From Paludibacter sp. (GTDB lineage: Bacteria > Bacteroidota > Bacteroidia > Bacteroidales > Paludibacteraceae): a stretch of DNA of 48,581 nucleotides. A program made the position numbers and the translations under genes. Positions within the stretch are counted from its first letter, which is position 1. Every line of letters starts with the position of its first letter. The notes beneath the pieces were generated by a model, which worked only from the letters and a program-made list of their open reading frames with translations, was not told where the DNA came from and made no database searches. Location of the stretch: contig JAIFKQ010000030.1 of the NCBI GenBank assembly GCA_020049515.1, forward strand, positions 1-48,581. Reading direction: 5' to 3'. This document shows, piece after piece, positions 1 to 48,581 of this stretch.

Positions 1-76
1 CTACAAGGCGTTTGTCTTCGAGCAGCGCAATAGAAATTTCGGATGTTTTCACATCAACTACTAGTTCGCTATTCAC
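1..76 (-). CDS. rng: Ribonuclease G/E family protein, N-terminal fragment
   Basis: Only the first 25 codons lie in the window; the gene continues past the left edge. Reading the minus strand from a GTG at 76-74 gives VNSELVVDVKTSEISIALLE, the start I associate with Bacteroidota RNase G. No in-frame ATG lies just upstream, so GTG is the likely start. RNase G is an endoribonuclease acting in rRNA maturation and mRNA turnover. It lies downstream of the HU and small basic protein genes on the same strand, separated from them by a hairpin that looks like a terminator. Identification rests on this short N-terminus and gene order. Confidence 0.75.
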   Translation of the reverse strand, partial: MNSELVVDVKTSEISIALLEDKRLV

Positions 77-113
77 TTTATTATTGATTTTGGGGTTTGT
101 TTTTTATAAAGAA

Positions 114-155
114 AAAACAAACCTTAAGCTTAATATAAAGCTTATAAGTTTGTTT
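114..155 (-). terminator. Hairpin terminator between the small basic protein gene and rng
   Basis: An imperfect inverted repeat (AAACAAAC...TAAGCTT against AAGCTTA...GTTTGTTT) forms a long stem on the minus strand. It is followed, reading leftward, by a T-rich run (GGTTTGTTTTTTC). It would end transcripts coming from HU and the small basic protein before rng. Confidence 0.6.
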
Positions 156-184
156 TCTTGTACTTTATGATTAAAGACTATAGA

Positions 185-277
185 CTATTTCTTTTTCTTA
201 TGTCTATTTTTTCTAAGTCTTTTCTTTCTTTTGTGAGTTGACATTTTATGTCCTTTTCTTTTTTTACCGCTTGGCAT
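185..277 (-). CDS. Small highly basic protein, COX24/AURKAIP1 (mS38)-like
   Basis: A 30-codon ORF, too short for the supplied track, encodes MPSGKKRKGHKMSTHKRKKR followed by LRKNRHKKKK. Almost every residue is basic. The pattern matches the short AURKAIP1/COX24-domain proteins annotated across Bacteroidota, which are related to the C-terminal tail of mitochondrial ribosomal protein mS38. A ribosome-associated role is therefore likely, though inferred from the family. It starts 28 bp after the HU stop codon, on the same strand, so it is probably co-transcribed with HU. A terminator-like hairpin follows it before rng. Confidence 0.85.
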   Translation of the reverse strand: MPSGKKRKGHKMSTHKRKKRLRKNRHKKKK

Positions 278-305
278 CTGAATTGAATTAATTGTATGAA
301 AAAAT

Positions 306-578
306 TTATTTTATTACGCTAACAAAAGTCTTTGCAGGCTTGAAAGAAGGAATGTTGTGCGCTGGAATAATGATAGTTGTATTTTTAGAGATATTACGAG
401 CTGTTTTTTCTGCTCTTTCTTTGATAATAAAGCTACCAAATCCTCTTAAATATACATTTTCATTTTTTGAAAGAGAATCTTTTACTGTTTCCATAAAAGC
501 TTCAACGGTTGTTAATACAGTTGCTTTATCAATGCCTGTATTCTTAGCAATTTCATTTACGATGTCTGCCTTAGTCAT
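306..578 (-). CDS. hup: HU family DNA-binding protein
   Basis: This 90-residue protein has the full length of the HU/IHF family. It starts MTKADIVNEIA and has the hallmark beta-arm region GFGSFIIKERAEKTARN, with a proline-bearing arm tip near IPAHNIPSFKPAK. It would bind and bend DNA as a dimer in the nucleoid. The gene is divergent from mutY across an 0.8 kb spacer and lies just upstream of the small basic protein gene. A promoter-like TATATTTG box lies about 65 bp upstream. The plus-strand ORF 292-582 is its antisense shadow. Confidence 0.95.
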   Translation of the reverse strand: MTKADIVNEIAKNTGIDKATVLTTVEAFMETVKDSLSKNENVYLRGFGSFIIKERAEKTARNISKNTTIIIPAHNIPSFKPAKTFVSVIK

Positions 579-643
579 TTGAGTAATTATTATTTAATAT
601 GTTAGTAAAAATTGATATTTTTAGTCAGTTTTGAAACGGACTG

Positions 644-678
644 CAAATATATAGCTTTTATTCTGATTAAAAAACAAT
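644..678 (-). promoter_or_regulatory. hup: Bacteroidota-type promoter for HU
   Basis: On the minus strand a TATATTTG box (plus-strand CAAATATA, 644-651) matches the TAnnTTTG -7 consensus. A TTG lies about 25 bases upstream (plus-strand CAA at 675-677) in the expected -33 position. The distance to the HU start codon leaves a leader of roughly 60 nt. Confidence 0.55.
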
Positions 679-1402
679 TGCACGATTTATTTTCCCTAAA
701 AACGAGTTTTTTTAATTTTTTCTACTTTCAATTGTTGTTGATTTTCTATTTCACAAAAACGTATATTTTTCAATGTGTTGTTTTCTAATTTTAATATCAA
801 ATAAAGATTACGCTACTTTTTGTCGTTTTGATGTTTTTTTATCATAATGTGCGTCCTTATAACGGTTTGACAACTCGAACAAAAAACAATGAAAAAAATT
901 ATTGATTCTCGTTTAATAATGTAATTAAAAATCTGCGAAGCAAATAAAGACAAAGACCTCTTCTGATTATGGAATACTAAGAGAACAAAAAAAAGGAAGT
1001 CTGCGAATTGTAGAATGACAAACTTTCATTTATTGAGATCAAACTTGTAGCATAATGAGCTCTCTCAAGACATAATCTTCTCTTCGTTAATATATTGAGA
1101 TGAATATTCAATATCAGCACATTACAAATAGTTATATAGGATTGGGAAACTCATTTAGGTCTAAATTTCAGTTTTAATGGAATCAACTTTATCAATTCAA
1201 CAAAACCTTATATTTTTCAGTACACGACATTATATAACGAACAGAAAACAAGACAATAAGCCATTTATTCATATAATTTCTTTGTTTTAATCAATTGTTT
1301 TTGTCCACCGTTTATTCTGGATTACTTTTGTGCTCCAAAGTTTCACTTTTCTTCGATACCCAACACCTAAATAATGGTATTATATTGTTTACACAAAACA
1401 CC
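652..1402. other. Intergenic region between HU and mutY
   Basis: About 0.75 kb of very AT-rich DNA between the divergent HU promoter and the preferred mutY start. I see no ORF with protein-like composition, no RNA gene and no clear terminator. It presumably holds the mutY promoter; a TTTCTTTG string near 1278-1285 is a weak candidate. Confidence 0.5.
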
Positions 1403-2476
1403 ATGAATACATCAAACTCGAACATTTCGGCAACACTAGCTTTATGGTATGCTCAAAATAAGCGCGATTTACCCTGGAGGAATATAAATAACCCCTATCT
1501 AATTTGGATATCTGAAATCATATTGCAACAAACTAGGGTAAATCAAGGGATGAATTATTATTTAAGGTTTATCGAACGATTTTCAACAGTGAGTGAGCTG
1601 GCAGAAGCTGACGAAGATGAAGTCTTAAAATACTGGCAGGGATTGGGTTATTACTCTCGCGCCCGAAATTTGCACAAAGCAGCTCGCATGATTTCAACAG
1701 ATTTTAAAGGTATATTTCCAGACAAGCACATTGATGTTTTAAAATTGATGGGTGTTGGTGAATATACAGCCGCTGCAATTTGTTCTTTTGCCTACAATCA
1801 GCCTTATGCGGTGGTGGATGGGAATGTTTTTCGGTTTTTATCGCGCCTATTTGGAATTGAAACTGCCATAGATAGCAGTAATGGTAAAAAGGAATTTACA
1901 ACCTTGGCTCAAAAACTATTATCCAAAACAAATCCAGGATTACACAATCAAGCTATCATGGAGTTTGGAGCATTACAATGTGTGCCTATTTCACCCAATT
2001 GTGATAGCTGTCCATTAAAATCAATCTGTAAAGCATTTGAGCTAAACTTGGTTGCAAATTTACCTATAAAAACAATTAAAGCAAAAGTGACTCATCGTTT
2101 TTTCAATTATCTATTTATTGAATATCAAGGATATACTTACATTCAGCAACGAGTATCAAAAGACATTTGGCAAAATTTATATGAATTTCCTTTAATTGAA
2201 TCTAATCGATTACTAGAAATAGATGAACTGCTAGAAGAGAGGGATTTTAAGAGCCTATTTGAAGGAATTGATAGAATAGAAATTATTGAAAAAACAAATC
2301 AAAAGAAGCACATACTCTCGCACAGGGTAATTTTTTCACAATTTATTAGCATTAAAATATCTGGCAAAATTACTGAATTAGATAAGTTAATTATTATTCC
2401 AATAGAAGAAATAGACCGTTACCCAGTTTCAAGGTTAATGGAGTTGTATTTAGAAAAATTGAGATTGAAAAATTGA
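1403..2476 (+). CDS. mutY: A/G-specific adenine glycosylase MutY
   Basis: This enzyme removes adenine mispaired with 8-oxoguanine in base-excision repair. Visible features are the N-terminal EIILQQTRV segment with the catalytic Glu, the helix-hairpin-helix LMGVGEYTAAAI, and the catalytic-Asp segment VVDGNVFR. A 4Fe-4S cysteine set follows, spaced C-x6-C-x2-C-x5-C. The C-terminal third resembles the NUDIX-like 8-oxoG recognition domain. The ORF track starts at a TTG at 1295, but the 36 extra residues look unrelated to the family. The ATG at 1403 (MNTSNSNISATLALWY) gives 357 residues, the usual MutY size. It is convergent with the thioredoxin gene. Confidence 0.95.
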   Translation: MNTSNSNISATLALWYAQNKRDLPWRNINNPYLIWISEIILQQTRVNQGMNYYLRFIERFSTVSELAEADEDEVLKYWQGLGYYSRARNLHKAARMISTDFKGIFPDKHIDVLKLMGVGEYTAAAICSFAYNQPYAVVDGNVFRFLSRLFGIETAIDSSNGKKEFTTLAQKLLSKTNPGLHNQAIMEFGALQCVPISPNCDSCPLKSICKAFELNLVANLPIKTIKAKVTHRFFNYLFIEYQGYTYIQQRVSKDIWQNLYEFPLIESNRLLEIDELLEERDFKSLFEGIDRIEIIEKTNQKKHILSHRVIFSQFISIKISGKITELDKLIIIPIEEIDRYPVSRLMELYLEKLRLKN

Positions 2477-2486
2477 GATTTGAAAA

Positions 2487-2535
2487 CTCCCGCTTATTTT
2501 CGTTAAGACAGATACCTAATGAAAAAAAGCGGGAG
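2487..2535. terminator. Inverted repeat between convergent mutY and thioredoxin genes
   Basis: A perfect 9-bp repeat, CTCCCGCTT at 2487-2495 and AAGCGGGAG at 2527-2535, lies between two convergent genes. On the minus strand the second arm is followed by TTTT. The 31-nt loop is long, so termination efficiency is uncertain. Confidence 0.5.
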
Positions 2536-2541
2536 AAAGGT

Positions 2542-2979
2542 TTATTTCTTAAAAAAATGTGTCTTCACTAATGCCTCAAATTCATTATAATCGCGGTAAC
2601 CTAGCTCCGATTTATAGCTTTTATTAGTTCCCATAAATACAATTGTAGGCATTGCCTCTACTTTAAACAGTTTAGCTAATTCAGGCTGTTGATCTACATC
2701 TATCTTATAAACAATAAGTTTACCTTTGTATTTGTCTTGAATAGCTTGTAAATGGGGTGCTAGCATTTTGCATGGACGACACCAAGTAGCATGAAAATCC
2801 AAAATAATAGGAATTTTACTTACCCGAGTAAAAGATTTATTCTTTTCAAAATTCCAAACTTTTTCTTTGAAGGTTTGTGCATTTAGTTCTAAAATTTGAA
2901 CCGTTTTGATTTTTGGTTGTGCCACTACGTAAGACGTAACAAATAGGCATAACAACAATGTTTGAAGAGTTTTTTTCAT
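2542..2979 (-). CDS. Secreted thioredoxin-family protein
   Basis: The 145-residue protein starts with a signal peptide (MKKTLQTLLLCLFVTSYVVAQ). A single thioredoxin fold follows, with the active site WCRPCK near residue 67 and the cis-proline segment AMPTIVF. It probably works as a periplasmic thiol-disulfide oxidoreductase. The CRPC dipeptide differs from cytoplasmic thioredoxin (CGPC), so its redox preference cannot be read directly. It is convergent with mutY and appears to be transcribed alone. The closest partner and substrate are unknown. Confidence 0.88.
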   Translation of the reverse strand: MKKTLQTLLLCLFVTSYVVAQPKIKTVQILELNAQTFKEKVWNFEKNKSFTRVSKIPIILDFHATWCRPCKMLAPHLQAIQDKYKGKLIVYKIDVDQQPELAKLFKVEAMPTIVFMGTNKSYKSELGYRDYNEFEALVKTHFFKK

Positions 2980-3144
2980 GGATTTTATTTTCTAATTTAT
3001 TGTACTAACGAAAGAAAGTATCTTTTTGATTTGAACGCTATAAAAGTTTAACAATAATTCCAATTTCTAGATTAAGTATCTTAATGCGAGTTAATTAACA
3101 CATAGCCGTATTATTGCAATTTTTCAAAGAACTTAATCATCATT

Positions 3145-3975
3145 TCATTGAGTTCTATTTTTAATTCTATCTATTTTCAACTTAGCTTTTTTAATTTCTT
3201 TTTGAAGTTTTGCTACATCTTTTTTAACCACCCATAATTTATAAGCTTCTACAACCGCTTTTTTATCTGATTCTGTCAAAAAATAAGTGGCTGTTTTTTT
3301 TCCATGAAGGCTAACTTTTATTGACTGAGATTGGTATTGTAGAATAAATTCAGAAACCCTGTAACTTTCCTCATTTTTAAAGGTAACTGCCTCCCATCGG
3401 GTTCCAGCGTCAGTAAAACTATGGTTGGCAGCATTTGAAATTTCTATGGTATCTGAATTTGCAAATAACTGATTAGCAGATACCTGTACAGAACTATGTT
3501 CAATTTTAGCTCCGCAATAATTACTCACTAAATAGAAATCAGCATTTTCATTCACATAAGCTTTTAGGTAATTTCTATTCGTATTATTTTCTATTTTTTG
3601 AGCTTTATATACATAGTTTCCCACTTCTTGATAAACTGTATCTTTTTCAAATCTAAAATTTCGTTGAATAGAATCTTGCTCTTTGATTTTTAGTGGTAAA
3701 ATGCTGTCACAATAAGCCAAAGTTCGAGCACTTTCTCGTCGAACAATAGTATCTGCAAAAGCAGCAGCAATTTTTCGTCTTGCCACTAAACGCGGAAAAA
3801 GAAGATGTATGCTGTCAATTTGAATTTTGGCCGAATTTAAAGCATTATCATTAATCAATTTTTCTATATTGCTTAATCTAATATCGGCTTGTTTTTCTTG
3901 TGCTTCACGTGAGTTACATGATACCAATAAAAATACCAATAAATAAACGATACTTGAGCTGTGTTTTATTTTCAT
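3145..3975 (-). CDS. Conserved Bacteroidota lipoprotein of unknown function
   Basis: The preferred start is the ATG at 3975, giving 276 residues beginning MKIKHSSSIVYLLVFLLVSC. This is a lipoprotein signal with lipobox LVSC. The track start at 4035 adds 20 residues before the signal and is unlikely. After the lipid-anchored Cys there are charged, probably helical segments near residues 25-110. A beta-rich middle follows, and the C-terminus is a Lys-rich coiled-coil-like tail (KDVAKLQKEIKKAKLKID). I recall similar uncharacterised proteins in Bacteroides but know no function. Two TAnnTTTG-like boxes lie just upstream. Confidence 0.7.
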   Translation of the reverse strand: MKIKHSSSIVYLLVFLLVSCNSREAQEKQADIRLSNIEKLINDNALNSAKIQIDSIHLLFPRLVARRKIAAAFADTIVRRESARTLAYCDSILPLKIKEQDSIQRNFRFEKDTVYQEVGNYVYKAQKIENNTNRNYLKAYVNENADFYLVSNYCGAKIEHSSVQVSANQLFANSDTIEISNAANHSFTDAGTRWEAVTFKNEESYRVSEFILQYQSQSIKVSLHGKKTATYFLTESDKKAVVEAYKLWVVKKDVAKLQKEIKKAKLKIDRIKNRTQ

Positions 3976-4014
3976 TTTTGCGCATTTGTACTTTCCTTTT
4001 TTCTTAACAAAAAG

Positions 4015-4040
4015 CAAAGATAGATATTTCTGCAAAAATA
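4015..4040 (-). promoter_or_regulatory. Promoter-like boxes upstream of the lipoprotein gene
   Basis: On the minus strand two matches to the TAnnTTTG -7 consensus lie in tandem: TATTTTTG (plus 4033-4040) and TATCTTTG (plus 4015-4022). No well-spaced -33 TTTG is obvious for the nearer box. Confidence 0.4.
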
Positions 4041-4133
4041 GATGATAAAATTAGAATATGCAATTTTTAAAATTGAACTTACAGTTTTGTCTATTATAGA
4101 GAATAAAAAAGTATAGCAATTAGGCATCTTTTT

Positions 4134-4174
4134 TTTGAATAATGCAATCAAATAGCAGAATTTGTATATCTTTG
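4134..4174 (+). promoter_or_regulatory. Candidate promoter of the first polysaccharide operon
   Basis: TATCTTTG at 4167-4174 matches the Bacteroidota -7 box and lies about 30 bp before the first wza-like start codon. A TTTG at 4134-4137 could be the -33 element, although the spacing is several bases longer than ideal. Confidence 0.45.
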
Positions 4175-4202
4175 TTGCAAATTTCCAAAAAAAAATTACT
4201 CG

Positions 4203-5012
4203 ATGCATAAAGCAATAATGAAGTTTTTGTTTATTCTGTCGTTGGCTTTTCAGTTAACTTCTTGTATAACAACACGCCACATAAACTACTTACAGCCCAC
4301 CAAAAATTTCATTCCAGCCTATAAGGATACTGTAGCATATGATGATTATCGATTAAGAATCGGTGACAAATTGTATATTCAAGTATATTCTACAGATGAT
4401 AAAACAAATGCTTTATTTAACGGAAATAGAAGTTCAGGTATGCAAATGATGTCAAATTCGGGTTCTGGTTCTGGCGAAATGATGGATTTATATACAAACT
4501 TAATACATCTAGATGGAAACATCAAATTACCATTGGTGGGCGATGTTTACGTTCAAGGGCTGACTTTGAGGAATGCAAAATTAGCTATAGAAGAGGCAAT
4601 AAAACCCATATTAAAATTAAATTCTGTGGACGTTAGAATGATGGGGCAGTATTTTAGTATTATAGGTGCAGGCAAGTCGGGTCGATTTCCAATTACTAGA
4701 GAAAAAGTAAATATATTTCAAGCAATTGCCCTGTCTGGCGATTTAGGATTTTATGCTGATAGAAGCAATATAAAAATACTGCGTGAAACAGAAGATGGGG
4801 GTACCCAAATTAAAGTATTTGATATTAGAAGCGTAGATATTATTCACTCCGAGTTCTATTATTTAGAACCCGACGATGTAATTTTTTTGCAACCTATGAA
4901 GGAACAATTTTTTGGCGTATCAACTTTCTGGACAGCAGTTTCCACCATAATTACTACTTACTCATTTGGAGTAATTATATATAGAAGCTTTTTCACACAA
5001 CCTAATCCTTAA
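4203..5012 (+). CDS. Polysaccharide export lipoprotein, Wza-like (copy 1)
   Basis: The 269-residue outer-membrane polysaccharide export protein has lipobox LTSC (Cys 21). The Poly_export domain runs from about residue 48 (YRLRIGDKLYIQVYS) through the DGNIKLPLVGDVYVQGLT segment. A SLBB-like ligand-binding region follows (FSIIGAGKSGRFPITREKVN). A hydrophobic segment near residues 238-258 matches a C-terminal membrane anchor. In E. coli Wza forms the outer-membrane channel that works with Wzc. An internal ATG at 4218 (MKFLFILSL) is an equally good start. It opens an operon with a second Wza-like gene and wzc. Confidence 0.88.
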   Translation: MHKAIMKFLFILSLAFQLTSCITTRHINYLQPTKNFIPAYKDTVAYDDYRLRIGDKLYIQVYSTDDKTNALFNGNRSSGMQMMSNSGSGSGEMMDLYTNLIHLDGNIKLPLVGDVYVQGLTLRNAKLAIEEAIKPILKLNSVDVRMMGQYFSIIGAGKSGRFPITREKVNIFQAIALSGDLGFYADRSNIKILRETEDGGTQIKVFDIRSVDIIHSEFYYLEPDDVIFLQPMKEQFFGVSTFWTAVSTIITTYSFGVIIYRSFFTQPNP

Positions 5013-5064
5013 TTTAAGTTTGAAAAGCTCCTATTAATATTAACTTTGGTTTTACAACACTTAT

Positions 5065-5814
5065 ATGATAAAAAAAACTCAATTGCTTCTGATGTTTGTG
5101 GCTTTACTGTCATTTTCATCATGTTACAATTATAAAAACTTACGATTATTGCAAGAAAATAATCATTCGTTGCCCGAATATCCTAAAAATGAATATTCAG
5201 ATTATCGTATTAATATTAATGATGAAATAATATATCGGCTTATCACTTCCGATGAAACCATTTCAAAATTAATTTCTCCAGAAAATGGGGGAGGTAATAT
5301 GCAAAACCAAATATCTTATCGCGTTTTTCCTGATGGTACAATAGATTTGCCTTTTCTAAACAATATTGCTATTGCAGGTTTAACTCTCAGTGAGGCTTCG
5401 CTAGAAGTAGAAAAGCGTTTTAAGGAATTGATACCCGATGCAGTAATCAAATTAAGTCTTTCTAATAAAACATTTACGGTATTTGGCGATGCTGGTTCAG
5501 GAATATTTCCAATTTACAAAGAAAAACTAACCATTTTTCAAGCATTATCCATGTCGGGTGATTTTAACGAATCGAGTGATAGAAAACATGTACGCATTAT
5601 TCGTGAATCGGATAAAGGTATTAATATCATAGAGTTTGATGTTCGTCCTAAAAGTATAATAGACTCTAAATACTATTATATTTACCCTAATGATATAATA
5701 TATATTAGAAGGAACTTTTCAAGTTTCTACAAAGTGAATAATTATTCCGCACTATTAGGCGTAGTAACTTTCTCTATGTCGTTATTGGTGACCGTTTTGA
5801 ATTACAACAAATAA
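5065..5814 (+). CDS. Polysaccharide export lipoprotein, Wza-like (copy 2)
   Basis: The 249-residue protein carries a lipoprotein signal with lipobox FSSC (Cys 20). Its Poly_export region (YRININDEIIYRLITSD, then DGTIDLPFLNNIAIAGLT) is followed by a SLBB-like part (FTVFGDAGSGIFPIYKEKLTIFQALS) and a C-terminal hydrophobic helix. It is a paralogue of the preceding gene, 52 bp away, so the operon has two export proteins for one Wzc. They could form a mixed channel or serve alternative polymers; the sequence does not decide between these. Confidence 0.87.
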   Translation: MIKKTQLLLMFVALLSFSSCYNYKNLRLLQENNHSLPEYPKNEYSDYRININDEIIYRLITSDETISKLISPENGGGNMQNQISYRVFPDGTIDLPFLNNIAIAGLTLSEASLEVEKRFKELIPDAVIKLSLSNKTFTVFGDAGSGIFPIYKEKLTIFQALSMSGDFNESSDRKHVRIIRESDKGINIIEFDVRPKSIIDSKYYYIYPNDIIYIRRNFSSFYKVNNYSALLGVVTFSMSLLVTVLNYNK

Positions 5815-5846
5815 GCAACTAAATAAAACTCCAAATATCAGATACA

Positions 5847-8240
5847 ATGGAACAAAACAATTATGAGAAACCCTTTATGGAGGAAGAAGAATCGAGTTTC
5901 GATATCATGGAATGGGTATCGTATTTTCTCCATTTTTGGTATTTATTTGTTCTCGGAATAATCCTTTCGCTTGGTTTAGCTTATTTAGATAACAGATCGT
6001 GGCTTCCTACATTTCAAACAGCTGGTACTGTAATGATTGAGGAATATCGTGGGGTGTCGAGTGGTTCTCAAGCACTGATGCAAGGATTTGGTGTTGAAAC
6101 AGGCTACCGAAATGTAAACAATCAGGTTATTATGCTTGGTTCTTATGATTTGGTTTGTAAAGTGGTTGATAGCTTGCCTTCATTAAAAGTAGATTATATA
6201 TCAAAAGGAAGTTTTAAAACACGAAATCTTTATAAAACGGCTCCAATAAGTATTGAATCTGATTTTATATCGCCAGAGGCATACAACATATTATTCAAAA
6301 TAAAACTTCGTTCCAACGGTACTTATACCATTACTGTAGAAGACAATAAACTATATGACAATTTCTTTTTAGAGGGTCGTTATGGACAACCTGTGCAACA
6401 TAATTTATTTTTCATAACGGTTAATAATGTAGATAAGTTTTTAGGCAATTCTGAAAAATTTTTTCAATTCCGATCAAGAGAATCATTGGTAGCTGATTTT
6501 TCTTCGCGCTTGAGTTTCAAGTACGTTGTAGAAGGCTCCTCAGTACTTCAAGTTTCATTGGTTAGCGAAACCCCTGGGCGAGATGTGGACTTTATTGACA
6601 AATTGGCCGAAACATTTTTGGCACAAAACCTTGAGAGAAAAAATGATGCTGCCAATAAAACTATCAAATTTATTGACACTCAATTAGGTTCTGTAGAAAA
6701 GAAATTGAATGTTTCGGAGGATGAAATGACAAAGTTTAGACAACGGAATCAAATTGTCGATGTTTCTAGTCATACAAGTGATTTGCTAGGCAAAGCTACA
6801 AAATTTGATGCGCAGCAAGCCGAAATAAAATTACGCGAAACGTATTTGGATTATCTATCAAAATACCTAAAAACAAATTTTGAAGATGGAACAGTGGTTG
6901 CACCGTCTAGCTTAGGCTTGAACGAACCAATGTTAATGGCTTCAGTACAACAAATTAACGACTTGGTAACTCAACGAAGTGATTTGAGTGTAAAAAATAT
7001 GTATTATGCAAAATACAGCAAAGAAATAGATAATGTCAAAAAAACGGCATTGGAAGTGGTAAAAAATATGCGTGTATCATTGGAAATAGAAAAAGCAGAT
7101 TTCACGAAACGTTTTTCTTTAGTAAAAAAAGAAATAGAAGAGCTGCCAACCAAAGAGCTGGAAATGATTGCAATAGAAAGAAAATATAAGATGGATGATA
7201 ACTATTATACTTTCTTTCTTCAAAAACGTGCTGAATCTGAAATTTTAAAATCGTCAAACACACCTGATAATAATATTTTGGACAAAGCTAGGGTATTGTC
7301 AGTTACTAATGGGGATAAAAAATCAAAAACAACTTTGATGTTTTTGCTTTTTGGTATTCTTATACCCACTCTAATAGTAGTGATAAAAGAATTGCTTAAC
7401 AATACTGTTCGGTCATCAAAAGATGTGGAGCGGAACTCTTCATTCCCATTAATAGGCGCGGTGCGACATACCCAAAGTAATGACCCAATGTTAGTTGCCA
7501 AAAATCCTCGTTCGGCATTTTGTGAAATGTTTCGGGTTATTCGTACGCGTGTTGAATTTATTGTTCAGCGCAAAACAAACATTATAATGATGACTACTTC
7601 TACTGAATCGGGTGATGGAAAAACTTATTTTTGTATAAATTTGGCAGCAATCTATTCAATGGCTAGTCCTAAAACCATTCTGGTAGATATGGATATTAGG
7701 AAACCAACAATAAATCAGCGCTTCAACATTGTTCAAACCAATGGTGTAACGAATTACTTGATAAACCAATGTACACTTGATGATGTAATTGTAAGACTTC
7801 CTGGTATCGATTTTGACATTTTACCCGCTGGTACTATTCCACCAAACTCTGGTGAATTGATACGTTCTGATAAATTGTCCGAAATGTTTGTTGAGCTACG
7901 AAAACGTTATGAGTATATAATTATTGACACTAGCCCAATTGGAGTAGTTACCGATGCCTACGCATTGGCAGCTATATCAGATGTAAATATTTTTATTGTA
8001 CGTAATGGCAAAACGAATAAAACATTCTTTAAGAAATTAAGTGCCCAGCTTAAATTGGATAAATTACCAAATATGTACACCGTAATTAACGATGTAATAG
8101 CTGATGGAAATAAATACTCTAAATATAAATCATATAAATATGCTTATTTATTTGGATATAGTTATGGTTACACATCCAAACGCAAAAAGGATGGCTCAGA
8201 TAAGTACTTACATTATTATGAAGATGATAGCGAAATATAG
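5847..8240 (+). CDS. Wzc-like tyrosine autokinase / chain-length regulator (copy 1)
   Basis: This 797-residue inner-membrane protein joins an N-terminal Wzz-type co-polymerase domain to a C-terminal BY-kinase. Membrane segments lie near residues 30-50 and 495-515, flanking a long periplasmic coiled-coil region. The kinase shows Walker A (ESGDGKT, about residue 586), Walker A' (ILVDMDIRKP, about 611) and Walker B (YIIIDTSP, about 690). A Tyr-rich C-terminal cluster follows (YSKYKSYKYAYLFGYSYGY), the site of autophosphorylation in the family. Cycles of Tyr phosphorylation control polymer length and export. No cognate phosphatase is visible in the window. Confidence 0.92.
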   Translation: MEQNNYEKPFMEEEESSFDIMEWVSYFLHFWYLFVLGIILSLGLAYLDNRSWLPTFQTAGTVMIEEYRGVSSGSQALMQGFGVETGYRNVNNQVIMLGSYDLVCKVVDSLPSLKVDYISKGSFKTRNLYKTAPISIESDFISPEAYNILFKIKLRSNGTYTITVEDNKLYDNFFLEGRYGQPVQHNLFFITVNNVDKFLGNSEKFFQFRSRESLVADFSSRLSFKYVVEGSSVLQVSLVSETPGRDVDFIDKLAETFLAQNLERKNDAANKTIKFIDTQLGSVEKKLNVSEDEMTKFRQRNQIVDVSSHTSDLLGKATKFDAQQAEIKLRETYLDYLSKYLKTNFEDGTVVAPSSLGLNEPMLMASVQQINDLVTQRSDLSVKNMYYAKYSKEIDNVKKTALEVVKNMRVSLEIEKADFTKRFSLVKKEIEELPTKELEMIAIERKYKMDDNYYTFFLQKRAESEILKSSNTPDNNILDKARVLSVTNGDKKSKTTLMFLLFGILIPTLIVVIKELLNNTVRSSKDVERNSSFPLIGAVRHTQSNDPMLVAKNPRSAFCEMFRVIRTRVEFIVQRKTNIIMMTTSTESGDGKTYFCINLAAIYSMASPKTILVDMDIRKPTINQRFNIVQTNGVTNYLINQCTLDDVIVRLPGIDFDILPAGTIPPNSGELIRSDKLSEMFVELRKRYEYIIIDTSPIGVVTDAYALAAISDVNIFIVRNGKTNKTFFKKLSAQLKLDKLPNMYTVINDVIADGNKYSKYKSYKYAYLFGYSYGYTSKRKKDGSDKYLHYYEDDSEI

Positions 8241-8316
8241 AAATAAAATAATAACTCGAAGTCTGTTTTTATTATTTAGATAAACAACAATCATTAAAAA
8301 CAAATAAATTTTAAAC

Positions 8317-9465
8317 ATGAAAAAAGTTGCTTTAATAACGGGAGTTACTGGACAAGATGGTGCATATTTAGCCGAACTTTTATTAAAAAAAGGATACATT
8401 GTACATGGATTAAAACGCAGGTCATCAATATTTAATACGGATAGAATTGACCATTTGTACCAAGATCCTCATGTGGATAATCGTAATTTCGTATTGCATT
8501 ATGGTGATATGACTGATTCGATGAATATTACACGAATTATACAAGAAACTCAACCAGATGAAATTTATAACTTGGCAGCAATGAGTCATGTAAAAGTAAG
8601 TTTTGACATTCCTGAATATACTGCAAATGCGGATGGTATAGGTACTTTAAGACTTCTTGAAGCGGTACGTTTGCTCAATATGACAAAAAAAACGCGTATT
8701 TACCAAGCTTCAACTTCAGAGCTTTACGGTTTGGTACAAGAGGTTCCACAAAAGGAAACTACACCATTTTATCCTCGCTCGCCTTACGCGGTAGCCAAAA
8801 TGTACGCTTATTGGATTACAGTAAATTATCGCGAAGCATACAATATGCATGCAAGTAATGGAATATTATTTAATCATGAATCACCATTGCGAGGCGAAAC
8901 ATTTGTAACTCGCAAAATAACCCGAGCTGCTGCGCGTATTGCAATGGGAATGCAAACCAACTTGTTTTTGGGAAATTTATCGTCAAAACGTGACTGGGGT
9001 CATGCTAAAGATTATGTTAGGGCAATGTACTTAATACTTCAACAAGAAACGCCCGATGATTATGTAATTGCAACAGGGATTACTACTGAAGTTCGAGAAT
9101 TTGTACGAATGGCTTTTGCCGAAATTGGTATTGGCATTTCCTTTAGTGGTGAGGGAATTGATGAGAAAGGAAGTATTTCGGAAATAAACGAAGCTTTATT
9201 TATAGAACAAATTGGTGCTGACTTTTTAACAGCTATAAAAGCAATTGATGGACCAATTGTTGAGGTGGATACAAATTATTTCCGTCCTACCGAGGTAGAT
9301 TTATTAATTGGCGATGCCACAAAATCAAGAACTGTATTGAATTGGATTCCAGAATACGATTTGAAAGCGTTGGTGAAAGACATGATGCATTCGGATGTAA
9401 AGTTGATGAAAAAAGAGACCTATTTGAAAGAAGGCGGCTTTACAGTGTTGAATTATTTTGAATAA
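8317..9465 (+). CDS. gmd: GDP-mannose 4,6-dehydratase
   Basis: The enzyme converts GDP-D-mannose to GDP-4-keto-6-deoxy-D-mannose with bound NADP, the first step to GDP-L-fucose. It is an extended SDR protein of 382 residues, close to the family's usual 370-380. The Rossmann motif GVTGQDG is at residue 8, with HGLKRRSS and the STSELYG segment after it. The catalytic Tyr-Lys pair is in [10 protein letters not shown], followed by the [15 protein letters not shown] segment diagnostic of Gmd. It is followed at once by fcl and lies in the first export operon. Confidence 0.97.
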
Positions 9466-9469
9466 AATT

Positions 9470-10522
9470 ATGGATAAGAAATCAAAAATATATATTGCCG
9501 GCCACAACGGAATGGTTGGCTCGGCCATAAAACGTAATCTTGAAGCAAAAGGATTTACAAACTTTGTAACACGATCGTTGGATGAACTTGATTTACTTGA
9601 TGCACAAGCTGTTTCGGAGTTTTTCAATTCAGAGAAACCAGAGTACGTGGTTCTGGCTGCTGCAAAGGTAGGTGGTATAATTGCCAACAACACCTATCGC
9701 GCACAATTTATATACGAAAATTTGATGATTCAAAATCATGTCATTCATCAAAGTTACCTGCATGGTGTTAAGAAGCTGCTTTTTTTAGGTTCTTCATGTA
9801 TTTATCCTCGTATGGCAGCACAACCAATGCGAGAAGATGCATTGCTAACAGGAATATTAGAACCTACAAACGAACCTTATGCCATAGCTAAAATTGCTGG
9901 AATAAAAATGTGTGAAGCATATCATGCACAATACGGCTGCAATTTTATTTCCATTATGCCAACTAATTTATATGGACAAAACGACAATTACGATTTAGAA
10001 AAATCGCATGTATTGCCCGCTTTGATTCGAAAAATGTATTTGGGAAAATGCTTGATGGAAAATGATTTAAGCAGTTTAAGGGCCGATTTGAATAAACGTC
10101 CAATCGAGGGCGTGGATGGATCATTCTCGGACGATGCAATATTCAAATTACTTTTGAAATACGGTATTTCGTCAGCAAATGGAGCCGTTTCAATAACACT
10201 TTGGGGAACTGGGTCACCAATGCGCGAATTTTTGCATGTGGACGACATGGCAGATTCTAGTGTATATTTACTGCTAAATTACGACGCTCCTGACACTTTG
10301 CCTTCTCATGTGAATGCTGGCTGTGGAATTGATTATTCTATCAAAGAATTGTCGGAAATGGTTAGAAAAACTGTTGGTTATGAAGGAAAAATAATTTGGG
10401 ATACAGAAAAACCCGATGGAACACCTCGTAAACTTCTCGATGTTTCAAAACTGAATAGTTTGGGCTGGACACCGTCCATAACATTGGAGGAGGGCATTAA
10501 ACGAGTTGTAGCTGCTTATTGA
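9470..10522 (+). CDS. fcl: GDP-L-fucose synthase
   Basis: The enzyme is a 3,5-epimerase/4-reductase that completes GDP-L-fucose from the Gmd product using NADPH. Visible motifs are the Rossmann signature GHNGMVGSAI, SSCIYPRMAAQPMRE with the catalytic Ser and Cys, and the YAIAK Tyr-Lys pair. The PTNLYGQNDNYD segment typical of Fcl follows. The track starts at a TTG inside gmd (9458), but the ATG at 9470 gives 350 residues and places the gene 4 bp after the gmd stop. Tight spacing supports co-translation. A strong terminator follows. Confidence 0.96.
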   Translation: MDKKSKIYIAGHNGMVGSAIKRNLEAKGFTNFVTRSLDELDLLDAQAVSEFFNSEKPEYVVLAAAKVGGIIANNTYRAQFIYENLMIQNHVIHQSYLHGVKKLLFLGSSCIYPRMAAQPMREDALLTGILEPTNEPYAIAKIAGIKMCEAYHAQYGCNFISIMPTNLYGQNDNYDLEKSHVLPALIRKMYLGKCLMENDLSSLRADLNKRPIEGVDGSFSDDAIFKLLLKYGISSANGAVSITLWGTGSPMREFLHVDDMADSSVYLLLNYDAPDTLPSHVNAGCGIDYSIKELSEMVRKTVGYEGKIIWDTEKPDGTPRKLLDVSKLNSLGWTPSITLEEGIKRVVAAY

Positions 10523-10545
10523 CATTATTGTAATTTAACATACTA

Positions 10546-10588
10546 TTATCCAATTGATTAGTTAATAATCAGTTGGATAATTTTTTTT
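10546..10588 (+). terminator. Rho-independent terminator of the wza-wzc-gmd-fcl operon
   Basis: A 15-bp stem (TTATCCAATTGATTA with TAATCAGTTGGATAA, one G-U wobble) and a 5-nt loop are followed by eight Ts. The right arm lies inside the last codons of the convergent acyltransferase gene, so that protein's C-terminus is partly set by the terminator sequence. Confidence 0.88.
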
Positions 10589-11904
10589 CGCAATAATTGA
10601 ACATGTTTCAACGTATCGGAGTTATTTCGTTCGTGGTGGTGATACCTAACTTTTGCCATTAACCTTTTAGCTTCGCGATACCACCGTAAAGCATACTTTC
10701 CAAATGCATATTGACCCGTCAAAAGAAGCAAGCCAGTCCACCACGGAGCATTCAAAACGGAACAAATTATGACCGATTGAACCACGTAGAATACTGGAAA
10801 GGTAAATAATCCAAACACAAAATGTATAGACATAAAAAAGCCCGAATACTCTACTTTAAGTGCTTTCCGAATCACAATAGGTAATAAAAAAGGCAACACG
10901 TTGAAAATAAAACCTAGAATAAAAAAAGCAGAAGTAGTAAAAAGCAATAAAGCATCAAATATAAGTCTTGTGGAGTTATAAGGTGCTTGCTCCAAAGTCC
11001 AAGTTTTAAGATTTAATTTTTGTACACAACTAGTATATTCTGTGCATAATAAGTCGAGGTGATTTATTTTTTTAAGATCATTTTTTTCGATACTTAGGAG
11101 CATATTTGCCGTTTTTTGTCGAGCTTCAAATCTAGCTACTGTATTAAATGGCAATTGAAATATTTTTAAAATTTCGGTATTGACTACATCTAACGCAGTT
11201 TCAAAACAGTGATAATGAGTTTCAGTGTCCAAATTGACTGTCAATTTACTCAAATCGGAACTTAAATGGTCACGAATTTGATTGGTGGCAGCAGCTGGAT
11301 TTTCGACGTAGCTTATAAAGTAATCAGATATTTCTATAGGTTTTCCGATATTGATAATAACGTGCTTTCCATATTTCACAAAATCGCCAAAATCAATTCC
11401 TATAGGCATTATTTTCACTGCTGGCTGAGTACCATATTTTTGTTGCGCCGCAAAAGCAATTCGGAAAATACCTTTTGAAAAAGGCCTTAATCTCCTCTCC
11501 TCCCCTTGATTTCCTTCAGGCATAATGCCAATTGCCTTATTGTGGTGAAGGACTTCCACACAAAGCTGAAAAATTTCGTTGTTTTTACCCAAATTTTTTA
11601 TGCCGTCACGCATTCTAAAAGCAGGCAACATATCCAACTGGTGGAGAAATTTAGCAATAGTCTTATTTTGGAAAGTATCAGACCTTGCTAAGAAAATTAC
11701 AGGAAGTTTTGGAGGTGCAATGGAATGTACAGCCAAAGCGTCCATTAATGCATTTATGTGATTTGGAGCAAAAATTATAGGGGTATTTACTGGAATATTT
11801 TCTCTACCTACCACAATATATTCACTAAAAAAGCGCTTAAAGGCGAAATTTATTGATTTTCTAAAAAGACGAGCAGGGAGTGGAAAACTAGATATATGGG
11901 ACAT
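10558..11904 (-). CDS. PlsC-like lysophospholipid acyltransferase family protein
   Basis: The preferred ATG at 11904 (MSHISSFPLPARLFRK) gives 448 residues. The N-terminal half is a PlsC-type acyltransferase domain with the NHxxxxD motif (NHINALMD, near residue 48) and the second motif MPEGNQGEERRLRPFSKG. The C-terminal third (about 310-400) has several hydrophobic segments, so the protein should sit in the inner membrane. It would transfer an acyl chain to a lysophospholipid or related lipid; glycerolipid synthesis is most likely, but the acceptor is not shown. It is convergent with fcl and divergent from the cyclophilin gene. This two-part build is longer than classical PlsC. Confidence 0.82.
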   Translation of the reverse strand: MSHISSFPLPARLFRKSINFAFKRFFSEYIVVGRENIPVNTPIIFAPNHINALMDALAVHSIAPPKLPVIFLARSDTFQNKTIAKFLHQLDMLPAFRMRDGIKNLGKNNEIFQLCVEVLHHNKAIGIMPEGNQGEERRLRPFSKGIFRIAFAAQQKYGTQPAVKIMPIGIDFGDFVKYGKHVIINIGKPIEISDYFISYVENPAAATNQIRDHLSSDLSKLTVNLDTETHYHCFETALDVVNTEILKIFQLPFNTVARFEARQKTANMLLSIEKNDLKKINHLDLLCTEYTSCVQKLNLKTWTLEQAPYNSTRLIFDALLLFTTSAFFILGFIFNVLPFLLPIVIRKALKVEYSGFFMSIHFVFGLFTFPVFYVVQSVIICSVLNAPWWTGLLLLTGQYAFGKYALRWYREAKRLMAKVRYHHHERNNSDTLKHVQLLRKKIIQLIIN

Positions 11905-12106
11905 TATATATTGATTATAAGAACATTGCAAATTAATGGTTTAAACAGAAAACAAGAATGCTTATTATGGAAACTTAAAATACCAGTAACAAGAATTGAA
12001 TTTGACAATTGATTTAATTGTAGCGCAAATATAGCGAATTTTCATTAACACAGATTCATTTTTCTACTTTATATTCAATTCTTTTCCTAAAAAGAACAAT
12101 TTATTG

Positions 12107-12114
12107 TACTTTTG
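12107..12114 (+). promoter_or_regulatory. -7 box upstream of the cyclophilin gene
   Basis: TACTTTTG matches the TAnnTTTG consensus and lies 47 bp before the start codon. I do not see a convincing -33 TTTG at the right spacing. Confidence 0.4.
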
Positions 12115-12161
12115 CAAAGATAATGCACATCAAAAAATTCATTTATTAGTATTAAAACAAC

Positions 12162-12983
12162 ATGAGCAAAAGTATTCAATTGATATTTATCACATTATTT
12201 TTCATTACTTCATCTTGCATTACAAAAAAGGAATCATCCTCAATAGTTTCATTAGAAACAACTTACGGAAAAGTAAAGGTGAGGCTCTATCCAGAAACAA
12301 CGAAACATCGCGAAAACTTTTTGTTGCTTGTAAAGAAAGGATTTTACGATGGAGTTCTTTTTCATAGAGTTATAGTTGATTTTATGATTCAGGCGGGAGA
12401 CCCAAATTCGAAAAATTCATTGCCAAATGCACAATTAGGAGCCGGAGATGTGGGCTATACAATACCTGCAGAATTTATTTATCCGCAATACTATCACAAA
12501 CGTGGGGCACTATCTGCTGCTCGAATGGGAGACCAATCGAATCCATTGAAAGCATCCTCGGGGTGCCAATTCTACATTGTTCAAGGACGTATATTAACAG
12601 ACGAAGAATTGAATGGGCTAGAAAAGAGTAATCAACAAAAATTGGAAGCCAACTTATTTAAGGATATAATGGCTACAAAACAAGAACAGATAAAAGGATA
12701 CAATATGGAGCATAACCAACAAAAAATAAATACTTTACGGGATTCTATTTTGTTGGAAGTTGGCAAATTAATGCAAAAAAACACAAGTTATAAATTTACA
12801 GAACAACAGCGTAAAGATTACAAAACCGTTGGCGGGACACCTCACTTAGATGGCAATTATAGTGTTTTTGGCGAAGTGATAGAAGGACTTGATATTGTAG
12901 AAAAAATATCGAAAACAAAAAAAGGACAAAATGATAGACCTATAGAAGATTTGAAAATTATAAAAGCAGAAATTGTGAAATAG
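12162..12983 (+). CDS. Lipoprotein cyclophilin-type peptidyl-prolyl isomerase
   Basis: The 273-residue protein has a lipoprotein signal (lipobox SSC, Cys 19). The cyclophilin domain is split: the first part has the catalytic FHRVIVDFMIQAGDP segment and GCQFYIVQG near residue 143. A charged, helical insertion of about 60 residues follows, and the fold closes with YSVFGEVIEGLDIVEKI. Cyclophilins catalyse cis-trans isomerisation of Xaa-Pro bonds; the lipid anchor puts this one in the periplasm as a likely folding helper. The insertion is unusual compared with a minimal cyclophilin, although I recall similar Bacteroidota proteins. It is transcribed alone and followed by a strong terminator. Confidence 0.93.
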   Translation: MSKSIQLIFITLFFITSSCITKKESSSIVSLETTYGKVKVRLYPETTKHRENFLLLVKKGFYDGVLFHRVIVDFMIQAGDPNSKNSLPNAQLGAGDVGYTIPAEFIYPQYYHKRGALSAARMGDQSNPLKASSGCQFYIVQGRILTDEELNGLEKSNQQKLEANLFKDIMATKQEQIKGYNMEHNQQKINTLRDSILLEVGKLMQKNTSYKFTEQQRKDYKTVGGTPHLDGNYSVFGEVIEGLDIVEKISKTKKGQNDRPIEDLKIIKAEIVK

Positions 12984-13046
12984 AGATTAAAAAATGTATC
13001 AAAAAAAATAGGTTCAATTTTAAAATCAGTCACATTGAACGAAGGT

Positions 13047-13084
13047 CCTTAAAAACAGCTATACTGTTTTTAAGGGCTTTTTTT
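13047..13084 (+). terminator. Rho-independent terminator after the cyclophilin gene
   Basis: A perfect 12-bp stem, CCTTAAAAACAG and CTGTTTTTAAGG, with a 5-nt loop, is followed by GGC and seven Ts. Confidence 0.93.
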
Positions 13085-13364
13085 GTTGCATTGAGAAATA
13101 CTTATTTTCTTCTTATTTCATTTAAGAATAAAAAGAATATAATTATTACTATAAAAAAATTGTTGAGATTTAAGAAAAATACGATAGTATAAAATATTAA
13201 AAAAATAATATCTATTGAAATCAAATTGGCCTATTCAAAAACTCAATTAAGCCGAGTTAAAATTTAATGCATTTATAATTATAGGGTTTTATCCACTTGA
13301 ATTTTAGAACATACCCTTATATTATTTGGAACAAAAAAGAAGTATTTTTACCCTTAGAAATACT

Positions 13365-13573
13365 CTAGTTCTACTTTACCAAAATAAAACTTGAAAATAT
13401 TTAAACAATCCGGCTTTTCCCGACATTTCGGGAATAGCTATCGGGAAAGCAATAGTTCACAATATAAAAAATGCTTTCAGCATAATTTTAGTGTATTAAG
13501 TCTTAAAATACCGAATGAAGATTCCGACTTTTCGGTTTGTGGTTAATACTATAATTTAGTAAAGTAGAACTAG
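13365..13573. repeat. Possible MITE-like element with 15-bp terminal inverted repeats
   Basis: CTAGTTCTACTTTAC at 13365-13379 is exactly inverted as GTAAAGTAGAACTAG at 13559-13573, enclosing about 180 bp without an ORF. The match continues imperfectly a few bases inward. I could not recognise a target-site duplication, so its mobility is unproven. The palindromic CCCGA repeat lies inside it. Confidence 0.45.
13413..13450. repeat. Palindromic intergenic repeat (TCCCGA...TCGGGA)
   Basis: GCTTTTCCCGA and TCGGGAAAGC form an outer stem, with an inner alternative hairpin TTCCCGA-CATT-TCGGGAA and the core ATAGCTATCGGGA. GC-rich palindromes of this type in AT-rich intergenic DNA resemble REP-like repeats that I recall from Bacteroidota genomes. 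A partial match lies at 19613-19628. Confidence 0.5.
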
Positions 13574-13634
13574 AAACAACATTTAGAATATGTGCAAAAT
13601 ATATGATTCTGTTTAATCTTATAATAACCATCTT

Positions 13635-15629
13635 ATGTGGAAAAGGATAACAAAATGCTATTTGATATTATTTATTTTGAGCAGTTGGTTTAGCTTTGTG
13701 CAAAGTAGAACCTACTATTTTTCGGCAGACATGGGCGATGATTCACGCTCTTGGCTGCAAGCTCAAAATAGACATACGCCTTGGAAAACACTTGTGAAAC
13801 TAAACTCGTATATGCAAAGATTGCAACCTGGCGACTCGGTTCTATTTAATAGAGGCGAAGATTATTATGGCTCCATTGATATTGCAAAATCTGGAAATTC
13901 GTCGTTTCCAATTACCTTTGCAGCCTACGGTATTGGCAAAAAGCCCACAATAAGCGGCTTGACAACCTTAAGAAACTGGGTTAACATGGGTACAAATTTA
14001 TGGGAAACTGAATGTGAATTTGATGGTCTAGTCCTAAATAATTTACTAATAAATGGTGTGCAACAGCAAATGGGACGCTACCCTAATACTTCAGCTACAA
14101 ACAAAGGTTATCTGTCAATTGAGTATCACAATGGAAACACACAAATAACTGATAATCAATTAAAATCAACTCCAAATTGGACTGGAGCAGAGTTGGTAAT
14201 TCGCAAAAATCACTGGATAATTGACAAGTCAGAGATTACCAATCATAGCAAAAACAGCTTAACATACCGTGGAGGTTCAGCCTATATACCAATGGATGGA
14301 TGGGGCTATTTTATTCAAAACCACGTTAGTACACTCGATAAATTTGGAGAATGGTTTTATAATGCTAAGACAAAAAAAATGGTGATTTACTCTAATGGCA
14401 TCCATCCTTCTACACTGGCTGTGGACATTACGACTGTTGAAACATTAGTAAAAATACGGGGCTCAAATTATATTACTATAAAAGATATTACTTTTAATGG
14501 TTCAAATACTGCCACAATTTTATTGTCTGATTTGAAACATGTAAATATTATTAGATGTGATTTTATTTCATCAGGATTAAATGCAATAGAAGCTCAAAAC
14601 ACCTTACATTGTAAATTAGAAAATAACACAATTGTGGATACTAAAAACAATGCAATTTATTTTTCGTATAATTGCAATTATACAACCATCATCCACAATA
14701 CTATTTCAAAAACGGGGTTGATGGCTGGGGGTGGAAAAAACAGCGATGATTCATATCAAGCACTTACCATTAGGGGAAATAATAATTTGATATACAATAA
14801 TATAATAGATAGTACGGGTTATATTCCTATTCGTTTTGAAGAAAGTGGAAACTCAGAGGTGAAAAATAATTTGATAACAAATTTTGCCATGACAAAAGAT
14901 GATGGAGGTGGTATTTACTCATGGCGGGGATGTGATAAAGAGGCTATTCCGAGTACAAATAAAATAATTGACAACATCATTATCAACGGAATTGGAGCGC
15001 CTGAAGGGACAAACAATATAAATTACAGATCGGTGCATGGCATCTATATGGACGATAATGTAGCTAATATTGAGATTTCGGGAAACACGATTTCTAACAT
15101 TGCAGGTTCGGGTATTATGCTCCACAACATTAAAAATATAACGGTACAAAATAATACATTGTATAACAATAATAACCAATTAAAGCTCGTATATGACAAT
15201 TGTAATGCAGGCTTTATGAGAAATTTAAATTTAAAGAACAACATATTATTTTCCAAAACCAATAAACAGAGTATAATAGAAGCTTACAGTACAGTGAATG
15301 ATATTGCTAGCTTTGGAGTATTTCATAGTAACTATTACTGTCAGGCAAAGAATGATAGCTTGAGTTTTAGTGTGAATTTTAAAAGAGTGAGTTTCTCGCT
15401 ATGGGAATTTACGGTGGAAAGAAATATAATCAATAAAAACATCTTACTAAACTTTCCGAATTTTGCCAATTCATTTCAGTTGGAATACAATGCTACGCAA
15501 AAGGATAAAGTGATTTCATTGAAAAGCAAGTATTTAGACATTAAAAACAAGAAGTATGCTGATACCATAACTCTAAAGCCATTTTCATCAATAATTATAA
15601 GAAAAATAAAGAATATAACTGCACAATAA
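13635..15629 (+). CDS. Secreted right-handed parallel beta-helix protein (copy 1, no T9SS tail)
   Basis: The 664-residue protein begins with a signal peptide (MWKRITKCYLILFILSSWFS). The early motif QPGDSVLFNRGEDYYGSI and the following segments match the start of parallel beta-helix carbohydrate-active proteins. Residues about 270-560 contain Asn-rich rungs (for example IYNNIIDSTGYIPIRFEESG and the GIYMDDNVANIEISGNTIS segment). Such folds occur in polysaccharide lyases, epimerases and hydrolases, but I cannot assign a lyase family or catalytic residues. It is a close paralogue of the next gene, yet ends at the helix's final strand (PFSSIIIRK) without the sorting domain. It might act on the polymer made nearby. 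Confidence 0.8.
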   Translation: MWKRITKCYLILFILSSWFSFVQSRTYYFSADMGDDSRSWLQAQNRHTPWKTLVKLNSYMQRLQPGDSVLFNRGEDYYGSIDIAKSGNSSFPITFAAYGIGKKPTISGLTTLRNWVNMGTNLWETECEFDGLVLNNLLINGVQQQMGRYPNTSATNKGYLSIEYHNGNTQITDNQLKSTPNWTGAELVIRKNHWIIDKSEITNHSKNSLTYRGGSAYIPMDGWGYFIQNHVSTLDKFGEWFYNAKTKKMVIYSNGIHPSTLAVDITTVETLVKIRGSNYITIKDITFNGSNTATILLSDLKHVNIIRCDFISSGLNAIEAQNTLHCKLENNTIVDTKNNAIYFSYNCNYTTIIHNTISKTGLMAGGGKNSDDSYQALTIRGNNNLIYNNIIDSTGYIPIRFEESGNSEVKNNLITNFAMTKDDGGGIYSWRGCDKEAIPSTNKIIDNIIINGIGAPEGTNNINYRSVHGIYMDDNVANIEISGNTISNIAGSGIMLHNIKNITVQNNTLYNNNNQLKLVYDNCNAGFMRNLNLKNNILFSKTNKQSIIEAYSTVNDIASFGVFHSNYYCQAKNDSLSFSVNFKRVSFSLWEFTVERNIINKNILLNFPNFANSFQLEYNATQKDKVISLKSKYLDIKNKKYADTITLKPFSSIIIRKIKNITAQ

Positions 15630-15694
15630 TTGAGCTAAATTTTTAAGTACTTTAATAAAAACTGCAACCTAATATTAAGTGCTCTGGCAAAACC

Positions 15695-15712
15695 AAGGTG
15701 TTTTTACACCTT
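15695..15712. repeat. Perfect 7-bp hairpin downstream of beta-helix gene 1
   Basis: AAGGTGT-TTTT-ACACCTT lies 66 bp after the stop codon. There is no T-run after it, so it is at most a weak terminator. Confidence 0.35.
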
Positions 15713-16187
15713 AGACTGAATAATTTCAAAAGAATAGTAAAAATTATATACATTTAAATACTAGTCATTTATGCTAAAAAGTCTCTAATTGACATAAAAA
15801 AAATAACTATTACTCTCTACTAAAAATTATTGATGTACATTTACACCGTTTTCCATTTCCTCCTTCACGAATATAGCATATTCTTAAAAATGTTGAGATT
15901 GAAAATAATTTATTATCACTTTTTCAAATCTCATGTTTTAAATTTCTTGGAATAAAAAATCAGCTATAAACAAATCAAATTTCATCAATCACAGTTTTTC
16001 ACACAATTGTTGCATTCATTATTGTAACATTTCATTTGCCATAATACCCTTTTCAATGGTTATTTATGTCCGCTCTCTTGACAATTAAATGTCAGCACTC
16101 AATACTGAAGATTTACCTATACAATTCGAAAGTATTGTGAGGATTTCTTTTTCACTGCAATTATAGTTTCTATGTATCAAAACGTTA

Positions 16188-16211
16188 AGGACTAAATAAT
16201 CATTTAGTCCT
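16188..16211. repeat. Perfect 10-bp stem with 4-nt loop
   Basis: AGGACTAAAT-AATC-ATTTAGTCCT forms a stable hairpin inside the gene-free region. It lacks a following T-run and is distant from both neighbours, so its role is unknown. Confidence 0.45.
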
Positions 16212-16912
16212 GTTAAAATTTAATTATTATCCGTTGTATTAGAAACTTCCAACCTGTGTACTCTCTAACTCTTTTCGAACAGACTCCAATTTAACAACCC
16301 TGAATCGCTTAAAAAAATCATCATTCTTTTAGATTGGTATTGATTATAAAATGATTAATACTTCCTTATCTCTAATCTCAATTAAAGATAAACCGATACT
16401 TTACAGACCAAAATCTGTACACTGAATTTTTGTACCCGAAGACTTATTGTTAAAATTAAATAAGTTCCCTCTACGAATTATGAATAACGAAAAATTATCC
16501 ACTTACCTCTTCCATCTCAAAATTCACATGAAAAGGGTATACGACTCAATTTTCCAGCAAATTAATTCGCCTCATACAGCACTTTATGAAAAAAATCCTA
16601 TTAACTTTTCCAATTACTAACATGAATTAATCTCACTATTTGTCTTGCTTCTTTCATGCATACTTATGGCGCAAAGATATTAATTCAATCATCTGAAAAC
16701 AATAGCGTAAACCCTATAAAATGGCTAGTATGATCCCTATAAACAATATGCTTTTTAAATCATCCTTAAGTAGTATGTCTAAAAAATTAATAGAGTAATT
16801 TCTGTCTATTAAGTATTATATCACAAATATAATTCATTGATATTCAATGCATATCTATTTACTTGAGACAAAGCAGCATAAGAATTTACTAAAATTATAA
16901 TTTCAAAAACAC

Positions 16913-19270
16913 ATGAATAAGACATTAAATTTCGATATTTTAACGTTATTCTCTTCATTCGTTCAGTCACACATTGTACAAAAAGCGTGTTTATTTAGCA
17001 AAAAGGAATATATAGTACAATTCCTAAAAATACGTATATATATATTGATTCTACTTTGTTTTTCAATAAACAGGTTAGAATCTACGAACTACTATATTTC
17101 GAGTAGCATAGGCAATGACTCTCGAACAACTGCACAAGCACAAAGCCAACTCACTCCATGGCAATCTCTTACAAAATTAAACGCCTCTGTGAGCAGTTTC
17201 GTAGCCGGAGACTCCATTTTATTTAACCGAGGAGATGTGTTTTATGGATCTATATCTATTAACAAATCAGGCACAGCATCTTTGCATATTGTTTTTGGTG
17301 CTTATGGCTTTGGTGCAAAGCCGATAATAAGCGGACTTACGCGATTAACAAATTGGAGTAGTAAAGGAACCAACCTGTGGGAGTCAGATTGTTCGGCTGG
17401 CGGAGCTACAGTTAACAGTTTGTTAATCAACCATGTACCGCAACAGCTGGGCAGGTATCCCAATGATACCGATGCAAATAAAGGCTATCTGACGTTTGAG
17501 GGTCACGTTTCGAATACTCAAATTACAGATAATCAGTTGATGTCTTCACCAAATTGGACTGGCGCTGAATTAGTTATACGCAAAAATCATTGGATAATGG
17601 ACCGGGCTTTGATAACACAACATTCGGGTACTACGATAACCTACTCAGGCAGTTCGAGTTATGTACCAAACAATACTTGGGGCTATTTTATTCAGAATAG
17701 TCCGCTTACACTTAATAAGTATGGAGAATGGTATTATAACCCAAGTACAAAAAAAATGTTGCTATATACAAATTCAACGAATCCATCGGCTTTGAATATT
17801 GATGTTTCAACTATTGGAACGCTACTCACAATTAGTGGTACAAAATATCTTGATTTTAAGAATTTGGTATTAAAAGGCTCCAATACTTTAACCATTAACA
17901 TGGCCAATACGCAGAACATAAATATTATAGGTTGCGATATTGTTTCCTCTGGTCTAAATGCTATTACTGCTACCACTACTTCATATATTACGCTAGAAAA
18001 CAGCACCATAGTAAATACAAAAAACAATGCTTTATACCTTTCGTACAATTGCAATAATACAACAATACGTAATAATGTGATATCTAAAACTGGTATTATA
18101 GCAGGCGGAGGTACAAAGGGTGATGATACTTATCAGGCAATTACCATAAGAGGTAGCAATAATTTGATGGAATATAACACCATAGACAGCACTGGCTACA
18201 CGCCCATACGTTTTGAAGAAGGTGGATTAACAGTTGTGAAAAACAATTTTATATCCAACTTTGCCATGACAAAAGATGATGGTGGGGGTATTTATTCGTG
18301 GCGAGGTTGCAGTAATTCTCCAATTACAACCGTTAGTAAAATAACTAACAATATCATTATTAATGGTATAGGTGTAGCAGAGGGCACTAACAATCCAAAT
18401 TACAGATCGGTACATGGCATTTATATGGACGATAATGTGGCAAATATTGAGATTTCTGGAAATACCATTTCCAACATTCCAGAAGCAGGAATACACATAC
18501 ATAATGGGCATGAAATATCAATAACCAATAACACATCATTTAACAATGGAAAGCAATTTTATTTTCAATATGATGGTTGTACGGCCAGTGCCATGAGAAA
18601 TATTACGTCGAACAATAACATTTTATTTTCCAAAACTGCTAGTCAAACTATTATTGATACCTATACTACAGCCAATGATGTAAGCAGTTTTGGGGCGTTC
18701 GACTATAATTATTTCTGTCGTCCATCAAATGAAAGTTTGGGAATATTTGTGAATTTTAAAAACTATACTTTACCTCAATGGCAGACAAGTTTTAATAAAG
18801 ACAAAAACACTAGAATTACCCCAACTACCATGCCTAACCCTGAAACTTCAATACGATTTGAATATAATGCAACTAAAACGGCTAAGGTAATTTCACTCAT
18901 TGACAACTATATAGATGTGAAAAATAACAAATATAGCGGTTCAATTACTTTGCAACCTTTTACATCCATTATACTTCTACGTCAATCCATTACTACTGAA
19001 ATCGATAATCCGATTGCTCACAACATCGATTTTAATGCTTTTCCTAATCCAATAAACAATTTATTTGTGTTGCAATTTGATGCTCCTACGCTCGAAACAT
19101 TACAGGTTGAATTATATAACATGCAAGGACAGAAAAGTTGGAGTGAAGTATTGCCAATTGAAACTATTTCCAAACAATTTAACATAGAAAAAGTACCAAA
19201 TGGAATGTATCTATTGGTGTTGAAAGGGAAAAAATTATCTCAAACAAAAAAGGTAATTGTAAGTAAATAA
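16913..19270 (+). CDS. T9SS-secreted right-handed parallel beta-helix protein (copy 2)
   Basis: The 785-residue protein is a close paralogue of the gene at 13635. Segments such as SPNWTGAELVIRKNHWI and NFAMTKDDGGGIYSWRGC are nearly the same in both, and the resemblance is visible in the DNA. After the helix, residues about 700-785 form a type A T9SS sorting domain (FNAFPNPINNLFVLQF, VPNGMYLLVL, KKVIVSK), so it should be exported across the outer membrane and attached or released. The apparent signal peptide starts only near residue 40 (KIRIYILILLCFSIN); the 16913 ATG leaves an unusually long N-terminal extension, and no later ATG is suitable. Enzymatic activity is unassigned. Confidence 0.83.
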   Translation: MNKTLNFDILTLFSSFVQSHIVQKACLFSKKEYIVQFLKIRIYILILLCFSINRLESTNYYISSSIGNDSRTTAQAQSQLTPWQSLTKLNASVSSFVAGDSILFNRGDVFYGSISINKSGTASLHIVFGAYGFGAKPIISGLTRLTNWSSKGTNLWESDCSAGGATVNSLLINHVPQQLGRYPNDTDANKGYLTFEGHVSNTQITDNQLMSSPNWTGAELVIRKNHWIMDRALITQHSGTTITYSGSSSYVPNNTWGYFIQNSPLTLNKYGEWYYNPSTKKMLLYTNSTNPSALNIDVSTIGTLLTISGTKYLDFKNLVLKGSNTLTINMANTQNINIIGCDIVSSGLNAITATTTSYITLENSTIVNTKNNALYLSYNCNNTTIRNNVISKTGIIAGGGTKGDDTYQAITIRGSNNLMEYNTIDSTGYTPIRFEEGGLTVVKNNFISNFAMTKDDGGGIYSWRGCSNSPITTVSKITNNIIINGIGVAEGTNNPNYRSVHGIYMDDNVANIEISGNTISNIPEAGIHIHNGHEISITNNTSFNNGKQFYFQYDGCTASAMRNITSNNNILFSKTASQTIIDTYTTANDVSSFGAFDYNYFCRPSNESLGIFVNFKNYTLPQWQTSFNKDKNTRITPTTMPNPETSIRFEYNATKTAKVISLIDNYIDVKNNKYSGSITLQPFTSIILLRQSITTEIDNPIAHNIDFNAFPNPINNLFVLQFDAPTLETLQVELYNMQGQKSWSEVLPIETISKQFNIEKVPNGMYLLVLKGKKLSQTKKVIVSK

Positions 19271-19370
19271 GATAAAACAAAAATACAAATGGGCATGCAT
19301 AATGCTTAATTTTTAAAAGTGTGATAAAACTAAATAAATTTACGTTTAAATTTTATCAGTTCAAATAATA

Positions 19371-19415
19371 GCCTAAATAACAGTCTAAATATCTGTTATT
19401 TAGGCTTTTTTATTT
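19371..19415 (+). terminator. Rho-independent terminator after beta-helix gene 2
   Basis: A perfect 13-bp stem, GCCTAAATAACAG and CTGTTATTTAGGC, with a 9-nt loop, is followed directly by a T-rich run. Confidence 0.93.
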
Positions 19416-19902
19416 TAAGAATAAAAAAACACAAACTTATAAAAAAGAAAAATGGCATAATGATAAACCCTCATATTAAATTCAGTTTTTAAAGGGTTTA
19501 CTCCCATTTATTTTTAGGGTTATAACTATAAATAGTGTATGGTTCAATACCTAATTTTGTTGCAAGTTATACAAGTAATAAAAATCATAACTATTTCTGT
19601 GTTAATTTAAAAACCCGATAGCTATCTGGTTGAAAATTGTGTGCAGCAACAACTTAATAATAATTCAATACGACACAAATTGCCTAACATTACATTAGTT
19701 TTGAAAGAATAAAAAATGTTTTGCATTGAATCTGAATTATTCAGTAAGTCTTAATAAGCACATTATTAAAGCTTTAAATATACATAAATTAGCACATTGT
19801 ACTTACTAACATCACGCAATACTATTTGATTATCAAGAACTTTAAGATTAGAATATAATTATACTTTAAATAAAACAACAACCCTTTATTGAAAATAACA
19901 AT
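19416..19902. other. Gene-free region before the main polysaccharide cluster
   Basis: About 490 bp with no ORF. It contains a 7-bp inverted repeat (AAACCCT 19465-19471, AGGGTTT 19493-19499), the recurring AGGGTTTACTCCC string and a partial CCCGATAGCTATCTGG palindrome at 19613-19628. It presumably carries the cluster promoter, but I found no clear -7/-33 pair. Confidence 0.5.
19613..19628. repeat. Partial copy of the CCCGATAGCTATCGGG palindrome
   Basis: CCCGATAGCTATCTGG differs by one base from a perfect palindrome and shares the ATAGCTATC core with the repeat at 13413-13450. Confidence 0.4.
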
Positions 19903-20724
19903 ATGAAATATATGAAACAAATAATAGGCTTTTTGGCAATTTTCAGTATGCTTCTATTCATATCATGTTCAGAAGTGAAAAATATTGCTTATCTCCAAAA
20001 AAGTGAAAAATCAAAAAACATTGCCATTGCACAAAATCAATCTACTGCTTTTTACAACATGCGTATAAAGCCTAAAGACATTTTGAGCATTACTGTGGTA
20101 TCATCAGAGCCCGAAGCTTCAAAGCATTACAATTTAACCGTACCTGAAATTGGGGATCAAAATATGGCAGTTAGTTTATATTCTCAGCCTAGTTTGCAAA
20201 CCTACATTGTGGATAACGATGGAAATATACACTTCCCTGTTTTAGGAATACTAAAAATTAGCTCACTCACTTGTAGTGAATTAGAAGCAATGCTGCAAAA
20301 AAAAATGGCATCGTCTTTTAGTACAGAGCGTCCAATAATCACCATTCGTATAATAAATTATGTAGTAAATATTTTGGGTGAAGTTTCCAAACCAGGCAGA
20401 TACACAACTCAGAATGAACGATTAACGATATTTGAGGCGCTAGCCAATGCGGGTGATTTAACCATATATGGACGGCGGGAAAATGTAAAAATACTACGCG
20501 AAAATGCCAACGGTGTAAAAACAATCATAAACGTGAATTTAAATGATGAAAACATCATCAATTCTGAAGGGTATTTTCTGGAACAAAACGATGTGGTGTA
20601 TGTAGAGCCTAATAAAACAAAATCGAAGGATTCTAAAGTTGGAACAATTGATAACCTCAGTGTTTCAGCCATGTATATACTAATTTCAATTACCAGTCTT
20701 GTTGTCACTTTGCTTAAAAAATAA
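19903..20724 (+). CDS. Polysaccharide export lipoprotein, Wza-like (copy 3)
   Basis: The 273-residue protein has a lipoprotein signal with lipobox FISC (Cys about 22). The Poly_export domain starts at YNMRIKPKDILSITVVSSEP, with the DGNIHFPVLGILKISSLT segment near residue 107. A SLBB-like domain (VNILGEVSKPGRYTTQNERLTIFEAL) and a C-terminal hydrophobic anchor follow. It is more typical of the Bacteroidota Wza family than copies 1 and 2, keeping VLGEV and the PGRY turn. It is followed 18 bp later by its own Wzc and would form the export channel of the main cluster. Confidence 0.92.
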   Translation: MKYMKQIIGFLAIFSMLLFISCSEVKNIAYLQKSEKSKNIAIAQNQSTAFYNMRIKPKDILSITVVSSEPEASKHYNLTVPEIGDQNMAVSLYSQPSLQTYIVDNDGNIHFPVLGILKISSLTCSELEAMLQKKMASSFSTERPIITIRIINYVVNILGEVSKPGRYTTQNERLTIFEALANAGDLTIYGRRENVKILRENANGVKTIINVNLNDENIINSEGYFLEQNDVVYVEPNKTKSKDSKVGTIDNLSVSAMYILISITSLVVTLLKK

Positions 20725-20742
20725 TATAATATAGTGAAACTT

Positions 20743-23100
20743 ATGAATAATTACACCGACTCTGAAGAAATTTACGAAAAACCAATTGATGTAGTTGGTC
20801 AATTTCTTAAATATGTATTGAACTGGAAATGGTTTTTGTTATCTATGATAGTAAGTATAGGTATTTCAGTGATTTATCTAAAACTTTCAACAGCAATTTA
20901 CGAAGTTAAAACAACTGTATTACTTAAAGATGATAAAAAAGGAGGTGGAATTCCAGAACTGAATGTGTTGAAAGAAATCGGGGTGATAGATGTGAAAAAT
21001 AATGTAGATAACGAACTGGAAGTATTAAAAACAGTGGCGCTTGCCGAACGCGTTATTCGGGATTTAAAACTTTATGTAGGATATGAGAAAATAGGATATT
21101 TCAAAAATGACATTTTATATGGAAGTAATTGTCCCATAAGTATTTCGCTATCTGATGCAGTACTTAGTAATATGAAAAACAACATTGAATTTGAAGTAAA
21201 TATGCATCCACGAGGAGCATTAATATTTACGGGAACTTACTACGATAATGAATATAAAATAAAAGTACCTCCAACTGAAAATGAAGTTATGCTGCCCTTT
21301 GGTAGGGTTTATTTCAAGGTTGGCGATTTTAAACCAATTGAAAGTATGGCCATAAAAGTTACAATACAAAACCCAGCAGAAGTGGCAGAAACGATGTTGA
21401 AAAATATAACGATGGAACTAACGACGAAAAATACATCTGTAGTGAATATTGTGTTAACTACTTCGAGTATTCAGCTTGGAAAAGACTTTTTGGAACGATT
21501 AATAGAGGAGTACAACAATGAAGATGTTAATGAACAGCGACTTATGGCTGCTAATACTGCCGGATTTATAGATAATCGACTTATACAATTAACAAAAGAG
21601 CTGAATGATGTAGAATCGCAAGTAGAGAATTATAAACAAGAACAAGGTTTGACAAGCATTAACTCGGAGGCCAACATGTATATACAACAAACTGGGGCTT
21701 ATGAACAAAAACTGCTTGAAGTGGAAACTCAATTGGCCATTGTAACTGATATTGACGAATATATTCACAAAAAAGAGAACCGATTACAATTACTTCCAAC
21801 TAATACAGGCATTAAAAGTGAAAGTTTAAGTACCTTAATATCAGAATACAACAAATTATTACTTGAACGCAGGCGCTTGTCACGGATTGCATCCAACTCC
21901 AATCAAGCAATGTTAACATTAAATGAGAAAATTGAATCTATGATTAGTAGCATTTGGTCAACCGTTCGGAGCGAAAGAGGAAGTTGGGAAATAGCAAGGC
22001 AAGATTTACTTGGAAAAAACCGGCAAAATACGGTTCGAATTCAAGCTATTCCTCGCCAAGAAAGAGAATATACAGAAATAAAACGGCAACAAAATATCAA
22101 GGAAGCCCTGTTTTTATATCTGCTACAGAAAAAAGAAGAAAATTATGTGAAAATATCTATGATTGAACCAAAATCTAAAATGATAGACAAAGCGAGAAGT
22201 GATGGTAATCCTATTTCGCCCAAGAAGTCATTAGTTCTATTGTTAGCCTTCGTGTTAGGATTGGTGCTACCAATAATAGGCATAAATATATATGATTTAC
22301 TGCGGTATGAAATAGAAAATAAGGAGGAGTTGGAGAAACTTTCAATCGTTCCAGTATTGGGTGAAATACTGAAAAGTTCACATTTAACCAATGTTGTTAT
22401 TCAAGAAAAAAACACAGACAGTTTTTCAGAAATGATTCGTCTGCTGCGTACAAATTTATTATTTATACTTGATAACAAAGAAAAGAAAGTTATCAATATA
22501 TTATCGAGCAGCCAAGGGGAAGGAAAGACATTTACAACTATAAATTTGGGTTTAAGTTTGGCGCTATTAGATAAAAAAGTATTGATAATTGGGTTGGATA
22601 TTCGCAAACCTAAACTTGGAGAATACATGGGATTAGAAAATGAGCAGGGCATAACTTTGTTTTTGTCGGGTAATTTATCGCAGAAAAAACTCATAAAACC
22701 TTCTGGAATCCACCCAAATTTATCTATTATAACAGCAGGACCAACACCTCCAAATCCAAATGAGTTATTGGCTAAACCACTGCTGGACAACCTAATGACA
22801 GAACTCCGCGATGAGTACGATTATATAATTTTGGATACGGCTCCAGTGGGATTAGTATCTGACAGTTTAGTTATCAATCGGTTTGCCGACGTTAGTTTAT
22901 ATATTGTAAGGGTGGCATTTACACATAAAAAAGACGTAGAAAATGCTACTATCCTTTACAATAGCAAAAAAATAAACAACATGTATTTTGTACTTAATGG
23001 TTCCGAAGAAAATAGAAATACATATCGGTATGGTTACGGCAAAAAAAACAGATATGGATATGGAAATGAATCAGAAAAAGCGCCAAAAAACAAGAAATAA
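20743..23100 (+). CDS. Wzc-like tyrosine autokinase / chain-length regulator (copy 2)
   Basis: The preferred ATG at 20743 gives 785 residues; the track's GTG at 20734 adds only three. The build is a Wzz domain with a membrane segment near residue 30, a long coiled-coil periplasmic part, a second membrane segment (LVLLLAFVLGLVLPIIGI) and a BY-kinase. Walker A is SSSQGEGKT (about residue 588) and Walker B is YIILDTAP (about 695). Walker A' reads LIIGLDIRKP, with Gly where copy 1 has the first Asp. The C-terminus holds the Tyr cluster YRYGYGKKNRYGYG. It overlaps the flippase start by one base (TAATG). Confidence 0.92.
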   Translation: MNNYTDSEEIYEKPIDVVGQFLKYVLNWKWFLLSMIVSIGISVIYLKLSTAIYEVKTTVLLKDDKKGGGIPELNVLKEIGVIDVKNNVDNELEVLKTVALAERVIRDLKLYVGYEKIGYFKNDILYGSNCPISISLSDAVLSNMKNNIEFEVNMHPRGALIFTGTYYDNEYKIKVPPTENEVMLPFGRVYFKVGDFKPIESMAIKVTIQNPAEVAETMLKNITMELTTKNTSVVNIVLTTSSIQLGKDFLERLIEEYNNEDVNEQRLMAANTAGFIDNRLIQLTKELNDVESQVENYKQEQGLTSINSEANMYIQQTGAYEQKLLEVETQLAIVTDIDEYIHKKENRLQLLPTNTGIKSESLSTLISEYNKLLLERRRLSRIASNSNQAMLTLNEKIESMISSIWSTVRSERGSWEIARQDLLGKNRQNTVRIQAIPRQEREYTEIKRQQNIKEALFLYLLQKKEENYVKISMIEPKSKMIDKARSDGNPISPKKSLVLLLAFVLGLVLPIIGINIYDLLRYEIENKEELEKLSIVPVLGEILKSSHLTNVVIQEKNTDSFSEMIRLLRTNLLFILDNKEKKVINILSSSQGEGKTFTTINLGLSLALLDKKVLIIGLDIRKPKLGEYMGLENEQGITLFLSGNLSQKKLIKPSGIHPNLSIITAGPTPPNPNELLAKPLLDNLMTELRDEYDYIILDTAPVGLVSDSLVINRFADVSLYIVRVAFTHKKDVENATILYNSKKINNMYFVLNGSEENRNTYRYGYGKKNRYGYGNESEKAPKNKK

Positions 23101-24485
23101 TGATAGTAACCAAGTACTTGCCAAAAAGCATTAATGACTACTACGATGGCTTCTTTGTAAAAGGGCATCCTCGAAGTTTAGAAGCAAAAAGGAACATCGC
23201 AGGATCATTTTTAATAAAGGGGGTAAGTATTGCAATAAGTTTGGTTATGGTTCCCATGACAATTAATTATGTAAATCCCTCCCAATATGGCATTTGGCTC
23301 ACATTAAGCTCAATTATTGCCTGGGTAAGTTTTTTTGATATTGGATTTACTAATGGGTTTAGAAATAAATTTGCAATTGCACTGTCGGAAGGAAATACTT
23401 TGCTGGCTCGACATTATGTGAGCACTACATATTTAACATTAAGTGCCATTTTTGTCACTGTTTGGATACTGTTTTGTATATCAAATTTTTGGATTGATTG
23501 GGGCAGTATTCTAAATATCGACAGTGTTGCAGCTTCAGAAGTTAGTATAGTGGCAATTATTGTGTTTACATATTTTTGCATGCAGTTTGTACTCAAAATT
23601 CTAACTACAATTATTACAGCCGATCAAAAGCCAGCAACAGCCTCATTGATAGACACATTAAGTCAAATTCTATCGCTTGTATTGATATTTCTACTCACAA
23701 AATACACAAGGGGCTCGTTAATAAATCTTTCAATTGCACTAAGCGTATCACCCATTATTGTACTAGTAATTGCCAGTTTTTGGTTTTTCAGTCATAATTA
23801 CAAAGCATACAAACCTTCTCTAAAATTCGCAAAATTCAACTATATAAAAGACCTTCTAAATCTGGGTTTTATATTTTTTATAATTCAAATTGCAGGAATT
23901 ATTCAGTATCAGACAACAAATTTTTTAATTGCTCATTATTTTGGAACTTATGAGGTAACCTCCTATAATATTGCATATAAATACTTTTCGGTTTTAGGTA
24001 TGGCATTTTCCATTTTAATACTTCCATTTTGGTCGGCAGTAACAGAAGCATATCAAAAATCGGACATAACATGGATTATAGAGGCAAAAAATAAATACTT
24101 AAAAATATGGATGCTGCTTCTAATATTTGGTTTATCAATGCTTGTAATGTCGTCGCGCGTTTACGACCTTTGGATAGGGAAAGCGGTGGTAAACATTCCG
24201 TTTCAAGTAAGTTTATGGACCTTTATTTTTACTATATCTGCTGCATTTACAAGTATTTATGTATCTATAACCAATGGAATTGGCGCTATTAGACTACAGT
24301 TTTACATTTGTATGATTTCACCGGTCATATTTTTAGGTACATCATATCTATTTATAAAATACTTTTCGTGGGGAATAACTTCAATATTAATTGCATCGGT
24401 ACTTTCTAATATCAATGGAATAATAGTAGCTCCAATTCAATGTAATAAAATTTTGAAAGGACAGAAAGGAATTTGGATAAAATGA
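23100..24485 (+). CDS. Wzx-like polysaccharide flippase
   Basis: A 461-residue integral membrane protein with about twelve to fourteen hydrophobic helices, of the MATE/MOP-like polysaccharide transporter type. The early segment VPMTINYVNPSQYGIWLTLSS and FDIGFTNGFRNKFA are typical of Wzx-type proteins. It would flip the lipid-linked repeat unit to the periplasmic face for Wzy. The start ATG overlaps the wzc stop by one base, indicating translational coupling. The substrate sugar cannot be predicted. Confidence 0.88.
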   Translation: MIVTKYLPKSINDYYDGFFVKGHPRSLEAKRNIAGSFLIKGVSIAISLVMVPMTINYVNPSQYGIWLTLSSIIAWVSFFDIGFTNGFRNKFAIALSEGNTLLARHYVSTTYLTLSAIFVTVWILFCISNFWIDWGSILNIDSVAASEVSIVAIIVFTYFCMQFVLKILTTIITADQKPATASLIDTLSQILSLVLIFLLTKYTRGSLINLSIALSVSPIIVLVIASFWFFSHNYKAYKPSLKFAKFNYIKDLLNLGFIFFIIQIAGIIQYQTTNFLIAHYFGTYEVTSYNIAYKYFSVLGMAFSILILPFWSAVTEAYQKSDITWIIEAKNKYLKIWMLLLIFGLSMLVMSSRVYDLWIGKAVVNIPFQVSLWTFIFTISAAFTSIYVSITNGIGAIRLQFYICMISPVIFLGTSYLFIKYFSWGITSILIASVLSNINGIIVAPIQCNKILKGQKGIWIK

Positions 24486-24493
24486 AAAATTTC

Positions 24494-24522
24494 GAGTATA
24501 AAATACAGAGTATTTTATACTC
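24494..24522. repeat. Perfect 12-bp hairpin between flippase and glycosyltransferase genes
   Basis: GAGTATAAAATA-CAGAG-TATTTTATACTC lies 9 bp after the flippase stop. On the plus strand A-rich DNA follows rather than a T-run, so it is more likely an mRNA stability or processing hairpin than a terminator. Confidence 0.5.
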
Positions 24523-24541
24523 AAAATAAATACAAAAAAAA

Positions 24542-25621
24542 ATGAACATATTATTTGATCATCAAGCATTTGGTCCCAGATTTGGAGGTATAGCTCGTTA
24601 TCATTACGAGCTTTTAAAGGGTTTACAAAAACACGAACATGAAGCATATATTTCAAGCATTTTTTCCGAAAATGAGTATCTTCTGAACGATAAACAATTT
24701 AACATGCTCCATCCGTTGGCAAACAAAAGATTTTATGGCAGTTATCAATTATTGGAGCTATTTGAAACTATAAATAAACATTTTTCCATTCGCAATATAA
24801 AAAAAAAACAATTCGACATTTTTCATCCTACTTATTATTCACCATATTTTCTCAAAAAACTCAACAAACCATTTGTATTGACTGTGCATGATTTCGTACA
24901 CGAAAAATATGATAAAACAAATAAAGATGTAGCAAACAAAAGGTTATTAATAGAAAAAGCTGACAAAATAATTGCTATAAGTGAAAACACCAAAGCAGAT
25001 ATAATTGAATACTACCGAGCGCCGGAGGCTAAAATTAAGGTTGTGTATCATGGGTACCACAAACCAAACATAAATGAATACACTGAAAGCGAGTTCGCAA
25101 ATTATATTTTATTTGTAGGTAAAAGAAATGGGTACAAAAATTTTGAGCGATTTATAAAAGTAATTTCTAGGTTATTTTCTAACTATAATTCGTTAAAATT
25201 AATATGTACCGGCAATCCATTTAACGAATATGAAATTGAACTTATAGCAGAATTAAATATAACAAATCAAATAGTTCAAATTTCGGCAGACGAAAATACG
25301 CTAAATACCTTATACAAAAATGCGATAATGTTGGTATTTCCATCACTATATGAGGGATTTGGAATGCCAATACTAGAAGCATTTGCCAATAATTGTCCAA
25401 TTTGTATTAGTAATACTAGTTGCTTTCCGGAAATAGCACAGAATGCTGCCGAATACTTCGACCCGTTTTCGGAAGATTCGATGTACGAAGCAATACATAA
25501 AGTTTTGAATAACGAAAATATAAAAGCAGAATTAATTAGAAATGGACAAAAAAGATTATTAAACTTTTCGTGGGAAAAAACAACTAAAGAAACCATCGAA
25601 GTTTATCATAGTTTATTGTAA
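24542..25621 (+). CDS. GT4-family glycosyltransferase
   Basis: The 359-residue GT-B protein belongs to the GT4 (glycosyltransferase group 1) family. The N-terminal glycine loop is in GPRFGGIARYHYELLKGL. The C-terminal donor-binding domain has FVGKRNGYKNF and the E-x7-E motif in YEGFGMPILEAFANNCPI. These enzymes are retaining and usually use nucleotide sugars such as UDP- or GDP-hexoses in the cytoplasm. It follows the flippase by 56 bp and precedes the polymerase gene. Donor and linkage are unknown. Confidence 0.9.
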   Translation: MNILFDHQAFGPRFGGIARYHYELLKGLQKHEHEAYISSIFSENEYLLNDKQFNMLHPLANKRFYGSYQLLELFETINKHFSIRNIKKKQFDIFHPTYYSPYFLKKLNKPFVLTVHDFVHEKYDKTNKDVANKRLLIEKADKIIAISENTKADIIEYYRAPEAKIKVVYHGYHKPNINEYTESEFANYILFVGKRNGYKNFERFIKVISRLFSNYNSLKLICTGNPFNEYEIELIAELNITNQIVQISADENTLNTLYKNAIMLVFPSLYEGFGMPILEAFANNCPICISNTSCFPEIAQNAAEYFDPFSEDSMYEAIHKVLNNENIKAELIRNGQKRLLNFSWEKTTKETIEVYHSLL

Positions 25622-25653
25622 TACAACGATTTAAAAAATAAAAGAACAATAAA

Positions 25654-26910
25654 ATGGCTCTAATAAATAAACATATAAAACCAAACAATTTAGAGAAACA
25701 AGAAAAGTATTTAAATATTTTTTGGGCAGGGTTTATTATTTATACCCTAAGTAATATTTTCTCTACTACAGGTAAGTTTGACTATGTGGTACTACAGGGC
25801 ATTCAATCACTTGGATTATTGATAATTATTTTTCCATTAAAAAATTTGATACGTTTACAATTTACAAATAAGTACTTACGGATAGTTTATATGTGTTATT
25901 TATGTTGGACATGGTTGGTAGTGATTAGAGGATTTTCATTCGACTATGTATTTATCAAATTCATGCTCTTTGATGCTAAGTTTGGCATGCTACCCTATTT
26001 TGCACCGTTAATTTTATTGTTTCATAAAAATCAATTATTTTACAAAAAACTATTTGATGTAATAATCATACTTTCAGCATTTTATATCGTTTATGATATT
26101 CTTTTTATTTCAGAATTACTCAATTCAGACCGTGAAAGTTATTTAAGTACTAGCATTGTGGAACACTCAACACAATTAAGTATATCGGCTGGTTTTATAC
26201 TACTCACTTACCGTTATCATTCATTTAAAATAAACATATTTTCTATACTCGTAATTCTAGCCACGCTATATTTTGTAGTATTTAGAGCACGTAGAGGACT
26301 TGTTTTCATATACTTAACTATTTCATGTTTTTCATATATTATCTATTTACTTTATTCAAATAAAAAATACTTGGTAGTAATATCATCAATTTTGATATTA
26401 TTTATTGGCTTCGACACGGTAAAAGCTAACCTTCAAAACAGGCATTATGGGGCTTTAAGCTTTTTGCTCGAGCGCGGTATTGAAGATACAAGAACGGGAG
26501 TAGAAAAGTCATTTTACGCAGATATGAAAACTGCTGACTGGATAGTTGGAAAAAGTATAAATGGTAAATATTTCAGTCCTGGCATAGAGGAGAATCAAAT
26601 GACCAATTACAGATACGCTATAGAAACAGGATATTTACAAATAATTCTCAGAGGCGGAATTATCAGTCTTATTCTAATTTTGATGATTGCAGTGCCAGCC
26701 ATTTTTCTTAGTTTTTTCTATGCGCGAAATTTATTATCAAAAGCAGCAGGAATATGGATATTACTGTGGCTATTCTATTTATATCCAGCAACAATGGAAT
26801 CATTTTCACTCTATTATCTAATTTTCTGGATTTCAATAGGAATATGCTATTCAAAATATACGAGAAATTTACCAGAGAAATCAGTGTTAAATAAATATCA
26901 AAATCTATAA
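25654..26910 (+). CDS. Wzy-like O-antigen/polysaccharide polymerase
   Basis: The 418-residue protein has about ten to twelve hydrophobic helices. The long periplasmic loop near residues 265-320 (YGALSFLLERGIEDTRTG... YRYAIETGYLQIILRGG) is typical of the polymerase/ligase superfamily. Sequence conservation in Wzy is poor, so the call rests on topology, this loop and its place between glycosyltransferases. It would join lipid-linked repeat units in the periplasm. A ligase function is possible but less likely in this context. Confidence 0.75.
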   Translation: MALINKHIKPNNLEKQEKYLNIFWAGFIIYTLSNIFSTTGKFDYVVLQGIQSLGLLIIIFPLKNLIRLQFTNKYLRIVYMCYLCWTWLVVIRGFSFDYVFIKFMLFDAKFGMLPYFAPLILLFHKNQLFYKKLFDVIIILSAFYIVYDILFISELLNSDRESYLSTSIVEHSTQLSISAGFILLTYRYHSFKINIFSILVILATLYFVVFRARRGLVFIYLTISCFSYIIYLLYSNKKYLVVISSILILFIGFDTVKANLQNRHYGALSFLLERGIEDTRTGVEKSFYADMKTADWIVGKSINGKYFSPGIEENQMTNYRYAIETGYLQIILRGGIISLILILMIAVPAIFLSFFYARNLLSKAAGIWILLWLFYLYPATMESFSLYYLIFWISIGICYSKYTRNLPEKSVLNKYQNL

Positions 26911-26967
26911 TAATACTATGTTACGCTTATTTCCTAAAATCAATAGAATCATAAAACTCTAATCAAT

Positions 26968-28284
26968 ATGGATTTACCTAAAGTTTTAATAATCGGACAA
27001 TCATTTAACAACGATACTGGTGGTGGAATTACATTAACAAATCTGTTTAAAGGTTGGGATAGAAATAAAATAGCTGTAGCCTGTTCTGGATACCTATTAG
27101 TTGGAAACATTGATACAGAGGTATGTAATAATTATTATCAATTGGGACACAAAGAGCATAAATTTAAATTTCCGTTTCATCTTCTACAACGAAAATATAC
27201 TTCGGGTATATTGAAGTTTGACAATAATCGAGTACAAAAAATAGTTGTTCCAAAATCGAAATTTAGAATTTCGTTGATAGTAAATGTATTTTTCCCATTT
27301 CTTGAATACATTGGTGTATTTCAAATGATTAACCGCGTGAAATTATCCAATGATTTTTGCAATTGGCTTGATGAATATAAACCAGATGTGATTTATGATC
27401 AAACAGCTTCTAGGGCTGGGGTTTTATTTTGTCTTTCTGTACAGTCTTATCTTAACAAACCACTTATTTTTCACATGATGGATGATTGGCCTTCTACGCT
27501 CAATGACAATGGATTACGGGCTAAATACTGGAAAAAAAAGATTGATCGCGAATTTCGTACGTTGTTAGACAAAGCATCTATTCTATTGAGCATCAGTGAC
27601 GAAATGGCTGCAGAATATAAAATTAGGTACAATAAGAATTTTGTAACGTTTCATAACGCCATCGATTTGAAGTTTTGGAAAAACCACCAACGGAATCATT
27701 ACGAGTTAAGTGCCAATGCTACAATACTATATGCAGGAAGAACGGGTTTAGGGATTGATACGTCACTGGAGCTATTTGCAAAAGCTATAACTAGTGTAAA
27801 CGAAGAGCTAAATATGAGTATGAAATTTATCCTTCAAACTCCAGAAAGACCTTACTGGCTAAAAAAGTACAAAAATATAGAACATAAGAGATTTGTACCT
27901 TATGAAAACTTACCAAAGGTTTTTGCGGAGTCAGACCTTTTGCTTTTACCTTATGATTTTTCGGTAAATGCTATAAAATTCATTAAGCTATCGATGCCTA
28001 CCAAAGCACCCGAATATATGATTAGTGGCACACCAATACTTATTTTTGCACCTGAAATAACTGCAGTTGCTAAATATGCCAATAAATTTAATTGGGCTAA
28101 AACAATAACTAACAACAACTTGAGCGAAATAAAAACCGCCATATTACAAATAATAACTAATAAAGAGTTAAGAAAATATTACGCAGAAAATGCTATAAAA
28201 ACGGCAGAAAAAAACCACAATTCCAGCTTTATTACTTATAAGTTTAGGAGTATTATTTGTTCAATTGCTAATTCTATTGAATAA
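26968..28284 (+). CDS. GT4-like glycosyltransferase
   Basis: The 438-residue protein has a GT-B-like layout. An N-terminal Rossmann start (VLIIGQSFNNDTGGGITLTNLFKGW) carries the acceptor-domain glycine loop. The C-terminal half has ILYAGRTGLGIDTSLELFAKA and SMPTKAPEYMISGTPILIF, which replaces the usual E-x7-E region. The motif is weaker than in its neighbours, so the GT4 call is by fold and context. It probably adds one sugar to the repeat unit on the cytoplasmic face. Confidence 0.8.
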   Translation: MDLPKVLIIGQSFNNDTGGGITLTNLFKGWDRNKIAVACSGYLLVGNIDTEVCNNYYQLGHKEHKFKFPFHLLQRKYTSGILKFDNNRVQKIVVPKSKFRISLIVNVFFPFLEYIGVFQMINRVKLSNDFCNWLDEYKPDVIYDQTASRAGVLFCLSVQSYLNKPLIFHMMDDWPSTLNDNGLRAKYWKKKIDREFRTLLDKASILLSISDEMAAEYKIRYNKNFVTFHNAIDLKFWKNHQRNHYELSANATILYAGRTGLGIDTSLELFAKAITSVNEELNMSMKFILQTPERPYWLKKYKNIEHKRFVPYENLPKVFAESDLLLLPYDFSVNAIKFIKLSMPTKAPEYMISGTPILIFAPEITAVAKYANKFNWAKTITNNNLSEIKTAILQIITNKELRKYYAENAIKTAEKNHNSSFITYKFRSIICSIANSIE

Positions 28285-28368
28285 AATAAATATCTTAACA
28301 ACAATAATTTATATAAATTTTAGTGCAATATGCTTCATTGAATAGTTGTTCACACAAAACAAATAAAA

Positions 28369-29271
28369 ATGGATAACCAATTGAAATTAAACCAAATAGC
28401 CGTACTTATAACTTGTCATAACCGGAAGACAAAAACGTTAGCATGTTTAACTTCTTTGCACAATTGCTCGATGCCAGCAGATTATTCGTATGCAGTATTT
28501 CTGGTGGATGATGGTTGTATTGATGGAACTAGTGATGAGGTAAAAAAGCATTTTCCATTAGTCAGTATTATTAAAGGAGATGGAAATCTATTTTGGGCTG
28601 GTGGAATGCGCAAAGCTTGGAATGCTGCTTTAGATTTGGAAGTATTTAGTGCTTTTTTGCTACTTAACGACGATGTTGAATTGGAGAAAAACTGCTTGAA
28701 ATACTTAATTAATACGCACAAATTTTCGTTATCAGAAACAGGAAAAAGTGGAATATATGTAGGCTCAACGGCAGAAAAAATAAATAAAAAAATTTCTTAT
28801 GGTGGACATATTATTACAAAAAATCATTTTGTAATGAGAAGCTACATGATACTTCCAACAGAAACACCACAAGTTTGCCATTTTGCAAACGCTAATATTA
28901 TGTGGGTAAGCAATGAGGTTGTAAAACAAGTAGGAATTTTCGACAACTATTATTCTCACGGTATTGCCGATTTTGATTACACCCTTGTAGCTTATAAACA
29001 GAAAATACCATTATGGGTAACACCCAATATATGTGGGTATTGTGAAAATGATCATGACAAAAATTGGTTATCCTCGAATGCCTCGCTTAGATTGCGCATT
29101 CTGTTTTTAAAAAGTAAAACGGGGTTGGCTTATAAAGAATACCTGTATTATATACGCAAGCATTTTATACTATCTTATCCATATTCATTTACAATGTTAT
29201 GGCTGAAAACACTATTTCCCACACTATGGGATTTGAAAAACAAAATAAATAAAACAGAGATTGAAAAATAA
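28369..29271 (+). CDS. GT2-family glycosyltransferase
   Basis: The 300-residue GT-A protein has the nucleotide-binding start VLITCHNRKTKTLACLTSL, then VDDGCIDGT and the metal-binding DxD-like LLLNDDVEL near residue 105. GDGNLFWAGGMRKAW resembles rhamnosyltransferase-type GT2 proteins. There is no C-terminal membrane helix. GT2 enzymes are inverting transferases; the sugar is not predictable. Confidence 0.9.
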   Translation: MDNQLKLNQIAVLITCHNRKTKTLACLTSLHNCSMPADYSYAVFLVDDGCIDGTSDEVKKHFPLVSIIKGDGNLFWAGGMRKAWNAALDLEVFSAFLLLNDDVELEKNCLKYLINTHKFSLSETGKSGIYVGSTAEKINKKISYGGHIITKNHFVMRSYMILPTETPQVCHFANANIMWVSNEVVKQVGIFDNYYSHGIADFDYTLVAYKQKIPLWVTPNICGYCENDHDKNWLSSNASLRLRILFLKSKTGLAYKEYLYYIRKHFILSYPYSFTMLWLKTLFPTLWDLKNKINKTEIEK

Positions 29272-29443
29272 TATCCCAAAAAAATCAGAATAAAAAAAAT
29301 GGAGATGTAAAAACCATCAAAATAGATAAAAAATACTGTTCAAATAAATAGGTTTGAGATGGAAAACAGCAGTTCACAAACTTCTTTCAAAGAGAACAAA
29401 TAATTTATAATTTATACACTTTCAAAATTTTAAAATTAAATGT

Positions 29444-30445
29444 ATGAATTCAATTGAATGTAGAAAAGGTTTACCCACAGAGTATGAGTTATTTTTGATA
29501 AATAAATACAATTCATTTATTACTACTTGTAGATATATAGAAGTTTATTATCCATTATACGATATAAACTATATACTAATTTTTGAAGATGATAAATTGG
29601 ACGAATTGATAGTATTTGGTAATAAGGGGAACACTTCAATCTGTTTTAATTCATTGGTGTATATAAAACAAAATGTTGTGGAGGAGTTTCTAAAAATAAT
29701 ATTTAAAAAATTTCAATTTATAAATAAAATAAAAATTGAGGCATCTTACTTTCATTATAATTTAAAAAAAACACTTTTATTATCAAAATCAGATAATCAA
29801 ATATTGAATTTGCCATCATCCATTGAGAGTTATTATTTAGAACTTGGGTATCATACGCGAAAAAATATCAGAAATCGAAAAGTGAGGTTGTTGAGAGACT
29901 ACAAAAACGTAAATTTCATTACCAAGTATGGCAATGAAATAGAAGAGAAGATAGTAGATAAAATAATTCAATTGAATACAAACAGAATGATTCAGAAAGG
30001 AAAAATACCTGGCATAGACCAAAATTATAGAGACAATATTTATAGATACTCACAGCATTATGGATGTGTGAGTTACATCGAAATAGATGGCATTTTGGTA
30101 GCAGGTTGCATTGCTACAATACTTAACAAAGAGATATTTTTGCATGTAATTGCCCATGATAATAATTTATCAAAATACAATGTAGGAGAAGTTTGCATCG
30201 TAAATTATATTGAATACTCGATTAATAAAGGAATGACAACATTTCAATTTTTATGGGGTGAAACAGAATTGAAAAAACGGTTTTTAGCAAAGTCGCATGT
30301 ATTATATTCATATTGCGTCTATCGAGCTTATTCACTGGATTTCATTTTAAAACTTATAAAAAGAATATTTTATGATTCAATAATTCAATTTAAAAATCTC
30401 ACTTTTTCAACAGATTTGAGAAAAGCGATAAAAAAGTTGTATTAA
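29444..30445 (+). CDS. CelD/BcsL-type GNAT acyltransferase, paralogue A
   Basis: The 333-residue protein belongs by pattern to the acetyltransferase-6 (CelD/BcsL) GNAT group. The diagnostic parts are the basic helix TRKNIRNRKVRLLRDY near residue 138, the core strand CIATILNKEIFLHVIAHDNN and the closing FLWGETELKKRF. Such proteins are thought to acylate amino groups of sugars; the acyl donor and acceptor here are unknown. It is the first of four paralogues and resembles the one at 39898 most (shared GNKGNT, YSQHYGC and the CIATILNK core), not its tandem neighbour. The DNA is visibly more AT-rich than the housekeeping genes. Confidence 0.75.
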   Translation: MNSIECRKGLPTEYELFLINKYNSFITTCRYIEVYYPLYDINYILIFEDDKLDELIVFGNKGNTSICFNSLVYIKQNVVEEFLKIIFKKFQFINKIKIEASYFHYNLKKTLLLSKSDNQILNLPSSIESYYLELGYHTRKNIRNRKVRLLRDYKNVNFITKYGNEIEEKIVDKIIQLNTNRMIQKGKIPGIDQNYRDNIYRYSQHYGCVSYIEIDGILVAGCIATILNKEIFLHVIAHDNNLSKYNVGEVCIVNYIEYSINKGMTTFQFLWGETELKKRFLAKSHVLYSYCVYRAYSLDFILKLIKRIFYDSIIQFKNLTFSTDLRKAIKKLY

Positions 30446-30535
30446 AGGATATATTTACATAAATCATATTGCAAAAACTTTTTTGATTTGGAATTTTCTA
30501 AAAATTGAGATGAAAAATATAAAACAAACTACTAC

Positions 30536-31450
30536 ATGATTACGATTGAATATATCAAAGGTTTGCCAATTGTTCATGAAGCTTTTCTGATAGAAAAATA
30601 CGATTCGTTTTTTACAACTTGTGCTTATATTGATATATACTTTCCTTTTTACGACATCTATTACTTGCTTGTAAGAAAGGATACAATTATAATAGATATA
30701 TTGATTTTTGGAAACAAAAGCAAAGAATCAATTTGCTTTAACACATTAACTTCAATTAATCAAGATATTATTCTACAATGTAGCAAAAAAATATTTGAAG
30801 AACACAACTTAATTACAAAATTAAAAATCTCAGCTAATTACATCAAGTATAATTACAACAAATCAATACTAATTTCAATGTCCAAAAATTATGTTTTAGA
30901 ACTTCCCTCATCAATTGATACATATTATTTGGTACTTGGTAAAAGTACTCGAAAAAACATCAGAAATGACAAATCAAAACTACTTAGAGATTTTCCAAAT
31001 GTAAAATTTATTACTCTTTTGCCAAATGAGATCAATTCAACAATCATAAACAAAATAATGCAATTGAATAAGGATAGAATGAAGCATAAAGGGTTAATTT
31101 ATGGAAAAGACAAGTATGAAATGAAAAATACATATTTATATTCAAAGTATTATGGTTGTGTAACATACATAGAATTAGAAGGTGAAATTATTGCTGGAAA
31201 TATATCATATATAATAAATAAAAACATTTACGGACATGTGATAGCGCATGATAATAATTTTTCGAATTACAGTTTAGGTCGATTATGTCAATTAAATACT
31301 ATCCAATTTGCCATAGAAAATGGATTGAAAAATTTTCATTTTTTATGGGGAGAAAATGAGTATAAAATAAGATTAATGTCTAAACCACAACTAATATTTT
31401 CGTACTATATATTTCGGAAACAATCAATTGAATTCTTTTTAACAAATTAA
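30536..31450 (+). pseudogene. CelD/BcsL-type GNAT acyltransferase, paralogue B, probably frameshifted near its 3' end
   Basis: The 304-residue ORF shows the same domain as its neighbours (TRKNIRNDKSKLLRDF near residue 140, FLWGENEYKIRL near 273) but stops early at SIEFFLTN. In the next frame the sequence from 31441 runs on as LRLSKYTLYLRNAIKIYRKK, matching the C-terminus of the paralogue at 41039 (FRLSKYSMPIRNAIKYYRKR). Adding one T to the five-T run at 31436-31440 restores one frame, ending at 31569 and giving about 344 residues, the length of that paralogue. The GNAT core is intact, so the shortened protein could still work. A homopolymer sequencing error is an alternative. Confidence 0.72.
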
Positions 31451-31569
31451 AAGTTTCAATACTTAGGCTATTATTGAACCTAAGACTTTCGAAATACACG
31501 CTATATTTAAGGAATGCAATTAAGATATACCGAAAGAAAAAGTTGGGAAACATAGACTTTGGGGTTTAA
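31441..31569 (+). pseudogene. Out-of-frame C-terminal tail of the GNAT gene at 30536
   Basis: This open frame starts at AAC 31441 and ends at TAA 31567-31569. It encodes about 42 residues aligning with the tail of the GNAT at 41039, and DNA similarity is visible (for example TCGAAATAC and GGAATGC.ATTAAG). It lacks its own start and is best read as the tail lost through a frameshift. Confidence 0.75.
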
Positions 31570-31576
31570 AAAAAAA

Positions 31577-31720
31577 ATGATTCTGAATAACAATAATTTT
31601 GGCAATGATATTATTCTCGATCAAAACAAAACTTACAGCATTAACAATAATACACTTAGACAAATTATTAATACTAACAAAAAGAAATTTATATCTCATA
31701 AAGAAGAAATAAAACCATGA
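31577..31720 (+). CDS. Candidate 47-residue ORF overlapping the next gene by ATGA
   Basis: The ORF (MILNNNNFGNDIILDQNK...HKEEIKP) ends in TGA, sharing ATGA with the start codon of the glycosyltransferase at 31717. The overlap is typical of coupled genes, but the composition is low-complexity and Asn-rich and I recognise no family. It may be a leader ORF, a decayed gene end, or chance. Confidence 0.25.
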   Translation: MILNNNNFGNDIILDQNKTYSINNNTLRQIINTNKKKFISHKEEIKP

Positions 31721-32856
31721 AGAAAATCATAATTATACAATCTTCGCTGCCTCAATATAGAAAAGAGTTTTACATTTTACTTAAGAAGAAACTGGTAGAA
31801 CAAGATATTGAGTTACATGTAATTTATGGGAAAGCTTCAAGCACTAATAAACTGCGAAATGATGAAATAATACTTGATTGGGCAAAATACATTCAAAATA
31901 AATACTTCAAAATAGGTAATAAGGAATTATTGTGGCAACCGTACATTAGCCAATTAAAGGATAGTGATTTGGTGATAGTGGATGCAGCGAATAGGTTAAT
32001 TCTAAATTATTATTTAATAATTAGAAGAGCTTTTTCATCCTCAAAATTAGCTTTTTGGGATCATGGACGGAATTTACAGGAAGACATTGGAAGTCTTGGA
32101 AACAGATTTAAGTATCTGTATATCAATAAATGTGACTGGTGGTTTGGATATACAGCAGGTACAAAAAGGTTTTTATTATCAAAAAAATATCCTGAGAATA
32201 GAATCACAGTTGTGCAAAATACAATTGATACATTTAGCCTTATAAAGTATTACACTCATATAAAAACTAGAGAGATAAATGAGTTGAAATCGAAAATGGG
32301 CATACAAAACTGTAAAACAGCCATTTACTGCGGATCAATGTATGCAGGTAAGAATATTGATTTTATTATTGAAACTTGCCACGAAGTAAAAAAAAAGATA
32401 CCAGAATTTCATGTAATATTTATAGGTGCCGGCACTGAAGCCACTAAGGTAATGGAGGCAGCACTATCGTTTGATTGGATACATTATGTAGGTTCAAAAT
32501 TTGGAAATGAACGGGTAATATTTTTCAAAATTGCATCCATACAATTAATGCCCTATTATGTGGGACTTGGCATAGTAGATTCGTTTGCTATGGAAACTCC
32601 TATAATTACAACTTCAAATTCGTCGCATGGTCCTGAAATAGAATATCTTGAGAATGAAATAAATGGAATAATGACCGAGGATAGTTTACAGGAATACTCA
32701 AAATCTGTCATAGAAATCCTGAAAAACGGAAAATATCTTCAATTAATAAATGGTTGTAAAACAGCAGCTAAAAAATACTCTGTAGAGGCCATGGTCGAAA
32801 ATTTTAGCGCTGGTGTAGTCTCATGTCTTGAATTGGAAACTGAAAAACCAAGCTAA
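31717..32856 (+). CDS. GT4-family glycosyltransferase
   Basis: The 379-residue protein has a GT-B fold. It starts KIIIIQSSLPQYRKEFYILL, in which QYRKEFY is typical of a GT4 subgroup. The donor domain contains AIYCGSMYAGKNIDFIIETC and GAGTEATKVMEAA. The C-terminal GLGIVDSFAMETPIITTS plays the role of the E-x7-E motif. It would add a sugar to the repeat unit in the cytoplasm. It precedes the deacetylase gene by 18 bp, suggesting co-transcription. Confidence 0.86.
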   Translation: MKKIIIIQSSLPQYRKEFYILLKKKLVEQDIELHVIYGKASSTNKLRNDEIILDWAKYIQNKYFKIGNKELLWQPYISQLKDSDLVIVDAANRLILNYYLIIRRAFSSSKLAFWDHGRNLQEDIGSLGNRFKYLYINKCDWWFGYTAGTKRFLLSKKYPENRITVVQNTIDTFSLIKYYTHIKTREINELKSKMGIQNCKTAIYCGSMYAGKNIDFIIETCHEVKKKIPEFHVIFIGAGTEATKVMEAALSFDWIHYVGSKFGNERVIFFKIASIQLMPYYVGLGIVDSFAMETPIITTSNSSHGPEIEYLENEINGIMTEDSLQEYSKSVIEILKNGKYLQLINGCKTAAKKYSVEAMVENFSAGVVSCLELETEKPS

Positions 32857-32874
32857 CTATATATAAAAATAAAT

Positions 32875-33624
32875 ATGGAAAATACAGTAATTATAACTAC
32901 CAGCTGGGATGATGGGCATGTTTATGACTTAAGAATAGCCGAGTTATTAGAAAAATATCAGTTACAAGGGACATTTTATGTACCAATCAGAAACAGTGAA
33001 AATTCGGTCATGAAACCAACTTCGATGATTGAAATTGGAAAACGATTTGAAATTGGCGGTCATACCGTAAACCACAAATACCTGCAAAATTTGGGAGATG
33101 AAGAAGCTAGTTATGAAATACTTAACTGTAAATCTGTATTAGAAAATATACTCGAGAAAGAAATTTACGCATTTTGCTTTCCTGGAGGTAAATTCTCTAA
33201 TCGTGACGTTCATTTAGTCAAAAAAAATGGTTTTCTTTTTGGGCGAACTACAAGATTTTTTAACACTACATTGAATAATAAGTTTTTGATGAATACAACA
33301 GTACAATGTTATAATCATGATACTTATACACTTAATAAACATTGCCTAAAAAGAGCCTATTTTTCGCAATTGATAAAGTTTGGATTCTTTTTTGATTACA
33401 ATAAAAACTTTAGAAAATTGGCATCTGAAATTACTTCAAATATGATTCTAAATGGAGGTATTTTTCATATCTGGGGTCATTCTTGGGAAATAGACAAATT
33501 TGGATTGTGGTACGAATTGGAAGAAACTTTTAAAATGCTGTCTGACATTCCTAATGCCCTACATCTTAACAATTCTACAAGTTGGAAACTAAAAAAATCT
33601 TTTGCAGACATACAAAAAAAATAA
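32875..33624 (+). CDS. CE4-type polysaccharide deacetylase, probably cytoplasmic
   Basis: The 249-residue NodB-homology protein shows motif 1 SWDDGH (catalytic and metal-binding Asp pair), motif 2 HTVNH (H-x3-H metal ligands) and motif 3 FCFPGGKFS. A late HIWGHSWE probably supplies the final His. CE4 enzymes remove N- or O-acetyl groups from sugars. There is no signal peptide or membrane helix, so it probably acts inside the cell on a lipid-linked intermediate; this is inferred. It lies between two glycosyltransferase genes. Confidence 0.88.
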   Translation: MENTVIITTSWDDGHVYDLRIAELLEKYQLQGTFYVPIRNSENSVMKPTSMIEIGKRFEIGGHTVNHKYLQNLGDEEASYEILNCKSVLENILEKEIYAFCFPGGKFSNRDVHLVKKNGFLFGRTTRFFNTTLNNKFLMNTTVQCYNHDTYTLNKHCLKRAYFSQLIKFGFFFDYNKNFRKLASEITSNMILNGGIFHIWGHSWEIDKFGLWYELEETFKMLSDIPNALHLNNSTSWKLKKSFADIQKK

Positions 33625-33700
33625 TTAACATAGAACTATCCCAAAATAATAATACTAGTGAGCCAAAGCTTGAGAATACATTAACATTAGAAAACTAATT

Positions 33701-35545
33701 ATGAAAAAAAAAATCCTTTTTCTGCTTCATTTTCCACCACCTATCCATGGGTCATCTATAATGGGGCAAGAAATTAAAGAAAGTAATTATATAAATAATT
33801 CGTTTGATTGCAGATACATAAATATGCTTGTTAATCAAAACATTAATGAGTCTGGAAAAATTGGAATTATAAAAGGAATTCAATTTATTCCCACCCTATT
33901 TCAATTAATATCCGAAACCATAAAAAATAGACCAGATGTATGCTATTTGGCATTAACCACTACTGGAATAGGATTATATAAAGATGCTTTGGTGGTGGCT
34001 ATGTTACGTTTATTTGGTATAAAACGGGTTTATCATCTTCATAATAAAGGTATTATTGAGAATAGTAAAATTAAGTTTAACAATTTTATCTATCGGTATA
34101 TTTTTAAAGATGCAGATATCATTCTATTATCCAACCATTTATACAATGATATTGAAGCTTATGTGCCCACATCCAGGGTGCATATTTGTCCAAATGGAAT
34201 TGGTAACTCCGATTATTCAGTTATAAAAACATATCGGTTTAAGCATGAGGAACCAGTACAATTATTGTTTTTCTCTAATTTGATTGAATCAAAAGGTGTT
34301 TATGTGTTGCTGGAAGCATGTAAGTTACTGATAAACAGAAACAATAATTTTATTTGTAGGTTTGCAGGAAGCATTGGGAATGTGAGTGAACAAGACTTTA
34401 ATTTGAAAGTACAACAGTTTGGGCTAGAAAATAATGTAAGATATTTAGGACCGCAATATGAAAATGACAAAGAAATAGTCTTTCAAAATGCAGATATTTT
34501 TGTTCATCCTACTTATAATGATTGCTTTCCGTTGGTTTTGATAGAAGCCATGCAATATTCGTTACCCATAGTTTCAACGGATGAAGGCGGAATACCCGAA
34601 ATGCTTACAAACGGTGTATCAGGATTTCTTGTTCCACAAAAAGATGCAGAAAAACTGTCGGAAAAAATAGAATTATTAATACAAAATCCTACGCTGCGCT
34701 TAAAAATGGGCAAAGCAGGTAGATTAAAATATGAAGCAGAATTTACAAAGGCGACATTTGAAAATAAAATGCATGCTATTTTACAGAATATTATTTCAAT
34801 CGAAAATAATTCAATGAAAATAATAGAAACAATTGGCTTCAATGTATTTTCTGATAATTTAGCTACAATACCTATTCAGGGCGAAAAGTGTAGGGTGATA
34901 AATACCATTAGCCCAAACTCTTATGGTATTTCTACCAAGGATTTAGAATTTGAAAATGCCCTAAAATCTTCCGACTTTCTGGTATTAGATGGAGTTTATT
35001 TTGGCTTATCATCTTTGATTATAAATAAAAAAAATATAAAAAAAAATCAGGGTCCAGATGTGTTTTATCATTTTATAGAAAGAATTAACACACAAAAAGG
35101 AAGTGCATTTTTTTTTGGATCTACAGAAAACACACTTCAAAAAATTAAATCGCGAGCTAGGATTGAATATCCAAATATCGATGTGAATTTTTTCTCTCCG
35201 CCATTTAAAACAGAGTTTACGGATTTAGAAAACGAGCTAATAATAAAAAGAATAAATGCCGTAAAACCAGATATTTTATTTGTAGGAATGACCTGTCCCA
35301 AACAAGAGAAGTGGGCATTAAAGCATCGTGACAAGTTAAATGTAGGATTAATTATATGTATTGGCAATGTTTTCGATTGGTTTGCAGGTACCCAAAAGCC
35401 TATTCCAGCATTTTGGTATAAAATAAGACTTGGGTGGCTTGCTCGCATTTTTATGCGTCCTGAAATTTTCAAAAGAAATATTGGTAATCAAATGGTTTTT
35501 TTATGGCACGTAATATTGATATTTTTAAAAATCAAAAAGGTATGA
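33701..35545 (+). CDS. Fused GT4 / WecG-TagA-CpsF (GT26) bifunctional glycosyltransferase
   Basis: The 614-residue ORF contains two complete glycosyltransferases. Residues 1-371 are a GT4 enzyme with FPPPIHGSSIMGQE, LLFFSNLIESKGVYVLLEAC and the E-x7-E region LVLIEAMQYSLPIVST. Residues 372-614 begin with a Met (34814) and match the full WecG/TagA family: LDGVYFGL, KNQGPDVFYHF, FFFGSTENTL, GMTCPKQEKWA and the C-terminal ARIFMRPE. Each half has the length of a free-standing enzyme, so this is a genuine in-frame fusion or a lost stop codon. It probably adds two sugars, one after the other, to the lipid-linked unit. The stop overlaps the next gene by ATGA. Confidence 0.88.
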   Translation: MKKKILFLLHFPPPIHGSSIMGQEIKESNYINNSFDCRYINMLVNQNINESGKIGIIKGIQFIPTLFQLISETIKNRPDVCYLALTTTGIGLYKDALVVAMLRLFGIKRVYHLHNKGIIENSKIKFNNFIYRYIFKDADIILLSNHLYNDIEAYVPTSRVHICPNGIGNSDYSVIKTYRFKHEEPVQLLFFSNLIESKGVYVLLEACKLLINRNNNFICRFAGSIGNVSEQDFNLKVQQFGLENNVRYLGPQYENDKEIVFQNADIFVHPTYNDCFPLVLIEAMQYSLPIVSTDEGGIPEMLTNGVSGFLVPQKDAEKLSEKIELLIQNPTLRLKMGKAGRLKYEAEFTKATFENKMHAILQNIISIENNSMKIIETIGFNVFSDNLATIPIQGEKCRVINTISPNSYGISTKDLEFENALKSSDFLVLDGVYFGLSSLIINKKNIKKNQGPDVFYHFIERINTQKGSAFFFGSTENTLQKIKSRARIEYPNIDVNFFSPPFKTEFTDLENELIIKRINAVKPDILFVGMTCPKQEKWALKHRDKLNVGLIICIGNVFDWFAGTQKPIPAFWYKIRLGWLARIFMRPEIFKRNIGNQMVFLWHVILIFLKIKKV

Positions 35546-36558
35546 TAACTGGAGCAGTAATAGGATTGGGTAAAATGGGAATTTCACATGCCGCTATAAT
35601 TGGTGCAAATCCACTGGTCAATTTTGTGGCAGTTTGTGATAGTTCTACTTTAGTATTGGATGCTTTTAAGAAATTTAGCACGGTAAAAACATACCGAAAT
35701 TTCAAAGAAATGATTGATAATGAGTCCCTAGACTTTGTATTGGTGGCTACTCCCACTCGATTTCATTTTCCAATGGTAAAATATGCGCTTGAAAATGGAT
35801 TACATGTATTTTGCGAGAAGCCATTTAACTTAAATTCAAAAGACGGCGAAGAGCTAGTACAATTGGCCAACAGCAAGTCGTTAATCAATCAAGTAGGTTA
35901 TCACAACCAATTTATTGGAACTTTTAGAGAACTCAAAAGATTGCTACAAGCCGATGTTTTGGGAGATTTGGTGCATTTTATGGGCGAGGCTTATGGTGCA
36001 GTAGTTACAAAAGAAAAGGGAAAAACTTGGAGGTCGAATGCTGAAGAAGGTGGAGGATGTTTGTACGATTACGCATCACATGTGTTAAATTTAATTCAGG
36101 AAATCATAGGTAATCCGGTTCATTCTGCTGGCACAAAACTAAAAAGCATCTATTCTAATGATGTTGAAGATGCGGTTTATAGCACATTAAGTTTAGATAA
36201 TGGTTTGAGCGGACTGCTTTCGGTAAACTGGAGCGACAATACATATCGAAAAATGTCCACTACGCTAACCGTAATTGGCAAAAACGGCAAAATTAGTTGC
36301 GATGCCACTGAAATAAAAATATATCTAAAAGAATCGAATAAAAAAGAGGGTTTAGACAAAGGATGGACTATCAAATACATTACGGATTTTGCCCTTCCAG
36401 TAAATTTCTATTTGCGTGGTGAAGAATATAGTGCTCAAATAGAACACTTTGTAAATTGCATTATCACAAAAAAACAGGGAAGTTACAATACCTTTGAACA
36501 AGGGAACAATACAGATAAAGTGATAGAAATGATAATTGCTAATTCTAAAAAAAATTGA
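35542..36558 (+). CDS. Gfo/Idh/MocA-family oxidoreductase
   Basis: The preferred ATG at 35542 overlaps the previous stop as ATGA and gives 338 residues; the track start at 35503 lies inside the fusion gene. The Rossmann motif GAVIGLGKMGISHA opens the protein and the catalytic EKPF segment is near residue 95. GGGCLYDYASHVLNL near residue 172 carries the usual Asp/His pair. These NAD(P)-dependent enzymes oxidise or reduce sugar hydroxyl groups, often on nucleotide sugars. It is followed 6 bp later by an unknown protein, suggesting a two-gene module. Confidence 0.93.
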   Translation: MITGAVIGLGKMGISHAAIIGANPLVNFVAVCDSSTLVLDAFKKFSTVKTYRNFKEMIDNESLDFVLVATPTRFHFPMVKYALENGLHVFCEKPFNLNSKDGEELVQLANSKSLINQVGYHNQFIGTFRELKRLLQADVLGDLVHFMGEAYGAVVTKEKGKTWRSNAEEGGGCLYDYASHVLNLIQEIIGNPVHSAGTKLKSIYSNDVEDAVYSTLSLDNGLSGLLSVNWSDNTYRKMSTTLTVIGKNGKISCDATEIKIYLKESNKKEGLDKGWTIKYITDFALPVNFYLRGEEYSAQIEHFVNCIITKKQGSYNTFEQGNNTDKVIEMIIANSKKN

Positions 36559-36564
36559 AACATC

Positions 36565-37419
36565 ATGGATAAAATACTATTTGGCGACAATCAGTTTTTT
36601 GCGGTAAATCATGTTTCGGATGAAAAATCACGAGCTCAATCAATTCAATTTAAGGAAGATGCAGCCATTATTAAAATACTCGACCAAGCTATAGACGTGG
36701 GAATTAACACGTTTATGTGTACCACGCACGAGAGAATTGCAAATATATGTAATTACATTAGGTTAAATCCGAAAAAATACCAAAATTTTAATATCTATCC
36801 GTGCATGCCTTATGCTCACAAATATGCAAACGCTGTTACTGAACTTGGAATTATGGGTACTATCAAAAATTATATTCCAGGTAGTATTTTTGGAACCTTT
36901 GCAAAAGGTGGTTTTGCACTTATGAGCAAAGATTTTATTAAGCTCATGGAACTTTTGATTGATGCCGAAATGAAAATGTTTAAAGACCTAAATACCCCAG
37001 TTATTTTTATCCAAAATGTTATTGTTGATATGATATTGGGGTTAAAAATGTATGACATTTTTAAATCTTACGATCAATATATCCGCACAAAATACAACGC
37101 TGAGCCTGGATATATTACCATGAATATGCCCCTGTTGCTAGATAGTTTGAATTCGGTGGGAATTATGAATCCAATTATCTGTAGCTCAATCAATAAAATA
37201 GGCTTTAGAATGAGTGGCGGAGTAGAAATTTACGAGAAATACCTCTCCGAAAAGCAATTTCGACCAATTGCCATGCAAGTGCTTGCTTCTGGTGCTTTAC
37301 ATCCAAGCGAAGCAATTGAATACTTGGGAAAATTTCCAAATATTGAATCTGTTTTATTTGGCGCCTCAACAAAAAGTCACATACAGGAAACCAAAATGCT
37401 TATAAATAAGCACTTATAA
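36565..37419 (+). CDS. Unrecognised TIM-barrel-like protein paired with the MocA oxidoreductase
   Basis: The 284-residue protein starts MDKILFGDNQFFAVNHVSDE. Its alternation of strands and helices, with late repeats such as PIAMQVLASGALHP and SVLFGASTKSHIQETKMLI, suggests a (beta/alpha)8 barrel of the aldo-keto reductase or a similar type. The ending SVLFGAST...I resembles the closing strand and cofactor loop of AKRs. I see no convincing catalytic tetrad and do not recognise the family. There is no signal peptide. The 6-bp gap after the oxidoreductase gene implies a shared step in sugar synthesis; this is context only. Confidence 0.55.
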   Translation: MDKILFGDNQFFAVNHVSDEKSRAQSIQFKEDAAIIKILDQAIDVGINTFMCTTHERIANICNYIRLNPKKYQNFNIYPCMPYAHKYANAVTELGIMGTIKNYIPGSIFGTFAKGGFALMSKDFIKLMELLIDAEMKMFKDLNTPVIFIQNVIVDMILGLKMYDIFKSYDQYIRTKYNAEPGYITMNMPLLLDSLNSVGIMNPIICSSINKIGFRMSGGVEIYEKYLSEKQFRPIAMQVLASGALHPSEAIEYLGKFPNIESVLFGASTKSHIQETKMLINKHL

Positions 37420-38016
37420 AATAAAAAACTAAACAATGGAAATTATAAAAATAAATTCTTTATAGGGTTTAATCCATCTATTTATAGTAACCACACTATA
37501 AAAAACCACATTTAAGTAGTGTTTCTTTGCAACCTAATCAGCACCCCCAACCCTCTGAAGGGGTAAATGAGAGTGCACAGATTCAGAAATTTTAACTGGA
37601 AAGAATGTGTGTTTTGTTAATTGATAAAATATAGTTTGTTTTTGAAACGAATTTAAATACTAAGGAGTATTTAAGCAGGAAAACTTGTCGAAATAAGTGT
37701 TAAGTAGATAAGTTTCTTTGCAATTTTAAATATTTATAAAAAGTAGAAAATATGAAATAATTGAGCGAAAATGGCAAAATTAAATTTTAAATTAAATATC
37801 AATCAAAACAAACAATTAGCGACTGGTAACATTTAACACATAAGACCTTATTAAATTGCTGAAAATTGGTACTTAAAAATGAAACTTTTGTGCTCAAAAG
37901 ATATATTGGGAAAGTTTACTTTGTGAAAAATAATAAAGTAGAATTAAATAAAGGACGATAATGAGGTAATCAATAATACAAAAAAAAATTCACCTTAATA
38001 AAAAAAAACAAGTACT
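37420..38016. other. 0.6-kb gene-free region before the methyltransferases
   Basis: No credible ORF. It contains TAGGGTTTAATCC near 37463, a GC-rich repeat at 37542-37563 (CACCCCCAACCCTCTGAAGGGG) and two similar strings, TTAAGTAG(AT)..TTTCTTTGCAA, near 37513 and 37700. The second ends in TTTCTTTGC, close to the -7 box, so it may carry a promoter for 38017. Confidence 0.5.
37542..37563. repeat. GC-rich intergenic repeat (CCCCCAACCC...GAAGGGG)
   Basis: CACCCCCAACCCTCTGAAGGGG stands out in AT-rich DNA and resembles short CCCCCAACCCC/GGGG repeats I recall as dispersed in Bacteroidota genomes. Only one copy is in the window. Confidence 0.35.
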
Positions 38017-38742
38017 ATGGAACTTAAATCATTTATTTATTGGAAGTTGGTATATCCAATCATACTTAGATTGGATAAATTTCGTGGTTTGGATTTTTTG
38101 TCGGAAATGTCGCCCGAAGCCCTACAATTCAATCTCAAACGCGCACATGGATATGGTCCGTCTGGCAAAAATTTTTTGAAAGAGGTGCTAAGTGACTTCA
38201 ATATTAGTTCTACCGACTCCATAATAGATGTAGGATGCGGCAAAGGAAGCGCAATGAAGTATTTACTAGATTTCCCTTTTGAAAGGGTAGATGGGATTGA
38301 GCTTTCTGGCCTTATTGCCGATATTGCTACCCAAAATTTCAAAAAATTAAACGAAAATAGATGCCGAGTGTTCACGGGAGATGCTGGATATTTTAACCAA
38401 TATGATGATTATAATTATATCTATTTTTACAATCCATTTCCACCAATAGTTATGGCAGAAGTAATTGAAAATCTGAAATTTTCATTGCAACGAATTGACA
38501 GAGAAATGGTTATAATTTACATGAGCCCTACCTGCAACCATATTATTGCAGAAAGTGGTATATTTACACAAGTAGGCGCATATTATAAAAACGATGCCTG
38601 GATAACAGTTTATAGCAATAGAAGCATAGACAAATCGGTATTATCATATAATAAAAAAATTCATCGAAGTATTGAAGGAACTCCTTTGAACGATGCGCTT
38701 AAAGTGTATTTGCAAAATTACGTATTAAAAGCATACAAATAG
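38017..38742 (+). CDS. SAM-dependent methyltransferase (tandem copy 1)
   Basis: The 241-residue class I methyltransferase has motif I DVGCGKGSAM near residue 72, an acidic segment VDGIELSG after it and FTGDAGYF. The motif IV region YFYNPFPP resembles the (N/D)PF pattern more common in N-methyltransferases, but this is weak evidence. The N-terminal 50 residues (FIYWKLVYPIILRLDKFRGLDFL) are shared with copy 2 and may bind the acceptor. The substrate is unknown; a sugar of the polymer is likely by context. Confidence 0.85.
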   Translation: MELKSFIYWKLVYPIILRLDKFRGLDFLSEMSPEALQFNLKRAHGYGPSGKNFLKEVLSDFNISSTDSIIDVGCGKGSAMKYLLDFPFERVDGIELSGLIADIATQNFKKLNENRCRVFTGDAGYFNQYDDYNYIYFYNPFPPIVMAEVIENLKFSLQRIDREMVIIYMSPTCNHIIAESGIFTQVGAYYKNDAWITVYSNRSIDKSVLSYNKKIHRSIEGTPLNDALKVYLQNYVLKAYK

Positions 38743-38827
38743 AAAAATGAACGAATAAAAGCTTGATTTTATAATGTGAACTTGATGTAAATATTCAGCA
38801 CAATTCAATTAATCAAAAAAAAATAAT

Positions 38828-39565
38828 ATGGATTACAAAGCATTAGTTTATTGGAAGTTAGTGTACCCAATCACTATAAAAATGGATAGTTATCAAGGCT
38901 TAGATTTTTTGCCCAAAATCACTGCCAAAGCTGTAGGTTTAGATATAAAGCGTTCATTTGGATATTCTCCATCGCATAAAAGATTTCTGATAGAGCTGCT
39001 CAATGATTTTAGTATTACGTCCAATGATACCATTATTGATGTGGGTTGTGGCAAAGGAAGTGCAATGCGCACCATGTTAAAATACACATTTTCCAAAGTG
39101 GATGGAATTGAGCTATCTAGTATAATTGCCAATATAGCTATTCAAAATTTTAAAAGATTGAAGGTAAATAGATGTAGCGTTTTTACAGGCGATGCTGGTC
39201 AATTTAAAATATACAACGACTACAATTATGTCTATTTTTTCAATCCATTTCCAGCTGTTGTAATGAAAGAAGTAATTGAAAACTTAAAAAAATCGGCACA
39301 ACTAGTTGACAGGGAAATAATTATAATATACATGAGTCCAACCTGTACCGATGTGATTGAAAAAAGTGGGGTATTTGAACTTAGAGGAATATATAAAAGA
39401 ACAGGCGCTTGGGTCACTGTTTACTCTAACCGGAGCTTAAAAAATTCTACACTTTCATCAAATAAGAAAATGATTCCTTGCACAGAAAGCTCCGACATCA
39501 AAAAGGAATTACAACTATACTTACAAAATTTTATTCAACCCGATTATATAGATCGTATCAAATAA
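38828..39565 (+). CDS. SAM-dependent methyltransferase (tandem copy 2)
   Basis: The 245-residue protein is a clear paralogue of the preceding gene along its whole length. The N-terminal region is LVYWKLVYPITIKMDSYQGL, motif I is DVGCGKGSAM, and the motif IV region is YFFNPFPA. The C-terminal IIIIYMSPTCTDVIEKSGVF is also conserved. Differences are spread evenly, so both copies look functional and may methylate different positions. It begins 85 bp after copy 1 on the same strand. Confidence 0.85.
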   Translation: MDYKALVYWKLVYPITIKMDSYQGLDFLPKITAKAVGLDIKRSFGYSPSHKRFLIELLNDFSITSNDTIIDVGCGKGSAMRTMLKYTFSKVDGIELSSIIANIAIQNFKRLKVNRCSVFTGDAGQFKIYNDYNYVYFFNPFPAVVMKEVIENLKKSAQLVDREIIIIYMSPTCTDVIEKSGVFELRGIYKRTGAWVTVYSNRSLKNSTLSSNKKMIPCTESSDIKKELQLYLQNFIQPDYIDRIK

Positions 39566-39897
39566 TTTATTCTTAAAATTTCATGTAAAAAAATTAGCTA
39601 ATAAGTTATGAGTCCAAGCCGATAAGTGATTTTTGATAAAAAAAGTGCTAAGTAGATAACTTACAGATAAATACCTGAGAGATATTGAGGTCGCAATTAA
39701 ATATTTATTTTGAATATCAATTCTTTGCATCCCGATAAGTATCGAGATTGCGCTCCCTATTCTCGAGATGTTTCATTAGCGTTCTCTCGTTTCTGGGGAT
39801 GTTCTAATAGCATTCAAAAAAAAATAAATTATCGGGGCCAACTCAGTTATTAGTGTTATAATTTACGGATTATCTTATAAATAATTAAATTGAATTT
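39566..39897. other. Gene-free region before the second GNAT pair
   Basis: About 330 bp without an ORF. It holds a string GTGCTAAGTAGATAACTT near 39645 similar to one at 37697, and a patch of irregular CCCGATAAGTATCGAGA and TTCTCGAGATG sequence near 39732-39770. The latter looks like a decayed palindromic repeat. Confidence 0.4.
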
Positions 39898-40917
39898 ATG
39901 ATAACAATAGAACATTTTGAGGGTTTACCAACAGAACATGAATCATTTTTAATAAACAGATACAATTCATTTATAACTACTTGTAGGTACATTGAAATTT
40001 ATCATCCCGATTATTACATTTATTATATGCTCGTTTACGAAGACAGTGAACTAGTTGATTTATTGATATTTGGTAATAAAGGAAATACGGCAAGATGCTT
40101 TAATGCACTTGTCAATATCAATCAGAATACCATTTCGGGATGCATAAATTTACTTTTTATACAGTCGCCATTTATACAAAAGGTGATGATTGATGCATCG
40201 TTAACGCCGTATAAATTAAAGTATTCATTTCTAATAACCAAATCAGAAGATTATGTTATTAATCTTCCCACAAATATCAACGATTATTATAAAGAATTGG
40301 GACTGAGTACCAGAAGAAATTTAAAAAGTCGCAAAAATAAATTATTAAAAAATTTCAACTCTGTAAATTATTTCACTAAATATAACTGTGATATCAATGA
40401 CGAAATAATTGACAAAATAGTTCAAATGAACTATAACAGAATGAAATACAAAGGAGTAGTTCCGCACATCGACAACAAATATAAAAATAATATTTTCAAG
40501 TACTCTCAACACTACGGTTGCGCTTCATATTTAGAGCTGGATGGTGAAATGGTAGCTGGATGTATAGCTACCATTTTAAACAAAGATATTTTTTTACATG
40601 TATTTTCTCACGATAACAATTTTTCTAAATACAATGTAGGTGAAAGCTGTGTATTTAACCTAATAACAACGGCCATTGAGAATGACTTGTCAACCTTTCA
40701 TTTCCTGTGGGGAAGCAGCGATTTAAAATCAAGATTTCAAGTAAAACCGACAATTTTGTTTTCAAGTTTTGTTTACAGAGGATACTCATTAGACTTCTTT
40801 ACAAACAAATTATCTACTTTTTTTTTAACGGCTTTCAGCCAGTTTAAACTTTCAGCATTTTCCAAACCATTAAAAAAAACCGTGAAATTTTACCGTAAAA
40901 TAAATTCCAAAGTGTAA
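39898..40917 (+). CDS. CelD/BcsL-type GNAT acyltransferase, paralogue A'
   Basis: The 339-residue protein has the same layout as the gene at 29444: TRRNLKSRKNKLLKNF near residue 140, CIATILNKDIFLHVFSHDNN and FLWGSSDLKSRF. The residues GNKGNT, YSQHYGC and the C-terminal YSLDFFTNKL are shared with copy A or the lost tail of B. It is closer to A than to the following gene. Acyl donor and acceptor are unknown. It starts the second pair after an AT-rich spacer. Confidence 0.76.
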   Translation: MITIEHFEGLPTEHESFLINRYNSFITTCRYIEIYHPDYYIYYMLVYEDSELVDLLIFGNKGNTARCFNALVNINQNTISGCINLLFIQSPFIQKVMIDASLTPYKLKYSFLITKSEDYVINLPTNINDYYKELGLSTRRNLKSRKNKLLKNFNSVNYFTKYNCDINDEIIDKIVQMNYNRMKYKGVVPHIDNKYKNNIFKYSQHYGCASYLELDGEMVAGCIATILNKDIFLHVFSHDNNFSKYNVGESCVFNLITTAIENDLSTFHFLWGSSDLKSRFQVKPTILFSSFVYRGYSLDFFTNKLSTFFLTAFSQFKLSAFSKPLKKTVKFYRKINSKV

Positions 40918-41038
40918 AATTAAAAAGCTTAATTACTTGGAGTAATGATTTATACAAGAAATCTCTTTTACATATAATTAAAAAAAAAAGTACCATATAT
41001 AGGTAATTAGTCAACAACTACTGTTAATAAATTTGAGT

Positions 41039-42073
41039 ATGACTACAATCAAATGTTTGAATGGCTTGCCTTTAGAATATGAATCATTTCTGATTAGTAA
41101 ATACGAGTCGTATTTGACCACATGCCGATATATTGAAATATATTATCCTACTTACATCATAGATTTCATGCTTGTATATAATGAAAATAGCTTAATTGAA
41201 TTATTAATATTTGGCACCAATGGAAGCACTTCAAAATGTTTCAATTCATTTGCCAGTATAGATCCAACTATAATTTCAGAATGCATCAATATTTATTTTG
41301 AAAATCATCCGTCTATACCAATGATAAAAGTTGATGCATTAAGTAAAGAGTACAATTTAAAAAAAGCTATTTTACATGATAAAGCCAATGAGTATGTCAT
41401 TAATTTATCTTCAACAGTTGACGAATATTATCTACAACTAGGTCGTAGCACTCGAAAATCTGTACGAAATCATAAATCGAAACTGATTAGAGATTATCCA
41501 AATGTAAACTTTATTACTAAGTATGGGATAGAAATTGAAGAGAAAGTTATTGATAAAATTATAGAATTGAATATTGCCCGAATGAAATATAAAGGAATAA
41601 TGCCAGCGAAAGACCTAAATGAGGCCAAGCGAATATTCAGATATTGTAAATATTATGGCATTGTAACTTACATTGAAATTGATAATATAATAGTAGCTGG
41701 AGATATTGCGTATATTCTGGATAAACGTATGTTTACTGAAGTGATAGGACATGACAATGATTTTTCGGCGTACAATTTGGGCGAAGTATGTATGTTTCAG
41801 CTTATTGAGGCAGCTATAAATGGTGGATTTGAAACATTGTATATGTCGTGGGGCTATAATGAGTATAAAAAGCGCTTATTGGCAAAGCCGCATATTTTGT
41901 ATTCCTATTCAATATATCGAACATATTCTTTGGCTTACATTCTTAAAAGTATTAATGCATTGGTAGTTCTAAATATTACAAGGTTTAGACTCTCGAAATA
42001 CTCAATGCCAATAAGGAATGCTATTAAGTATTACAGAAAAAGAAAATGGTCGTTAGTATTAAGTAGAAATTAA
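41039..42073 (+). CDS. CelD/BcsL-type GNAT acyltransferase, paralogue B'
   Basis: The preferred ATG at 41039 gives 344 residues; the track's TTG at 41033 is less likely. Typical parts are TRKSVRNHKSKLIRDY, DIAYILDKRMFTEVIGHDND and MSWGYNEYKKRL. It pairs with the gene at 30536 by KYYG.VTYIE and the EYK.RL ending. Its complete C-terminus (RLSKYSMPIRNAIKYYRKRKW) shows what the frameshifted copy lost. It may acylate an amino sugar of the polymer. Confidence 0.76.
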   Translation: MTTIKCLNGLPLEYESFLISKYESYLTTCRYIEIYYPTYIIDFMLVYNENSLIELLIFGTNGSTSKCFNSFASIDPTIISECINIYFENHPSIPMIKVDALSKEYNLKKAILHDKANEYVINLSSTVDEYYLQLGRSTRKSVRNHKSKLIRDYPNVNFITKYGIEIEEKVIDKIIELNIARMKYKGIMPAKDLNEAKRIFRYCKYYGIVTYIEIDNIIVAGDIAYILDKRMFTEVIGHDNDFSAYNLGEVCMFQLIEAAINGGFETLYMSWGYNEYKKRLLAKPHILYSYSIYRTYSLAYILKSINALVVLNITRFRLSKYSMPIRNAIKYYRKRKWSLVLSRN

Positions 42074-42140
42074 AAAAATTAATGTGGTCAACTTAGTGTT
42101 TGACTATGTATAGAAAATATAATCGTAAAAAATATCAAAA

Positions 42141-43451
42141 ATGAAAAGTTTTACAAGAGTAAATTATTACAAATTGGCAATAATATTATTTTTTAGTTTT
42201 AATGCTCATGGTCAAGATAACATTATAACACAAGAAAATAAGAAGGTGGATGATGCTATTTTGGAAGTAATTGATTCGATAAAAATATGTAAATGGAAAT
42301 ATGACGCTCAATCATGTATAAATTTCTCGTTTGATGACAATCTACTGTCACAAACAAAAATTTCAAAGATATTTGACCAATACGGATTCAAGTCCACCTA
42401 TTTTATCATACCGAATAGTATGTACATTGATAGCCTAAAAGATATGGCGGCACGAGGTCATGAAATTGGTAGCCATACATATTCGCACGTTTCACTTGGG
42501 GGTATTGATAGTTTAGAGATTGATTTTCAGACACGTAAATCGAAAGAAATGATTGAAAATTGTATAGGTATAAAGTGCCTTAGCTTTGCAGATCCGTACC
42601 ACGAAACGACGGAAATGAGCAAAAATATCGTTTTTAGCTACTATTCTTATGCTCGAAATTACTCAAAGTACATAAATCACAGTTACTATCCTCTTTTTTC
42701 TTCTTCCACATTACAGCAGCTTACAAATTATATATCCAAAGGAATATCAAAAGGGGAAATATTGTTAATTGCAGGACACGGATTAGAAGGTGATGGTTAC
42801 AGCCCTATAAGTGAACACTTTTTACGGGAGATTCTAAATTTAGTAAATGATTACAATTATAATGGAGTTTTGTGGGTAACTACTATAAAAGAAGGAATTC
42901 AATATGAGAATCTTTATCATGAATTAATGTTAGAAAAAAAATTTACAAACGACACTCTAATATTAAGTTTTAAAAACTTCAATAAATTGAAATACAAAAA
43001 TGAAGATAAGGCAATGATTAGCATAAAAATACCATTCAATAGCAGTTTCGAAATAACACGGGTAACACAAAATATAGAAAAAAAAATGCATGATGATAAA
43101 TATATTTTCACAATGGACTTAAAAAAAGACACTTCTATGGTGTTGATAATGAAGAACTCAAGTCCATTGACTAAAAATATAATTGATGAGTTTAAGACTA
43201 CAAATTTATTTACAATTTACCCAAATCCTATCCACAAAGTATTAAGAATTCAAGACTCAAGAATAATGGGAAATGGTGAAATTTTAAGCATTGAGATATT
43301 TAACACAGATGGAAAACTTATTCAAAAGCAAATAACAAATTTTTCTGAAATTGATGTTTCACGTCTCAAAAAGGGACTATACTTTGTGAAAAAAAATATG
43401 CAAATAGACTCAACGATCAAGGTTTACATGGCAAAATTTTTAAAGTTCTAA
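42141..43451 (+). CDS. T9SS-secreted CE4 polysaccharide deacetylase
   Basis: The 436-residue protein starts with a signal peptide (about residues 1-25, ending NAHG). The NodB domain has motif 1 FSFDDN (catalytic Asp-Asp) and motif 2 HTYSH (H-x3-H), with LIAGHGLEGD later. The C-terminal segment from about residue 350 (NLFTIYPNPIHKVLRIQ ... LKKGLYFVKK) is a type A T9SS sorting domain. The protein would deacetylate polysaccharide outside the outer membrane, after polymer export; this is inferred. It is the second CE4 gene of the cluster. Confidence 0.9.
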   Translation: MKSFTRVNYYKLAIILFFSFNAHGQDNIITQENKKVDDAILEVIDSIKICKWKYDAQSCINFSFDDNLLSQTKISKIFDQYGFKSTYFIIPNSMYIDSLKDMAARGHEIGSHTYSHVSLGGIDSLEIDFQTRKSKEMIENCIGIKCLSFADPYHETTEMSKNIVFSYYSYARNYSKYINHSYYPLFSSSTLQQLTNYISKGISKGEILLIAGHGLEGDGYSPISEHFLREILNLVNDYNYNGVLWVTTIKEGIQYENLYHELMLEKKFTNDTLILSFKNFNKLKYKNEDKAMISIKIPFNSSFEITRVTQNIEKKMHDDKYIFTMDLKKDTSMVLIMKNSSPLTKNIIDEFKTTNLFTIYPNPIHKVLRIQDSRIMGNGEILSIEIFNTDGKLIQKQITNFSEIDVSRLKKGLYFVKKNMQIDSTIKVYMAKFLKF

Positions 43452-43507
43452 TTATCGAATACATTTGTCCAATAATTTAACTGTCAGACACTTTATAAAA
43501 AACAACA

Positions 43508-45184
43508 ATGAAAATAATACTGTCATTTGTAGTGAGTATATATTTAACTTTCAATTTACAAGCAATAACATTAAACGTAGAAATGCCAGGTACATTATCT
43601 ATCTTAATGTCAGACTTTGACAAATCAACTCTAAAATTGCTTACAATAACGGGGAACATTGATGCCCGAGATGTAAAATTTATACGTGACGAACTACCAG
43701 AATTAGAGTATTTAGACATAAACGCCATCACAATAGAAAGTTATGAGGGAAATGACGGAACTTCAAACAATACATATTATCTCAAAGCTGAAATCCCTGA
43801 AAATGCATTCTTCAAAGATGAGTCATCACCCAACAAATTGATTTCTATTATTTTACCAGTATCCATAACTTCCATTGGAAATCGAGCTTTTTATGAATGT
43901 AACCTAATCAACACCATCAATATTCCAAAATTGGTAACTAACATTAGTCATTTGGCATTTCAAGAATGTGCAAGTTTATCTAATATAGAGGTCGATGATG
44001 AGAATACTACTTTTTCGGATGATAATGGCATCTTATTTAATAAGTTAAAAACACTACTTATTAGATGTCCTGTTCAAAAAAAAGGAATATATCAAACTCC
44101 CAATTCTGTTAACATTATAGACACCTATGCGTTTTACAATTGTAGGAATTTGACTGAAATAGAATTTCCAAATTCCATAAGCACATTAAAGTATGGAGCT
44201 TTTTACAATTGTTCAGAGCTTACAAATTTAAAGCTCCCTAATGCATTGATATGGATTGAAGCTTACGCATTTTACAATTGTAGTAGTCTGGAGGGCGAAA
44301 TTACGATACCAAACACAGTGAAAAACTTGGGCGATTATGCGTTTTATGAATGTAGCAGCTTTTCTAGTTTAACGATTGGTAATTCTGTTACTTCAATAAA
44401 TAAATTCTGCTTTTATAATTGTAAAAAACTAAGCTCAATATCCAATGCTAGTTCTGTAAAATTAATAAATGAATTTTCTTTTTTTAATTGTAATGCGCTC
44501 ACTGATGTTTCGTTTGGAAATACAGTAACTCACATAGGAAAGTATGCTTTCTCTGATTGTAATAATCTAATTAATTGCACTTTATCTAGTTCGCTTACCT
44601 ATATTGGCGAAGGGGCTTTTGGATATTGTAGAGGCCTTTCCAACATAGTTATTCCTAATTCTGTTAATTATATTGGAAATGGGGCTTTTGCTTTTTGTAG
44701 CGGAATAGTTACATATTTAATCATTCCGGAATCACTTTCATCAATTGGTGATTTTACATTTCGAGGTTGCAGTGGAATTAGTAACGTTTATATTCCAAAT
44801 TCGGTAACAATTATTGGGAACTCTGCATTTGAAAGCTGTAATAGCATAACTGAATTAGTGATACCAAGTGCAGTAATATCTATTGGCGCAAGTGCTTTTG
44901 CTGATTGTGTTGGAATGACTAAAGTTACAATGTCTGGCAAATTAAATTCTATATCAGCAAATGTATTTTGGGGTTGCAGGGCTTTAACAACAATTGTAGT
45001 TGATTTACCATCACCGATTAATTTGAGCAGTTCAAATGGGGTTTTCGAAGATGTAAACAAATCAGAATGCAAGCTTTTTGTACCTTCAGTAGCTGTAAAT
45101 GAATTTAAAAAAGCCGAGCAATGGAAAGATTTTAAACACATACTGCAACTATCAATTCCTTTACCCCCGGACCCTGGGTTGTAA
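43508..45184 (+). CDS. BspA-like leucine-rich repeat surface protein
   Basis: The 558-residue protein has a signal peptide (MKIILSFVVSIYLTFNLQA). An N-terminal domain common in Bacteroidota LRR proteins follows (TLNVEMPGTLSILM ... ITGNIDARDVKFI). From about residue 95 there are more than a dozen 23-residue LRR_5 repeats of the form IPNSVTSIGNYAFYNCSSL. These often mediate binding to surfaces or polymers. It ends at PLPPDPGL without the T9SS tail or a membrane anchor that relatives usually have, so it may be truncated or periplasmic. It closes the plus-strand cluster. Confidence 0.88.
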   Translation: MKIILSFVVSIYLTFNLQAITLNVEMPGTLSILMSDFDKSTLKLLTITGNIDARDVKFIRDELPELEYLDINAITIESYEGNDGTSNNTYYLKAEIPENAFFKDESSPNKLISIILPVSITSIGNRAFYECNLINTINIPKLVTNISHLAFQECASLSNIEVDDENTTFSDDNGILFNKLKTLLIRCPVQKKGIYQTPNSVNIIDTYAFYNCRNLTEIEFPNSISTLKYGAFYNCSELTNLKLPNALIWIEAYAFYNCSSLEGEITIPNTVKNLGDYAFYECSSFSSLTIGNSVTSINKFCFYNCKKLSSISNASSVKLINEFSFFNCNALTDVSFGNTVTHIGKYAFSDCNNLINCTLSSSLTYIGEGAFGYCRGLSNIVIPNSVNYIGNGAFAFCSGIVTYLIIPESLSSIGDFTFRGCSGISNVYIPNSVTIIGNSAFESCNSITELVIPSAVISIGASAFADCVGMTKVTMSGKLNSISANVFWGCRALTTIVVDLPSPINLSSSNGVFEDVNKSECKLFVPSVAVNEFKKAEQWKDFKHILQLSIPLPPDPGL

Positions 45185-45350
45185 GCACTTGAATTAATCA
45201 ATTCAAAAACCTAAATCTCTAATGCTTAAGAGTCAATAAGATATGTAGTGAAAAATTAATTGATGAATTAATTTCCAAAGTTATGAAATAAATAACAATG
45301 GCATACGAGATTAATTTTCACTTTCAATTATCAAAAAAAACAGCGAATAA

Positions 45351-45383
45351 TTGCAATTATTTGAAGTTTTTCGTGTATTTTTG
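45351..45383 (+). promoter_or_regulatory. Promoter of the chorismate mutase gene
   Basis: TATTTTTG at 45376-45383 matches the TAnnTTTG -7 box and TTG at 45351-45353 sits at the expected -33 spacing. It would give a leader of about 30 nt before the GTG start at 45419. Confidence 0.6.
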
Positions 45384-45418
45384 TGCGATATTTATACTAA
45401 CCCAAAATTTATACCCGA

Positions 45419-45724
45419 GTGAAATTATCAAAATCTGCTACCGAATGTAACAGCAAAGAGGACATTAGGTCTCAAATAGACAAAATTGACAAAGAAATAA
45501 TTTCACTATTTGCGGTGCGATTTCAATATGTAAGTGAAATAGTAAAATTCAAATCCGACACCCAAAGTGTAGTAGCACAAGACCGTAAAGATGAGGTGAT
45601 TAGACAACGAGGTGAATGGGCTGCAGAATTAGGATTGGATAAAGAAACATTTGAACAAATATATCGGTTTTTAGTGGATCACAATATCAGTAAAGAATTG
45701 GAAATATTAAATGGAATAGGTTGA
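45419..45724 (+). CDS. Chorismate mutase (AroQ-type helical)
   Basis: The 101-residue protein is all-helical, the size of a free-standing AroQ-class mutase. IRSQIDKIDKEIISLFAVRF supplies the first active-site Arg, KFKSD the Lys and QDRKDEVIRQRGEWA the second Arg group; the C-terminal helix is QIYRFLVDHNISKELE. The enzyme turns chorismate into prephenate for Phe and Tyr synthesis; isochorismate-pyruvate lyases share the fold and cannot be excluded. The start is GTG with no in-frame ATG nearby, and a good promoter lies upstream. Confidence 0.85.
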   Translation: MKLSKSATECNSKEDIRSQIDKIDKEIISLFAVRFQYVSEIVKFKSDTQSVVAQDRKDEVIRQRGEWAAELGLDKETFEQIYRFLVDHNISKELEILNGIG

Positions 45725-45893
45725 AAGTTTGATTGTTTGAAATAATTATAAAGAAATACTTAAAGATAGACTATCTATTTAAAAAAATCATCAAATGTAC
45801 AGGATTGAATATTGAGCAAATTCAAAAAAAAAAATGAGTTGTAAAGTCCCAATAATCTCTTAAGACAACTAATTCACCTATTTTCCAAACATT

Positions 45894-46043
45894 ATGATAG
45901 AAGATATTAAAGAAAAAGTCCGAACTTATGAGGATAGCTTGAAAACTTACCGCGATTTAAAAAACTCAATTGATACTACTAGAGAAGTAGGTGAAATGAT
46001 TGGAAAAATTAAAGGTAAAAAGGAAGGAATTAAATTACAATAA
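45894..46043 (+). pseudogene. C-terminal fragment of an Rpn-family PD-(D/E)XK nuclease/transposase
   Basis: A 49-codon ORF too short for the track (MIEDIKEKVRTYEDSLKTYR, then DLKNSIDTTREVGEMIGKIK) matches the typical end of Rpn/PDDEXK_2 proteins, where YRDLKN.IDTA is followed by a Glu/Gly/Lys-rich tail. The nuclease core is missing and I see none upstream, so this is a remnant rather than a working gene. It marks an old insertion or recombination between the chorismate mutase and aldolase genes. Confidence 0.65.
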
Positions 46044-46083
46044 ATACTAACATACAGCCCACTTACAAGAAAGGGCAAAATTA

Positions 46084-47040
46084 ATGAGCATGTATAAAAA
46101 CGATATTAAAGTAATGGATTGCACCGTTCGCGACGGTGGATTAATGAACAAATGGCAATTTAGCGACGAGTTTGTAAAAGCAGTATATGATGCATGCGTA
46201 GAAGCAGGCATCGATTATATGGAAATTGGCTACCTAAGTAGCGAAAAAGCCTTTGACCGCAACGAAATGGGGCCTTGGAAATTTTGCCACCAAAAGGATT
46301 TGGAGCGAATTGTTGGTAAAAATGAAACCAATCTGAAATTGTCAGCCATGGCCGATATTGGACGTATTGAGCTAGATGATATCCCTTATGCGGCTGACAG
46401 TGCGTTGGATATGATTCGTGTAGCTTGTTATGTACATCAAGTGGACAAAGCGATTGCATTGGCACACCATTGTATGGATAAAGGTTATGAGGTGTGTATC
46501 AATTTGATGGCTGTTTCTACACTTGGAGAATTGGAACTTGATGAAGCGCTAAAAGACATTGCAAAATCACGAGTACCTGTATTTTATGCCGTAGATAGTT
46601 ATGGTAGCATGTATGTGGAATCTATACAACATTTAGTGCGCAAATATACAGCTGCTTTACCTGGCAAAGAGATTGGAATTCATGCACATAACAATATGCA
46701 AATGGCCATGTCTAACACCTACACCGCATTGATGGAAGGATGTACTATGCTGGATGCTACATTATTGGGATTAGGACGTGGAGCAGGTAATTGCCCAATA
46801 GAGATACTGATTGCATTTCTGAAAAACCCTAAATATCGCTTATTGCCTTTGTTGCAAGTAATTCAGGACCAAATACATCCAATGCAAAAACAAATCGACT
46901 GGGGCTACCACATTCCTTATTTAGTATCTGGTGCTTTAAATGCTCATCCCCGTAAAAGTATGGAGTGGATGGAATCGGACCGCAAAAATGATTTTGTTTC
47001 TTTTATGAAAGAAATGCATGATAACGAAATTTTGGAATAG
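46084..47040 (+). CDS. DRE-TIM metallolyase-type aldolase (HMG-CoA lyase / hydroxyoxovalerate aldolase-like)
   Basis: The 318-residue TIM barrel opens with DCTVRDGGLMNKW, which contains the D-x-x-R-D-G metal and catalytic motif. HAHNN near residue 200 gives the two metal-binding His. GLGRGAGNCPIE closes the barrel. The family performs retro-aldol or Claisen-type cleavage/condensation on 2-keto acids or acyl-CoA esters with a divalent metal. The exact substrate is not predictable, and the C-terminal communication domain of full-length DmpG-type aldolases is absent. It is plus-strand, followed by a strong terminator. Confidence 0.85.
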   Translation: MSMYKNDIKVMDCTVRDGGLMNKWQFSDEFVKAVYDACVEAGIDYMEIGYLSSEKAFDRNEMGPWKFCHQKDLERIVGKNETNLKLSAMADIGRIELDDIPYAADSALDMIRVACYVHQVDKAIALAHHCMDKGYEVCINLMAVSTLGELELDEALKDIAKSRVPVFYAVDSYGSMYVESIQHLVRKYTAALPGKEIGIHAHNNMQMAMSNTYTALMEGCTMLDATLLGLGRGAGNCPIEILIAFLKNPKYRLLPLLQVIQDQIHPMQKQIDWGYHIPYLVSGALNAHPRKSMEWMESDRKNDFVSFMKEMHDNEILE

Positions 47041-47067
47041 AAAAGGATTCCTTACACCGACATGAAA

Positions 47068-47105
47068 AACTCCGGAACTTTATAAAAAGATCCGGAGTTT
47101 TTTTT
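47068..47105 (+). terminator. Rho-independent terminator after the aldolase gene
   Basis: A perfect 9-bp stem, AACTCCGGA and TCCGGAGTT, with a 14-nt loop is followed by a run of eight Ts. It lies 27 bp after the stop and before the convergent lysozyme gene. Confidence 0.92.
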
Positions 47106-47145
47106 ATATCCATTTCTATAGCTGTTATTTATCGCAACTCAACAA

Positions 47146-47838
47146 TCACAGCAACAGCAGTTTAAGATCTTTTTTTGTTCCGTTGAATTGATTGAAATCA
47201 ACGTAACCTTTTATACCATGAACCCTGTATTTTTCGGTGGTTTGCCAAAATGTCCAATCGCAGGTTGGTCTGCCGCGATAATCTACTATCCAAAGTTTAC
47301 ATTTTGAAGGAAGATTATCCTTCACATATTGAAGGTAATAGTTGTACGGGCAATAAATAATGGGGTATGTATTTGTTTTTTTATAAACCGCCGCAACAAA
47401 ATCCTTCAATTCCTTTATTACTGATTCCTTTTTAGGCATCTTTTTAGAAAATTCGGCATCTAGCACCAAAGGCAAATCGCCACGCTGAAACTTTGCCGTA
47501 GTAAGAAAATTATTGGCTTGCATTTTCCCACTTGTCAAGTAGGTGAAAAAGTGATACGAACCAACTGGAATATTCAGTTTACGTATTGCAGTGTAATACT
47601 CTAAGTATTTGGCATCCTGCATGGTAGTGCCTTCAGTGGCTTTTACAAAAATAAATCCAACTTCTTGATCCTTTAACTTACCCCAATCATAAACCTCCTG
47701 GTAATGAGATATGTCAAGCCCCCATGTTTTATCCTGTTCATAAGCATAATTTTCAGGGCTTTCTATTTGTTTTCTTTTTGATACACATGATTGAAAGCCA
47801 ATCATTAGGATCAATAATCTAAGTATATTTCTTTTCAT
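47146..47838 (-). CDS. GH25-family lysozyme lipoprotein
   Basis: The 230-residue protein has a lipoprotein signal with lipobox FQSC (Cys about 18). The GH25 domain follows: GLDISHYQ near residue 41 (first catalytic-site Asp), FIFVKATEG, GSYHFF, and VLDAEFS with the Asp and Glu of the active site. The closing segment WTFWQTTEKYRVHGIKGYVDFNQFNG is typical. These muramidases cut the MurNAc-GlcNAc bond of peptidoglycan; the lipid anchor suggests a periplasmic cell-wall role. It is convergent with the aldolase gene. Confidence 0.93.
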   Translation of the reverse strand: MKRNILRLLILMIGFQSCVSKRKQIESPENYAYEQDKTWGLDISHYQEVYDWGKLKDQEVGFIFVKATEGTTMQDAKYLEYYTAIRKLNIPVGSYHFFTYLTSGKMQANNFLTTAKFQRGDLPLVLDAEFSKKMPKKESVIKELKDFVAAVYKKTNTYPIIYCPYNYYLQYVKDNLPSKCKLWIVDYRGRPTCDWTFWQTTEKYRVHGIKGYVDFNQFNGTKKDLKLLLL

Positions 47839-47922
47839 CCTTTCTAATATCCAATTTTTAAAAAGGATAATTGAGTAGTTCTAAATTATTTATTGACTGC
47901 TAAAATTTTGATTATATAACCA

Positions 47923-47961
47923 TTAAAAAACAGCCAATTACATTGCTGCAACTGGCTGTTA
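47923..47961 (-). terminator. Terminator of the right-edge secreted-protein gene
   Basis: On the minus strand AACAGCCAGTT and AATTGGCTGTT form a stem (plus-strand AACAGCCA 47929-47936 with TGGCTGTT 47953-47960), followed by six Ts. It lies 35 bp after the stop codon of the partial gene. Confidence 0.82.
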
Positions 47962-47994
47962 TAATTTAATAATCTACTAGAGTTATTCAATAAA

Positions 47995-48581
47995 TTATTC
48001 TTGTACTTTGATGTTGATTTTTACATAATCATCAGCCAAGTAACTTGTAGTAATACTATTCACTTTAAATATACCAACTTTACCAGCAGCTGTTTTAAAT
48101 ACGACTTCGGTACCTATGGCAAGTCCAGTAACACTAGTATCTGTTGCAGCATCAGCTGCAGCTTTAACTTCGGTATAAGTTGCAGAATCATAATCAATAC
48201 TAGTAGTTTTGGCAAACTTAGTGCTATTTTTTGTAGTCCAAGCTGTAAAAGTAGTTGATAATGTTGCTGGTACGGAGCTTGGTGAGTAAATACCTAATGA
48301 TGTACCACTTGCATTAAAATACACAAAATCAACCAACAATTGTTGAGCAGCAGTAGCTGTCTTTGGTGAATAAGTAGTTCCATCAGCACTAGCACATGTT
48401 GATGTACCTGAACCATCTGCTAAAGTACAATAAATAGTTGTAGCAGAAGCAATTGTTTTCAAAGTAGGTAAAACAACAGCAGCTTCTACCGTAAAAGTAG
48501 CACTACCTACAACATCTTTTTTGTCTGTCGCTGTTAAAATGTAAGTACCATTTGCCAAATTATTTACCGCTATAGTATAAC
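47995..48581 (-). CDS. C-terminal part of a secreted/surface protein (5' end off the window)
   Basis: The frame is open to the right edge; the track's Met start is not real, since the frame continues upstream as YTIAVNNLANGTYILTATD with no stop. About 195 residues are visible, with the composition of secreted beta-sandwich proteins (rich in Thr, Ala and Ser). The end of an Ig-like domain (NGTYILTATDKKDVVGSATFTVEA) is followed by a Thr/Ser-rich segment and IFKVNSITTSYLADDYVKINIKVQE. I recognise no T9SS tail or enzymatic motif. It is probably a surface or adhesin-like protein. Confidence 0.65.
   Translation of the reverse strand, partial: YTIAVNNLANGTYILTATDKKDVVGSATFTVEAAVVLPTLKTIASATTIYCTLADGSGTSTCASADGTTYSPKTATAAQQLLVDFVYFNASGTSLGIYSPSSVPATLSTTFTAWTTKNSTKFAKTTSIDYDSATYTEVKAAADAATDTSVTGLAIGTEVVFKTAAGKVGIFKVNSITTSYLADDYVKINIKVQE

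Follow-up and report, generated by a model that had tools for sequence, protein, structure and literature searches.

The DNA analysed here (the window) is a 48,581-nucleotide stretch of Paludibacter sp., in which an oxidoreductase gene (M) is followed by a gene (Q) for a protein without a named family. The locus raises the question of what kind of protein Q is and what it does next to M. An earlier note on this DNA had seen in Q a divergent TIM barrel, and had suggested that the two may together yield an unusual sugar, for example through oxidation and another step such as epimerisation or transfer. The features discussed are collected in Table 1.

Table 1. Features of the M-Q locus in the window
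Feature	Position	Strand	Basis
GT4-WecG (WecG/TagA/CpsF, GT26-type) fused glycosyltransferase	33701..35545	+	PF00534, 4.2e-38; PF03808, 6.7e-39
M, Gfo/Idh/MocA oxidoreductase, partner of Q	35542..36558	+	Pfam; conserved start; co-occurrence
Q, 284-aa TIM-barrel protein (predicted) of an unnamed family, AKR-related fold	36565..37419	+	ORF, ATG start
Q motif 1, after strand 1: G7-D-N9-Q-F-F12-x-x-x-H16-x-S18	36583..36618	+	G7, N9, F12, H16 and S18 invariant
Q insertion between strands 3 and 4 (residues 82-140)	36808..36984	+	Conservation; comparison with L145; AlphaFold2
Q strand 8/helix 8 region, SxLFGAS(T/S)xxxIxET	37348..37416	+	Matches ordinary AKRs by sequence

Q is a conserved protein outside the named families

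A scan of a genome collection with one genome per species yielded 175 stretches that encode relatives of Q. Among the best 80 of these 175 relatives, the protein identity to Q is 65-81%, and the nearest ones belong to Prolixibacteraceae and other Bacteroidales. Outside Bacteroidota, the sampling of distant members relied mainly on plasmids and on a single search centred on Pontiellaceae. Alphaproteobacterial plasmids encode relatives with 51-54% identity in Palleronia and Rhodovulum and 50% in Novosphingobium, a plasmid of Bacteroides thetaiotaomicron carries one with 45% identity, and a far relative (L086, genome G035) retains 29%; a search of phages and viral contigs found none. The existence of 65-81%-identical relatives, together with about 27 columns that are strictly invariant in the 87 Q sequences of the conservation table, indicates far beyond chance that Q is a real gene. 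The invariant residues include G7, N9, F12, H16, S18, Y83, K86, D133, E135, D155, N187, N210, G266, and S268.

Q matched no family among Pfam, NCBIfam, and PDB sequences, in line with the earlier note, which could name no family for it, and a match to a known enzyme family with an intact active site, which the note had named as the finding that would speak against a new activity, was looked for in Q and not found. Wherever relatives of Q are annotated in plasmid records, the label is "hypothetical protein". An Rfam scan of the window gave no family, and the M-Q pair was not described in any paper that the literature searches brought up.

M and Q form a fixed pair

Analysis of the gene upstream of Q confirmed a true Gfo/Idh/MocA oxidoreductase, with three domains above cut-off (PF01408, 1.5e-24; PF22725, 4.7e-19; PF02894, 7.6e-17). 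Its open reading frame can be extended to 35503; the start is probably the ATG at 35542, because relatives begin there (the one in locus L076 starts MIKVALIGAGKMG) and this ATG overlaps the stop codon of the preceding transferase gene as ATGA. M has in common with Gfo/Idh/MocA sugar dehydrogenases the N-terminal Rossmann and C-terminal alpha/beta domains, the EKP motif, and the Asp and His of DYxSH. It also keeps the GxGKMG motif, and EKP and DYxSH are found in at least 97% of 78 sequences. The stop codon of M (TGA, 36556-36558) is separated by 6 bp from the ATG of Q at 36565, exactly as had been read earlier.

The loci used for the pairing analysis were gathered with Q alone and numbered 80, one of which is cut by a contig end. 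In each of the 79 assessable loci, M lies directly upstream of Q and shares its strand, with a gap of -8 to +13 bp, which bears out the proposed coupling of Q to an oxidoreductase. The same order is repeated on the alphaproteobacterial and Bacteroides plasmids (45-54% identity) and also in L086; in Novosphingobium the strict adjacency is broken by two small genes that separate M and Q. Of 297 Bacteroidota genomes, five encode Q, and M, at E<=1e-60, is found in the same five and at the same loci. Comparison of pairwise divergences revealed that Q and M vary together (r=0.90; the best of 500 permutations reached 0.10), with Q being the more conserved protein (mean identity 71% versus 60% for M). 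M and Q are a fixed pair in which M is the sole invariant partner of Q. The even draw of 297 genomes also shows the pair to be rare and patchy, a pattern common among accessory polysaccharide genes.

The pair is embedded in a polysaccharide cluster and accompanied by glycosyltransferase genes

The polysaccharide cluster, which is of the Wzx/Wzz type, extends from approximately 19.9 to 43.4 kb of the window. It contains genes for a Wza-type export protein, a Wzz/tyrosine kinase, a flippase, GT4 and GT2 transferases, FemAB-like acyltransferases, and polysaccharide deacetylases, so the polysaccharide setting that had been ascribed to Q is borne out. The gene directly upstream of M encodes the fused GT4-WecG glycosyltransferase, the likely user of the M-Q product in the window. 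When the gene before M was scanned in 49 loci, 22 matched Glycos_transf_1 (GT4-type) and 17 matched DUF354, tallies that may overlap. The DUF354 proteins, which stand immediately before M at L076:5960-6985 and in its relatives, are probably glycosyltransferases serving M-Q, and an example shows weak GT4 similarity. In 16 independent loci, among them the window and L086, a WecG-type gene stands two positions ahead of Q; in L087 and L088 (Palleronia and Rhodovulum) such a gene comes immediately after Q, with exosortase genes nearby. Behind Q, several Chitinophagaceae carry a wecB-type UDP-GlcNAc 2-epimerase gene.

Several further genes were observed around the pair. Directly after Q, two tandem methyltransferase-like proteins with 56% identity are encoded at 38017-39565, followed at 39898-42073 by two FemAB/GNAT-like proteins that look like duplicates. 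The cluster ends at 42141-43451 with a fusion of a polysaccharide deacetylase and a Por secretion C-terminal sorting domain, probably a secreted deacetylase, and a BspA-type leucine-rich-repeat protein (PF13306) adjoins the cluster at 43508-45184. A few kilobases past the cluster, positions 46084-47040 encode an HMGL-like TIM-barrel protein (PF00682, 5.5e-24), possibly an aldolase or synthase of a sugar-acid pathway.

The substrate of M is probably a common nucleotide sugar

M scored 103 bits (2e-29) against the UDP-GlcNAc 3-dehydrogenase model NF040723, which has a cut-off of 450, and 102 bits (3.1e-29) against the inositol 2-dehydrogenase model, which has a cut-off of 355. Because these scores are far under the equivalog cut-offs, the substrate of M is not readable from its family. 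Since only M and Q are constant, a common nucleotide sugar is the likely substrate. No further nucleotide-sugar enzymes were found among the scanned proteins of the window's cluster, which suggests a household sugar nucleotide; a GDP-mannose dehydratase and an epimerase are encoded at 8.3-10.5 kb of the window. The likeness of M to UDP-GlcNAc 3-dehydrogenase and the wecB-type gene after Q point towards a HexNAc. Known MocA enzymes, together with the weak UDP-GlcNAc 3-dehydrogenase similarity of M, suggest C3 as the oxidation site.

M is equally like the inositol 2-dehydrogenase models, and its best PDB sequence match is the myo-inositol 2-dehydrogenase 3cea (9.3e-25), so the substrate could be inositol or another polyol. 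In that case, inositol or a different non-nucleotide sugar alcohol would be processed by the pair and afterwards joined to the polysaccharide or a lipid. We regard this as very unlikely, given that all these model scores of M are far under the family cut-offs and that the pair is normally adjoined by a glycosyltransferase of classes that generally use nucleotide sugars.

Q is predicted to be a TIM barrel related to aldo-keto reductases

AlphaFold2 predicted an eight-stranded barrel for Q, with a mean pLDDT of 81 when 24 relatives were used and 84 when 68 were used, in line with the TIM barrel guessed from the letters. A Foldseek search with this model returned only aldo-keto reductase (AKR)-fold proteins among the best 50 PDB matches, with a top E-value of 3e-6 and, over these 50, TM-scores of approximately 0.45-0.66 and identities of 8-16%. 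After its own family, the Q profile weakly matches ordinary AKRs in several genomes, aligned over residues ~215-284 only. Six such proteins were scanned and all belong to PF00248; the match in genome G673 is an ordinary AKR. In hhalign, the strand 8/helix 8 stretch of Q aligned to AKRs with E=6e-4 and a probability of 29%, and the profile-profile comparison is weak outside strand 8. On the strength of the predicted fold and this stretch, we take Q to be a distant AKR-related TIM barrel.

Q shares the eight-stranded TIM barrel with the AKR superfamily (PF00248; for example 6hg6 and PA4992, 4exa), but differs from it in lacking a PF00248 match, in lacking the catalytic tetrad at its place, and in possessing the insertion between strands 3 and 4. 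The PF00248 profile did not match the Q of the window and, among 24 relatives, matched a single one at E=0.015. AKRs have a catalytic tetrad of Asp, Tyr, Lys, and His, placed where strands 2, 3, and 4 end. When positions were assigned by strand order from the conservation table and the model, the tetrad was not at its usual places in the 87 Q sequences. The strand ends instead carry M51-C52-T53-T54-H55 (strand 2), C80-M81-P82-Y83 (strand 3), and Q150-N151 (strand 4), and a His at position 150 is found in L086 only. With no family match and the tetrad apparently out of place, Q does not pass as an AKR. Q and its relatives gave no Pfam match to sugar-phosphate isomerase/epimerase barrels (AP_endonuc_2, IolE type) either; a single weak viral fold match was obtained (E=0.015).

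These residues bear on the reading that Q is a working reductase, in which M oxidises the sugar and Q then uses bound NAD(P)H to reduce the keto group on its opposite face, so that one carbon is inverted. The AKR-related fold and the retained AKR-like strand 8/helix 8 stretch would suit such a role, and there is a precedent: two reports on deoxynivalenol describe a dehydrogenase that forms the 3-keto compound and an AKR that then yields the 3-epimer (PMC11011506, PMC6056672). By strand order, however, the four AKR tetrad residues are missing from their usual strand ends in Q. This reading is our next guess for Q after isomerisation, and we consider it unlikely.

The invariant polar residues of Q gather at the C-terminal strand ends of the predicted model, which fits the active site expected of a TIM barrel. 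The insertion carries the segments P82-Y83-A-H-K86-Y and D133-A-E135, with residues 105-118 modelled at low confidence by AlphaFold2, and is possibly a lid or a partner surface.

Q might also be no enzyme at all and instead serve M or the transferase as a partner or regulator. Such a role has a model in SmbA of Caulobacter, whose structures 8bvb and 7b0e are among the best 50 fold matches of Q. SmbA has an AKR-like barrel and distant AKRs as its best BLAST relatives, and is a two-messenger switch that binds c-di-GMP and ppGpp rather than an AKR enzyme; it is apparently unique to prosthecate Caulobacterales (PMC9944927). The strict pairing of Q with M would also suit a subunit. Against this stand the greater conservation of Q than of M and the invariant polar residues at most strand ends, which are unusual for a scaffold. 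SmbA is also absent from the sequence matches of Q to PDB chains, shows no detectable sequence similarity to Q, and has a different gene setting. A partner or regulator role thus appears distinctly unlikely.

A second unnamed barrel family is apparently related to Q

Locus L145 (genome G825) encodes, at 1462-2244, a TIM-barrel-like protein with the motif GANPFGGFSHQSEE, which matched the Q-family profile with E=7.7e-5 and gave no Pfam family. Motif 1 of Q is found in L145 as GANPFGGFSHQS. The GxNPFxGFSHQS barrel family of L145 and Q have in common the motif G-x-N-x-x-x-G-x-x-H-x-S-E-E, colinear strands, and an Asp at the position of D155, and apparently belong to one wider superfamily. L145 differs from Q in that the identity is only ~17%, most of the insertion at residues 82-140 is missing, and no oxidoreductase gene adjoins it. 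Neither 248 Bacteroidota genomes nor eight carrier genomes yielded a convincing match to a DNA pattern for GGNPFSGFSH, which we take to be a motif of a related barrel family.

Discussion

Oxidation followed by a second step that yields an unusual sugar, as the earlier note had suggested, appears to be the best-supported reading of the pair. In the form that we favour, with a probability of roughly 0.55, M and Q constitute a two-enzyme module whose single product, a modified sugar donor for a surface polysaccharide, is used by the neighbouring transferase. M, as an NAD(P)-dependent enzyme, would oxidise a ring hydroxyl, most likely that at C3, of a nucleotide sugar already present in the cell. 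Q, an AKR-lineage TIM barrel with a rebuilt active site, would act on the resulting keto sugar. M may then re-reduce the product of Q, which would make the module redox neutral, and the glycosyltransferase encoded beside the pair, the GT4-WecG protein in the window, would move the product on. Because the transferase families beside the pair vary (GT4, DUF354, and WecG), a single product is an assumption.

For the reaction of Q, our leading guess, held tentatively, is isomerisation or epimerisation of the keto sugar by way of an enol, after which M would re-reduce the product; it is the first choice because the AKR redox residues are out of place. Most of the probability left by this guess and by reduction falls to dehydration or another reaction of Q. 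Transfer, the other second step that had been suggested, was rejected as the function of Q: a separate glycosyltransferase gene usually adjoins the pair, which makes transfer by Q less likely, and the predicted TIM barrel of Q is not a GT-A or GT-B fold.

Polysaccharide clusters of different phyla thus share a conserved and patchy module of two genes, and its second protein is highly conserved, never characterised, and has no entry in Pfam, NCBIfam, or PDB. The reaction of Q would probably identify the sugar, give the gene family a name, and show an AKR-type barrel turned to other chemistry, and M, Q, and the transferase provide a compact set for in vitro reconstitution. It is possible, if rather doubtful, that Q founds a new class of enzymes: its barrel, derived from AKRs, would have given up AKR redox chemistry and would isomerise, or eliminate from, a 3-keto nucleotide sugar supplied by M. 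If so, the surface polysaccharides of Bacteroidota and Alphaproteobacteria would gain a sugar with an undescribed biosynthesis.
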